Assembly (NCBI GenBank): GCA_012033105.1
Contig: JAAUPN010000002.1
Span: 1 to 52,275 of the forward strand
Direction of reading: 5' to 3'
DNA length: 52,275 nucleotides
Source: Coleofasciculaceae cyanobacterium RL_1_1
Lineage (GTDB): Bacteria > Cyanobacteriota > Cyanobacteriia > Cyanobacteriales > Geitlerinemataceae
The notes below the pieces were generated by a model that did not search any database, was not told the origin of the DNA, and saw only the letters and a list, made by a program, of their open reading frames with translations. The stretch's first letter is position 1, and each line of letters starts with the position of its first letter. Of this stretch, positions 1 through 52,275 are shown one piece after another. Made by a program: the position numbers and the translations under genes.

Positions 1-1193
1 AGCCATTTTCACCCACCAGGGCAATCACCTCACCGGGCTGAATTTTGAGCGACACATCCGTAATTGCCTGACGAGTGCTGCCGGGATAGGCAAAATCCAC
101 ATGCTTAAATTCGATCCCGACTTGCATCGGACGTGGAACCAACTTCGGCTCAGGCGGATCGACAATCTTTGGCTGAAAGTCTAAAAATTCAAACAAATAG
201 CCCAGAAACTGCATATCTTCATAAAGACCCACCGCTCCCTGAAGCAAACTCCAAATAGACGAATACGCCTTACGAAATGACTGGTTATACAGCACCAAAT
301 CCCCAACCGTAATCATACCCGTGACCGTTTGATAGGCAATAAACGCATACGCCCCCCACATCGCAATGACTGACAGAATCGTTGTACTAAATTCGGCGAC
401 GGTTCGGCGTTTGGCTAGTTCAAATTTTTCCTTGAGTAAGTGTTGTCGGGTACGTCGAAAGCGGGTTTTGAAGAGATCGCCCAAATCAAACAGACGTAAC
501 TCTTTGGCATGAGAATCGCTTGTGAGCAAACTATTGTAATAGGACGCTTTACGCTGAGTTGCGGTACGGCGTTCAATCCAGCGTTGTAACTCATCGATCA
601 GGTAAAAGCGAATGCCAATGCGTGGGATGATCGGCAAGACAAGCAAAGCGAAAATCTTCCAGTCAAAAAATAAAAAGCACCCCCCCCATGGTGATGAGCT
701 GGATCGCATCACTTAAAACTCCCTTAATACGGTTAGACAATTTCAGCGGTACGTTGCTACCTTCCGATCGCGCCCGTTCCAGAATGTCGTAATATTCAGC
801 ATTTTCGTAATATTCCAGATCCACTGCTGCCGCCTGGTCGTGCATAATCTCGAACATATAATCCGAAACACGCTGAGATTGCAGCTCATTGACCAAGCGG
901 CTTGCACCTGACATTAAAGCACCGCTGATGTTGATAACCCCCATCGCGACAATCAGCGGAATCACGGTCTTGAAATTCGTTAAGGTTTTGTCGGCATAGC
1001 CCTGGCTAATCGCGTCAAGCAGCAGCTTCATGACGTAGAGTCGCAGTACCGGCAGAACACTCTGGAGAATTGACAGCATCCAGAGGCTAAATGTCCAGCG
1101 TCGTCCACTCTCCCAAACGATTTTGATCGCTCGTCCGAGGTAAGACACCTGATGCCATGTGATTTTGGGAAGGGGGATCGAGGTCTGATCCAT
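1..1193 (-). CDS. ABC transporter, fused permease/ATPase (3' truncated by window, frame break at 671-680)
   Basis: This is the N-terminal membrane half of an exporter-type ABC protein. The ATG at 1193 opens a reading frame of 176 residues with several hydrophobic segments, which stops at 663. Past a run of eight C (about 670-677 on the plus strand) the neighbouring frame continues the same protein (FFDWKIFAL, then the rest of the transmembrane domain). It ends at base 1 inside the Walker A loop, at VIALVGENG. Seven or ten G on the coding strand would restore one frame, so a homopolymer length error or transcriptional slippage is likely. The signature motif and Walker B lie outside the window. 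Upstream on the same strand, 190 bp away, is a TPR-sulfotransferase gene, so the two may be cotranscribed. Substrate is unknown. Confidence 0.85.
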
Positions 1194-1386
1194 GAAGTTG
1201 AGTGTTGAGACGCTGCTCTAAAAGGCGGTTGGAAGGGTGGTGAAGAGGGTGGTGGCGATCAAACACCGGGTTAGATGCAGAGGTTTGAGGTGGGATCGAT
1301 TTGGAGGGTTCGCGATCGAGTTTCCCATCAATCAAGGTGTTTGTAGCTGAACTAAACTTGGCCTGATAACGTGATTCTTTTTGGTG

Positions 1387-3218
1387 CTATGACCACTCGA
1401 ATCTCTGACCTAGAAAAGTCTCTAACTCTTGATTATAGGGCGCATAAAATTGCTCTAGGCGTTGGCGTAAGGTATCTGAGAGGGGTGAGTAGGTTCCCAC
1501 GTTATGGCGTAAGTCAGCTCGGATGGCGGAGTCAGGCAGTTCAAGAAAGTCGAAGAATTGGGAGAGGGTGGCTTGGGGTTCGCTGTTGAGCTGTTCATTG
1601 GAGAGGATGAGAAAGCGATCGCGTGGAAAAATGGACATCCAATGCTTGAGAAATACGACGTAAACGCCGCGAGCGAGGTAGTTATGGGGTGAATTCCATA
1701 GTTGTTGTTCAGGGATTGCACCCTGGCCTCCGGAGGTCAGGCGATCGAGTTGGTCTTGAATGGCGGTCTCGAAGTCTCGGGTTTCCTGTTGGCGGCGTCG
1801 CCAGTGGTTGTAGTGGGAATAGGCGCGTTCCACGGGGTTACGTAGAATGACGATGAGTTTAATCTCGGGAAATTGCGCGAGCAGACGTGCTGCGCTGGCG
1901 TCATGGTCGAGGTAACCCGGACAGGCTTCACCGGAAAGATAGGTCGTATCTCCAGGCGGGATGGCGGGGAACTGGGAGAGATACCAGTCCAAACCGCGAT
2001 TGATGCGCAATGACCAAAATTCGAGTTCTTTGCGCAGGGGTGGAATGATCTGTGGATGCTGGATGGCGTACTTAAATAAGGAGCTAGTTCCGGCTTTTTG
2101 GGCGCCAAGAATCAGGAAATTGGGGCCAAAGACATTCTGATCGTCCCAGGTGTCGATCGGGTAGTTGGGGTGGGATTGAGTCAGTTTTTGGCGGAGTCCT
2201 TGCTGGTAGGGGGCGATCGCTTCGGGGATGCGATCGCGATGCACGAGGGCTTCCCCGAAGTTGATGTAGGGGGCGGAACGTTCTGGAAATTCTTGAATAT
2301 GACGCTGAAAAATCCGAATGGCATCGTCAAGCCGTCCCGCATCCTTGAGGCACATCCAAAATAGTAGTGATACCACCAGGTGAAATTTGGGTCGAGATCC
2401 AAGCTGCGGAGGTAAACCTCGGCAGCGCGTTCTGGCTCGTTGAGGTTGCGTAACACGCCTGCGAGATCAAAATAGGATGAAAAGTTGGTGGGAACGAGTT
2501 CTAGGGTGCGTTCTAGGGCGTCTTGTTGTGCCTCAAGGTTGCCGCTTTGGGCGCAAATTTGGGCGAGTTCGATCAAAAGCTGTGCGTCGTTTGGGCGTAG
2601 GGCGATCGCTCGTTCTAGTGCCTCCCGTGCTGCTTCAAATTGCCCTGCCTGGATATAGGTTTGAGTCAGATTGTAGTGGGTGTAGAAAAAATCGGGTTGA
2701 CGTTCCGCTGCGATTTCGTAGGCCACGATCGCCAAGTCCCAATGTTGCTGTCGTGCTTCGACTTCACCGAGGTTGTGATACGCCCAGGTGAGGGAAATAT
2801 CGCCGGGTGTCTCTGTGGCGATCGCACGATAGTAGGCAGAAGCGGCCTCTTGCCAGCGAGATTGTTGCTTCAGTGCATCGCCTAACGCTAGGTGAAACGA
2901 GCCACAATCCGGCCAGATTTGCAAGGCACGTTTGAAATAGACTTCCGCCAAATCGACCCGATCCTGATCGTAGGCAAGGCGTCCGGTGGCGTACTGCACC
3001 ATTGGTACACGTCGCTGCAACCGCGCCCGCACCTGAGCAATCTCAAGCTGTAACTGCTGAGATGCCGCCAGAAACCAGGTGTTGAGGTGACGCCACCCTC
3101 GAACAAGCTGTCTGGACAAACGGTTAGCCCGTAAAAATTGCCAACGGGGCATGAATCTTGAACCAGTGATAAACCAGTGATGAAAATGAGCAAAACGAAG
3201 ACGACACACCCAAATCAA
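1387..3218 (-). CDS. TPR-sulfotransferase fusion protein (frame break near 2360)
   Basis: Residues up to about 285 form tetratricopeptide repeats, and the rest is a PAPS-dependent sulfotransferase. The 5'-phosphosulfate loop is FLILGAQKAGTSSL and the 3'-phosphate site is LIVILRNPVERAYSHY. The TPR frame runs from 3218 to 2181 but loses sense after WWYHYY. The sulfotransferase frame picks up at FWMCLKDAG and stops at 1387. One extra A in the A4 run at 2358-2361 joins them into about 610 residues (YYFWMCLKD). The family transfers sulfate to carbohydrate or peptide hydroxyls. The TPR half probably serves docking, and surface polysaccharide is a plausible but unproven acceptor. The start may instead be the internal ATG at 3152. 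Another sulfotransferase begins at 52141. Confidence 0.85.
2213..2237. repeat. HIP1 octamers (example pair)
   Basis: GCGATCGC occurs at 2213-2220 and 2230-2237, and again at 2602-2609, 4301-4308 and many other places throughout the window. This octamer is the highly iterated palindrome of cyanobacterial genomes. I did not count all copies. Confidence 0.9.
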
Positions 3219-3337
3219 ACCGAGCTACCACCAAACCCTTCTAAGTTTAGGAGGAATTACGAGAAATCTCAGGAAATGTGACATTTTGGGTTGCTGCTTT
3301 CAAGGCGGCGGGGTGCATCGGAGGGAGTCGCGAGGAA

Positions 3338-4021
3338 TTAAGTCCGATCCTTGGGGCGATCGAACCCCGTCCCAGTGACGCAGGCACCGAGAAAGCTAGC
3401 GCCGATCGCGATCGCCCCTTCCACATCCGCACACAGAAAATTGGCACGGGTGCAATTGGCGCCGCTAAAGTTGGTTTGCTGAAGATTTGCCTCTTCTAGA
3501 TTAGCTTCATGAAGCAAAGCACCGCTGAGATCGGCTCCACTCAAATCAACCCCTTGAAGATTGGCATTACTCAGGTTCGCACCGCGTAAATCCACACCGC
3601 GTAAATCCGCACCCGAGAGATTGGCGCTCATCAGGTTCGCACCACTCATAAATGCACCACTGATCGTTGCACGGGTGATCGTCGCCCCCATCAAATTCGC
3701 CCCCCGGAGATTCGCCCCCCGCAAATCCGCCGACGATAAATCCGCCTGCATGAGATTGGCTCCGGTCAAATTGGCACGCAGATCCGCACGAACTAGGATT
3801 GTTCCCAACAAGTTAGACCCGCTCAGGTTTGCCCCCTGCAAGTTCGCCTCCGTCAGATCGCTACCGACAAGATGAGCGCCTGCGAACACAAAGCCGTTTA
3901 GCTGGGCGGATGACAAATCGAAATCTTCGAGTTCACAGCCTGCGAGCTTACGAATCTGTCCGGTGCGGATAGCATCAGGCGTAATAGAAGTCATCATCAA
4001 AACGGAAGGGTTAAACGACAC
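3338..4021 (-). CDS. Pentapeptide-repeat protein
   Basis: The protein has 227 residues. From about residue 35 to 205 it is a nearly unbroken series of A(D/N)LxG-type pentapeptides such as ANLSG, ADLRG and ANLMS, which fold into a right-handed quadrilateral beta-helix. No signal peptide or extra catalytic domain is visible, so it is probably cytosolic. Such proteins are abundant in cyanobacteria and mostly of unknown role. The start could be the first ATG (4021) or the internal MMTS start about 25 bases downstream. It lies 71 bp downstream of the DICT/HD-GYP gene and 119 bp upstream of the TPR-sulfotransferase gene, all on the same strand, which suggests a shared transcript. Confidence 0.85.
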   Translation of the reverse strand: MSFNPSVLMMTSITPDAIRTGQIRKLAGCELEDFDLSSAQLNGFVFAGAHLVGSDLTEANLQGANLSGSNLLGTILVRADLRANLTGANLMQADLSSADLRGANLRGANLMGATITRATISGAFMSGANLMSANLSGADLRGVDLRGANLSNANLQGVDLSGADLSGALLHEANLEEANLQQTNFSGANCTRANFLCADVEGAIAIGASFLGACVTGTGFDRPKDRT

Positions 4022-4092
4022 GATCGCAAGGGCTCATCATTCCGTAAGCCCAATATTCACCTTCGCCGGGAAACCTCCCCAGCGGGGAACGT

Positions 4093-5504
4093 TCAGGAGA
4101 GGGAAGACCCAGAGGCATACTGCTGGGATTTCGGGGTGTCAAAACTCTCGTCAATTGACCACAAACCAGCACTGACCTTGAAATGACTCGAAGATAAACT
4201 CAAACCCTGTTGCAGTCCCATCACCAATAGCCCTAAAGACTCGACCAGTTTCGGGTCCCAGTATGTGCCGCTTTCGGCCTGACACCGAGCCAGTGCGTCT
4301 GCGATCGCCAAGTTGGGGGATTGATCGTGGCCTTCCTTCGGGGTGTGCGCCGCTTGTGTTGCGTATTGTTGAAACGCAGCCATCAACCCCAGGATACGCG
4401 ACTCTAGCGGGATCGCGTCCGCTGCTAACCCTGCGGGCTGTCCGCTACCATCCCAGGCTTCCGTTTGATGGTTCACGATCTGAGCGATCGCTCGCAGTTT
4501 GGGCATCATGCGTAAAGCCTGTGCGCCAGCGGGTAGGGGCAGCTCGGGCCGCTCACTTCACGCGCAATGGTGGGTAAAGACTTTCCCGTTCCGGGTAAAT
4601 AGTCGATACGGTGCAGCATTCCGGCAAGGCGAAGACGCTTGAGTTGCCATGCGGGGAGATCGAGCAGTTGGCCGAGGGCTTCGCAGAGTGAGGCGACTTC
4701 GGAGGCCGCCATGGGGTTGGCGGTATCGCTGAGATCGATCGCCTGAGCCATGCGGAGAAAGGCTTGCAGTTCGTTTGCGCTCAGATTGCGATCGAGTGCG
4801 TTTTGATTGTTAACAAGCTGATTGGCATTGGGTAAGGTTTCTTGCCGATCTTTTAAATAAGTGACAACCCGGTTGACGGTTTCGCTCAGTTGTTCGGTCG
4901 TATCCCGTTGAGCCAAGGCCTCCGCAATTTCGTCGAGCTGTGACTGAAGTTTTTGTCGCATTCCGGGAGCATTCTGCTCGCAACAATCCAGCATGAGCTT
5001 GGCAGTTTGCAAGACTAGGTCAGATTCAAATGTCCAAAAGCCATAAAACTTGCGTTCAATATCCACATCTGGAATACCGGACACCCCATAATCGGCTTCG
5101 GATAACTCCTGACACATCACCATCGCGGTGTAGGTGGGCGACAAAATGACCAGATGCCATTCCTGGGCGACGGGGTCTTCGGGGAGCAAAGAAATCAGGG
5201 AAACGTTATCGAGTTGGCCGGTGGGATGCTCGGCAAACCCCGCATCGGGTGTCGCTAGGATTGTGATGTGTCGCGATTTTCGGGCAATTTTAGTATAGCG
5301 ATCGGCTTCTTGGAGATACCACTTGCCGCGCTGAAAAGCCGTCATGACAATGGGCTGACAGTCGTTCGCGAGGATGCTGTCCTCTAGGGCATGACAGAGG
5401 GAAACCAGGGTGTTTTTGTAGTAAACGCCATAGTTAAACGGAGTTTGATTGGTGCGCTCTTGGCACGTATCTACGAGTGTTTGTAGGATCGATCCCCGTA
5501 ACAT
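4093..5504 (-). CDS. DICT sensory domain protein with degenerate HD-GYP-like domain (frame break near 4546)
   Basis: Residues 1-200 resemble the DICT domain, which in cyanobacteria accompanies diguanylate cyclases and two-component proteins. The C-terminal part reads as an HD-GYP phosphodiesterase fold with altered catalytic signatures: LLHDIG has become MLHRID, HHE has become NHQTE, and GYPxGL has become GQPAGL. The first frame (5504 to 4506) ends in nonsense after REVSGP. The adjacent frame continues with LPLPAGAQALRMMPKL and stops at 4093. One additional base in the G3 run at 4546-4548 gives a protein of about 470 residues. Loss of the HD aspartate suggests a c-di-GMP sensor or dead enzyme rather than a phosphodiesterase (inference). 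The neighbouring gene upstream encodes a diguanylate cyclase. Confidence 0.75.
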
Positions 5505-5898
5505 GGCGGTCTTAATGAAGGATTTGGGCGTGGTGCGTCGGGTAACAAGCGATACTGCTTACCCAACGTAAGGACGATGGGGCAAGGTGTATCGCTGTGA
5601 TGGTTGCAAGGCAACGATGCAGTGGAACTGTGGACGATCGCGACTCATACAGCCTTCCGACGAATACAAGCATTATAGAGGAGAGCCCATCTCTAGCGTA
5701 TCAAGATACATATCCTTAAACGGCAATCCCATACTCCACCAAGGGAAAGATGAACGGATGAACGCGAGACCATTTCACGGGCGAATTGCCCTGCTCCTCA
5801 CGCAATTCACCGTTATTTTCCCTAATTTCCCTAATTTCCCTAATTTCCCTAATTTCCCTAGGGCGGCTTAAACCCGATTGACCAGAACTTCCAGCAGC
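5505..5898. repeat. Intergenic stretch with 9-bp tandem repeat at 5820-5860
   Basis: This 394-bp gap lies between the diguanylate cyclase and the DICT gene. Its notable content is CCCTAATTT repeated four times in full (5820-5855) plus a partial fifth copy ending CCCTAGGG. An open frame across the gap on the plus strand has no RBS or recognisable protein and seems to be chance. The promoter of the DICT gene should lie here, but I cannot pick a convincing -10 box. Confidence 0.7.
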
Positions 5899-7053
5899 CT
5901 AACCAATCTCTCCCATGCGATTGCAGATCGCCAGCGCCGAGGACTGGACGGCAGCACAAATCTGATTACGACCGGCGGCTTTGGCATGGTATAGCATCTG
6001 ATCCGCCTGGGCTAAGACTGCTGTTGGGGTGCAGCCTTGCTCTGGTATCACGCAGATTAGACCGATCGAGAGTGTCACTACCGTGCTGACGGTAGACGCA
6101 GCATGAGGGATAGCAGCGTATGCGAGCTGTTGTTGAATCCTGTTGGCAATCTGCCGCGAACCCGCGATCGGGGTGTTCGGCATAATAATCGCAAACTCTT
6201 CCCCACCGTAGCGAGCCGCCAAATCCGCCGATCGATGAACACTCTGCGCCAAAATCTTAGCCACACTTTCCAAGCAATCATCACCCATCAAGTGACCATA
6301 GGTATCGTTGTAAGCCTTGAAGCAATCCACATCGCATAACAGCAAGGAAAACGGCTGCTGTTCGCGCACGGCACGACGCCATTCGCGAGCCAGAACTTCA
6401 TCAAAGTACCGACGATTCGCCAGACCCGTCAGGCCGTCACTCGTTGCCAGCCGCGTTAACTCCTGATTGGCCGCTTCAAGCTGTAGCGTGAGAGCGCGTT
6501 CTCGCTCAATTTGCGCCTGAAGTTGCAGGGTATCCCAGTAGGCTTGCAACAAACGGCGCACTCTTTGGCACAACACCGGCCAGTGAATCGGCTTCGTCAC
6601 ATAATCCGTTGCTCCAGCCTCAAAAGCACGATCCACCGATTCAGAATCATCCAGTACCGTAATCATCAGCACCGGAACATCCTGAGCTTCCGGAAGCTGG
6701 CGTAATTGCTGGCAGCAGGTAAACCCGTCAATTCCTGGCATCACGCCATCTAACAGCACCATTTGCGGTCGCGATTTTGCAAACTCAGCCAAGCACTGCT
6801 CACCATTATTCGCTTCTAGCACCTCATACCCTTCCCACTCCAGTGCCAGCCTCAACAGCAGACGCATGGCTCGATCGTCGTCAACGATCAAAATGGTTGA
6901 AGCCTTCGGATCAAACATACTCAGTGCCTGGTAAGAGTTGTCCATAAGGCCGACACACACCGATGTGTCTTGAGATGCCTTACCGTTTGTCATACAGACA
7001 TATATTCGTCTCAACAGAACAATCTGTGTCCGAATCTCTAACCTCATCCTCAA
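5899..7053 (-). CDS. Response regulator with GGDEF domain (diguanylate cyclase)
   Basis: This protein makes cyclic di-GMP from two GTP. A receiver domain spans about residues 52-172, with acidic pocket VDDD, phospho-acceptor Asp102 (LLDGVMPG) and the conserved Lys in YVTKPI. After a coiled linker comes a GGDEF domain with intact active site RYGGEEF (283-287). The product-inhibition I-site RxxD (RSAD, 274-277) stands exactly five residues before it, as in PleD. It should therefore be active, controlled by phosphorylation and subject to feedback. The start is uncertain: ATG at 7053, at 6993 or at 6945, the last giving a more typical receiver N-terminus. A 17-bp hairpin lies in the upstream gap at 7099-7144. 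The next gene downstream is the DICT/HD-GYP protein, a likely partner. Confidence 0.92.
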   Translation of the reverse strand: MRMRLEIRTQIVLLRRIYVCMTNGKASQDTSVCVGLMDNSYQALSMFDPKASTILIVDDDRAMRLLLRLALEWEGYEVLEANNGEQCLAEFAKSRPQMVLLDGVMPGIDGFTCCQQLRQLPEAQDVPVLMITVLDDSESVDRAFEAGATDYVTKPIHWPVLCQRVRRLLQAYWDTLQLQAQIERERALTLQLEAANQELTRLATSDGLTGLANRRYFDEVLAREWRRAVREQQPFSLLLCDVDCFKAYNDTYGHLMGDDCLESVAKILAQSVHRSADLAARYGGEEFAIIMPNTPIAGSRQIANRIQQQLAYAAIPHAASTVSTVVTLSIGLICVIPEQGCTPTAVLAQADQMLYHAKAAGRNQICAAVQSSALAICNRMGEIG

Positions 7054-7098
7054 AATAAGCTACGTCAGACCGAACTTCCCGATCGACGCAGGAAGACA

Positions 7099-7144
7099 AC
7101 AGCATCAAGATTCGACCATCATTGACATCGAATCTTGATGCTGT
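7099..7144. promoter_or_regulatory. 17-bp perfect inverted repeat between the NYN and GGDEF genes
   Basis: ACAGCATCAAGATTCGA at 7099-7115 is the exact reverse complement of 7128-7144, with a 12-base loop. No U-tract follows on either strand, so it is not a standard intrinsic terminator. It could be a leader hairpin of the diguanylate cyclase mRNA, a 3' stabiliser of the NYN mRNA, or an operator. Confidence 0.6.
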
Positions 7145-7226
7145 CGCAATGAATAAAAATATAGTGGTATGAACCGTATCCCAATGATTCAAGACCACAG
7201 ATTCGTGAGATCTGTAGATCCGTCAT

Positions 7227-7835
7227 CTACTCATCGGTCAAGTCGTTTTCGTATACATTCGTCAGTGGGCGATAGGTGTAGGGATGATGGTGGCGCGGAT
7301 TTTTTTGAATTTCCCCTTTAATCTGTTCGAGATCAATATAGCGATCGGCCACATTGATTAGGCTATCGCTTGTCATCGATCGTAAACTCACCACCTCAAC
7401 TCGAACACCGCGATAGCTGACCGCATCCACGGCATAGGCCAGATCACCATCCCCGCTCACCAGAACCGCCGTATCATACGCACCGACTAGCGCCATCATA
7501 TCAACAGCGATTTCCACATCCAGATTGGCCTTCTTCGACCCATCTGGTAACTGCACCAGATCCTTGGCAATGACCCGATAGCCATTGCGACGCATCCACA
7601 GCAAAAAACCTTGCTGTTTCTCGTTGGTGCGATCGACCCCGGTATAGAAAAACGATCGGAGTAAGCGAGACCCCGCCGTCAGACGACAGAGCAACTTTGT
7701 ATAGTCGATTTCCATACCAAGCTGCATCGCAGCATAAAACAGGTTTGATCCGTCGATAAAGATCGCGACACGACCGCGATTTTCCAGCACCTGCTCCGGC
7801 GTGAAGATCGCATCATGCTCGAAGTCATGCATCAT
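7227..7835 (-). CDS. NYN domain protein, LabA/DUF88 family
   Basis: The protein has 202 residues with a PIN-like NYN fold. The acidic motifs are visible as IFIDGSNLF (Asp28), NLDVEIAVDMM and SGDGDLAYAV, which are the metal-binding positions of the proposed ribonuclease site. The LabA branch in Synechococcus affects circadian output under KaiC, and other members bind or cut RNA. I cannot say which role applies here. The tail is rich in His and Tyr and lacks a further domain. The ATG at 7835 is preceded by ACGAGAATAAC, a weak ribosome-binding site. The gene stands alone upstream of the diguanylate cyclase. Confidence 0.85.
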   Translation of the reverse strand: MMHDFEHDAIFTPEQVLENRGRVAIFIDGSNLFYAAMQLGMEIDYTKLLCRLTAGSRLLRSFFYTGVDRTNEKQQGFLLWMRRNGYRVIAKDLVQLPDGSKKANLDVEIAVDMMALVGAYDTAVLVSGDGDLAYAVDAVSYRGVRVEVVSLRSMTSDSLINVADRYIDLEQIKGEIQKNPRHHHPYTYRPLTNVYENDLTDE

Positions 7836-8754
7836 TGTTATTCTCGTTTTTTATAAAAGAAGCATTTCACTGTATGCAGTGATTCGCATTATCAAAATGA
7901 AATTAGCGTTTGAAGCTGCGAGTTTTGGTGGCTCAGTATTTTAAAGTGATGATGCGTCAATCGATAGCTTGTCAGACGGTTGAATCGACAAACCGATGAA
8001 GATCATTACAAGTGGCCACTGATTTTTTATGCTGACCATTATAGGTTTGGATCGAGCATTTAGCGAGCGATCCCATCCCTATCCATGGCATACGTAAAGA
8101 CAGAAAAACAAAAACTTTATTTTTCTTAAATATTTTCCGGGCGATAGCAATTCTTTCATGATTATTTACCTCACTGGTCGTCTCATTGCTGTGGGCTGCA
8201 ATATCCGCAATCAGAAACTGACAATTCGAGATCATTATTTGCGGCTCGTTGTCTATATCTGTAGGGATAGGGGTTCACAAAATGAGATGTGCCGGGAGGA
8301 CTCGATCGGGGAATATCAAAATTACTCAAAGTATTGTAGACGGTTTGCCGATGCTGATTGATCGGGATAAATTTAAAGCTAGAATCATCACAAAGGCAAC
8401 AATCTATTGTTTGTCATTTGATTGTCCCTGCTGCTTCCGAACAGCTCAACTCTCCAGATAATACTTGAGCATGTGGATCTATGCTACCAGACGAAAAATG
8501 CTAGGACATTGAATAGATTCTCAGACATAGAATTCGCACCCTAGACTTTAGGTATATCTCGAAAATATCCATCTGTTTTTTATATAGAAAAGATAGGATA
8601 AACAAATATAATGCTGACGCAATTTAACAAAAAAAACTGCTTAAACCTAAGCATGTTTGTGAACGGATTGAGTCTAGATCTGATTGAAACTATTGAGTGT
8701 TGAAGTCTTTCGTTTTGGGCTAGAGATGAGACTAGAGATTGGCGCTAATTTTGT
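7836..8754. other. AT-rich gap without a supported gene
   Basis: This 919-bp interval between metG and the NYN gene is visibly more AT-rich than its flanks. Short open frames exist on both strands, but none has an RBS, a recognisable motif or sensible composition. The NYN promoter must lie in the left part. I see no strong hairpin or repeat. Confidence 0.5.
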
Positions 8755-10344
8755 CTAATTCGTGGGGATTTCAATTCGACGAAAAATGGGTTCTGCTTGG
8801 CCGAGTTTTTGATTGGCCTGAAGACAGCCCCAATAACTATGTTGATCGAAGGCGCATGATTGCAGTGTTTCGGGTTGGTCAAAATTAATCTCGAAGCCAA
8901 TTTGCGTGTAAATCGCTGTGCTTAGGGTCGGAATGATTGGCGAGAGCAAGTAGGCCGAAAGGCGAACGGATTCGAGAATGGTGTACAACACACGTTCAAG
9001 CTCGGTGTGTTCGCCTTGCTTAAATAATGTCCAGGGAGCCCGATCGTCAATGAATTTATTGCAGTCTCGAATGAGTTCGAGTGTGCTGTTACAAGCAGTA
9101 TGAAATTCTAAGGCTTGGTAGGCTTGATCGACACGATCGCGGAGGGTTTCACCCGTTGTTTTGAGGGTAAAGCTGTCATCGAGATCCGTAGGATTGACGT
9201 TCGGAACACAACTTCCACAGTATTTATCCACCATTTTGAGGGTGCGATTGAGCAAGTTCCCGAGGTCATTGGCGAGATCGGCATTGACAATATTGATAAA
9301 TCGCTCTTCGTTGTAGTCACCGTCGCGCCCGAATTCAATTTCTTTGAGGAAGTAGTAGCGCACGGCATCGGCACTAAAGCGATCGATTAGATCCTGGGGG
9401 TCGATCGTATTACCGATCGTTTTGCTGATCTTCGTACCATCTTTGGTCAAAAATCCGTGGCCGAAAACACGACCGGGCAGGGGGAGATCGGCGGACATCA
9501 ACATGGCAGGCCAGTAAACGGCATGAAAGCGCAGGATATCTTTGCCGATGAGGTGTAGATCGATCGGCCACCAGTGGCGTAGGGCATTCTCTAGGGTGGG
9601 TTCGTCGTCGGGTTCGAGCAGAGCGGTGATGTAACCGAGAAGTGCGTCAAACCAGACGTAGAGCGTGTGGGTGGGATCGTTGGGGACGGGGATGCCCCAG
9701 TCGAGCTGTACGCGGGAAATCGAAAAGTCTTGTAAGCCTTGTTTGACGAAGTTTATGACTTCATTGCGGCAGCTGGCGGGTTGGATAAAATCCGGGTTTT
9801 GCTCGAAGAGGGTTTCGAGCTGGGTTTGGTAATTTGAGAGACGGAAGAAATAGTTGGCTTCGTCGCGCCATTCGGCTTGTTTGTTGGGATGCATCGGGCA
9901 GTGCCGATCGTCTAGTAGGTCGCGCTCTTCTTTAAATTCTTCGCAGGCGACACAATACCAGCCCTTTTGCTGTCCGAGGTAAATATCGCCCTTGTCCCAA
10001 ACTCGTGCGAAGAAGTCTTTGACGATCGCGGCGTGGCGCGGGTCGGTGGTGCGGCTATAGCGATCGTAGTGAATGTTGAGCTTTTGCCACAGAGCGTCAA
10101 ATTCACCGGAAATTTCGTTGCAGAGTTCTTGGGGATCGCGGTTTTGCTCTTCCGCCGTCCGCTGGATTTTTTGGCCGTGTTCGTCCGTTCCCGTAATCGA
10201 CAGCACGTCTGAACCTTTGAGGCGCTGGTAGCGAGCCAAGGCATCGGCGGCGATCGTCGTGTAGGCGCTACCAATATGGGGGCGGGCGTTGACGTAATAT
10301 AGCGGGGTGGTTAGCGCGAAACGGTGACGATCGGAACGGCTCAT
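8755..10344 (-). CDS. metG: Methionyl-tRNA synthetase
   Basis: This enzyme charges tRNA-Met with methionine using ATP, for initiation and elongation. It is a class I synthetase: TTPLYYVNARPHIGSAY carries the HIGH-type signature near the N-terminus, and DGTKISKTIGN carries the KMSKS-type signature in the form KISKT. A Cys/His zinc knuckle is visible (CVAC then CPMHP). From the ATG at 10344 the protein is 529 residues, the short form without the C-terminal EMAP-like tRNA-binding domain. The frame remains open upstream to 10437, but that 31-residue extension is unlike the family and I exclude it. The next gene upstream is more than 200 bp away, so it is probably transcribed alone. Confidence 0.97.
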   Translation of the reverse strand: MSRSDRHRFALTTPLYYVNARPHIGSAYTTIAADALARYQRLKGSDVLSITGTDEHGQKIQRTAEEQNRDPQELCNEISGEFDALWQKLNIHYDRYSRTTDPRHAAIVKDFFARVWDKGDIYLGQQKGWYCVACEEFKEERDLLDDRHCPMHPNKQAEWRDEANYFFRLSNYQTQLETLFEQNPDFIQPASCRNEVINFVKQGLQDFSISRVQLDWGIPVPNDPTHTLYVWFDALLGYITALLEPDDEPTLENALRHWWPIDLHLIGKDILRFHAVYWPAMLMSADLPLPGRVFGHGFLTKDGTKISKTIGNTIDPQDLIDRFSADAVRYYFLKEIEFGRDGDYNEERFINIVNADLANDLGNLLNRTLKMVDKYCGSCVPNVNPTDLDDSFTLKTTGETLRDRVDQAYQALEFHTACNSTLELIRDCNKFIDDRAPWTLFKQGEHTELERVLYTILESVRLSAYLLSPIIPTLSTAIYTQIGFEINFDQPETLQSCAFDQHSYWGCLQANQKLGQAEPIFRRIEIPTN

Positions 10345-10506
10345 GGGTTTATATCGGGTGGGTCGGGCAAACGAGAAGGCGAACAGAGCGGAGTAACCGT
10401 CTGTAAGTTTAGCCCAGAGGTGGGTTCTGCACGGCATTCATCTTTAAAAGATTGACGCCAAAATCGCAATCACGATCCGCTAGTGGGGCTGAGTTTAGTT
10501 GAACGC

Positions 10507-10541
10507 AAAAAAGCGATGATCCTGAAGACCATCGCTTTTTC
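10507..10541. terminator. Bidirectional intrinsic terminator
   Basis: The A-tract and GCGATG at 10507-10518 pair with CATCGC and the T-tract at 10530-10540 around an 11-base loop, giving an 11-bp perfect stem flanked by A and T runs. It lies 76 bp past the stop of the minus-strand 72-aa gene and before the metG start, so it can end transcription of that gene. Confidence 0.85.
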
Positions 10542-10616
10542 TGAAGTGTGTCTGGCGCTGGAGTACGATCGCGCTGAGGTCATTCTTCACCCTGGAGGGG
10601 GTCTGAAGTTACGACG

Positions 10617-10835
10617 TTACGAAATGCTCAACGGGGCGACGGGTACATCGTCCCAAGATTTAACGGTGCGTAGACGGGCAACCCAGCCTTCCGCACGTTG
10701 CTGTGAATCGAGGTTACTGGAAAACGATTCGTGGCACGCTCGGGCTTTATTTTCGTCGCTACAGGCGATACAGGCGTGAATCATTCCCGAGGGATCGAGC
10801 TGTTCGTTAACCCAGATTGTTACATTCGTTGTCAT
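10617..10835 (-). CDS. Conserved small cyanobacterial protein, 72 aa
   Basis: This small soluble protein begins MTTNVTIWVNEQLDPSGM and ends in an aromatic and charged stretch (GWVARLRTVKSWDDVPV). It has two or three cysteines (ACIACSDE). A good ribosome-binding site GGGGAG stands 8 bases before the ATG at 10835, and an intrinsic terminator follows, so it looks like a real monocistronic gene. I recall similar short cyanobacterial proteins that are often mislabelled as glycogen debranching protein. Nothing in this sequence supports that activity, so its function is unknown. Confidence 0.75.
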   Translation of the reverse strand: MTTNVTIWVNEQLDPSGMIHACIACSDENKARACHESFSSNLDSQQRAEGWVARLRTVKSWDDVPVAPLSIS

Positions 10836-11087
10836 GGTCGCATCTCCCCATAATTTCAGGTAATGAGTGTTAGATCAGGCATGGTTGAACGGGCTGCGAT
10901 CAGTGCAGACTGCGATCGAACCAAGCGATTGAAACGGAGTCGCCACGCGACATCGGTTTCCACTCGACCTGTCACAAAACAGGTATGAGCTTCATTGTGA
11001 TTGATTTGCGAATCGGCGGCAAATGCTATGCCATAAATTTAAAAATCTACTTAAAAATCTACCTAAAATCGATTTTTAAACATCTGC

Positions 11088-14008
11088 TTAATGCAAATTT
11101 GGCTCCAAGCCTGAATCCGTTGTTGCACATCGCATACAGTCGGTAGATGTGAACCGGCGGATTTGATTGGGATCTGCCAGCACGATCGGCGGCAAGCCCG
11201 GTGCTGTGACGGGTTGATGTTCTGCTTCGCGGTGGGCGATCGTTGTATTGAGGTTGAGTAAAAGGTGAGGGGATCGTCGCGATCGGTTAGTCCGTAAGCG
11301 TTGCGGACACAGGCGTCGAGTTGAGCGTGGGCGTGATGTAAGGCCGTGTCGCCCGGTTGATCGAGGGTGCGGTAAAGCTCGCGTAGGCTGAGGCGATCGG
11401 TGTGCATTTGCTCGCGACGAAGCTGACGCAGGGCGACGGTGGCGGCGGCGATCGCTTCGATTTGCTCGATCGTGGGGGATTGCGGCCAGGGGAATGTATC
11501 AAAAACACTGTGGGAGGTGTAGCGAAAATCACGTTTTAGGGTGGAGCAACGATTGGTAAACCAAAGCCAGTGTAGTGAGGATTGTAAAATCCCAAAGGAG
11601 TAATCATCCTCAAAGGTAAAAATCTGTAAGGCATCATTCGGACGAATTTTTGTACTGACGAACTCAAAAATTGGACGCTTGGTTACACGAGCACAGGTGA
11701 TATATCTGTCAAGATTAGTTAGCTTTTGCAGTAACTCCGGGCGACTACGCCATAAACGCCACCACTTTTGTAAGTGCGACTGGCGTGGCCCAATTTTTTT
11801 GTTCGTTGATTGTCGTTCTTGTTGTGCGTTTTGACGCATTTGAGGCAGAACACGATCGCGAATTACCGCATACGCACTGGTATAAGTTTTTGCTGTTTTT
11901 TCGGTTTTAATCGTACTGAGATCAATCACATAGCGAGTCGGCTGCCCTCCGATTGTTCCCAGTAATTCATTAGCATTGAGATAGGGATAAATCACTGACA
12001 GACTTTTTTGATCCCAATCTATTGTTTGAGCGATCGCTGTCTCTAACAAAAATCCATCATGACCATGAGTTTGTCCCTGATAACAACACTTCACGCTACG
12101 ATTGACCGCCAAAGTCTGCGCTTGACTCACATCCACACCCGACGATAACGCCGAATTAATCAACTCAATATTCTCTTCATAGCGCCACGGACTCTCACGC
12201 GAATCACCTAACTGTGTCGCCAACTTTTTCGGTGCGTTGTATTCACCCTTGACCCAATTCACCAGCGACACATGCACCGCTGCCTCCCCTGACCACACCT
12301 GCGACGAAACCGCATTAAAAATCGTCCCGCCCGTCTCCACGATGTAGTCCAAACCGCCTTGACGCGAATAGTTCTGGCGGATCGTATTCGTGCCGACCAG
12401 CCCCGCCCGATCGCCCTCAGATAAGCGATCGTGCGCTCGCCGAAACCAGTACACGCAGTAATCCGCCCGTCCCGGAATATCCGGATAACGTTCCCGCAAC
12501 GCTCGTATATAATCCGCGCCAAACTCCCGCTGCATCTTGTTTTTTGATTGAAATGGCGGGTTACCGATGATGGCATTTGCGTACGGCCATTCGTCAATTT
12601 CCAACGCATCGCAGCGCATGATATTACGATCGAGCGTATCGAGTGGTAACACGGCTTCATCTAAACCCAGCGTATCGACCGCGACTTTTCGGGCGATCGA
12701 TAACGTGACCCGCGCTAGTTCAACCGCGAAGGCATTGCGATCAAGTCCGAAAAATTGCTGTTCGAGATTAATCCCGCTGAGGCGTCGGGTTTGTGCCGTT
12801 TTGTCTTGTTCCTGATCAAAAATCTTATCAATTAAAAGCTGCTCAACTTGCTTTAATTCTTGATAGGCCATGTAGAGAAAATTACCGGAGCCACAGGCCG
12901 GATCGAGAATTCGATAGCGCTGCATTTCTAAATGCAAGGCATTCAAGTCGGCTAAATCATGGGTTGCTTCGATGCGTTCTTCCCAGTATTGCCCGATCGT
13001 GGGTCGGACAATTTTCATGATGTCATTTTCTGAGGTGAAGTGAATCCCCTCTATATGTCGATCTTCAGTATTGAGCGTTGCCTCAAAAATACTGCCAAAA
13101 ATTGCCGGACGCACCTTGCTCCAATTGTGGCGTGTCGCCCGATCGAGCATTAATAGCTCCTGCTTTTCTAGCTCGATCGGCGGTAATTTTGCAAATAGAC
13201 CACCATTGAAATACCGCACTCCTTGAAATCGACCATAGGGCGTTTTTCCTGCTTCATTCATTTCTCGAAACAGACCTTTGCATAAAATATCGTAGGTGCT
13301 TTCAGGTTGGGGCGGTAAACACTTTTTGACCGCCTCAGAAAATGCTTTGTCAGGCAGTAGCTGACGATATTCTGAGAACAGCGCTAAGACACACTGTAAA
13401 ACAAAGCGCTGGGCGTCACTTTCATTAAAATAGGTCGATGGGGATTGACTCCGGTGCTGCAATGATTGATACAGCTCACCCATGTCTTCCGCCGCCGCTT
13501 TTGTCACTTCAACGATCTGGCCGTCACGGAAGAGAGGCACTCGCACGCCGCCTTCCATAAACCGAAAGGCATCGAGATGAAAGCCAATTTCTTCAGTGCG
13601 AATTTTATCGACCGGCGTACCGATCGCCTGCTCAAAATCGTAAATCCAAAACTCATCGAAATTACACAAAACGGCATAGCGCGGCGATGGATTGAGATGG
13701 CTCACGTAATCCCATACCTGGCCGTAGTGCCGATCTAGTCGTCGTTCCGATCGGCGTTTTAGTTCGACAATCACCGACCCACGCGGCCAATACAAATCGG
13801 CATAACCTGTTTTTCCTCGTCGTCCAGCTCCAGGAATGGCTCGCTCAAGCCGCGCATCTGCTTGAATTGTCCCTTCATGACCAAACGCGCGAAAAAATGC
13901 TTCGAGAAAAGGAGCGCCCTGATTGCGTTCGCTTTGTTCTTTGCCATTCACGATATGACGGCGATAAAACTGAAGAAAGGTTTCGATGCTGTCGGGGGTG
14001 GCGGCCAT
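11088..14008 (-). CDS. MmeI-like single-chain type II restriction-modification enzyme (frame break near 11260)
   Basis: One polypeptide carries nuclease, N6-adenine methyltransferase and target recognition. The N-terminal PD-(D/E)xK nuclease motif is GYADLYWPRG followed by VELKRR, very like the MmeI nuclease. Methyltransferase motif I is LDPACGSGNFLYMAY and motif IV is IIGNPPFQSK. Helical and target-recognition regions follow. The ATG at 14008 (MAATPDSIETF) is the better start, since 33 upstream codons to 14107 look non-coding. The C-terminus turns to nonsense after DDPLTF. Adding one base to the A4 run at 11260-11263 gives the family-like tail LLNLNTTIAHREAEHQPVTAPGLPP and a stop at 11088, for about 973 residues. 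As printed, the frame stops at 11063. No separate methylase or specificity gene is nearby. Confidence 0.88.
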
Positions 14009-14324
14009 GATGATGGAATGATTGCGAAAGATATAAGGGCTGAGTCTATTAAAGGCTGTCATTCTGCATGGGGAATAGCGACACTTGATGACCTGTGCGT
14101 GTCTCAAAGTGATGACACGACATTCTTGACGCAGACAGAATCAGTGAGGACAGTAGATGAACGTTGCCCTCCCTCAAAAACATTCCTGCTGATGAGTGGA
14201 GCTACCTTTGTTTTTTACTGGTGGTCTGGTGAAGCTTTTGTAGCCGTCTTTAGCTGCCGTTATCAGGCGTATAGAAGAAATACATGGCCTTGAATCCCGT
14301 CGGCACGTTAGTCTGCTGATCCAT

Positions 14325-14369
14325 GAGTCGCTTTACTTCGAGTCGCTTTACTTCGAGTCGCTGTACTTC
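14325..14369. repeat. 15-bp tandem repeat, three copies
   Basis: GAGTCGCTTTACTTC occurs at 14325-14339 and 14340-14354, and with one T-to-G change at 14355-14369. The array ends 14 bases before the ATG of the permease-kinase gene, where its leader or RBS would be. The rest of the 14009-14383 gap shows no gene. Confidence 0.85.
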
Positions 14370-14383
14370 CCAATTACTGACCT

Positions 14384-17300
14384 ATGGCTATTTCCGTTCA
14401 GCGATCGCTGTTGCCTAAAACGCCTTTGCCGAAGGAGTTAAGTGTTCTAGAGGTTTGGGGCTTTGGGCTGAGTGGTTTACTGCTGTGGCTCGGCCCTGCT
14501 CCAGCGATGAATGCTGACCTTGGATCGCAGGCGATTTTTGTCTGGGGTGTGGCGACGATCGGCGGAATTTTGCTGAATTTGCAGGTCAAGCATCTGGGTG
14601 TGCGCTGGCCGCAGCGATCGGGCGGAACACCGAACTACACGACCGAGTTACTCAAGGATCGCCCATTACTCGCGATCTACGGTGCGATCGGCTACTTCCT
14701 CGGCTGGGTCTCCGTGCCTGCCATGAACGGCATTATTCTGACGGACTTGGTTGCCGCAAACCTGCACGCGATCGGCCTCAGTTGCCCCGAAGTATTCTTC
14801 CAAATTGTATTTACCAGCGTGCCGTTTATTGTCGCGCTGAGTGGAACCCGAGCCCTCGGACTGTTACACCTTTGCTTTATTTTGCCTGCGGTCGGATTTT
14901 TGCTGTTGTTTTGTTTGCAGGGTCTGGGCTGGCTGGCGATCGCACCCGATAGTCCCAGCTTTCTACCAGAACAATGGCCAACTTTTTCGCTGACGGGGTG
15001 GATGAAGTGGTATTTTCTCGCGGTCTATGCGGCCTATGGCTGTGAAACGGCCTCCTCCTTTATCGCTGACAATCGCAATCATCGCGCCTCCCTGCACAGC
15101 CTTTCCTTGGCCGCGCTCCTGTTACCGATCGTCTACTTCGGTGGTTCATGGTTACTCATGCGTCTTGCGACCGATCCCACCCTGCAAGGCAATGCGTACC
15201 TCAACCTAGTCGCTGTCGCCCAGCCCTTTTGGGGCAGTGCCGCGACGCTGATTGTCACCTTCCTCATTGCCTCCGGCTGCTTGCTAAGTTCTGCCACAGC
15301 GGTCGCCAACTCACCCCGCATTCTGTACCAGTTAGCGATTGATCGCTACTTTGCCCCAGTCTTCTCGATCGTCTCACGACGCGGCTCCTTTGGCCCCGGC
15401 CTGATCTTTACGCTAATCCTCAGCCTAGCCTGCTTGATTTGGGGGAACGTTGAGCGGGTCGTCATGATTACCGGTACAGGCTACCTCTCGGGCATGATTG
15501 CCATTCATGCAGGCATCTGGTTGCAACGGGGCAAGCGAGGAGTCTACCAACCCTACTGGGCTTTGGCCTTCGGTCTGATCGAGTTTGTCGTGCTGGTGGT
15601 GGGCGGTCTCGCCTGGAGCTGGCAAGACTTACTCCTTGGGTTACTGATGCCCTTTGGGGTCTACGCCCTCAATCAAATCATTGCCCGCATCCCCCTAGCG
15701 ATCTTCTCGACACAGTGGTGGCTCAGACGCTACCGCACCGTCAAAACCGAAAGCTTTGGCCGCTTCGTCACGGTTCAAATTTTGGTGCTGATCTTTCTGG
15801 TCTGTGGCGGAACCCTAACGGGCTGGCAACTCCATATTTTTGTCGGTCAGTCCACAGATGCCGCCAACCGACCCGAAGTCATGACCAACTTACTGGTGAT
15901 TTTATTGCTCGTGATGGGGTTTGTGGGCGTGGCGATCGCCTGTTGGACAAGCCTGCCCCAGGTTGCCGCTATTGCCGATGCCCGTGAACAATTTGAGCGA
16001 CTCTTCGCCATCGATAAAGACGGGATCATCGTGATCGATGAACACAGCGAAATTCGTCAAGCCAATCCTGCGGCTCATACCTTCCTAACTAAGGGTGATC
16101 AAACCATTCTCGGTCAAACACTACAGCACTACTTACCCGAACTGGCAAACCGAGTGAGTCAGTGGAATCAGCGCACCGAAATTACGCTGGCGCGTCCCCA
16201 ATTTGCAAGCGAACGCCAGCCAGACACCACGCGAATTCTTGAGATGAGGATTTCTCGGCTCAGTTTCGATGAAGACTCGGATTATCTGGTGATCTTGCGC
16301 GATATTACCGAGCAAAAGCGGGCAGAAATTGCACTGCTTGACCAAGCTCAAGCCCTAGAAGTGCGGGTGCGCGAGCGTACAGCGGAGTTGGAACAAGCCA
16401 AAGAAAAAGCCGACGCCGCCAATCAGGCCAAAAGCACCTTTATTGCGAGTATGAGCCATGAATTGCGCACCCCACTGAACGCCATTCTCGGCTTTGCTCA
16501 GATCATGACCCGATCGCAAACCCTACCCGCTGAACACCAAGAGAATGTCGGCATTGTTGCCCGCAGCGGCGAACACCTATTGATGCTGATCAACAACATC
16601 CTCGATCTATCGAAGATTGAAGCGGGCAAAACAAACCTCAACCTCCAAAGCTTCGACCTGCATCAACTGCTCAACGACGTTCATGACCTTTTGCATTTCA
16701 AGGCTGACGATCGCAAACTCACGCTCCTGCTGGAATATGACGCCGATTCTTTACCGCGCTATATTCATAGCGACCCAGTCAAACTTCGACAGGTACTGAT
16801 CAATTTGATTGGTAACAGCATTAAGTTTACGGATCATGGCGGCATTGCCTTACGGGTCGGAAAACACCTCAATTCACCCAATACATTAGAGTTTGAAGTC
16901 GAAGACTCCGGCGCAGGAATTGCCCCCGACGAACTCGACTATTTATTTGAAGCCTTCACCCAGACCGAAACCGGTCGCCAAGCTCAAGAAGGTACGGGCC
17001 TCGGATTGCCAATCAGTCGCCGTTTTGTCCAGTTAATGGGCGGCGATATTACCGTCCAGTCCAAATTAAACCAAGGTACAATCTTCCGTTTTACCATCCA
17101 GGTGACCGAAGCCCGCGCCGAAGATATCGTGATTCTGCAACCCCAACGCCGAATTTTGGCCTTAGAACCGGGCCAACCACAGTATCGACTGTTAATTGTC
17201 GATGACAAACCGCTCAATCGTCAGCTTTTAGTCAAACTGCTAGCGCCGCTCGGGTTTGCACTAAAAGAAGCGAGCAACGGCCAAGAGGCGATCGATCTAT

Positions 17301-17814
17301 GGAAAAGTTGGCAGCCTCACCTCACCTGGATGGACATGCGAATGCCGGTTCTCAACGGCTATGAAGCCACCAAAAAAATCCGTCAGTTATCTTGCAACCT
17401 CCCGATCGAAACCCACAACAAAATTATTGCGGTCACGGCGAGTATGTTTGAAGAGGAGCGAGCCGTCGTACTCGCCGCCGGTTGCGATGATTTTTACGCA
17501 AACCGTTTCGCGACGAATCCATTTTTGAGATGCTCGTCAAGCACCTTGGTGTTCGGTTTGTCTACGAAGATATTGAGCCGGATCAATTGGTTCGCGATCG
17601 AACAGTGCTTCAGGCGAAGGATCTCGAAGGTCTCCCCCACGATCTCCTCGAGCGCCTTGTTGACGCGATTGTATCGTCTGACCTCCATCAGATTTCCCAA
17701 GAATTAGCGGAAATATCGACCTATAGTCAGAAGATTGCTCAAGCCCTTCAACAATCCCTCGATCAGTTTGAATATGAGCATATATTAGAATTAATTTCCG
17801 AGATAAAAACCTGA
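14384..17814 (+). CDS. APC-type permease domain fused to hybrid sensor histidine kinase (frame break near 17501)
   Basis: Residues 1 to about 530 form a polytopic membrane domain with some 12-14 hydrophobic helices that looks like an amino acid/polyamine/organocation (APC) permease. A PAS-like segment (FERLFAIDKDGIIVIDEHSEI) follows, then a coiled coil, HisKA with [11 protein letters not shown] (His692), HATPase with N (IGNSIKFTD), G1 (DSGAGIAP) and G2 (GTGLGLPIS) boxes, and a receiver domain with Asp984 (WMDMRMPVLNGYEA). The frame breaks at GCDDFYA, where A3 at 17500-17502 should be A4. The other frame continues KPFRDESIFEMLVKHL and stops at 17814, for about 1143 residues. It probably senses a transported or bound solute and phosphorylates itself. 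The next kinase starts 3 nt downstream. Confidence 0.88.
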
Positions 17815-17817
17815 ATT

Positions 17818-19164
17818 ATGGAACCTTCCAAAACTAAAGCCATAGGTAAAATTGTTATTATTGATGACACCCCCGCAAATCTGCGCTTACTTGCCAGTTT
17901 GCTCGGCGATCGGGGCTATCAAGTTCGCCCATTTCCCAGCGGGAAACTAGCACTAGCAGGTTTAGAACGTTGCGATCCCGATCTCATTTTGCTAGATATT
18001 CAAATGCCCCAAATGGACGGCTATGAAGTCTGTCAAATTCTCAAATCACAACCCAAAACACGCGATATTCCCATTATTTTTATCAGCGCTCTCAGTGAAG
18101 CTCTGGATAAAGTCAAAGCCTTCTCCTGTGGAGGTGTGGATTACATTACGAAGCCATTTCAGGCCGAAGAAGTCATCGCACGTGTCGCGACACACGTTGA
18201 GCTGTATCACCTACAGCAACAGTTACAAAATCAAAACACCTATCAAGCCTCGCAGCTCATCAAGCAAAATAAACAGCTCCAAGAGATGAATCAGGAGCTA
18301 ATCGATCAGTATCGCCTCGTGAAAGAGGCACAGCTTCAACTGGTTCAAACTGAAAAAATGGCGACGCTGGGAAACTTAATTTCTGGAGTTGCACACGAAG
18401 TGAATAATCCCCTTGGGTGCATTAATGCCAACCTACAAATCGCTCAGGATTACATCACGGAACTCTTAGATTTTATCCAAGTATCACAAACAATCGATCT
18501 GCCTGCCGACAGTGATTTAACTCGTCGTCTTAATGAATTTGAAATTGAATTTATCCAAGAGGATTTACCGCAATTATTAGACTCAATTTTACGCAGTACT
18601 AAAACCATTCGGGATATTAGCGATTCATTGCGTGTCTTTTCTCGTACTGAAAATGAACAGAAAAAAAGCTGTTTTAACATTCATGCCGGACTAGACAGTA
18701 CGCTGCTCATTCTGCGCTACCGCCTGAAAGCAAATCACCAGAGACCCGCCATTCGTGTGACGAAAGAGTATGGCGCTATTTCAGATATCGAGTGTTTTCC
18801 TGGCAAACTGAATCAGGTGTTTATGAACATCATTGCGAATGCGATCGACGCGTTTGACGAGGCCAACACCGATCGCAGCTATGGTGACATCGACGCCAAC
18901 CCAAACCAAATTTGGATTCGTACAATGTTCATCGACGGAACCATGCTCCAAATTGAGATCCAGGACAATGGCTCCGGTATGAGCGAAACCCTACAGGCAA
19001 AGGTGTTCAACCAGGGATTTACAACCAAGGCCGTGGGCAAAGGGACGGGTTTAGGGCTAGCGATCGCCCGTCAAATCATCGAAGTTGAGCATGGGGGGTC
19101 GCTGAAACTCCAGTCGATCGAAGGAGAAGGCTCAACCTTTACGATTAGTCTCCCCATCCTCTAG
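17818..19164 (+). CDS. Response regulator-histidine kinase (REC-HK)
   Basis: The protein has 448 residues. An N-terminal receiver has the DD pocket (VIIDDTPAN), acceptor Asp60 (LLDIQMPQMDG) and Lys in YITKPF. A coiled coil of about 60 residues follows, then a HisKA-like segment with GVAHEVNNPLG (His193) and an ATPase with N box NIIANAIDAF, G1 DNGSGMS and G2 GTGLGLAIA. It has no membrane segment, so it is cytosolic. The ATG comes three bases after the stop of the permease-kinase gene, so the two are translationally linked in one operon. The likely phosphorelay is kinase, then its own receiver, then this receiver and kinase, but the direction is inference. No DNA-binding output protein is encoded beside them. 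Confidence 0.95.
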   Translation: MEPSKTKAIGKIVIIDDTPANLRLLASLLGDRGYQVRPFPSGKLALAGLERCDPDLILLDIQMPQMDGYEVCQILKSQPKTRDIPIIFISALSEALDKVKAFSCGGVDYITKPFQAEEVIARVATHVELYHLQQQLQNQNTYQASQLIKQNKQLQEMNQELIDQYRLVKEAQLQLVQTEKMATLGNLISGVAHEVNNPLGCINANLQIAQDYITELLDFIQVSQTIDLPADSDLTRRLNEFEIEFIQEDLPQLLDSILRSTKTIRDISDSLRVFSRTENEQKKSCFNIHAGLDSTLLILRYRLKANHQRPAIRVTKEYGAISDIECFPGKLNQVFMNIIANAIDAFDEANTDRSYGDIDANPNQIWIRTMFIDGTMLQIEIQDNGSGMSETLQAKVFNQGFTTKAVGKGTGLGLAIARQIIEVEHGGSLKLQSIEGEGSTFTISLPIL

Positions 19165-19292
19165 AAGCGCGGGAAGACGAAACTCTGTAAACACTGCGGT
19201 CAAACGCCAGAAACCACAGAACGCAAATCTTGGATTCGAGCAAGTTCTCGAGCCGCCAAGTTGTTTTCCGAAGGGTTTTGTCAGGCTTAAAA

Positions 19293-19364
19293 AGCCAGTG
19301 ACGAGATTTGAACTCGTGACCGCTCGATTACGAATCGAGTGCTCTACCACTGAGCTACACTGGC
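19293..19364 (-). tRNA. tRNA-Thr (anticodon CGU)
   Basis: On the minus strand a complete 72-nt cloverleaf is visible. The acceptor stem pairs GCCAGTG with CACTGGC, the D arm is GCTC/GAGC, the anticodon arm is CTCGA-TTCGTAA-TCGAG with anticodon CGT, and the T arm is ACGAG-TTCAAAT-CTCGT. The discriminator base is T and no CCA is encoded. It reads ACG codons. It sits antisense in the gap between two plus-strand kinase genes. Confidence 0.97.
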
Positions 19365-19728
19365 CAATCGGCTAAAACATCATAGCAAGGCTTTTCCGAT
19401 TTGTTAATATTTTGGGTGATTTTTTTCATTGCGACCTCAACTACCGCCTGCTCACCCCTACCCGCCAAATCATCCAGAGGCTCCAGTTCGTCATCGCAGT
19501 AGCATCCTGCCCTGAGAACGCGGAAGACTTCAGACGCTCTACTACTACAATTGACATAACGTATGAAAGATCTGACTACTAAAGATCCGGCCAAGACGAC
19601 GCTCATCGGGCTTGTCCTGACACTGTTAGTCGTTGCGCACAACTCGCGACGGTATCTCTAAATCACTCCACAGCCGTTGGTACGAAGAGTCTGCGGGTAG
19701 GCATGAGGTTTTGCGACGGGTAGTTCCT

Positions 19729-21681
19729 ATGCATGTTTTCGAGAATAGCGAGCTGTTTCAAGCCCTGTTGACATCTAGCCCGACAGCAATCGCGATCGTT
19801 GATCGTCAGATGCGCTACATTGCCGTGACGCAGCAGTGGACGCAGGCTTTTGGGATTGCTGAAACAGACCTGATTGGCATGAGCCACTACGACCTTTTTC
19901 CGCAGCATGGCTCCGGTTGGCGGCGTATTCACTTGTCATGCTTAGACGGTCAGAGCGGCCAATGGCAAGAGCCAGACTGTCAACTGTTAAACGGCAAAGT
20001 TGTCGCCGCACAATGGACAATCCGTCCCTGGAAAAGCCCTATCTCTCCTGTTGAAAATGACCCAGAGACCGCCCCTCCTCACATCGCGGGTCTTGTCCTC
20101 GGCTGGGAAGACATTTCCCGAGCCAAGCACGCCCTCCAAGCCGCCTGGAGGCAACAGAAACATCTGAATAGGCAGGTTCAGCAGCTGAGTCGCGCTCTAG
20201 AGTACGAAAAAAAGGAACGCCAGCGCACCGATGACATGCTGCCCCTCGGACAAATTTCGATTAATAAATCGGGAGATGCGGTGTTTTGGCTCGATCATGA
20301 CGGTGGCATTTTCTACGTCAACGACTCCGCTTGTCTTTCCCTCGGCTACACCCGTAGCGAATTGCTTGAGATCAAAATCCACGATATTAATCCGGACTTT
20401 CCACCAGAGATTTGGCCGGACTATCGCGATCAGGTGCGCGAATTTGGCTCGTTTACGCTCGATTCACGCCATCGGCGCAAAAATGGCAAGATCTTCCCGG
20501 TTGAGATTACGATTACGTCCCTGATGTATCGAGGACAAGAATATATTTGTACGTTTGCGCGAGACATTACCGAACGCAAACGCGCTGAGGCGGAACTCTA
20601 CCAAGCGACGATCGCCGCTGAAGCCGCCAACCAAGCCAAAAGCTCCTTTTTGGCCAATATGAGCCATGAGTTACGCACGCCCCTCAACGCGATTATTGGC
20701 TACGGCGAAATTTTGCAGGAAGAAATCGAAGATCTCGAACTGGATGGCGATGAGGCGGAAGATCTCATGTCCGACCTCAAGAGCATTACGACCGCCGGAC
20801 GTCACTTACTTTCGATTATTAGCGATATCCTCGACTTCTCGAAAATCGAAGCGGGGCGCATGGATCTCGCTCCGGAGGAGTTTGATGTATCGACGCTGAT
20901 TTATGAGCTGGAATCGACGGTGCAGCCTCTCGTTGAGAAAAATACCAACACGCTCAAGGTTGAGTGCAGCCTCAATCTCGGCACGATGTATGCCGATCGC
21001 ACCAAAATCAGCCAAGTGCTGCTCAATCTACTCAGCAATGCCGCGAAATTCACCCACCAAGGCACGATCGTCATGACCGTCAACCGTCAGGAATCTCCCT
21101 TTAGCGAGATTCGGAACGAGGCCGAGCGGGATGCAGAAGCCAGCAGCAGTGCCGCCGACCCCACCGCCTGGATTTGCTTCCGGGTCAGCGATACCGGTAT
21201 TGGTCTGAGTGACGATCAAATCCAAAGCATTTTTCAGCCCTTTACCCAAGCCGATGAGTCCACCACAAAACGCTACGGTGGCACTGGCTTGGGTTTGGCC
21301 ATCAGTCGTAAGTTCTGCCAGATGATGGGGGGCGACATTACGGTGGAAAGTGAACTCGATGTGGGGTCAACCTTTACGATCGACCTGCCTGCCGCTGACA
21401 AAGCCGCTGACCCCGCCGCAGGACTCACCCAAACCCAAACCGATACTTCCTACGGGTTAAACACCGCAGAGTCTCTTGGCTCTACAGACCTGGGGTCTTC
21501 GACCGACGCCGAGCTACCCCTCCTCCATGAAACGGCAGAACTGCTCGAATTGCCGGAGTTTGCGGGAGTCTCGTTTAATGATTTAGCGGACGAAGAAGAT
21601 GCAGAACCACCGCGATCGTCGCTGCTCATCGATTCCTTTGACGATGATGCCCCCCTCGAAAAGAACGAATGGTTTGCCTAA
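19729..21681 (+). CDS. PAS-PAS sensor histidine kinase
   Basis: Taken from the ATG at 19729 ([10 protein letters not shown]) the protein has 650 residues, and the open frame back to 19633 is unlikely to be translated. PAS 1 covers about residues 5-130 and PAS 2 about 180-290, ending in the typical [15 protein letters not shown]. HisKA has [11 protein letters not shown] with His313. The ATPase has N box [14 protein letters not shown]1 DTGIGLS and G2 GTGLGLAIS. There are no transmembrane helices, so the signal is cytosolic (redox, light or a small ligand). An acidic, low-complexity tail of about 110 residues follows the ATPase and lacks a receiver. The stop codon falls within a three-copy 11-bp repeat (21675-21707). 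Confidence 0.93.
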
Positions 21682-21707
21682 ATCCTGCCTAAATCCTGCC
21701 TAAATCC
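21675..21707. repeat. 11-bp tandem repeat covering a stop codon
   Basis: TGCCTAAATCC is repeated exactly three times at 21675-21685, 21686-21696 and 21697-21707. The stop codon TAA of the PAS kinase is in the first copy. Because 11 is not a multiple of three, later copies put the sequence in other frames. Confidence 0.85.
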
Positions 21708-22050
21708 TTGGGAGGCACGGCAAGTGTGTCGGCCTAGGGAGCGAATCAACCCATTCAGCAAACAAACGGGTGACTCCCATCACCGATCGTGTTCCATTAG
21801 AGTTCGAGACATGTCTCGCTCTGGCATAAAACAGAATGCACACAAATATGAGGTGCATCTCCCTGACTTGTCAGGACTCCATAACTCAAGACAGAAAACC
21901 TAAAACCTTCTTGGGGTAAGGCTTTCAAGACTTCAATCAAGAAACATCGTTATTCCTTGAAAACCCGCCATAGTGCTTGCTATATAAGGATTTCAGGTTC
22001 TTTTTGTCAATTAGGTCAGCCAACAAGACGTCACTCATAATAATGGAAAC

Positions 22051-22059
22051 TGTTATAAT
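22051..22059 (+). promoter_or_regulatory. Extended -10 promoter for gpsA
   Basis: TGTTATAAT is an extended -10 element (TGn plus TATAAT at 22054-22059), about 145 bases before the gpsA start. No good -35 box stands at the usual spacing, as often found with extended -10 promoters. It implies a long leader that includes the hairpin at 22137-22155. Confidence 0.55.
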
Positions 22060-22136
22060 GGCCTCAGACTGAATCGAATTACACCCAATTCAAGTTCAAT
22101 CAGCGGGAATGTTTCGTTCTGGCAGGGTCCCATCAG

Positions 22137-22155
22137 CGTTAATTATCAATTAACG
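22137..22155 (+). promoter_or_regulatory. Palindrome in the gpsA leader
   Basis: CGTTAATT at 22137-22144 and AATTAACG at 22148-22155 form an 8-bp perfect inverted repeat with a 3-base centre. Flanking CCAT and ATGG can extend the stem across a small bulge. It lies about 50 bases before the gpsA ATG and could be an operator or a leader hairpin. The remainder of 21682-22204 has no gene. Confidence 0.55.
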
Positions 22156-22204
22156 ATGGCCTACATTCAGAATGTCTCATTCTTATTGAGTTAAAGGAAA
22201 ATTT

Positions 22205-23218
22205 ATGATCGATACTGCTTCTCACCGCAACCGGTCTGACAAACGCCGTCAGACAAATGATGGCGTTGCTTCTCGTCCAAATACAGCTCTGCGGATTACC
22301 GTTCTGGGTTCTGGGGCTTGGGGATCAGCTCTTGCAAGCTTGGCGCGACGTAATGACCAGATTATTACAATGTGGTCGCGTAGTCGTGGAACGAGTCTTG
22401 CTGAAGCGGTGGCCAGTGCCGATATTATTCTGAGTGCCATTTCGATGAAGGGGGTGCGATCGGTCGCAACCCAACTTAAGGAGCTGAACTTACCGAGTAG
22501 TCAGATCATCATTACGGCGACGAAGGGTCTAGAACCTGAGACAAATCTCACCCCGTCGCAAATTTGGCAGTCAATCCTGCCGAAAAACCCGATCGTTGTT
22601 CTGTCTGGCCCGAACCTCTCGAAGGAAATCGAGCAAGGGTTACCAGCAACGACAGTCATGGCGAGTCGCAATGAACTCGCAGCGCAAACCGCTCAAAATG
22701 CCTTTGCTTCGGATAAATTCCGAGTCTATATTAATCACGATCCGATCGGCACCGAACTCGGTGGCACGCTCAAGAACGTCATGGCGATCGCCGCCGGTAT
22801 TTGTGATGGTCTTGAGCTGGGCGTTAACGCAAAGTCTGCGCTGATTGCTCGCTCGCTCCCCGAAATGATCCGGGTCGGTCAACTGTGGGACGCATCTCCT
22901 GAAACGTTCGTGGGCTTGTCGGGTCTCGGTGACCTGCTTGCAACCTGTAGTGGTGCGCTCTCACGTAACTATCGAGTGGGCTTTGGTTTAGCTCAAGGTC
23001 ATTCGCTTGATCAGGTGATTGAAGATCTCAAGAGTACGGCGGAAGGGGTGAATACAACTCGTGTGCTAGCGGAATTGGCTCGCAAAGAGGGTCTAGATTT
23101 GCCGATTTCTCGCCACGTCTATCGCGTGATTCAAGGTGAGATCACACCGGTTGAAGCTGTTGATTCTTTGATGGGTCGCACACCAGAGCCGGAGAACATC
23201 ATGCCGATCGCGGCCTAG
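22205..23218 (+). CDS. gpsA: NAD(P)-dependent glycerol-3-phosphate dehydrogenase
   Basis: GpsA reduces dihydroxyacetone phosphate to sn-glycerol 3-phosphate, the first step towards membrane glycerolipids. The 337-residue protein has the dinucleotide-binding loop VLGSGAWGSALASL at about 33-46, the family motifs KGLEPET and SGPNLSKEI, and the catalytic Lys in GGTLKNVMAIAAG. A family-like C-terminal half follows (GLSGLGDLLATC, SRNYRVGF, EGVNTTR). About 29 residues precede the Rossmann fold, somewhat longer than usual. The RBS is AAAGGAAAA before the ATG. A 14-bp hairpin follows the stop by about 90 bases. Confidence 0.97.
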   Translation: MIDTASHRNRSDKRRQTNDGVASRPNTALRITVLGSGAWGSALASLARRNDQIITMWSRSRGTSLAEAVASADIILSAISMKGVRSVATQLKELNLPSSQIIITATKGLEPETNLTPSQIWQSILPKNPIVVLSGPNLSKEIEQGLPATTVMASRNELAAQTAQNAFASDKFRVYINHDPIGTELGGTLKNVMAIAAGICDGLELGVNAKSALIARSLPEMIRVGQLWDASPETFVGLSGLGDLLATCSGALSRNYRVGFGLAQGHSLDQVIEDLKSTAEGVNTTRVLAELARKEGLDLPISRHVYRVIQGEITPVEAVDSLMGRTPEPENIMPIAA

Positions 23219-23306
23219 GTGAAACCAGCAAACCAGACTGTCACGCTCAAAACAGCGCGGAAGGATCACCGGATACCGGCTCCGCGTTATGCTCAACTAA
23301 CACCCC

Positions 23307-23354
23307 AATACCCAATCTTGGTCAGTCCCCAATCGCTAATCAAGATTGGGTATT
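23307..23354 (+). terminator. 14-bp inverted repeat after gpsA
   Basis: AATACCCAATCTTG at 23307-23320 pairs perfectly with 23341-23354 across a 20-base loop, followed by a moderately T-rich stretch. It probably ends gpsA transcription or protects its 3' end. It overlaps the first codon of an upstream extension of the next gene, supporting the later ATG at 23389. Confidence 0.55.
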
Positions 23355-23388
23355 GTTGTCGTCGGTTTTGCGTTCAATATTCGCTCCC

Positions 23389-24615
23389 ATGACTTTATCG
23401 ACTCTTTCCCCAACGCTAATGAGTGCAAAACTTCGCCCTGAAGTTCGTGCGCTTCAGAGCGAGCTGGCTACATGGCGTCGTTATCTCCATCAACGCCCAG
23501 AATTGGGATTTAAAGAGGAGAAAACCGCCGCTTTTATTGCGACCAAGCTTGCAGAATGGGGCATCGAGTTTCGATCGGAAGTTGCTCAAACGGGGATTGT
23601 GGCGACGATACCGGGTACGCGATCAGGTGCAGTGCTGGCGATTCGTGCGGATATGGATGCGCTGCCCATACAGGAACTGAATGACGTAACCTACCGATCG
23701 CAGCATCCCGGTCAGATGCACGCCTGCGGCCACGATGGTCACACCGCGATCGCCCTTGGCGTTGCCAAATACCTCACAGAGCATCGAGATTTTCCCGGAA
23801 CCGTCAAGCTCATTTTTCAGCCAGCGGAGGAAGGGCCTGGAGGGGCGAAGCCCATGATCGAAGCCGACGCCCTCAAGCAACCCGAAGTGGATGCCATCAT
23901 TGGGTTACACCTCTGGAACAATCTACCGCTGGGAACCGTTGGCGTGCGCCCAGGGCCATTAATGGCAGCGGTCGAGTTATTTGATTTACAGATTTTGGGC
24001 AAAGGCGGTCATGGTGGCTTACCTCACCAAACCACAGATGCGATCGTGGTCGCCTCCCAGGTCGTCAATGCCCTACAGACGATCGTGGCACGCAATCTTG
24101 ACCCGATCGATTCCGCCGTCGTCACGGTAGGTCAATTCAATGCCGGAAGCGCCCGCAATGTGATCGCCGGAAGCGCCCAACTTAGCGGTACAGTGCGCTA
24201 TTTCAATCCGAAGTATGCGGATTATTTTGCCGATCGCTTCGATCAACTCATTGGCGGCATCTGCGCCGCCCACAATGCCGAATATCACCTGGATTATTGG
24301 CGACTCTACCCGGCGACGGTCAACCATCCGCGCATGGCAGAACTCGTGCGAACAGCCGCCGAGCAGACGATCGAAACTCCCCTCGGACTTGTACCCGAGT
24401 GCCAAACGATGGGCGGTGAGGATATGTCATTTTTCCTCCAACAGGTTCCCGGCTGTTACTTCTTCGTCGGCGCAGCCAATGCCGATCGCAACCTCGCCTA
24501 CCCCCACCACCATCCACGGTTTGACTTTGACGAAACCGCCCTCGGAACTGGCTTAGAGATTTTCATCCGTTGTATCGAAGGCTTTTTTGAGCGACCTTCG
24601 CACTGGATCGCTTAG
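23389..24615 (+). CDS. M20-family amidohydrolase (N-acyl amino acid/IAA-conjugate hydrolase type)
   Basis: The metal-dependent peptidase fold is clear. The hallmark MHACGHDGHTA supplies metal-binding Cys and His, FQPAEEGPGGAKPMIE gives the catalytic and metal Glu residues, and a dimerisation domain starts at GKGGHGGLPHQ. GGEDMSFFLQ is near the end and the last metal His is in the AYPHHHPRF stretch. From the ATG at 23389 it has 408 residues, the usual family length. Relatives cleave N-acyl amino acids, hippurate or auxin conjugates, and the substrate here cannot be told. An upstream TTG at 23353 is in frame but falls within a hairpin, so it is unlikely to be the start. Confidence 0.93.
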   Translation: MTLSTLSPTLMSAKLRPEVRALQSELATWRRYLHQRPELGFKEEKTAAFIATKLAEWGIEFRSEVAQTGIVATIPGTRSGAVLAIRADMDALPIQELNDVTYRSQHPGQMHACGHDGHTAIALGVAKYLTEHRDFPGTVKLIFQPAEEGPGGAKPMIEADALKQPEVDAIIGLHLWNNLPLGTVGVRPGPLMAAVELFDLQILGKGGHGGLPHQTTDAIVVASQVVNALQTIVARNLDPIDSAVVTVGQFNAGSARNVIAGSAQLSGTVRYFNPKYADYFADRFDQLIGGICAAHNAEYHLDYWRLYPATVNHPRMAELVRTAAEQTIETPLGLVPECQTMGGEDMSFFLQQVPGCYFFVGAANADRNLAYPHHHPRFDFDETALGTGLEIFIRCIEGFFERPSHWIA

Positions 24616-24768
24616 AACCGGCGAGGACAGCTCTAACGAGCGGCTCTGTGACCAGACTGATTGACCAGGCTGGTGAGCGAGACGCAGTTACCACTCCGCA
24701 AGTCCCTCATCGCAAGTCAGGCTTTGGCGATCTTTGGCCGAGTAATCTCCCTGAACTTCAACCTCCTT

Positions 24769-25227
24769 TTAACGGCGAACTTGCCCTTTGAACCCAGACG
24801 CTTTAAACCCTTCAAACTGTAGAGGTTCAGGTAGGTTCGCCGAAACTGTGATCTGAAAACTGAACTCACCCAAACCGGGATCAATTTCATCGATCGCGCC
24901 GATGCGATTGCGATTGGGAAACACCGTATTGTGCGTTGCATCGTAAATGCGCCCAAAGATGTCGGCATTCACGACCGGTTTCCCCGACGTGTTCTCAGTT
25001 TTGCCATGAATGATGAAGCAGTTCGCCGCATTGCTAGAGCCTGCATCGACGACACCCCGCCCCAGTTCATCCGGGCAGACTTCATAGGATAAGTCAAAGA
25101 GACGGACTGGAACTAAAGCATAGGCGGCAGCACTGGGCAACCAAACGATCGCAGCGGCAACAAGGCAGAGCGTCAGGGTCAGAAGATGGCGCAAAAAGGG
25201 AGCGTTGGCAGACGATGGTGTTTTCAT
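24769..25227 (-). CDS. Secreted protein of unknown function
   Basis: This 152-residue protein has a clear Sec signal peptide (basic start, then LLTLTLCLVAAAIVWL, with cleavage expected after the AAAYA region). The mature part of about 115 residues has two cysteines (YEVCPDELG and AANCFII) that could form a disulfide. It is predicted mostly beta-strand, with phrases such as GKTENTSGKPVVNADIFGRIYDA that recall immunoglobulin-like extracytoplasmic domains. I do not recognise the family. It is convergent with the M20 gene and has a long empty gap upstream. Confidence 0.75.
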   Translation of the reverse strand: MKTPSSANAPFLRHLLTLTLCLVAAAIVWLPSAAAYALVPVRLFDLSYEVCPDELGRGVVDAGSSNAANCFIIHGKTENTSGKPVVNADIFGRIYDATHNTVFPNRNRIGAIDEIDPGLGEFSFQITVSANLPEPLQFEGFKASGFKGQVRR

Positions 25228-26230
25228 AAACCAATAGTAACAATCACACAGCTTAGATTTGATTTTAAGTCATGCCTGGATGCTGAGAAATCCTTCAGCC
25301 ACTCAGCTCGACTTAAATTCCGATCGCTCACAGCCTAACGTCAGGCAATCAGGCATGATCACACCAATCTGCCGTCCGTACACGCACTTCTTTTGAGCTA
25401 TTTGTTGTTGCGAGTTAGAACGACAGGGGAAGTCATGAATAAATTAATAGATTTCAAACTCATATTTGCATGACGAACAGACGGCAATATACCCGCTGGA
25501 ATTTTTCTGACCTTGTAGATGATCTCGATCACTAGAACCGTGTGATCGCATCATGTGGAATTAAGTGACCCATCATCGAAGGTATGGAACGTTACAAATC
25601 TCGCTTTTTAGCAAGCTCTCTAAGCCAAACATCTGCTGGAACATCACGAAACATACTGAGACTCGACGCTCGCTAATTTTTGCTGCAATCCATGAGTTTT
25701 TAAGATTGTCCGGATTTTATGTGATCTCGCAGCACCAACCGCTTCAGCTTACGCATTATTCCGCAAAAGCGTCATTCTATAAAAACAATCTCAGTACTAT
25801 TACATGCGTATTGAATTTCGTTTGCAAGACCACTTGATCTTACGTGCCATTTTTTTTCGGCAAACACTTAAGTCAGACTTATCTTGTTTGGATAAATTCA
25901 GTATGAGGCTATGTAGTAATGCTTGAGTTTACCTTATTTAATCTTTTAAAAGAAGAGTGTTTTAACTCATGCCTCAAAAGTGAAGATTGTTTAAAGTAGA
26001 TGTAGATTCAAAAAAAGCCCATAGCTTTCATGAATCTTCAGGGTGATTTTACAGGTAGATTGACACGCATAATTCTGAGTATTAAATCAGCTTGGCTGAA
26101 CGAAAAATTATCCAAATATGGTGATCGCTCTAGTCAACTAGAAAATTGATGGTTATGTAAGTCTTCTCCTAGTCTTAACTCACCGGTGTACCTACCCCGT
26201 TCCGATGAGAACAAGATTTTGGTTAGAGTC
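25228..26230. other. AT-rich 1-kb gap without a supported gene
   Basis: This gap separates two divergent genes for exported proteins, so both promoters lie here. It is AT-rich with scattered T and A tracts. An open frame at 25565-25837 lacks an RBS and has random-looking composition. I see no tRNA, repeat array or strong hairpin. Confidence 0.5.
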
Positions 26231-27936
26231 ATGACGACAGTTTTTCCCTCGCAAAATGAGCAGTATCTCCTTGAGCTAACAAACCGCATTCGCCTTGATC
26301 CTGAGCATGAGCTAGATCGTATTCTGACGACTAGAGACCGCGAAGTTAGTAATGCCTTAGATTATTTTGAAACCGACTTGACGGTTCTGCGTCAACAGTG
26401 GAAAGAGCTTGAACCTGCGCCTCCCTTGGCATGGTCTGGTGAACTGCATAATTCCGCCAAAACCCATAACCAGCGCATGATCGCCGCAGATACTCAGTCG
26501 CACTTTTTACCCAATGAACCAGGACTGATCGATCGAATGCGTGACGCGGGATACGATCCATCCTCCGTTGCAGAAAATATTTTTGCCTATCCAGATTCGA
26601 TCGAGGCGGCTCATGCGGGTTTTGCGATTGATTGGGGTGTCGGTCCAAATGGGATTCAAGAGCCAGCGGGACATCGAATTTCGATGACCAATGCGCTCTA
26701 CCGTGAAGTGGGAATTGACATTACCGAAGAGCGCAATCCGAATACGGCTGTGGGTACATTTGTGGTGACCCAACATTTTGGAATTGATCGCAATGCTATC
26801 TGGGGTATGGGTGATGCTTATCTTGTGGGAGTGGTCTACACCGATGCGATCAAGGATGATGATTTTTACACGCCCGGTGAAGGTCTTGGAGGTGTAACCA
26901 TCACGGTCTCAGACTTGGTGAGCGATCGCGTTTTCTCGACCGAGACTTGGGATGCGGGTGGCTATCAGATTGCCTTACCAGCAGGTCAGTATCGTGTGGA
27001 TTTCACGACAGACTTGAATGATGACGGTTCGCTCGAAGTGGTGTCTCGGTCGGTCACAATGGGTCGGGACAATCTCAAACTGGACTGGATTGCTGACTTT
27101 GAGCAGTTCAATGCCACCCTCGCGAATGCAACAACGACCGTTTCTGCGAATGCCAATGCTGCACCTGCGATCGAACGTAGCCGTTTCCCCCTCAGCAGCG
27201 ATACGAGCTATGACGATATTTTGTTGCTTGAGTTGGACATTCCTAGCGGCATCGAACCCCTCGATCTCGACACACTGAATCCGGAGTTATATACCAATCA
27301 CAGTAGCGATCAGCGTGATGTAATTTTCGGCTTGCCCAGTGGCGACACCATCAGCGGAGCCGGTGGTAACGACTATATTTCGGGTAATGATGGTGGTGAT
27401 ACGCTTTTTGGTAATCGCGGCGATGACGCGCTGCTGGGCGCCACGGTGATGATGTTATCTTTGGTGGCCGTGGCAATGATGCGATCGATGCAGGGAACGA
27501 TGACGACACGGTGATGGCGGATTACGGCAACGATACTGTACTGGGTGGCGCTGGAGCAGATACGCTATTTGGCAATGATGGCGTTGATATCCTGGATGGC
27601 GGCTCGGGCAATGATTTCCTGCTGGGTGGAGTGGGAAACGATACGTTGTTGGGAAGCGCGGGGGATGATCGACTGGATGGTCAGATGGGTGATGATACGT
27701 TAATCGGCGGTGGCGGTAGCGATATTTTTACTTTGATGGAAAATTCGGGATCTGATGTGATCGTTGATTTTCATGATGGAGTTGACTCGATCGGTCTGAT
27801 GGGTTTGACGGTCAGCCAACTTTCCATTTCGCCGCATCCCGACGGTCTGACCGTGATGGCTCCGGGTGCATCGATGACACTCCTCGGGGTGGAACGTAGT
27901 CAAATTGATGCCAGTGATTTCTCTCTTCTGGGCTAG
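26231..27936 (+). CDS. CAP-domain protein with RTX calcium-binding repeats (frame break near 27442)
   Basis: Starting at ATG 26231, residues 5-190 form a CAP/SCP-like domain (LNSAKTHN-type helix HNSAKTHNQRM, then SVAENIFAY and FVVTQHFG). A SdrD/SpaA-like beta-sandwich follows (GGVTITVSDL, DAGGYQIALPAGQYRVDFT). The C-terminus is a series of RTX nonapeptides, such as GGNDYISG, GNDGGDTLFG and GGSGNDFLL, that bind calcium and mark type I secretion. The frame breaks inside the repeats after GDDALLG. One extra base around 27440-27444 gives HGDDVIFGGRGNDAID and joins the two parts into about 568 residues, stopping at 27936. No N-terminal signal peptide is present, as expected for a type I substrate. 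No secretion genes are adjacent. Confidence 0.88.
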
Positions 27937-27985
27937 AAAAATTGGGTCGTGCACTTGAAGAGTGTCGATCGCCAACGTTGATCAA

Positions 27986-28019
27986 AAAAGCGAGGTGTTG
28001 TGAACAACACCTCGCTTTT
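27986..28019 (+). terminator. Intrinsic terminator after the CAP-RTX gene
   Basis: A 15-bp perfect stem (AAAAGCGAGGTGTTG with its complement at 28005-28019) closes a TGAA tetraloop. A-tract and T-tract flanks let it work in both directions. It lies 50 bases after the stop. Confidence 0.9.
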
Positions 28020-28052
28020 GGTTATGCCAATTCTTTAACGTCGAGCGATCAA

Positions 28053-28227
28053 TATAGTCAGTTCATAGTCAATTCAATAAAAAACGAGACAGATTGACTC
28101 TGTTCTGTTTACTCAACAACCGCGTTTCGACTCCGCTCAACAACCGCGTTTCGACTCCGCTCAACAACCGCGTTTCGACTCCGCTCAACGCTCTCCGTAT
28201 GTTCTGAAAATGATTGAACTGACTATA
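28053..28227. repeat. MITE-like element with 13-bp terminal inverted repeats and a 24-bp x3 tandem core
   Basis: TATAGTCAGTTCA at 28053-28065 is exactly inverted at 28215-28227. Between them a 24-bp unit beginning CTCAACAACCGCGTTTCG is repeated three times without mismatch (28112-28135, 28136-28159, 28160-28183), followed by a partial copy. There is no open frame. The core resembles the CTTCGACTNCGCTCA type of dispersed repeat, seen again near 32412. No clear target-site duplication is visible. Confidence 0.75.
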
Positions 28228-28322
28228 AATGCCCTTGTTTATCGTTTATCTATCGTTCCGAGGCTCTGCGTGGCCACGAGAGGGTCATCCATCCCCACAA
28301 TTTAAAGAAAGAATTATTGGTA

Positions 28323-28928
28323 TTAACCCATTGCCGATCGCCCGCTGCGGCTCAGGCGAATGAAAACAAAATAGAGCAGATAGAGCAGATAAATGGTCAG
28401 CCCGGAAATACCCACGAAGCCCAAGAGCTGTGGCGAGGTATTCGGATGAAAAATTGCCTGAAATCCCCACGGTGCTTCTAGCCAGACGCGACACATAGCG
28501 GATTCAACGACTGTATCCGTCGGCATGGAGGCGCACTGTAATGACGGCAATTGGAACAACACTCCGATCGCGCAGTACACCGTCGCCGCCCAACGCCATG
28601 CTTTAAAAACGAGCTTCAGCGTCGATTTTTGTAGTCCATCAATCTCATCATTGAGATCAGCCCAAAACCACAGCGACACCGGGATCAAAATCCGCGCAAA
28701 GAAACCCGACAAAAAGGCGATCGGCAGTGACGCAATCATCAGATACACCGAAATCGCTAGCAAACTCGACACACGCCAGTAGATCACAAACAGGCGTTGA
28801 ATCGCTTCATTCTTTTGCGCAAACGCCCAGATCAACAAAACCAGCGGGGCGAGTACTGTAAACAACACGGCAAGGCGGTAGTCTGTCCAAACCAGCGGTT
28901 GCCAGAGGGATTCGTCAAACAAAGACAT
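28323..28928 (-). CDS. DUF3177 family membrane protein
   Basis: This 201-residue protein has about five hydrophobic segments (around 20-33, 46-63, 67-90, 110-125 and 170-190). It matches my recollection of the cyanobacterial DUF3177 family, whose members begin with a short W-rich soluble head and have unknown function. Two Cys residues lie in the loop LQCASMPTDTVVESAMCRVW, which probably faces the periplasm or lumen. It ends in a basic tail (RLSRSGRSAMG). It is on the same strand as clpP but 209 bp away, beyond a terminator, so it is likely separate. Confidence 0.8.
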   Translation of the reverse strand: MSLFDESLWQPLVWTDYRLAVLFTVLAPLVLLIWAFAQKNEAIQRLFVIYWRVSSLLAISVYLMIASLPIAFLSGFFARILIPVSLWFWADLNDEIDGLQKSTLKLVFKAWRWAATVYCAIGVLFQLPSLQCASMPTDTVVESAMCRVWLEAPWGFQAIFHPNTSPQLLGFVGISGLTIYLLYLLYFVFIRLSRSGRSAMG

Positions 28929-29067
28929 AGTAGGGGTGCAGTATGCAAACTCAATAAGACATCAACGCACAAGCGCCATGACCCGGTCTTGGGATGTTAC
29001 AGCCCAGCCAAAACACAATACGGCAACAGCGGCAATATCAGCATTTTACGGGCGACAAGGGCTACCA

Positions 29068-29100
29068 AAAACAGGAGTGAGACCGATCAGTCTCACTCCC
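29068..29100 (-). terminator. Intrinsic terminator of clpP
   Basis: GGAGTGAGAC at 29074-29083 pairs with GTCTCACTCC at 29090-29099 around a 6-base loop. Read on the minus strand the stem is followed by TGTTTTTGG, a short T-tract. It stands about 40 bases past the clpP stop. Confidence 0.85.
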
Positions 29101-29136
29101 TTGCATCAACTTACTTGACCCTCATTTGAACCCAAC

Positions 29137-29745
29137 TTAGGATTCAACCACAACCGGCTGCATAGCTGATGGACGACGATCGATCGTTTGGTCGATCAAA
29201 CCGTACGCTTTCGCCTCATCTGCCGACATGAAGAAATCACGTTCGGTGTCTTCTTCAATTTTGCTCAACGGTTGACCGGTGTGATCCGCGAGGTATTGAT
29301 TGAGACGGCCTTTGATATAAAGAATCTCACGGGCTTGAATTTCAATATCGGTCGCTTGACCTTGAGCGCCGCCGAGGGGTTGGTGAATCATGATGCGCGA
29401 ATGGGGCAGGCTCATGCGCTTTCCTTTTGCACCCGCACTGAGCAGAAAAGCACCCATGCTCGCCGCCAGTCCAAGACAGATTGTGCTGACATCCGGGCGA
29501 ATGTGATTCATCGTATCGAAGATACCCATACCCGCCGACACTGAACCACCGGGCGAGTTGATGTACAAGTAAATATCTTGCTCGGGATCTTCGGCTTCGA
29601 GAAAGAGTAATTGCGCCACGATGCGATTGGCAAGGTCTGAGGTCACTTGCTCGCCGAGAAACACAATACGCTCACGCAGTAGTCGCGAATAGATATCGAA
29701 ATAGCGTTCGCCACGACCGGATTGTTCGATAACGGTTGGGATCAT
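29137..29745 (-). CDS. clpP: ATP-dependent Clp protease proteolytic subunit
   Basis: ClpP forms the tetradecameric serine-protease barrel that works with ClpX or ClpC. The 202-residue sequence has the full triad: Ser96 in [10 protein letters not shown], His121 in MIHQPLGG and Asp170 in [10 protein letters not shown]. The handle and hydrophobic pocket regions ([18 protein letters not shown]) are also present. Cyanobacteria have three ClpP paralogues plus the inactive ClpR, and this one is catalytically complete. No clpX or clpR is adjacent, which fits the paralogue that is transcribed alone, but I cannot assign the number. A terminator follows. Confidence 0.96.
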
Positions 29746-30005
29746 AGTGCGTTCGTCGCTGTGTTGGGTAAGAGGCTAAACGGGTGGATGTATCGTGGTG
29801 TGGTTTGCTTGGCGATCCGTCGGGATCTACGGATCTGTACGATCTATCTCTGGCTTGGAGAGAGAACGGTTCGCCTGCACACGATAATCGCTGGTCTGTA
29901 TTTTAGCGAGTTCGCGATCGCGGGCTGGTTCGGTTCACCCAATGGGGACAAACTGGGGGAGGACAGTGGTGACCCGATGCCGCCCTGCCTGCCACCGCAG
30001 TTTGG

Positions 30006-30978
30006 TTAATTGCAACGACGCAACACATAATCGACAAGACCATCTAGAGCGTCTTTGGACTCTGACGGCTCTAGGTGTCCGAGATTTTGGCGGGCGATTT
30101 CGGCGTGGTGTCTGGCGAGGTCGCGCGATCGCTCAATGCCGCCAGTTTCATGCACGATCGTCAGGGCGCGATCAAGATCCTGGTCTTCTGCAAATTCTCG
30201 CGCGATCAGGGTTTCGAGACTCGGTTGCTCTTCGAGGGCGTAGAGTACCGGAGCCGTGAGATGACCACTCCGTAGATCGGAGGCTGCCGGTTTCCCGAGA
30301 GTTTCGCTCGATTCGGTAAAGTCGAGAATGTCATCAACAATCTGAAACGCAAGCCCTAGGTGGCGACCGTACTCAAATAACTGATCGACGCGATCGCGAG
30401 CGATCCCACTCAAGATCCCGGCAGCCTTACCACTATTCGCCAACAAACGACGCCGTTTTGCAATAGCTTTTCTCAAGATACGCCTCGAAGGTTAAATCCG
30501 AATCAAACCGGCTTAACCCTTGCTGAATTTCGCCCTCGGCCAAATCCATAATCACCTTCGAGAGCAGCTTCACGACCTCGAGATTATCAAGATTCGCGAG
30601 ATACCACGACGACTGAGCAAACAAAAAGTCGCCCGCTAGTACCGCAATTCGATTGTTAAAACTGCTATGTACCGTCGGGATTCCACGGCGCGTTTCCGAC
30701 TCATCGAGCACATCGTCATGAACCAGGCTCGCGGTATGGATCATTTCCGTAATCTCCGCGAGACGGCGATGACGCGCAGTGATCTCTCCATCCGCCATCG
30801 TGGCGCGAGCGATGAGAAGAACGACAGCCGGTCTCAGTTGCTTACCCCCCACTTGGAACAAATGCTCGGCGGCGGCACTCAAAATTGGATGGCGGGCTCC
30901 AATAAGCTGCCGCAGATTGTGATTAAGGGTCTTGAGGTCTTCCTCAACGGGAGCGAGAAGAGTGGCAACTGAGGTCAT
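30006..30978 (-). CDS. sds: Solanesyl diphosphate synthase-type trans-prenyltransferase (frame break near 30446)
   Basis: This long-chain polyprenyl diphosphate synthase condenses isopentenyl diphosphate units, most likely to make the side chain of plastoquinone. The first aspartate-rich motif is [10 protein letters not shown] (Asp88, 89 and 92) and the second is [13 protein letters not shown]. The frame from 30978 ends early at KTASFVGE. The continuation [16 protein letters not shown] lies in the adjacent frame to 30006. Removing one A from the A3 run at 30445-30447 restores a single 323-residue protein of the normal family length. Because this enzyme should be essential in a phototroph, the break is best explained as sequence error. 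It is divergent from the alpha/beta hydrolase at 31211 and upstream of clpP. Confidence 0.93.
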
Positions 30979-31210
30979 CGATGCTCCGAATCAAAACGGA
31001 ATTTACGAAAGTTTACATATCCCTTACATATTTTAAGACAACCCCGTCGATCTAGCACGAAATTATGATCGAGATGCGTCTCCGATCGTGCAATCTAGGC
31101 ATGTCAAGACCCGATCTTGTCTGTTACGATTTGTGAACTTACTCACGTCACCTTGTCCCACTGGCGTTTTATCTCTCTCGCGTTGCGATTGTTTTGGCGA
31201 GCTGACTGTT

Positions 31211-32155
31211 ATGACTTTTACTGCTCCGACCCCAGCTTCTCTTTCCAGTACCGAGCCCGAAGCTCTGCTGTTTGCCGATCGCGTTTGGGACTGGCACGGT
31301 TTTAAGATTGGCTATCAGCACCAGGGAGATCAGGGTGCTGCGATCGTGCTTGTGCATGGTTTCGGAGCGTCTAGCGGTCACTGGCGCAAGAATATTCCGA
31401 CCTGGGCGCGATCATTTCGCGTGTTTGCGATCGACCTCATCGGCTTCGGCACTTCTCACAAACCCACACCGGGGATCGGCATCGACTACACCTTTGAAAC
31501 CTGGGGATCGCTGCTGGCTGATTTTTGTCGGGACATCATCGGTGAGCCCGCCTTTTTTGTCGCCAACTCGATCGGCTGTATTGCGGCGATGCAAACGGCT
31601 GTGATCTCGCCCAAGCTTGTGCGCGGTATCGTCCAGCTCAATTGCTCCCTACGCCTACTGCACGATCGCCGTCGTGACCGGCAAAACCCGCTTAAGCGCT
31701 ACGGTACCAGCTTTGTGCAAAACCTTCTTGCGATCCCCGCGATCGGTGAATTCTTCTTCAGTCGTGTCGCGACTGCCAAAACTGTCCGCGCGGCCTTATC
31801 CCAAGCCTATATCCGCAAAACCGCCATCACCAATGATCTGATCGAGATGCTGCTCGCCCCATCGCGATCACCCCGTGCCTGGGAAGTCTTCGTCGCTTTT
31901 ACCCGGTACTCCCAAGGGCCACTCCCAGAAGATCTTCTGCCCTTGCTATCTTGCCGCACCCTGTTGGTTTGGGGCGATCGTGATCCCTGGGAGCCCGTAG
32001 CCCTGGCGCGTCAGCTTGCCGAATTTTCGAGCGTCGATGATTTCGTTGAACTACCCGGCGTGGGTCACTGCCCCCAAGATGAAGCTCCCGAAATGGTCAA
32101 TCCGATCGTTGAGCAATGGATCTTAAAGCAGTGCACTCTTGCGATCTCATCCTGA
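31211..32155 (+). CDS. Alpha/beta hydrolase
   Basis: The protein has 314 residues from the ATG at 31211, and the 41 codons further upstream read as non-coding. The fold shows the oxyanion loop VLVHGFGASSGHW, the nucleophile elbow with Ser in VANSIGCIAA, acid Asp in VWGDRDPWEP and His in GVGHCPQDEAP. The overall layout (ALLFADRVWDWHGFKIGYQ, then a cap rich in Arg, then ARQLAEFSS) is like the cyanobacterial and plastid group that includes chlorophyll dephytylases and pheophytinase-like enzymes. That function is a guess from family resemblance. It is divergent from sds. Confidence 0.9.
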   Translation: MTFTAPTPASLSSTEPEALLFADRVWDWHGFKIGYQHQGDQGAAIVLVHGFGASSGHWRKNIPTWARSFRVFAIDLIGFGTSHKPTPGIGIDYTFETWGSLLADFCRDIIGEPAFFVANSIGCIAAMQTAVISPKLVRGIVQLNCSLRLLHDRRRDRQNPLKRYGTSFVQNLLAIPAIGEFFFSRVATAKTVRAALSQAYIRKTAITNDLIEMLLAPSRSPRAWEVFVAFTRYSQGPLPEDLLPLLSCRTLLVWGDRDPWEPVALARQLAEFSSVDDFVELPGVGHCPQDEAPEMVNPIVEQWILKQCTLAISS

Positions 32156-32636
32156 TATCTCATCCTGAAGCCTCATTTTAATCATCCTCATGAATACTGC
32201 CAGCACGCGAGTGGTTACCTTGATTCATCAGGATTCCTAAGAAAAAATCATGGGTAACATAATAAAAATCAAGTAACTTTAAAACTAAAGTACTTGTCAA
32301 ACTTAGATAAGTCAGTCTATAAGTAGAAACACGGTTGGCGCACAAGCAAAAAAAGATCCTAGACTGCTAAGTAGACCCAGAAAATTAAGTCGTGCTTTAG
32401 CTGAAGATCGCACTTCGACTACGCTCAGTGCTCATTGCTCTCTTACTTCGCACAAACCGTCATTTTTTAGCTTGGACTACTTAACACTATCCAGCTAGGT
32501 CATGAAAGTAGGTTGTGAAGTGACCATCCTTTCAACATTCTCTGTCGATTGAAATAGCACGCGACCTCGAACCATAAAATCGCGCCTTTGAATCGACCGT
32601 CACTGCATTAAAGATTTACACAATAAAAGAGGATAC
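32156..32636. other. Gap with dispersed-repeat fragment
   Basis: No gene is visible in this 481-bp gap. CACTTCGACTACGCTCAGTG near 32411-32430 belongs to the same kind of dispersed cyanobacterial repeat as the tandem core at 28112. A near-perfect hairpin (CAAGTAACTTTA against TAAAGTACTTG) lies at 32270-32296. The promoter of the DUF4327 gene should be near the right end. Confidence 0.5.
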
Positions 32637-32855
32637 ATGAACCATCCGGTGAAGCACCCCATGGTGAAGTTTCAACGACAAGTTCAATCTCTGATTGACT
32701 CCAAAGCGGTTCGTCCCAGCGATAGTATTTGGAAAATTGCCCTGCTTTTTGGCTCTGACTGGGCTCGAATCAAGCAAGATTTACTAGAGTTTGGCTTTAC
32801 GATGCAAGACCCTTTGTCTGAACTGTTGCTGGTCGAGGGTTGGGACGAAGATTAA
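32637..32855 (+). CDS. DUF4327 family small protein, 72 aa
   Basis: The sequence MNHPVKHPMVKFQRQV...SDSIWKIALLFGSDW...FTMQDPLSELL...WDED matches what I recall of the cyanobacterial DUF4327 family of about 70 residues and unknown function. A clear ribosome-binding site (AAAGAGGATAC) stands before the ATG. The protein is soluble, with two predicted helices and an acidic C-terminus. It stands alone, in a region otherwise empty of genes on both sides. Confidence 0.85.
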   Translation: MNHPVKHPMVKFQRQVQSLIDSKAVRPSDSIWKIALLFGSDWARIKQDLLEFGFTMQDPLSELLLVEGWDED

Positions 32856-33354
32856 AGCCTGAGTCGGTCAGTGTAATTGAGCTGAGTTAAACCGTAGAAC
32901 TTAAGCTTACGGGTCATAAGATAAGTCGAAGGCTTCTGCGGTCTACCGTGTCTGCTTATCGGCTTGATCTATCCTGAGTTTTGGCAGATTGCGTTTTTCA
33001 CGATCGCAGTCTTCAAGGCTGCGGTTTAACTCTGCTCAGTACTCCAGAAATCCGGTTGTCAATCCGTCCAAACAAATCTGATTTTTGCGATGTCAATGGC
33101 TTATTTGATACTCAAAATATAGCAACAAGCAATTGTATTAGGACTCACAAAAAAAGCTGAGAGTCCTGAGCAGAGTCGTTGGCGTAGCCTTCACGCAGTG
33201 ATATAGTGCGGTTTTTCGTTGACCCGAACTCACGCTATCTAAGCTTCACGACTTGAGCCTTGCCTAGTAATCCGAGCCTGCAAGTATTATCCAGAGGAAA
33301 AAGTAGTTTCTAGTTTTCCAGCAGTTCTGAGGACGGACTCGATCTAAGCGCGAA
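32856..33354. other. Convergent gap between DUF4327 and ccmO
   Basis: No gene is seen. AGGACTC at 33140-33146 and GAGTCCT at 33161-33167 form a weak stem around an A-rich loop that may end ccmO transcription from the other strand. GGCGTAGCCTTCACGCAG near 33181 looks like a fragment of a dispersed cyanobacterial repeat. Confidence 0.4.
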
Positions 33355-34248
33355 CTAGAAGAGTTCGCTCGGATCATCGACGCGCTTGACGGATGGCATC
33401 CGCCCCACTTCAATTTCAACCGGAATGGCTTCCTCTTCCTCGATCGGAGTCGCTTCACGTTCAACCTGGGGCAGCTCAAGCGGACGCCGGGTTTCCTCTT
33501 GAAGCGTTGTTGTCGAGATGGTGTTGAGATTTGGCAGAGGTGTTTCGGCCTGATCGAGCCAGTAGTTCGCGACGGGGATAATGGTTTCGAGATCGTCGAG
33601 CAAACGCGGAATGACCATCACAGCATGAAGCTCGCCGATACGCTCCGCCTCATGCATTCCCGCTTCGATCGCCACTGCGACATTGGCGACCGTTCCGCGA
33701 ATAATTGCTGTACACAGACCATCCCCGATCGTTTCGTACGATGCCAATTGCACGTCTGCTGACTTCAGCATCATGTCCGCAGCACCGACCATTGCGGGAA
33801 AACCGCGTGTTTCGAGCAGGCCGATCGCCCGGTTGCTCAGACGCGAGGAGCCACGCCGTTCGGACACCATATCCGCGAGGCGACTCCCCAGCGGAAAGAT
33901 GACTTCCAGATTCGGCATCGGACGCGGAATCACGAGCTTCGAGACCAACTGATCAAACTGTTCAGCAGTACGCGCCCCTTCCTCAACGGCGAGTTTGACA
34001 TCGGGATACCGCCCTCGGATGATCGCTGTACAGTGTCCGCCACCAATTTTCTCGTAGCCCACCAGTACCACATCGGACGATTTCACCATCATGTCTGCTG
34101 TGCCAACGATCGCCGGAAAGCTACAAGTAGAGACCAATCCGAGTGCGTAATCTTGGTACTTATAGCGTTGGCGTGGCGGTCGGACGGGAAGGGTTGCGGG
34201 GTTGGATCGCGAGGGGTGAGCGGAGGAGTTGAGCCGGAGTTGAGACAT
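33355..34248 (-). CDS. ccmO: Carboxysome shell protein CcmO (two BMC domains)
   Basis: CcmO is a minor, tandem-domain shell protein needed to build beta-carboxysomes. From the ATG at 34248 (MSQLRLNSSAHPS) it has 297 residues. BMC domain 1 spans about 34-115 (ALGLVSTCSFPAIVGTADMMVKSSDVVLVGYE, GHCTAIIRG) and BMC domain 2 about 140-215 (AIGLLETRGFPAMVGAADMMLKSADVQLASYE, GLCTAIIRG). Each ends in an (A/V)IPRP or VIPRL turn. A Glu-rich tail of about 60 residues follows. The 42 codons upstream to 34374 have no family match. No ccmK, L, M or N is near, which is usual for ccmO in many beta-cyanobacteria. Confidence 0.95.
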   Translation of the reverse strand: MSQLRLNSSAHPSRSNPATLPVRPPRQRYKYQDYALGLVSTCSFPAIVGTADMMVKSSDVVLVGYEKIGGGHCTAIIRGRYPDVKLAVEEGARTAEQFDQLVSKLVIPRPMPNLEVIFPLGSRLADMVSERRGSSRLSNRAIGLLETRGFPAMVGAADMMLKSADVQLASYETIGDGLCTAIIRGTVANVAVAIEAGMHEAERIGELHAVMVIPRLLDDLETIIPVANYWLDQAETPLPNLNTISTTTLQEETRRPLELPQVEREATPIEEEEAIPVEIEVGRMPSVKRVDDPSELF

Positions 34249-34440
34249 AGAGAACGCGATCTCCGTGAGCGGGGGACGCGAGAGGGGGACGCTTCCACAA
34301 CGATCGGAAACTATAGGCTTATTTATCTGGAATCCTGGAATTCCCCGTGACTGACAATAGGAGTTTTCGTGCAAGTTCGGGTAGTGGATTGCTGTTTGTG
34401 CTGATGTCCCAGTATTCCAGATTGCAGCAAGATGACAAAT

Positions 34441-34908
34441 CTATTGGGTGCAAGCGTGCAGTAACCAACCCAGGATAAAGCCAAGGCTGCCATACCGCAG
34501 CCCAAACCAGACGGGTTCGCGTAGGCCAGACCAGGAGAATAGGCTGCTTTCGAGGTTCAGTTCAAGCTGTTCGAGTTGATCGCGGATTTGGGCGAGTTGA
34601 TCGCGATCGCCGGAGCCTGAACGCGATTCTGAACGGCGGTTGACGTGAGTGATCGCCTGTAACTCGGCGTGGAGCTGATCGCGCTGCTGGCGATCGCGCT
34701 GAATTTGTCGATACCGGGCGTCGAGTGCGGCGAGGGATTCGGCGATCGCTTCAAATTCTTTGACAAATTCGCGCTCGAAGTCGCGATCGGACTCATTGAT
34801 ATCAGCGATATCGGCGGGCTTGATCTCAGGTTCGGGCGGTTGGCGATCGGGGAACGATGAGGAGGCTGTAGTCGGAGTTACGGCGCGATCGTCATCAGGT
34901 AGAGTCAT
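34441..34908 (-). CDS. Coiled-coil protein with C-terminal membrane anchor
   Basis: Taken from ATG 34908 (MTLPDDDRAV) this is a 155-residue protein. A disordered acidic N-terminus of about 40 residues precedes a long, strongly charged coiled coil (about 45-125, heptads with many Gln, Arg and Glu). A single hydrophobic segment near the C-terminus (VWFGLRYGSLGFILGWLLHA) probably anchors it to a membrane with the coil in the cytosol. I do not recognise a named family. It lies about 190 bp upstream of ccmO on the same strand, so it may share a transcript with it. A role in carboxysomes is not supported by anything else. Confidence 0.65.
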   Translation of the reverse strand: MTLPDDDRAVTPTTASSSFPDRQPPEPEIKPADIADINESDRDFEREFVKEFEAIAESLAALDARYRQIQRDRQQRDQLHAELQAITHVNRRSESRSGSGDRDQLAQIRDQLEQLELNLESSLFSWSGLREPVWFGLRYGSLGFILGWLLHACTQ

Positions 34909-34956
34909 GCTGTCTTCGGAACGGCGGAGCGCAGGAGCGTAGCAATCGTAAACTAT

Positions 34957-34987
34957 CAAAAAAAACCTGGTGTAGTACCAGAGTTTT
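34957..34987 (-). terminator. Probable minus-strand intrinsic terminator
   Basis: On the minus strand CTGGT pairs with ACCAG around a 5-base loop (34967-34981), flanked by AAAAC and GTTTT that can extend the stem, and is followed by a T-rich run. It would end transcripts coming from lptC or the 31-codon frame at 35141. Confidence 0.6.
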
Positions 34988-35140
34988 GTGGATGTTTAGA
35001 ATTGAGCGTTGTTGGATTTAGTGGTTTTAGATTGAGGCTTGACGAATCGATCGCATGTCGCCATTGACATTGCGATCGATGTCGCGATTGAGCTTGTCTA
35101 AGTTCTGAACATGGGGACACTATTGATACAAACGGAATTG

Positions 35141-35236
35141 TTAACCTCCGATCGAGAATGCACCAATGATGAGCGCTGATAACAGCAAGCCCGGAGAGAG
35201 CAGCAAGGCAAGCATCAAGAAGTCGTGAGTAGACAT
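35141..35236 (-). CDS. Possible 31-residue single-helix membrane peptide
   Basis: From ATG 35236 a frame of 31 codons encodes MSTHDF, one hydrophobic helix (LMLALLLSPGLLLSALIIGAF) and SIGG. Its size and form recall the one-helix subunits of photosystems, cytochrome b6f and NDH-1, but I cannot match it to any named one. A terminator follows at 34957-34987. The codons upstream of this ATG, back to 35476, read as non-coding and run into lptC. The weak RBS lowers my confidence. Confidence 0.4.
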   Translation of the reverse strand: MSTHDFLMLALLLSPGLLLSALIIGAFSIGG

Positions 35237-35456
35237 AAGATTTAGAGCCGGAATGATGGGTGTGCAGGGATTGGCATTGATGAGCCGTGCTTGATCAGCT
35301 TGGCATTGGCAAAGTGATACACGCCGTAGGCTGGCCTTACTCGCAATGTGCCAGATTGGGCGATCGCTACCTTTATAGTGGCGCACCAATTCGCTAACCG
35401 TAGCCGGGAGTTGTCGAAATCGTCGCTTAACTTTGCGATTTTTAAGATCGATCGCG

Positions 35457-36626
35457 TTAAAACCCCAAACTGCCATCCGGGGTAATTTCCGTCACCACAT
35501 CTCCCCCAGTCACAACAAACGTTTGAGCCTCAAGCTTGCCTTCCGCCTGCGGGCCATACAGGACAAATTGCGGCTCCGATTGGCGATACACCACATTTCC
35601 GACCGCATTGAAGGTCTGCGTCGCCACAAACCAGGTCAAATTATCCGCCGTCATACGCGATTGGTTAGCATTCGCCAGCGCTTCAATACCACCCGTTAAT
35701 TCCAGCACCTCATCCGCCACATTAAACTTGCCGCGCTGACCCAATAGCGACACCTGATTCTCACGATTGATAATCGTGAGCGGTACTTCGGACGACAGAA
35801 CCTGCCCCGGCAGATCCCACTGTAATCGCTCACTGCTCAGGCTCACTGGTGGATCGCTAAAGATAAGCTGGGCGCTACCGTCGAGGATGATGAGCTTGAC
35901 CCCTAAATCTAAACTTCCTTTCGTGGCCGTGCCACGATCAGCCACTGTTGCCGCCTCGCCCTCGCCCTCATAGCGCTCAACAACAAGATTGCCGTCCGCC
36001 AAAACCATCTCCTCATCCATCTGCCACGTACCCCGATCGGCACGCAGGGTCATGCGTGGATCTTTTGTTTCGATCAAGACCTCCTTACTGAGGTTCAAGA
36101 TGCGATCGGCCTCCAGCAATTCACCCGCCTGAGCCGTCAGACTGCCATCTTCATGAATGGCCTTCAGGTTGCCCTTAAATATCATCCGATCATCATCGGG
36201 CAACCACTCTACCTCATCCGCTGAAAACACCGTCCCATCCTTCCGATCGACAACCTCAATCTCACCCGTCAGAACGATGCGATCGCCATTTTGCGACAGC
36301 ACCCCCTCACGCGCTTTCGCATCGTAGGCGTACTCCCCATCGTTATAAAGCTTGCCGCTGAGACTCGAGGCCGTCGCAATTTTGCGATCTTTGCTATACG
36401 TGACACGCTGCGCCAGCAGTGACCAGCGCTTTTTGCCATCACGATCAATTTGTTCTAGCGTTACGTCGTTAAACGTGAGCGCCGGATCAAAATTACGGGA
36501 CGACGGTTTTTGAGCATCGCTCGATGCTTCTTCCGGATTGCGGCTACAACTGGATAAACAGAAAAGCAAACTCAGAAGACTGATCCAGCCGATCGAAGAT
36601 CGGACTAACCGCTCGTTACTAACCAC
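35457..36626 (-). CDS. lptC: LPS export protein LptC (long cyanobacterial form)
   Basis: LptC is part of the bridge that carries lipopolysaccharide from the inner membrane to the outer membrane. A signal-anchor or lipoprotein leader ends in LSSC (Cys27). A long all-beta region follows with OstA/LptC features (DVTLEQIDRDGKKRWSLLAQRVTYS, FSADEVEWLPDDDRMIFKGNL, MTADNLTWFVATQTFNAVGNVVY). At 389 residues it is about twice the enterobacterial LptC, as usual in cyanobacteria, where LptC- and LptA-like segments are combined. The start codon is GTG at 36626, 5 bases after the ccaA stop, so the two form an operon. No lptA, lptB or lptF is next to it here. Confidence 0.88.
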   Translation of the reverse strand: MVSNERLVRSSIGWISLLSLLFCLSSCSRNPEEASSDAQKPSSRNFDPALTFNDVTLEQIDRDGKKRWSLLAQRVTYSKDRKIATASSLSGKLYNDGEYAYDAKAREGVLSQNGDRIVLTGEIEVVDRKDGTVFSADEVEWLPDDDRMIFKGNLKAIHEDGSLTAQAGELLEADRILNLSKEVLIETKDPRMTLRADRGTWQMDEEMVLADGNLVVERYEGEGEAATVADRGTATKGSLDLGVKLIILDGSAQLIFSDPPVSLSSERLQWDLPGQVLSSEVPLTIINRENQVSLLGQRGKFNVADEVLELTGGIEALANANQSRMTADNLTWFVATQTFNAVGNVVYRQSEPQFVLYGPQAEGKLEAQTFVVTGGDVVTEITPDGSLGF

Positions 36627-36631
36627 TGGTG

Positions 36632-37417
36632 TTAACCGCTGACAGAGAAGGTATCTGTTTCACCATACCAATCTTGCAAGCTGGATGTCTGAAGCGATGT
36701 CTGAAGCGATGTCTGAAGCGCTGTCTGAGGCATTGTGTAGGGAATCGGGCAACCCTCGATCGGGTTGCGATCCTCTAAAACGCTTTCTGCAATGGACTGA
36801 TAGTCCGGCTTGATATAGGAATGCGTCGCCTCGTCGTAGGTTAAAACCTCGCCATTTTCGATGTTATAAATCCAGCCGTAGATTTTGAGTTTGCCTTGAT
36901 GCAGGCGCGATCGCACCACCGGATAAGTTTGGAGATTGTCGATTTGCACCAGCACATTCTCCGCCACCAGCGTCTCAACCAACTCATCCCCCTCACAATG
37001 AGGGTACGTATCACGTACCAAGCGGCGAGTCGATTCCGCGTGCTTGAGCCAGTCATAGACCAGTGGCATATCCGCTTGCAGTTTATTGAGCTTGAGCAGC
37101 CCCTTCATCGCACCACAATGGGAATGACCGCAGACAATGACCTGGCGAATATCGAGCGCTTGTAACGCATACTCCAACGTACCGCCCTCACCGCCATTGG
37201 CCGCACCGTAGGGGGGGATGATATTGCCCGCATTCCGAATCACGAATAACTCGCCGACCTCGGTTTGGGTAATGAGCGTGGGATCAACGCGCGAATCGGA
37301 GCAGCAGATAAAAAGCACACGGGGTTTTTGCCCGTGGGAAAGCTGTTCGAGCAAATCATGATGCGTCGCAACATAGCTCTGTTTGAATTTATCTAGCCCA
37401 CGAATTAGTTTCTTCAC
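36632..37417 (-). CDS. ccaA: Beta-carbonic anhydrase (CcaA/IcfA type)
   Basis: This enzyme interconverts bicarbonate and CO2, in beta-carboxysomes supplying CO2 to Rubisco. Zinc ligands are Cys39 (CCSDSR), His98 and Cys101 (GHSHCGAM), with the Asp41-Arg43 dyad of the active site. The core spans about 1-210. The C-terminal extension, which in the carboxysomal group mediates targeting, contains LQTS repeated three times, encoded by a 12-bp tandem repeat (36684-36719). It has 261 residues, close to the 272-274 of characterised carboxysomal members. The gene lies upstream of lptC with a 5-base gap and is divergent from psbO. Assignment to the carboxysome is inference from the family and the extension. 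Confidence 0.92.
   Translation of the reverse strand: MKKLIRGLDKFKQSYVATHHDLLEQLSHGQKPRVLFICCSDSRVDPTLITQTEVGELFVIRNAGNIIPPYGAANGGEGGTLEYALQALDIRQVIVCGHSHCGAMKGLLKLNKLQADMPLVYDWLKHAESTRRLVRDTYPHCEGDELVETLVAENVLVQIDNLQTYPVVRSRLHQGKLKIYGWIYNIENGEVLTYDEATHSYIKPDYQSIAESVLEDRNPIEGCPIPYTMPQTALQTSLQTSLQTSSLQDWYGETDTFSVSG
36684..36731. repeat. In-frame 12-bp tandem repeat in ccaA
   Basis: GATGTCTGAAGC occurs three times exactly (36684-36695, 36696-36707, 36708-36719) and a fourth time with two changes (36720-36731). It is in frame and adds LQTS units to the C-terminal extension. Confidence 0.9.
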
Positions 37418-38018
37418 CGTCGATCGCCTAGGGTCAAAATTGTAGAAAGTCTGGAAAATATAGCCGCAGAGTTAATCTGCTAGGGGTCATTATCCGACAC
37501 TGCGATCGCTTTTGTTCACAGAGAACGTAATCTCACTGATAATTCATCGATTAAGTTCTAGTGATTAAGTTCTTACAGTTGGCGAATTCTTGGCGCAACA
37601 CGGATCGAGACCCCGATGAACCCAATAAAACGCCACTCTCCCAACCAAATCGAGGCATTGTTTAGCCGATCTCGCTCCCCAATCCCACCCGCGATCGCCC
37701 TCTCCAAACCCATCGATCGCCGTTACCACAACCATCCATCCGGGAACCGATCCCCACTAACTTCACGGCCAGCACCACACACCAAGGGAAGCCCCCGCAC
37801 AGCCAAATCGCTTTTCAGGCATTTTCGAGCGTGATGTTCGCAAAACTTAACGGATCTCAAGACACTTAGCCTCGATCGAGGGTCGCACGTCCTGGTATTC
37901 TCAATTCGGTACGTCCGCCGCCTCAAACGGCCATAGACAACCAAACCTTGCGCCTTCGAGCATTTTTTATAAAGCAGCGCATAACTGGATTTATACAGAA
38001 TCGTAAAAAGAATTAACC
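37418..38018. promoter_or_regulatory. Divergent control region between ccaA and psbO
   Basis: No gene is supported in these 601 bp. GATTAAGTTCT occurs twice in direct orientation, at 37549-37559 and 37563-37573 (14 bp start to start), which could be a double operator site. TATAAA at 37968-37973 is a candidate psbO -10 box but lacks a well-spaced -35 box. An open frame at 37616-37834 is Pro/Ser/Arg-rich and looks like chance. Confidence 0.4.
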
Positions 38019-38849
38019 ATGAGATATCGCGCATTAGTGGCGGCACTTGCTGCAATATGCCTCAGTGTCTTAACAGCCTGCGGCGGCGAAGAAATTAGTC
38101 TACTGAGTGACCAACCCTTCACCTACAAACAAATCGTGAACACGGGGCTAGCCAATAGCTGCCCCCGTTTGCCCGAGACCGCTCGCGGCACGTTCGAGCT
38201 GACCCCCGGATCACCTTACATCCTGACCGATCTTTGCCTACAGCCGACCAGCTACTTCGTCAAAGAAGAGCCCGTCAACAAGCGCAAAGAAGCCGAATTT
38301 ATCGGTGGCCGTGCCCTCACGCGCTACACCTCCTCGCTAGAGCAAATCACTGGCGATCTGGGTCTAAACGATGAAGGCGTCGTTACCTTTAAGGAAAAAT
38401 TCGGTATCGACTTCCAGGCAATCACCGTTCAGCTTCCCGGCGGCGAACAAGTCCCGATGCTGTTCACAATTAAAGACCTCGAAGCGACCACCTCGCCCGG
38501 TCAAACCAACATCAACACCTCAACAGACCTACGCGGTTCCTATCGTGTTCCGTCTTACCGTGGCGCCACCTTCCTTGATCCCAAGGGTCGCGGTGAATCC
38601 ACCGGGTACGATAACGCTGTCGCCCTGCCCGCAACGGATAACGAAGAAATCATTCGTGAAAACGTGAAGCGCACCGATGTGCTCTCGGGTGAAATGGAAC
38701 TGCAAGTCTCGCAGGTTAATAGCGAAACTGGAGAGGTCGCTGGTGTGTTTGAAGCGATTCAGCCCTCGGATACTGATCTTGGCGCTCAAGATCCCGAAGA
38801 GGTGAAACTGCGTGGTGTGTTCTACGGTCGCATCGAAGCTTCGACCTAG
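38019..38849 (+). CDS. psbO: Photosystem II manganese-stabilising protein PsbO
   Basis: PsbO is the 33-kDa extrinsic lumenal subunit that stabilises the Mn4CaO5 cluster. The 276-residue precursor starts with a Sec signal peptide (RALVAALAAICLSVLTACG), with a lipobox-like LTAC, as several cyanobacterial PsbO leaders have. The mature protein starts near FTYKQIVNTGLANSCPRL, the family signature, with the disulfide Cys pair (SCPRL and DLCLQP). Later marks are KRKEAEFIGG, TVQLPGGEQVPMLFTIKDL, GSYRVPSYRG and the C-terminal KLRGVFYGRIE. It is followed by a very strong terminator. It is monocistronic and divergent from ccaA. Confidence 0.97.
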   Translation: MRYRALVAALAAICLSVLTACGGEEISLLSDQPFTYKQIVNTGLANSCPRLPETARGTFELTPGSPYILTDLCLQPTSYFVKEEPVNKRKEAEFIGGRALTRYTSSLEQITGDLGLNDEGVVTFKEKFGIDFQAITVQLPGGEQVPMLFTIKDLEATTSPGQTNINTSTDLRGSYRVPSYRGATFLDPKGRGESTGYDNAVALPATDNEEIIRENVKRTDVLSGEMELQVSQVNSETGEVAGVFEAIQPSDTDLGAQDPEEVKLRGVFYGRIEAST

Positions 38850-38971
38850 GCTTGTTTCGTGGTGCGTAGTTTGTGCGGTTCGCGATGAAGTCTTGATTGA
38901 GTCAACGAGGCGGCTAATACCAGGTCGTTGCTGATCGCGCCTTGACGATCTACGTTGAATGTCACGGACGA

Positions 38972-39014
38972 AAAGAAACGACAACCATCACACTATGATG
39001 GTTGTCGTTTCTTT
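38972..39014 (+). terminator. Intrinsic terminator of psbO
   Basis: A 19-bp perfect stem (38972-38990 with 38996-39014) closes a 5-base loop CACTA. Stem ends AAAGAAACG and CGTTTCTTT are followed by GTTTG. It lies about 120 bases after the psbO stop. Confidence 0.93.
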
Positions 39015-39099
39015 GTTTGTCGGCTTCTAGGCAACAGGCCGTCCTACGCGGCAATACGAAATGTATAGAGGGCGATCGCAGAAGGTCGCAAGTTGCCTA

Positions 39100-39108
39100 T
39101 GTTAGAAT
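39100..39108 (+). promoter_or_regulatory. Extended -10 promoter for trxA
   Basis: TGTTAGAAT (TGn plus TAGAAT at 39103-39108) lies 50 bases before the trxA ATG. It has the same TGT-TAnAAT form as the gpsA promoter and no obvious -35 box. Confidence 0.5.
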
Positions 39109-39157
39109 CTGTACTAAAAGCGGATAGAACGCTCGTTTTATTAGGGATTTCAAGCAC

Positions 39158-39499
39158 ATGTCAGCAGCAGCAGAAGTTTCCGACAGCACGTTTAAGAGTG
39201 AAGTACTGGAATCATCACTTCCCGTACTTGTCGATTTTTGGGCTCCGTGGTGTGGCCCTTGCCGGATGGTCGGCCCCGTTGTTGAAGAAATCGCTGGTCA
39301 GTATTCTGGTCAAGTTAAGGTCGTTAAACTCAATACCGATGACAACCCTGGTGTCGCGAGTGAATACGGCATTCGCAGCATTCCCACACTGATGATCTTT
39401 AAGGGCGGCCAACGCGTGGATATGGTGGTTGGTGCTGTCCCCAAGGCAACGCTAGCGAATACGCTTGAGAAGTATCTCGATGATGCTCCCGCAAGTTAA
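39158..39499 (+). CDS. trxA: Thioredoxin (m-type)
   Basis: This 113-residue disulfide reductase has the active site [10 protein letters not shown] (Cys32 and Cys35), the cis-Pro in [11 protein letters not shown] and the usual alpha/beta core ([18 protein letters not shown]). In cyanobacteria this type is reduced by ferredoxin-thioredoxin reductase in the light and regulates carbon metabolism enzymes. The product is cytosolic, with no signal peptide. An upstream frame starting at 39093 is a shadow. The gene is separated from psbO by a strong terminator and has its own promoter. Confidence 0.97.
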
Positions 39500-39601
39500 T
39501 TTGAGTTAATTCGGGAGATGAAGACTAACGATCGTGTGAGGTCGCGTTAACTGTGGTCTCAGACAGTCTTCAAGAGGTCTTCGGAAGCTATATCTAAAAG
39601 C

Positions 39602-39799
39602 TTAGGTCGGTTTGAACTGCCGACCTAAAACGCTCGGTTCTCGTTTCATCCGTGGTTTAACGGGAGAACTCGTATCACAGTCACCGGCTCTGTAGATTGC
39701 AGAATGCTCAGGTGCGGTGTTGGGTACGGGTTTTTGCCCGTTCTCGAAGCACTGTGATGGACAGAAGACCGAGCGTTTTGTGCGATCAGTAGCGTTCAC
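39602..39799 (-). other. Nested inverted-repeat region, candidate structured RNA or tnpB 3' remnant
   Basis: AAAACGCTCGGT at 39627-39638 is exactly inverted at 39768-39779. Inside lie a second perfect pair ATCACAGT/ACTGTGAT (39674-39681, 39751-39758), CACCG/CGGTG (39682-39686, 39715-39719), ACGGG/CCCGT (39726-39730, 39737-39741) and GTTCTC/GAGAAC (39637-39642, 39664-39669). Just outside, TTAGGTCGG/CCGACCTAA (39602-39610, 39620-39628) forms a hairpin followed on the minus strand by GCTTTTAG, like a terminator. A 65-codon minus-strand frame spans it and ends VKPRMKREPSVLGRQFKPT, which faintly recalls TnpB C-termini. The base-pairing is certain, but the identity is not. Confidence 0.45.
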
Positions 39800-39804
39800 A
39801 TTGA

Positions 39805-40947
<1,143 letters not shown>

Positions 40948-40966
40948 TCACGATGGATCGCAGCGG

Positions 40967-42785
40967 TTAGCAGGCGCGATCGATCAGCTCCACAATGGAT
41001 TCGTAGCCTTCGACGCCGATGGCGGGGACGATCTGCCCACGGCTGTTCTGAAGCATGGCGGTGAATTCAGCGAGACCGAGACGGCCACGCAGGGCGGAGA
41101 GTAGACTCGATGCCTGTCGCCATTCCCGTGCGTCGATGCGCTCTAGGGAAAAGGCGGCGACGCTAGCGGTGCGATCGCGGTGCTGAAGTCGTCGAGGGCG
41201 TAGTGGGCTTCGGCGAGGAAGAGGAGGTGTTTGCCTTGGAGGTAGAGGTCACCGGATTCGTGGGCGAAGGTGAGACCCCGGGTGAGTGCCGCGATCGCGC
41301 GACGGGGTTGGGCGACGGTAACGAAGGCGACACCGAGGCTGTAGCAACCGAGAGCGAGGCTTTGGCGATCGTCGAGTTTTTCGGCGCGATCGAGGCCATC
41401 GTGCAGGTAGGCGATCGCCTGTTCGTAAACATCGGTATCGGGGCGTTCCGTTTGTTGCTGACGTAACACTTGGCTGTAGCCTAGGTTGACGAGGGCGTTG
41501 GCTTCCCCGAGACGATCACCGGTTTGTCGCGCGGTGATCAGGGCGCGTTGGCCGTGGTCGATCGCGTCTTGGTAGTGGTGCTGGGTGGCGCTGAGGCGAC
41601 TGAGGTGGTTGAGGTTGGCGACTTCGCAGGGGTGATCGGCGGCGGTGCGGGCGGTTTCGAGGGCTTCGGTATGGAAGGCAGTTGCGCGATCGTAATCACT
41701 AATCGCGGTCTGAGAATAGCCGAGGAGGGTTAAGATTCGCGCTTTTTCTTGGGTTCCGGGAACGCGCTTGAGGGGCTGTTCGAGATAGTTTAGGGTGTCG
41801 CGCAGATAGTCCCCGCCAAAGGAGGCAAAGACGCCGCCATAGAGCGGAAAGGTATCGCGACGGGCAAAGGATCGCAGGATTTGTAGTGAAATGGCGAAGC
41901 TGGCATCACCGAGGTCGGTTCGGCTCGATCGCGCGAACCCTTCGGCGATTTGTCCCCACAGGCGCCAAAAATCAGAAACGCACTGCTAGCAACCTGCTTA
42001 CCCATATCGAGGCTATAGGGCTGCTTGTCGAACCAGGCCACAAGGCCGCGCTGGAGTCCCTGAAGGACGATCGCCAATTCCAGCCACGTGCGTTCATCGA
42101 GATCGCGACACTGCGCGATGTAGTCCAGTACCGGTCTCCCTTGATCAATCGTGTGGAACAGCTCGGTGATCATCGGGTTTGAACTTTGTTTAGCCCAGGT
42201 TGCCCAGGGACTCACGCGGGGTTGCGCCTCCTCAAAGCCAATATTTTGGGTGGCCCGATCGTAAATCCAACTGATGATGACGCTTTCGAGTTCACGGTAG
42301 GATTTCAGGCCATCGATTAAGCCCGCCCCAAGCTGGATGAGCTGCTGGGGGTTGTCGGCACTGGTGGAAAGTTCATCGGTCAGTTTTTGAGCAAACTGTT
42401 GGATTTGAGGCACATTCCAGGCATGTTCTCGGTTGGGATCGATCGCCTGCATGATGGTCACAAGGCGATCGCCCGGTTCGGCCTGACGTAACGCTGTGAT
42501 CGTCCGTTGGATGTCGCCACTATCTCGATTATCCTGTTGCCAGCGATCGAACTCACTGGCGATCGTGGTCGTCGCCCGAACTTTTCGCGCCGCTTTGGTT
42601 CCCGATTCTGCCTCAAATTGTGTGAGACGATCGCTCAGGCACGCTTCAAAAATTTCGCCGGTTCCTGCCTCCAGATCGCGTTCCAAGCGCCGATAAATTT
42701 GCTCTTTTGATCGCACACGACCGGCGAGGGTCATTTCAACCAGGGCATCAATCGTGGCGAGGTAGCGATCGCGAAGTGTGGTCAC
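40967..42785 (-). CDS. TPR-repeat protein, cyanobacterial (two frame breaks)
   Basis: Three frame segments make one protein. Residues from ATG 42785 (MTTLRDRYLATIDALVEMTLAGRVRSKEQ) run to ASSAFLIF. Adding one base to the A5 run at 41967-41971 continues with WRLWGQIAEGFARSSRTD and several TPRs (ARILTLLGYSQTAISDYDRAT, LGEANALVNLGYSQVL, SLALGCYSLGVAFVTVAQPRRA). A second break near 41160 continues to VAAFSLERIDAREW and a C-terminal stretch ending GYESIVELIDRAC with stop at 40967. The joined length is about 606 residues. It has no signal peptide or membrane helix. I recall similar cyanobacterial TPR proteins of unknown function, and a scaffold role is the default guess. Confidence 0.78.
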
Positions 42786-42931
42786 GGGTTTCTAAGCAAC
42801 CTTCGGTAAGTAATGAATACGAAAGTGGAGCCAGTCAAGCACTTAGCAAGCGAAAGTCAAACAATTGAGTCAAACGTAGACACGTCCAAGGAAGACGATC
42901 TCCCGCAGTGGAGGCAAAGCCCAACTCTAGC

Positions 42932-43696
42932 CTAGCGGGAACTTCCGGGAATGAGTAGGTTTGCGTCACCGGCTTGGGGAGCACGGGGTAGATCGCGGCC
43001 ATCTGGATTCGAGACCGGATCGGCGGTACGGTCTTGGGCGGCTTCGATCGCGGCGTGAGCTTCAACAGCGTCAACATAGGTGGGATTGAAGATCATGGTG
43101 AGGATATCCACCAATCGATCGCGCTGTTCTGGGGTCAGGCGAGCGATCGCCGCGCGATCGCCATCGAGCGCGGACATCGGTTGAGAGGTGTCGCCTGCAC
43201 TCGGATTGACCGATGCGACGGACAGTACGTTGTTACCGGGATAGGTACTGGGGTTGATGCGCTCATTAGCGCTGACGGTTTGCCCGGTGTTGGGATCACG
43301 CACGGTGAGGTAATCAGCGAGGGTTAATTTCCAATCGAGGCGAAACAGTGGGGGACGATTTTTGACGTAGACGTGGTAGCGAATCAGGCGGCGCATCAGG
43401 GTGTAATCGTCGTCGATTTCACCCGTTTCGATGTTGATGTACTGATTTTCGAGGGGCAGATCGGGCATGGCTTGGTAGACCAGTTGCCACATGTCGTTCG
43501 TGCGATAGCGTGTTTGCAGCCGGTTCGGCATCATCAACTGTGCGATTCGATCGCGTGGCGATGAGTTCCAGTTCACCGCTGAATCGGTGGCGATCGTCGG
43601 TGCAGCATTGGATCGCACCAAGGCGCTGAGTAGTGCGACGATCGCCATGGTGCAGGTGAAGGTAATAACGCGATTGAGCCAGCGGGACATGGGCAA
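42932..43696 (-). CDS. Exported protein of unknown function
   Basis: This 254-residue protein has an N-terminal signal peptide or anchor (VITFTCTMAIVALLSALV, residues 10-27). The mature part is hydrophilic: PRDRIAQLMMPNRLQTRYRTNDMWQLVYQAMPDLPLENQY, then a segment rich in positively charged and aromatic residues (LIRYHVYVKNRPPLFRLDWKLTLADYL), then LTPEQRDRLVDILTMIF and a low-complexity Asp/Pro/Ala tail. There are no cysteines in the mature part. I do not recognise the family, but the composition suggests a real gene. Starts at 43696 or 43690 are both possible. It lies between the TPR gene and rpoZ on the same strand, about 146 bp from the former. Confidence 0.75.
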   Translation of the reverse strand: MPMSRWLNRVITFTCTMAIVALLSALVRSNAAPTIATDSAVNWNSSPRDRIAQLMMPNRLQTRYRTNDMWQLVYQAMPDLPLENQYINIETGEIDDDYTLMRRLIRYHVYVKNRPPLFRLDWKLTLADYLTVRDPNTGQTVSANERINPSTYPGNNVLSVASVNPSAGDTSQPMSALDGDRAAIARLTPEQRDRLVDILTMIFNPTYVDAVEAHAAIEAAQDRTADPVSNPDGRDLPRAPQAGDANLLIPGSSR

Positions 43697-43757
43697 ACAT
43701 CTACGAGAGCAAGGAGTACGGAATCGAGCGGGAACTACGGAACGACGGAAATCAATT

Positions 43758-43795
43758 TAAAAAAGATGAACCGAGGCGCTATCCAAAACGCCTCG
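43758..43795 (-). terminator. Intrinsic terminator after rpoZ
   Basis: CGAGGCG at 43772-43778 pairs with CGCCTCG at 43789-43795 around a 10-base loop. Read on the minus strand the stem is followed by GTTCATCTTTTTT. It lies about 140 bases past the rpoZ stop. Confidence 0.75.
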
Positions 43796-43932
43796 TGTTC
43801 CACAGTTACGAACAGTAGACGATCGCCGGTCAAGGGCATTGACACACATTACGGTGAAGCGTCGTCGTCACGCTGCTCGCGATTATGCGATCGCGCGATC
43901 GTATAGATCAATAATTGGTCGCCGATCATCAA

Positions 43933-44160
43933 TTAGTCGCCGATAATTTCCGGCTGGGTCAGCTCATCAGACATTTCAACGATCGCCCGCATTACCGGCT
44001 TCATCGTCGATTCTTCGAGATTTTCAAAGTCTTCATACCGGCGGCGTTTGGCACGATTAGCCACCTGAACGGTAATGCGATAGCGATTTGACGCGGCGGC
44101 GATCAGTTCTTCGGCGCGGCTCATGAGTTGAGACGTTTCGAGGGGAGTGCGTTTCTGCAT
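43933..44160 (-). CDS. rpoZ: RNA polymerase omega subunit
   Basis: The 75-residue protein has the compact omega fold: [35 protein letters not shown], with the conserved ANRAKRR core, and [17 protein letters not shown]. Omega helps assemble beta-prime into RNA polymerase, and in cyanobacteria it also affects sigma factor choice and carbon-gene expression. Its length and start match cyanobacterial omega proteins. It lies about 150 bp downstream of the 2OG oxygenase on the same strand and is followed by a terminator. Confidence 0.94.
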
Positions 44161-44307
44161 AGGGTGACGGTATTACGTTCGATCAGAAAGGTCGTTTTGC
44201 TGCATAAAGAAGCTGATCTAGTCTAACCGCGATCGCTCCGTCGTCGGATTGTGATTCTGGGGAAACCGACTGGGCGATCGTCGTGGGGTTCCTGATGGGT
44301 CTCCGTT

Positions 44308-45216
44308 CTAGGGGCGTCGTAACCAACCGTTGAGGGTAAAGCGACTATCGGCAAACACATCCGAATCACTTTTGATCGGCAGTACCTCGTGCATACACCG
44401 ACTATCGAACAACACAATCCGATTATTGATCGGCTCAATATCTTGATACTCCGGTTTCGCAACCCAACCATTGACGTAATTCGTTTCATACATCCGGAGA
44501 TTGCCACCCCGAAACGGCTTCGGCTCCCGATTGAAGTAGTACACGTAGGTCAGCGTACGTTTAATCACCTCGCCATCCGCATCGTTGTGAACCTTATAAA
44601 AGTTGCCATCGCCGTGGGCAGTGAGCTGCATTTCTAGCTCATCGATGCTAAATTCGGGCAGATTGAGCGCTTGCACGACTTCTGACTGCATGGCGCGTAG
44701 GCGGGAGCTGACGAGGTAGTAAAAATCGGTAAAAAAGCTGGGGTACAGCACGTAAGACGCACGATAGTTATCGGCATTGGTTGAGGTTGAGGTTGGGACA
44801 AAATCCGATTGACGATCAATCGCGATTTGGAGAATCTGTTGATTTTCTTCGGGACTCAGAAAATCATCGATTTGGAGGTAATCGCCGGGTAAGAATTCGG
44901 GAAAGGTAGCGTAGGGATCGGGGCTGGCAGCAGGCTGGGCGTGTTGCAGCGCAGGCATCGGCGACGGGTTCGAGGTGGGCGTTGCGATCGCGGCTTGGGT
45001 GGCGGCGATTGGGCGTGCCGTATCGGCCAGCTCGGGGATCACGGGAACATCTAGCCCGCCCGCAAGTGCCAAAATGCGAAGGGCGATGTCAGCGCGTTCT
45101 GTGGCGGCAACGCTGTCATCCTGCAAAATGGTTTCGAGGGTTTTCGCCGATTGTTCGAGCAGTTTGGACAGGGTGGGTTTGATATCAACCACAGTTGCGT
45201 CCAGCTTTTCAGGCAT
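44308..45216 (-). CDS. 2OG-Fe(II) oxygenase, prolyl-4-hydroxylase type
   Basis: Starting at ATG 45216 (MPEKLDATVV) the protein has 302 residues. The N-terminal 95 residues are helical and then Pro/Ala-rich. The oxygenase domain runs from about 103 (FLPGDYLQIDDFLSPEENQQIL) to the end. The iron-binding triad is visible as HxD in YKVHNDADG and a distal His in CMHEVLPIKS, with Arg in SRFTLNGWLRR binding 2-oxoglutarate. Cys and metal-free jelly-roll strands are as expected (RIVLFDSR). It should hydroxylate a protein or small molecule. Genes of this type in bacteria often act on secreted peptides, but the target is unknown. No natural-product cluster is adjacent. Confidence 0.9.
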   Translation of the reverse strand: MPEKLDATVVDIKPTLSKLLEQSAKTLETILQDDSVAATERADIALRILALAGGLDVPVIPELADTARPIAATQAAIATPTSNPSPMPALQHAQPAASPDPYATFPEFLPGDYLQIDDFLSPEENQQILQIAIDRQSDFVPTSTSTNADNYRASYVLYPSFFTDFYYLVSSRLRAMQSEVVQALNLPEFSIDELEMQLTAHGDGNFYKVHNDADGEVIKRTLTYVYYFNREPKPFRGGNLRMYETNYVNGWVAKPEYQDIEPINNRIVLFDSRCMHEVLPIKSDSDVFADSRFTLNGWLRRP

Positions 45217-45412
45217 GATCGGTTCTCGCAATTTGTATGGGGGTCTAAGTAGCCCAAGTCGATGAAAAGACGCTATACGTAACACAAGCTTCTAGATTGC
45301 TGACAGCCCGAATGGTTGAGCTACGCGGTTTAACTCGCCCTTATTCTATTGACCTACCTAATACGATATCTATTCTCTCGTTCAAGCCCAACAGGACTTA
45401 CCCACCTTACGC

Positions 45413-45480
45413 AGAAGTCCGACTTCTAAACGAAACGTCGCCGTTCTAACTCTTAGAACAATGGGAGAAGTCGGACTTCT
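45413..45480. repeat. Two complementary palindromes around a third, upstream of sbcD
   Basis: AGAAGTCCGACTTCT at 45413-45427 and AGAAGTCGGACTTCT at 45466-45480 are reverse complements, and each is itself a near-palindrome. Midway lies GTTCTAA-CTC-TTAGAAC (45443-45459). The whole can fold as one long or three small hairpins. Flanking ACGCA and TGCGT may extend it. The surrounding gap 45217-45663 has no gene. Confidence 0.85.
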
Positions 45481-45663
45481 AACACCCCTTGCGTGAGTTC
45501 TGACACTGACGAGCTAGAAGCACGCAATACCGTGGACGCATTGCCATGACGCCCCTACGAGTTTCGATACTTTGCGTAAGTTCTACCCAATGTCGGATCA
45601 ATCCCTACAGATCCATAAAATTTTAGACCGATCAATCTACATCCGTACTCGATCATTAGCCCT

Positions 45664-46887
45664 ATGGCGATTAACATACTGCACTTGTCCGATGTTCATT
45701 TGGGTAGTGGCCGATCGCATGGCAAGCTCGATCCCGAAACGGGACTCAATACCCGCTTGCTCGATTTCATCCAAAGCTTGACGCGCTGTATCGACACGGC
45801 GATCGCCCGTAAGGTTGACCTCGTTCTGTTTGGTGGCGATGCCTTTCCCAACTCCACACCACCGCCCTACGTTGCCGAAGCGTTTGCGACCCAGTTTCGT
45901 CGCCTTGCGGAGGCCGAAATCCCGGCGGTGTTGCTGGTCGGGAACCACGATCAACACGGTCAGGGACAGGGGGGCGCGAGTTTATATTTGTACCGAACGC
46001 TGGCCGTTCCGGGGTTTGTCGTCGGCGATCGCCTCATGACCCATCGCATCGAGACCCAAAGCGGTACGGTTCAGGTTGTAACCCTGCCGTGGTTAACCAA
46101 ATCCACCCTCTTGACACGCCCAGAAACCGAAGATTTGTCGATCGAAGCGATTGATCGTCTGCTGATCGATAAGTTGCGAACCATTCTGGAAGGCGAAATT
46201 CGTCAGCTCGATCGCAGCTTGCCGACGGTGTTACTCGCGCATCTCATGGCCGATCGGGCGATGGTGGGCGCAGAACGGTTTCTCGCCGTCAGCAAAGGAT
46301 TTTACGTACCGGTGTCGCTGATTTGCCGCCCCGAATTTGACTACGTGGCTCTCGGCCATGTTCATAAACACCAAAATCTCAACCCGAGTAACGATCCGCC
46401 GATCGTCTATCCCGGCAGTATCGATCGGGTGGATTTTAGTGAAGAGCGGGAGGCGAAGGGGTTTGTGTTGGCTCAGGTGGAAGCGGGCGGCTGCGATTGG
46501 GAATTTTGCGAGCTGCCGGTGCGTCCCTTTCGGACGATTACGGTGGATCTCACCGCCGTCGAAACCCCGATCGAGGCGCTCACCCGCGCGATCGCCAAGG
46601 CAGACATCGAGGACGCGGTCGTCCGTTTGCACTACAAAATCCAAGCCAGCCGCCTAGAGTCGATCGACCTTACCCAACTCCGCACTCACCTCAGCACCGC
46701 CCACACCTACACCATCACCCCTGAACCCGTCAGCCAGCTTGCTCGCCCGCGAATGCCGGAACTCACCACCCAGCACGACCCAATCCACGCCCTCGAAACC
46801 TACCTCGCCGAACGCGACGACCTCGCAACGATGCGAACCGACCTGATCACCGCTGCGCGGGCTTTAGCTCAGACGGATCGTGATTGA
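45664..46887 (+). CDS. sbcD: Exonuclease SbcD homologue (Mre11-like)
   Basis: This metallophosphoesterase nuclease subunit works with the SbcC ATPase on DNA hairpins and blocked ends. The 407-residue protein shows the five phosphoesterase motifs: HLSDVHLG (Asp10 and His12), LFGGDAFPN (the first metal Asp), LVGNHDQHG, LLAHLM and GHVHKHQN. The capping domain follows (PFRTITVDLTAVETPIEALTRAI). It resembles the cyanobacterial exonuclease SbcCD subunit D in length and ending. No sbcC is next to it, but it is commonly separate in cyanobacteria. The gap upstream contains a cluster of palindromes that could fold into just the structures the enzyme attacks, although that is coincidence until shown otherwise. 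Confidence 0.9.
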   Translation: MAINILHLSDVHLGSGRSHGKLDPETGLNTRLLDFIQSLTRCIDTAIARKVDLVLFGGDAFPNSTPPPYVAEAFATQFRRLAEAEIPAVLLVGNHDQHGQGQGGASLYLYRTLAVPGFVVGDRLMTHRIETQSGTVQVVTLPWLTKSTLLTRPETEDLSIEAIDRLLIDKLRTILEGEIRQLDRSLPTVLLAHLMADRAMVGAERFLAVSKGFYVPVSLICRPEFDYVALGHVHKHQNLNPSNDPPIVYPGSIDRVDFSEEREAKGFVLAQVEAGGCDWEFCELPVRPFRTITVDLTAVETPIEALTRAIAKADIEDAVVRLHYKIQASRLESIDLTQLRTHLSTAHTYTITPEPVSQLARPRMPELTTQHDPIHALETYLAERDDLATMRTDLITAARALAQTDRD

Positions 46888-46942
46888 TTTTGATGATTCA
46901 GGGTGTGGAAAAATCCGGCGTTTGGCGTAACGGGCAATATCC

Positions 46943-47784
46943 CTAGGGTTGACGATCGAGAAACGATCGCACCGCCACGCCAAACGGTTCCGGCTCGACC
47001 AAAAACGGCCAGTGATTCCCCGGCACGATCGCCCAGTCAAGCTGTGACAAATAGTCACGATAGGGCTTAAATTGCCAGTCGCTGCGATTGAGTCCCGCTT
47101 CGGGCTGCACGAAAAGCGTCGGCATCGCAATTGGCTGCGTCAAGCCCGCCACATGCATCACCTCCTCAAACACGCCATCCCGCGCCGCCGTCGTAAACTT
47201 GCTGCCCCAGGTTCCATCCGGTTTGGCCTCGATGCTCGCCTCGTACGCCCGCTGTTGCAGCGCCGACCAACCGCGATATTGCTTCAGATCACGACCAAAT
47301 GCGATCGCGCCTCGTGCGACTCATACGGCCCCATCGCCTTGATAAACGGCAACACCTTGTACAGCAACGGAAACGTAATCCGAAACCAGCTAGGCATCGT
47401 GCCGATAAAGAACGGGTCGATCAGGGTCAGGCTGCGAATTTGATCGGGGTGGCGCGTTGCCCACATCGGCGCGAGCTTGGCCGTCCAGGAGTGGCCGATC
47501 AGGTGAACCGATTCGAGCTGAAAATGGGCGATTAGGGCTTGGAGGTCGGCAATGATTTGAGCGAAGCCGTAGCCAGAATTGGGTTTGTCGCTGTCACCGT
47601 GACCGCGTAGATCGGGCGCGATCGCGAAGTAGCGATCGGCTAAACTGGGTGCAAAGTCGCTCCAAACGGTCGCGGTATCTCCTAGGCCGTGGAGGAGTAG
47701 AACAGGCGGATTGCGTGGGTCACCCCATGTCGTCGTAGCTAGGGTGAGATCCGAAAGTGCGATCAATTGAGTAAGGCAGGTCAC
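46943..47784 (-). CDS. Alpha/beta hydrolase (frame break near 47311)
   Basis: The family marks are LLLHGLGDTATVW, PDLRGHGDSDKP, the nucleophile elbow LIGHSWTAKLA (Ser in GHSW) and a C-terminal His in VPGNHWPFLVEPE. The frame from 47784 loses sense after YESHEA. The alternative frame gives AIAFGRDLKQYRGWSALQQRAYEASIEAKP and ends at 46943. A single missing base around 47309-47312, next to a HIP1-like GCGATCGC, joins them into about 280 residues. Substrate is unknown. It is convergent with sbcD, with only about 55 bases between the stops. No partner gene is visible. Confidence 0.85.
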
Positions 47785-48156
47785 AGTTACGCGGAAGAAA
47801 ACGAAGATTTAGTGTAAACGACACCATCGCACAAACGATCTGCATTTGAGGTCGCGTGGTATCGTACAACCCCTCAGCTCCTCTCGTCATTATTTTTACC
47901 CTGAAGTCAGGGGTATTAAACCATGATGAAAATGGCTATATTGGAGATGGCGCGGCATTTTCAGAAAAATACGCGATACCCAGAGGCCATCACGAGAAAT
48001 ATCACCAAACACTATCCGAACAAACATGGAGGAAAGAGTCAGGAAAACTACGGAGAATCAAGCTTGGGTGTGATCGCGATCGCTTCAGTTGTTATCGTCT
48101 CTTGATCGCACGTCTAAGATTCATTGCTTGACGACGAGTTAGTTAAGCAGGGTGGG

Positions 48157-48215
48157 TTTAATTTTGAGCCTGAATTTGAGCCTGAATTTAAGCCTGAATT
48201 CAGGCTTAAAATTAA
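48157..48215. repeat. Tandem repeat and nested palindrome upstream of a histidine kinase
   Basis: GAGCCTGAATTT is repeated at 48166-48177 and 48178-48189, with a variant at 48190-48201. The last copy forms part of a 24-bp perfect palindrome (48187-48210; core AAGCCTGAATTCAGGCTT). TTTAATTTTGAGCCTGAATT (48157-48176) can pair with the right end as well, so two alternative hairpins are possible. It lies about 70 bases before the GTG start of the kinase. The rest of 47785-48279 shows no gene. Confidence 0.8.
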
Positions 48216-48279
48216 ACTCAAATGTGATTTTTATTTTTAAGTTGCAACGTCATTAACGAATTTGTGTTTTAGCTAAACA

Positions 48280-50181
48280 GTGCTTGATATCACCGCATCA
48301 TGGCGTCACTTAAAAGCCTCCTTTGCTCGCCAGTTGACCACCGGACATCGGCTCGATGGTTTACGTCTTAGTCGATCGCTCTACACCAAAATCGGCCTAG
48401 GTTACTGCTGGGCAATTACGATCGGCATGGTCGGTTCCCTCGTCGGTCTAGTCGGCGCAGACTATTACCAAGGCCAAGGGATCGAACAGTTATTTGATGC
48501 CCAAGAGCAGGCCAAACTCCTCGATGAGTTGCAGTTTGCTAGCTCCGAAATGAAGTTTCAGGGACTACTGCTGGAGGTGAAGGTTGGACAGGGTCAACAG
48601 GAGAAAACACAGCATTTGTTGACGTTTGAGCAAACAAAAGATAAAGCGATCGTCCGAGCCAAAGCGGTCATTGAATTTGTGGGGACAAATCCGGCCTGGG
48701 TAGCGACGAACCCCGATCAATTTGTGGCGTTGATCGAGGCGCATTCAGAGGCCATTACCCTTTACCATAACCATCTCGCACAGTTTTTGGCTGAGATAGA
48801 ACCATCTCTGACACTCGGTGAGGTGAGTGTTTTACAGCGTCAGCTTGCCTCGATCCAGCGTGGCGTCCATTTAAAACAGCTCGAAACGCTATCGCAGGAG
48901 ATTGAACAGCTACGACGTCATGCGACCGAGCAAGCCGTCAGCAGCGGCGATCGGATGGAAATCATCCAGGGCTATGAAAAATTTGTCATTATCATGAGTC
49001 TCTTGGCCTCTTCGGGGTTTGCGGCTTGGATCGCATGGCGAACCACGCGACAAATTGCTGCCCCGATCGCCGATGCGGCGACCCTCGCACAACAGGTTGC
49101 GAGCAAATCCGATTACAGCCTACGGTTACCCGTGACCCAGGATGATGAGGTGGGACGTTTGGCGGAAGCGTTGAATTATTTAATTGAGCGTATTGATCTG
49201 CGATCGCGTCAGTTAAAAATCTCGGCTAAAAATGCTCGTAACAAAGCCAACACCCTACAGCGTGCCTTAACCGAACTTGAAAGTACCCAAGCACAGTTGA
49301 TTCAAAGCGAAAAAATGTCATCGCTCGGGCAGTTGGTTGCTGGTATTGCTCATGAGATTAATAATCCCACTAGCTTTATTTACGGCAATATATCCCACGC
49401 CCGCGAGTATGTCAGCGACTTGTTGGGCTTACTCAGCGCCTACCGGCATCGCTATCCTGACGATCGCGAACTCAACGATCTAGCCGACGATCTCGACTAT
49501 GACTTTGTCGTTGATGATGTGCAGAAAATGATCGACTCCATGGAAAATGGCGCTCAACGTATTAGTGAGATCGTACGATCGCTGCGGACATTTTCACGAC
49601 TGGACGAAACAGAGGTCAAATCTGTCGATCTCCATGAGGGCATCGATAGCACCCTCACCATTTTGAATACACGTTTTCGGATGTTTCCAAATGTCCATCC
49701 ACTCAAGTTGGTCAAAGATTATGGTCAACTGCCTCTGGTCGAATGCCACAACACGCAAATTAATCAAGTGGTGATGAATTTGATTGTTAATGCGATCGAT
49801 GCACTAGAGGATGCGGTTGGAAATGGCAAGTGGAAGCAGTTCAGAACGGAACAATTGGAGAGGACTGGGGATGAGATCGAACCTTGTTTGACGATTCGGA
49901 CGCGCGATCGCGGGGATGGCTGGATTGTGATTGAGATGACCGATAATGCCCTCGGGATTCCTGAGGCGGCGCAGGCAAGGCTGTTTGATCCGTTTTTTAC
50001 CACCAAGGCGATCGGGCGGGGTACAGGCTTGGGACTGTCGATCTGCTACAAGATCATCACAGAAACCCATCACGGCCAACTGGAATATCAGACCGAGCTG
50101 GAACACGGTACAACCTTTAGGATTTTGCTGCCTGTTGCGCTAACCTGTCACATTCACCCCAAATCGGACATTTCCGATTAA
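48280..50181 (+). CDS. Membrane sensor histidine kinase with HAMP
   Basis: This 633-residue protein starts at GTG 48280. Transmembrane helix 1 is at about 43-60 (YCWAITIGMVGSLVGLVGAD), followed by a helical extracytoplasmic domain of about 165 residues that looks like a four-helix bundle sensor. TM2 is at about 232-250, a HAMP domain begins at ARTTRQIAAPIADA and a coiled coil leads to AGIAHEINNPTSF (His358). The ATPase has N (MNLIVNAIDAL), G1 (DNALGIPE) and G2 (GTGLGLSICY) boxes, and the G1 box is slightly altered (ALG instead of GxG). It has no receiver. A tandem repeat and palindromes at 48157-48215 precede the start. Confidence 0.93.
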   Translation: MLDITASWRHLKASFARQLTTGHRLDGLRLSRSLYTKIGLGYCWAITIGMVGSLVGLVGADYYQGQGIEQLFDAQEQAKLLDELQFASSEMKFQGLLLEVKVGQGQQEKTQHLLTFEQTKDKAIVRAKAVIEFVGTNPAWVATNPDQFVALIEAHSEAITLYHNHLAQFLAEIEPSLTLGEVSVLQRQLASIQRGVHLKQLETLSQEIEQLRRHATEQAVSSGDRMEIIQGYEKFVIIMSLLASSGFAAWIAWRTTRQIAAPIADAATLAQQVASKSDYSLRLPVTQDDEVGRLAEALNYLIERIDLRSRQLKISAKNARNKANTLQRALTELESTQAQLIQSEKMSSLGQLVAGIAHEINNPTSFIYGNISHAREYVSDLLGLLSAYRHRYPDDRELNDLADDLDYDFVVDDVQKMIDSMENGAQRISEIVRSLRTFSRLDETEVKSVDLHEGIDSTLTILNTRFRMFPNVHPLKLVKDYGQLPLVECHNTQINQVVMNLIVNAIDALEDAVGNGKWKQFRTEQLERTGDEIEPCLTIRTRDRGDGWIVIEMTDNALGIPEAAQARLFDPFFTTKAIGRGTGLGLSICYKIITETHHGQLEYQTELEHGTTFRILLPVALTCHIHPKSDISD

Positions 50182-50326
50182 TTCGGATTGATGGATCGAG
50201 GGGGATCAGCGCTCGACGCATGAAATCCTGATCGTGATTCGGGCTGGGGGCGATCGGTTCGCTAGGATAGGTCAGGTTAGTTACGGCTGACTGTATTACG
50301 GATCGTTGGGCAACTTCAGAAAAATA

Positions 50327-51106
50327 ATGGCGTCAATTTCACTCACTGGCAAACTTGTGTTCATTACGGGAGCCAGTAGCGGCATCGGTCGATCGTGTGC
50401 CGAACAGTTTGCAGCGGCGGGCGCACGCCTGCTGCTGGCGGCACGGCGGATCGATCGCCTCGAAGCACTCGCGCTGGAGTTGAACGCGACCTATGGCAGC
50501 GATGTGTACTATTGCGAGCTGGATGTGCGCGATCGCCAGTGGGTTGCCGAGACAATCGCCACCTTGCCCGCAGCGTGGCAATCGATCGATATTTTGGTCA
50601 ATAATGCCGGTCTGAGTCGGGGTCTCGATAAATTGCATAGCGGCTCGATCGACGATTGGGAGGAGATGATTGACACGAATGTGAAAGGCTTGCTCTACGT
50701 CAGCCGTGCTGTGATTCCGGGAATGGTCGATCGCAATGCCGGACACGTGATCAATATTGGTTCGATCGCCGGTCGTGCGGCCTATCCCGGCGGTAATGTC
50801 TATTGCGGCTCAAAAGCGGCGGTGCGGGAGATTTCGGCGGGCTTGAAGATTGATCTATTGGGGACAGCGGTGCGGGTCAGTGAAGTTGATCCGGGGTTGG
50901 TGGAGACGGAGTTTAGTGATGTGCGGTTTCATGGCGATCGCGATCGGGCGAAGCGAACCTACACCGGTTTAACGCCGCTAACACCGGATGATATTGCCGA
51001 CATCGTCTTATTTTGCGCGACGCGACCGGCGCATGTGAACCTGAGCGAACTGCTGGTGGTTCCGACGGATCAGGCGACGGCGACCCAGGTTTCGCGTCGG
51101 GGTTAG
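50327..51106 (+). CDS. Short-chain dehydrogenase/reductase (YdfG-like)
   Basis: The 259-residue protein starts at ATG 50327. It has the NAD(P)-binding TGASSGIG (14-21), ARRIDR for NADPH phosphate binding, LVNNAG, and the catalytic Ser146, Tyr159 and Lys163 (NIGSIAG, YCGSKAA). The layout, with DWEEMIDTNVKGLLYVSRAVIPGM and DPGLVETEFSDVRFHGD, is like the YdfG/3-hydroxy acid or L-allo-threonine dehydrogenase branch. Arg at ARRI favours NADP. Substrate is unknown. The in-frame ATG at 50306 is unlikely. The gene is 145 bp downstream of the kinase and is not clearly in its operon. Confidence 0.93.
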   Translation: MASISLTGKLVFITGASSGIGRSCAEQFAAAGARLLLAARRIDRLEALALELNATYGSDVYYCELDVRDRQWVAETIATLPAAWQSIDILVNNAGLSRGLDKLHSGSIDDWEEMIDTNVKGLLYVSRAVIPGMVDRNAGHVINIGSIAGRAAYPGGNVYCGSKAAVREISAGLKIDLLGTAVRVSEVDPGLVETEFSDVRFHGDRDRAKRTYTGLTPLTPDDIADIVLFCATRPAHVNLSELLVVPTDQATATQVSRRG

Positions 51107-51191
51107 TTCCTCGAATTGACCTGATCAATGGCGTTGTGCCGTCACAATGGTTGGTGCCAGTTAGTAATGCTCGCGATTCTGGATAGCAGTC

Positions 51192-51965
51192 ATGCGTCAA
51201 AAATGGATAATCACACCCAAAGAAACGTTAAATGATCAGGAAAGGCAAGCCTACTGGGAAAATACACACATAGTCGAAAACTACGAAACGGTATGGAGTA
51301 TGACGGAAGATCCGGTGTTACGCCATAAACTCATAGCGGAGATTCGATCACATCCCAAACATGAAAAAATACTCATACCGGGATGTGGTTCAAGAACCGT
51401 CTTAGAACAAGATTTCGTAGAGTCTCTCACAGATATCAGCGCGATCTATTGCACCGATTATCCCGGCGTTATTAAGGTTGCGGCAGGACGTTATCAGCAT
51501 GATCAGGTTCATTATGAAGCCCGCGATTCACAAGATCTAGGGTTTGAAAATGAGTTTGATGTAGTGATAATTGTCAACTCAGTTTTATCCGAAAGTGATG
51601 CGGAAAATCGTGCAATATTAAGATCGTGTTATCGATCACTCAAAACAGGCGGAGTCTTGATTGGTCTGTTTCCTACGATATTTGCTGCCGTGGATATTAC
51701 GTATCTAGAACAAAGCCGAGAACGACTAAAATGTGTCGATCTGGAACGAAGTGCATTATACGAAACTCAACAAAATCTATGGCAAATATTTTATACTCCG
51801 CTTCGACTTAGACAAATCATTAAAGAGGCGGGCTATCAATTGAATAAAACGGAAATCTTCTTTTGTGATTCGCCGTATTTCTTGGAGCATTCAAGCCAAT
51901 ATTATGGAATTGAAGATCCAGATAATGTCGTCTATGAATTATTGGTCGTTGCACAAAAGTTATAG
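51192..51965 (+). CDS. Class I SAM-dependent methyltransferase
   Basis: This 257-residue protein has SAM motif I as ILIPGCGSRT (about 60-69), an acidic residue after the second strand (IYCTDYPGVIKVA), and motif IV region DVVIIVNSVLSES followed by LKTGGVLIGLFPTIF. It has no membrane segments. The gene is clearly more AT-rich than its neighbours (runs such as GATAATTGTC and AAATATTTTATAC), which suggests recent acquisition. It precedes a sulfotransferase gene by 175 bp on the same strand, so both may modify a surface polysaccharide or small molecule, but that is a guess. The substrate cannot be told from this sequence. Confidence 0.85.
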   Translation: MRQKWIITPKETLNDQERQAYWENTHIVENYETVWSMTEDPVLRHKLIAEIRSHPKHEKILIPGCGSRTVLEQDFVESLTDISAIYCTDYPGVIKVAAGRYQHDQVHYEARDSQDLGFENEFDVVIIVNSVLSESDAENRAILRSCYRSLKTGGVLIGLFPTIFAAVDITYLEQSRERLKCVDLERSALYETQQNLWQIFYTPLRLRQIIKEAGYQLNKTEIFFCDSPYFLEHSSQYYGIEDPDNVVYELLVVAQKL

Positions 51966-52140
51966 GGTGATAAAAATGAACTTTTGGGATTTTCTGATGT
52001 AGGGATGCAGGCTTCGGGTGACGTAAAACAAGGGTTTTAGCTGCCGTCCAACTCATGTTTTGGTCACTTCGCGGCTAAAAAAGCGGATAGACCGAACCGC
52101 CGTGCTTCAAATAATAGTCTCATTCCTCGATCGCCAAGCC

Positions 52141-52275
52141 ATGCCCCGAGAATTTGTCCACTTTTCCATCATCGGCACACAAAAAGGCGGCACGACTTCG
52201 CTCGATCGCTACCTGAACCAACATCCACAAATCTGCACCGCCCCCGCAAAAAGAAGTCCACTTTTTCGATCTGCA
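52141..52275 (+). CDS. Sulfotransferase, 5' part (frame break at 52248-52252)
   Basis: Only the first 135 bases lie in the window. The ATG at 52141 gives MPREFVHFSIIGTQKGGTTSLDRYLNQHPQI, which has the PAPS-binding loop of sulfotransferases (GTQKGGTTSL). At 52248-52252 a run of five A shifts the frame. With four A the next residues are PAKEVHFFDL, the standard continuation. As printed the protein would turn to SPLFRSA. This is the same single-base homopolymer pattern seen in several other genes here. A methyltransferase lies upstream. Confidence 0.85.
   Translation, partial: MPREFVHFSIIGTQKGGTTSLDRYLNQHPQICTAPAKRSPLFRSA

What the first reader, a model, noticed from the sequence alone, without database searches (positions are those of the whole stretch)
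14384..19164. Amino-acid-permease-like domain fused to a hybrid histidine kinase, in operon with a REC-kinase
A full-length APC-type transporter region of about 530 residues with some 12-14 hydrophobic helices is joined to PAS, HisKA, HATPase and REC domains in one chain. A second protein with a receiver and kinase starts 3 nt later. Transporter-sensor fusions are known for the SLC5/STAC-type kinase CbrA, but an APC-type counterpart is less described. The layout suggests a transceptor: solute passage or binding sets kinase activity, with a relay through the second protein. Output is unknown because no regulator is adjacent.
Basis: partly seen in the sequence, partly recalled or inferred. Interest (0 to 1): 0.65.

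Follow-up and report, generated by a model that had tools for sequence, protein, structure and literature searches.

The report
Permease-shaped sensor kinase of cyanobacteria
Many cyanobacteria carry a membrane protein shaped like an amino-acid permease that is always joined to a signalling enzyme, so it probably senses a small molecule instead of (or as well as) transporting it, and this kind of receptor seems not to have been described.

Summary
ORF 14384-17707 joins an APC-type permease domain (Pfam AA_permease_2, 75 bits against a cut-off of 27; model fold AdiC/ApcT/LAT/KimA-like, Z 32-34) to PAS, HisKA, HATPase and REC. A one-base frameshift near 17490-17500 truncates REC in this assembly; the nearest relative reads through. 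A REC-HisKA-HATPase gene starts 3 nt after the corrected stop. It is no isolated oddity: the module occurs in 73 of 390 genomes sampled from its class, up to four per genome. All 85 full-length copies sit in signalling-length frames (738-1419 aa); none is stand-alone. Outputs vary on one input module: histidine kinases with or without REC, HisKA_2 kinase, GGDEF-EAL and a SpoIIE phosphatase. An extra two-helix unit ending in VAIACWT[ST]LPQ joins the APC fold to each output, without a STAC domain. The TM6 glutamate is kept; the TM5 lysine of H+-coupled relatives is alanine. Best reading: a transporter-derived receptor module; ligand unknown, transport untested. It is distinct from SLC5/STAC (CbrA), Amt (Ks-Amt5) and MFS fusions. 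Ten literature searches found no description. New variant of a known kind, with unusual output modularity.

The parts
14384..15703 (+). APC-fold (AA_permease_2) membrane domain, residues 1-440, TM1-12
   Evidence: Pfam PF13520 residues 47-404, 75.3 bits vs cut-off 27; AF2 model pLDDT 87.9, pTM 0.88; Foldseek AdiC E 1e-9; VIA-align Z 31-34 to KimA, LATs, AdiC, ApcT over residues 13-451
15755..15967 (+). extra two-helix unit TM13 (458-488) and TM14 (496-528), ending in GVAIACWTSLPQ; lies outside the APC fold and joins it to the output
   Evidence: DSSP of model; matches to solved APC structures end at about residue 451; A519, W521, T522 invariant in 46 sequences; motif kept with HK, HisKA_2, GGDEF-EAL and SpoIIE outputs
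16019..16321 (+). PAS domain (residues 546-646)
   Evidence: Pfam PAS_4 34.1 bits
16427..16627 (+). HisKA phospho-acceptor domain, H-box SHELRTPL (residues 682-748)
   Evidence: Pfam HisKA 73.4 bits
16772..17107 (+). HATPase_c (residues 797-908)
   Evidence: Pfam HATPase_c 96.1 bits
17192..17500 (+). receiver domain, cut short by the frameshift (residues 937-1039)
   Evidence: Pfam Response_reg 64.4 bits to profile position 98/111; complete in L034
17488..17503 (+). site of the one-base frameshift relative to relative L034
   Evidence: pairwise alignment
17503..17814 (+). rest of REC and C-terminal helical tail in the +1 frame
   Evidence: open to TGA 17812-17814; dN/dS 0.16 against L034; no Pfam match for this piece alone
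17818..19164 (+). partner gene: REC-HisKA-HATPase kinase, 448 aa
   Evidence: Pfam; the same partner family directly follows the fusion in L034, L055-L060, L074, L081 and L097

Best explanation
A transporter-derived membrane receptor. An APC-fold domain binds a small solute (an amino acid or related amine is most likely, not shown) in or near its LeuT-type core. The conformational change is passed through TM12 and the added TM13-TM14 unit. TM14 runs on as a signalling helix into PAS and the HisKA dimer, and sets kinase activity. Phosphate goes to the protein's own REC and probably to the REC of the operon partner kinase, which passes the signal to a response regulator encoded elsewhere. In relatives the same input module is plugged into other outputs (HisKA_2, GGDEF-EAL, SpoIIE), so it works as a general sensory module of cyanobacteria. 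Shown: domain order, fold (predicted model), fusion in every full-length copy of the sample, conserved junction, output swapping, conserved partner gene. Inferred: ligand binding, helix transmission, direction of signalling, phosphotransfer to the partner.
For: Domain order. APC fold. Profile match to stand-alone APC permeases (hhalign 97.8%, E 7.5e-13) and to LysP (E 3e-5). The module is found in 73/390 genomes of the class, and all 85 full-length copies lie in frames of 738-1419 aa; stand-alone APC permeases of the same genomes lie mostly in frames of 430-535 aa. Outputs differ: HK, HK-REC, HisKA_2, GGDEF-EAL, SpoIIE, and the rarer ones are nested among HK forms in the permease tree. Junction motif at the end of TM14 is conserved whatever follows. 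TM6 glutamate (AdiC E208 position) kept in 45/46, Y215 in 43/46. TM5 Lys column, K in 15 of 16 stand-alone relatives, is A169 (at least 90%) next to invariant P168 in the fusions. Permease dN/dS 0.053 equals that of the kinase part. Conserved REC-HK partner.
Against: No ligand, transport or kinase data exist. TM1 register is uncertain: MAFFT needs a 5-residue gap and only [ST]-G of GSG is kept. TM6 unwinding differs between the two models. The second model is weak at the TM14-kinase junction (pLDDT under 50), so a continuous helix there is not established. Loss of the TM5 lysine does not exclude transport, since the exchanger AdiC also lacks it.
Confidence: 0.65

Rival explanations
1. True transceptor: the domain still transports its solute, and flux or the transport-cycle state sets kinase activity, as proposed for CbrA.
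For: Full APC fold, strong purifying selection over the transporter core, TM6 YxC-E motif kept, TM5/TM6/TM8 among the most conserved helices.
Against: TM5 lysine of H+-coupled symporters replaced by alanine; TM6 glycine is Ala in about half of the members; no stand-alone form has been kept as a transporter.
Confidence: 0.22
2. The domain senses something other than an amino acid: K+, osmotic state or a membrane parameter, using an APC fold of the KimA kind.
For: KimA (a K+ transporter) is tied with the best structural match, Z 34.1 and 33.2.
Against: Z values of KimA, LATs and AdiC are tied within 1-2 units; sequence profile matches go to amino-acid permeases (AA_permease_2, AA_permease, LysP).
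Confidence: 0.2
3. The permease part is only a membrane anchor or relic and the PAS domain does the sensing.
For: PAS follows TM14 in most members.
Against: Several members have no PAS and go straight from TM14 to HisKA (L084, L075); permease dN/dS is as low as that of the kinase; core motifs conserved in 46 sequences.
Confidence: 0.07
4. Assembly artefact or chance join of two genes.
For: The window is a draft contig and has a frameshift in REC.
Against: Same fusion in the same genus at 90% identity and in many other genomes, including complete ones.
Confidence: 0.01

Closest known systems
CbrA / CrbS / RpuS (SLC5-STAC histidine kinases)
   Same: Transporter-fold membrane domain (LeuT-type) joined to PAS, HisKA, HATPase, sometimes REC, in one chain (PMC7918813, PMC13022988, PMC9100948)
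   Different: Membrane part is SLC5 (SSS family) with 13 TMs and a STAC domain; here it is AA_permease_2 with two added helices and only about 17 residues before PAS; here outputs also include GGDEF-EAL and SpoIIE
Ks-Amt5 ammonium sensor kinase
   Same: Repurposed transporter fused to a kinase with no STAC or HAMP; transport lost and binding kept (PMC5764959)
   Different: Amt trimer fold, no PAS or REC; here an APC fold, and loss of transport is only a hypothesis
SK-MFS family (TC 2.A.1.34)
   Same: Sensor kinase fused to a secondary-carrier fold (named in PMC3924187)
   Different: MFS fold, not APC; function unknown
LysP-CadC and similar co-sensor permeases
   Same: APC permease acting as amino-acid sensor; LysP is the closest solved sequence to this family. 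The CadC link is recalled from general knowledge
   Different: LysP is a separate working transporter that touches a regulator; here sensor and enzyme are one chain
Stand-alone cyanobacterial APC permeases
   Same: Same fold and Pfam family; hhalign E 7.5e-13
   Different: Mostly 430-535 aa frames without a signalling tail; keep the TM5 lysine and the TM6 glycine that the fusions have lost or relaxed

Membership tests
APC-type permease (Pfam AA_permease_2 / AA_permease) | curated profile score above cut-off | tested here: met
   75.3 bits vs 27 in the window protein; many relatives over the AA_permease or AA_permease_2 cut-off, some below
APC-type permease (Pfam AA_permease_2 / AA_permease) | LeuT-type APC fold of 12 helices | tested here: met
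   Z 32.4 AdiC, 32.1 ApcT, 33.3 LAT1 over residues 13-451 of a predicted model
APC-type permease (Pfam AA_permease_2 / AA_permease) | unwound GxG of TM1 and Gly-x-Glu of TM6 at the substrate site | tested here: inconclusive
   TM6 Glu kept 45/46, TM6 Gly only 21/46; TM1 keeps [ST]-G but the register is uncertain
APC-type permease (Pfam AA_permease_2 / AA_permease) | solute transport | not testable with these tools
   needs uptake assays; the TM5 Lys of H+-coupled members is replaced by Ala
SLC5/STAC histidine kinases (CbrA type) | SLC5/SSS membrane domain | tested here: not met
   Pfam reports AA_permease_2 and no SSS match in the window protein
SLC5/STAC histidine kinases (CbrA type) | STAC domain between transporter and kinase | tested here: not met
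   TM14 ends at 528 and PAS starts at about 546; no room for a further domain and no match
Hybrid histidine kinase | HisKA, HATPase_c and REC in one chain | tested here: met
   window protein, with REC cut short by the frameshift, and complete in L034
Ks-Amt5 type | Amt ammonium-transporter domain | tested here: not met
   no Amt match in Pfam; AA_permease_2 instead

The most novel reading that the evidence does not exclude
A class of non-transporting APC-fold receptors in cyanobacteria: one permease-derived sensory module, with an added TM13-14 transmission unit, is shuffled between phosphorelay, c-di-GMP and SpoIIE-phosphatase outputs and has no surviving stand-alone transporter form.
Probability: 0.42. 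Interest if true: 0.75.

Novelty: new variant of a known kind. Interest (0 to 1): 0.58.

Why it matters
Transporter-kinase fusions are called rare, and the described ones use SLC5, Amt or MFS domains. Here a module of the amino-acid-permease family is a likely receptor input across cyanobacteria, kept only in fused form and joined by one conserved junction to several enzyme outputs. It gives many natural examples for asking how a transport fold drives a kinase, and whether transport was lost in the change to a receptor. It also points to an unstudied nutrient-sensing input in photosynthetic bacteria.

Tried and rejected
Artefact or chance fusion: rejected by independent copies. Stand-alone members: searched at phylum and class level and none found; the shortest frames were fetched and are interrupted inside PAS or the kinase (L061 with the HATPase in the next ORF, L139, L140). 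Plasmid copies: none. Conserved metabolic neighbours as a ligand hint: none found; recurring neighbours outside signalling genes mostly follow genus synteny. Second structure model (PAS-less L084): junction pLDDT under 50, so no helix claim is made.

Full report
Check of the observation. The window lies on contig G000:C183 of a draft cyanobacterial genome; the nearest named record is an Oscillatoriales MAG, RDYZ01000205.1, 90% identical over the permease part. ORF 14384-17707 carries AA_permease_2, PAS_4, HisKA, HATPase_c and Response_reg. One base is missing inside REC near 17490-17500 compared with the relative; the protein then continues in the +1 frame to 17814. The relative reads the whole as 1143 aa. 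The second gene, 17818-19164, is REC-HisKA-HATPase and starts 3 nt after the corrected stop.

Fold. A 46-sequence alignment (A1) gave an AlphaFold2 model with pLDDT 87.9 and pTM 0.88. Foldseek places AdiC first (E 1e-9). VIA-align gives Z 34.1 for KimA, 33-34 for LAT-type transporters, and 32 for AdiC and ApcT over residues 13-451; these are near ties. Residues 458-488 and 496-528 form two more helices outside the APC fold. By profile, the family matches LysP and stand-alone APC permeases.

Distribution. The permease domain was found in 21 of 59 relatives, 38 of 386 genomes drawn from the phylum, and 73 of 390 drawn from the class with the profile, up to four copies per genome. Each of the 85 full-length copies lies in a frame of 738-1419 aa. 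Stand-alone APC permeases in the same genomes lie mostly in frames of 430-535 aa. The shortest fusion frames are interruptions inside PAS or the kinase. The search could not be extended to other phyla.

Outputs. Pfam shows histidine kinases with or without REC, with zero to two PAS and sometimes GAF domains, a HisKA_2 kinase (L066), GGDEF-EAL (L089; L090 by similarity of its tail) and a SpoIIE phosphatase (L076). In the permease tree the rarer outputs are nested among kinase forms (support values were not printed, so this rests on topology). The end of TM14, VAIACWT[ST]LPQ, is kept whatever follows. Some members have no PAS and pass from TM14 straight to HisKA (L084, L075), so PAS is not the necessary sensor.

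Residues. On a joint alignment with stand-alone permeases, AdiC and LysP, the TM6 glutamate is kept in 45 of 46, the TM6 Gly in only 21 of 46 (Ala in 21), and the column with the TM5 lysine of H+-coupled relatives (ApcT K158 type) is alanine (A169, at least 90%) beside an invariant proline (P168). AdiC, an exchanger, lacks that lysine too, so this argues against an ApcT- or LysP-like proton symport, not against all transport. In TM1 only [ST]-G of the GSG motif is kept, and the register is uncertain.

Operon. The same REC-kinase partner family follows the fusion in 10 related loci besides the window (L034, L055-L060, L074, L081, L097), 2-387 nt away in those measured. In L069, L070 and L077 a single-domain response regulator and then REC-kinases follow; in L062 and L068 such a regulator is also near. 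This supports phosphotransfer between these proteins but does not prove it. dN/dS against L034 is 0.053 (permease), 0.059 (PAS-HK-REC) and 0.16 (after the frameshift); dS exceeds 1, so these are rough.

Mechanism. The best-supported reading is a transporter-derived receptor: ligand binding in the APC core, transmission through TM13-14, and control of the fused enzyme. Rivals are a working transceptor, a non-amino-acid sensor and a mere anchor; the last is disfavoured by conservation and by PAS-less members. Ligand, direction of the signal and phosphotransfer are inference.

Comparison. CbrA-type kinases have SLC5 plus STAC (PMC7918813, PMC13022988); Ks-Amt5 has Amt (PMC5764959); SK-MFS fusions have MFS (PMC3924187). 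SLC5 counts within the APC superfamily, so the difference is of family and not of overall fold. Ten searches of an open-access library found no description of AA_permease-type sensor kinases. Subscription journals and domain databases were not searched, so absence is not proof.

Noticed in passing
window 11063-14107 (-): MmeI-type restriction-modification protein (MmeI_N, helicase spacer, MTase and TRD domains), divergent from and next to the fusion gene.
   Followed up: no
window 19633-21681 (+): Another PAS-PAS histidine kinase follows the operon after a tRNA-Thr on the other strand (19292-19365); the same kinase family lies in the same place in relative L034.
   Followed up: partly
window 5899-7053 (-): REC-GGDEF response regulator about 7 kb upstream on the opposite strand: a possible but unproven target.
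   Followed up: no
window 48280-50181 (+): HAMP-type histidine kinase whose kinase region resembles that of the fusion family by eye (SSLGQLVAGIAHEINNP).
   Followed up: no
L070 5484-14744: Three APC-kinase fusions in tandem followed by a response regulator and two REC-kinases.
   Followed up: partly
L104 124-2748 (-): A different, ordinary-type APC permease in an 875-aa frame with a long unidentified C-terminal extension; could be a real fusion or a frame join.
   Followed up: no
G000:C180:16940-17572 (L096): Third AA_permease_2 match of the own genome, in a 558-aa frame near a contig end, not identified.
   Followed up: no
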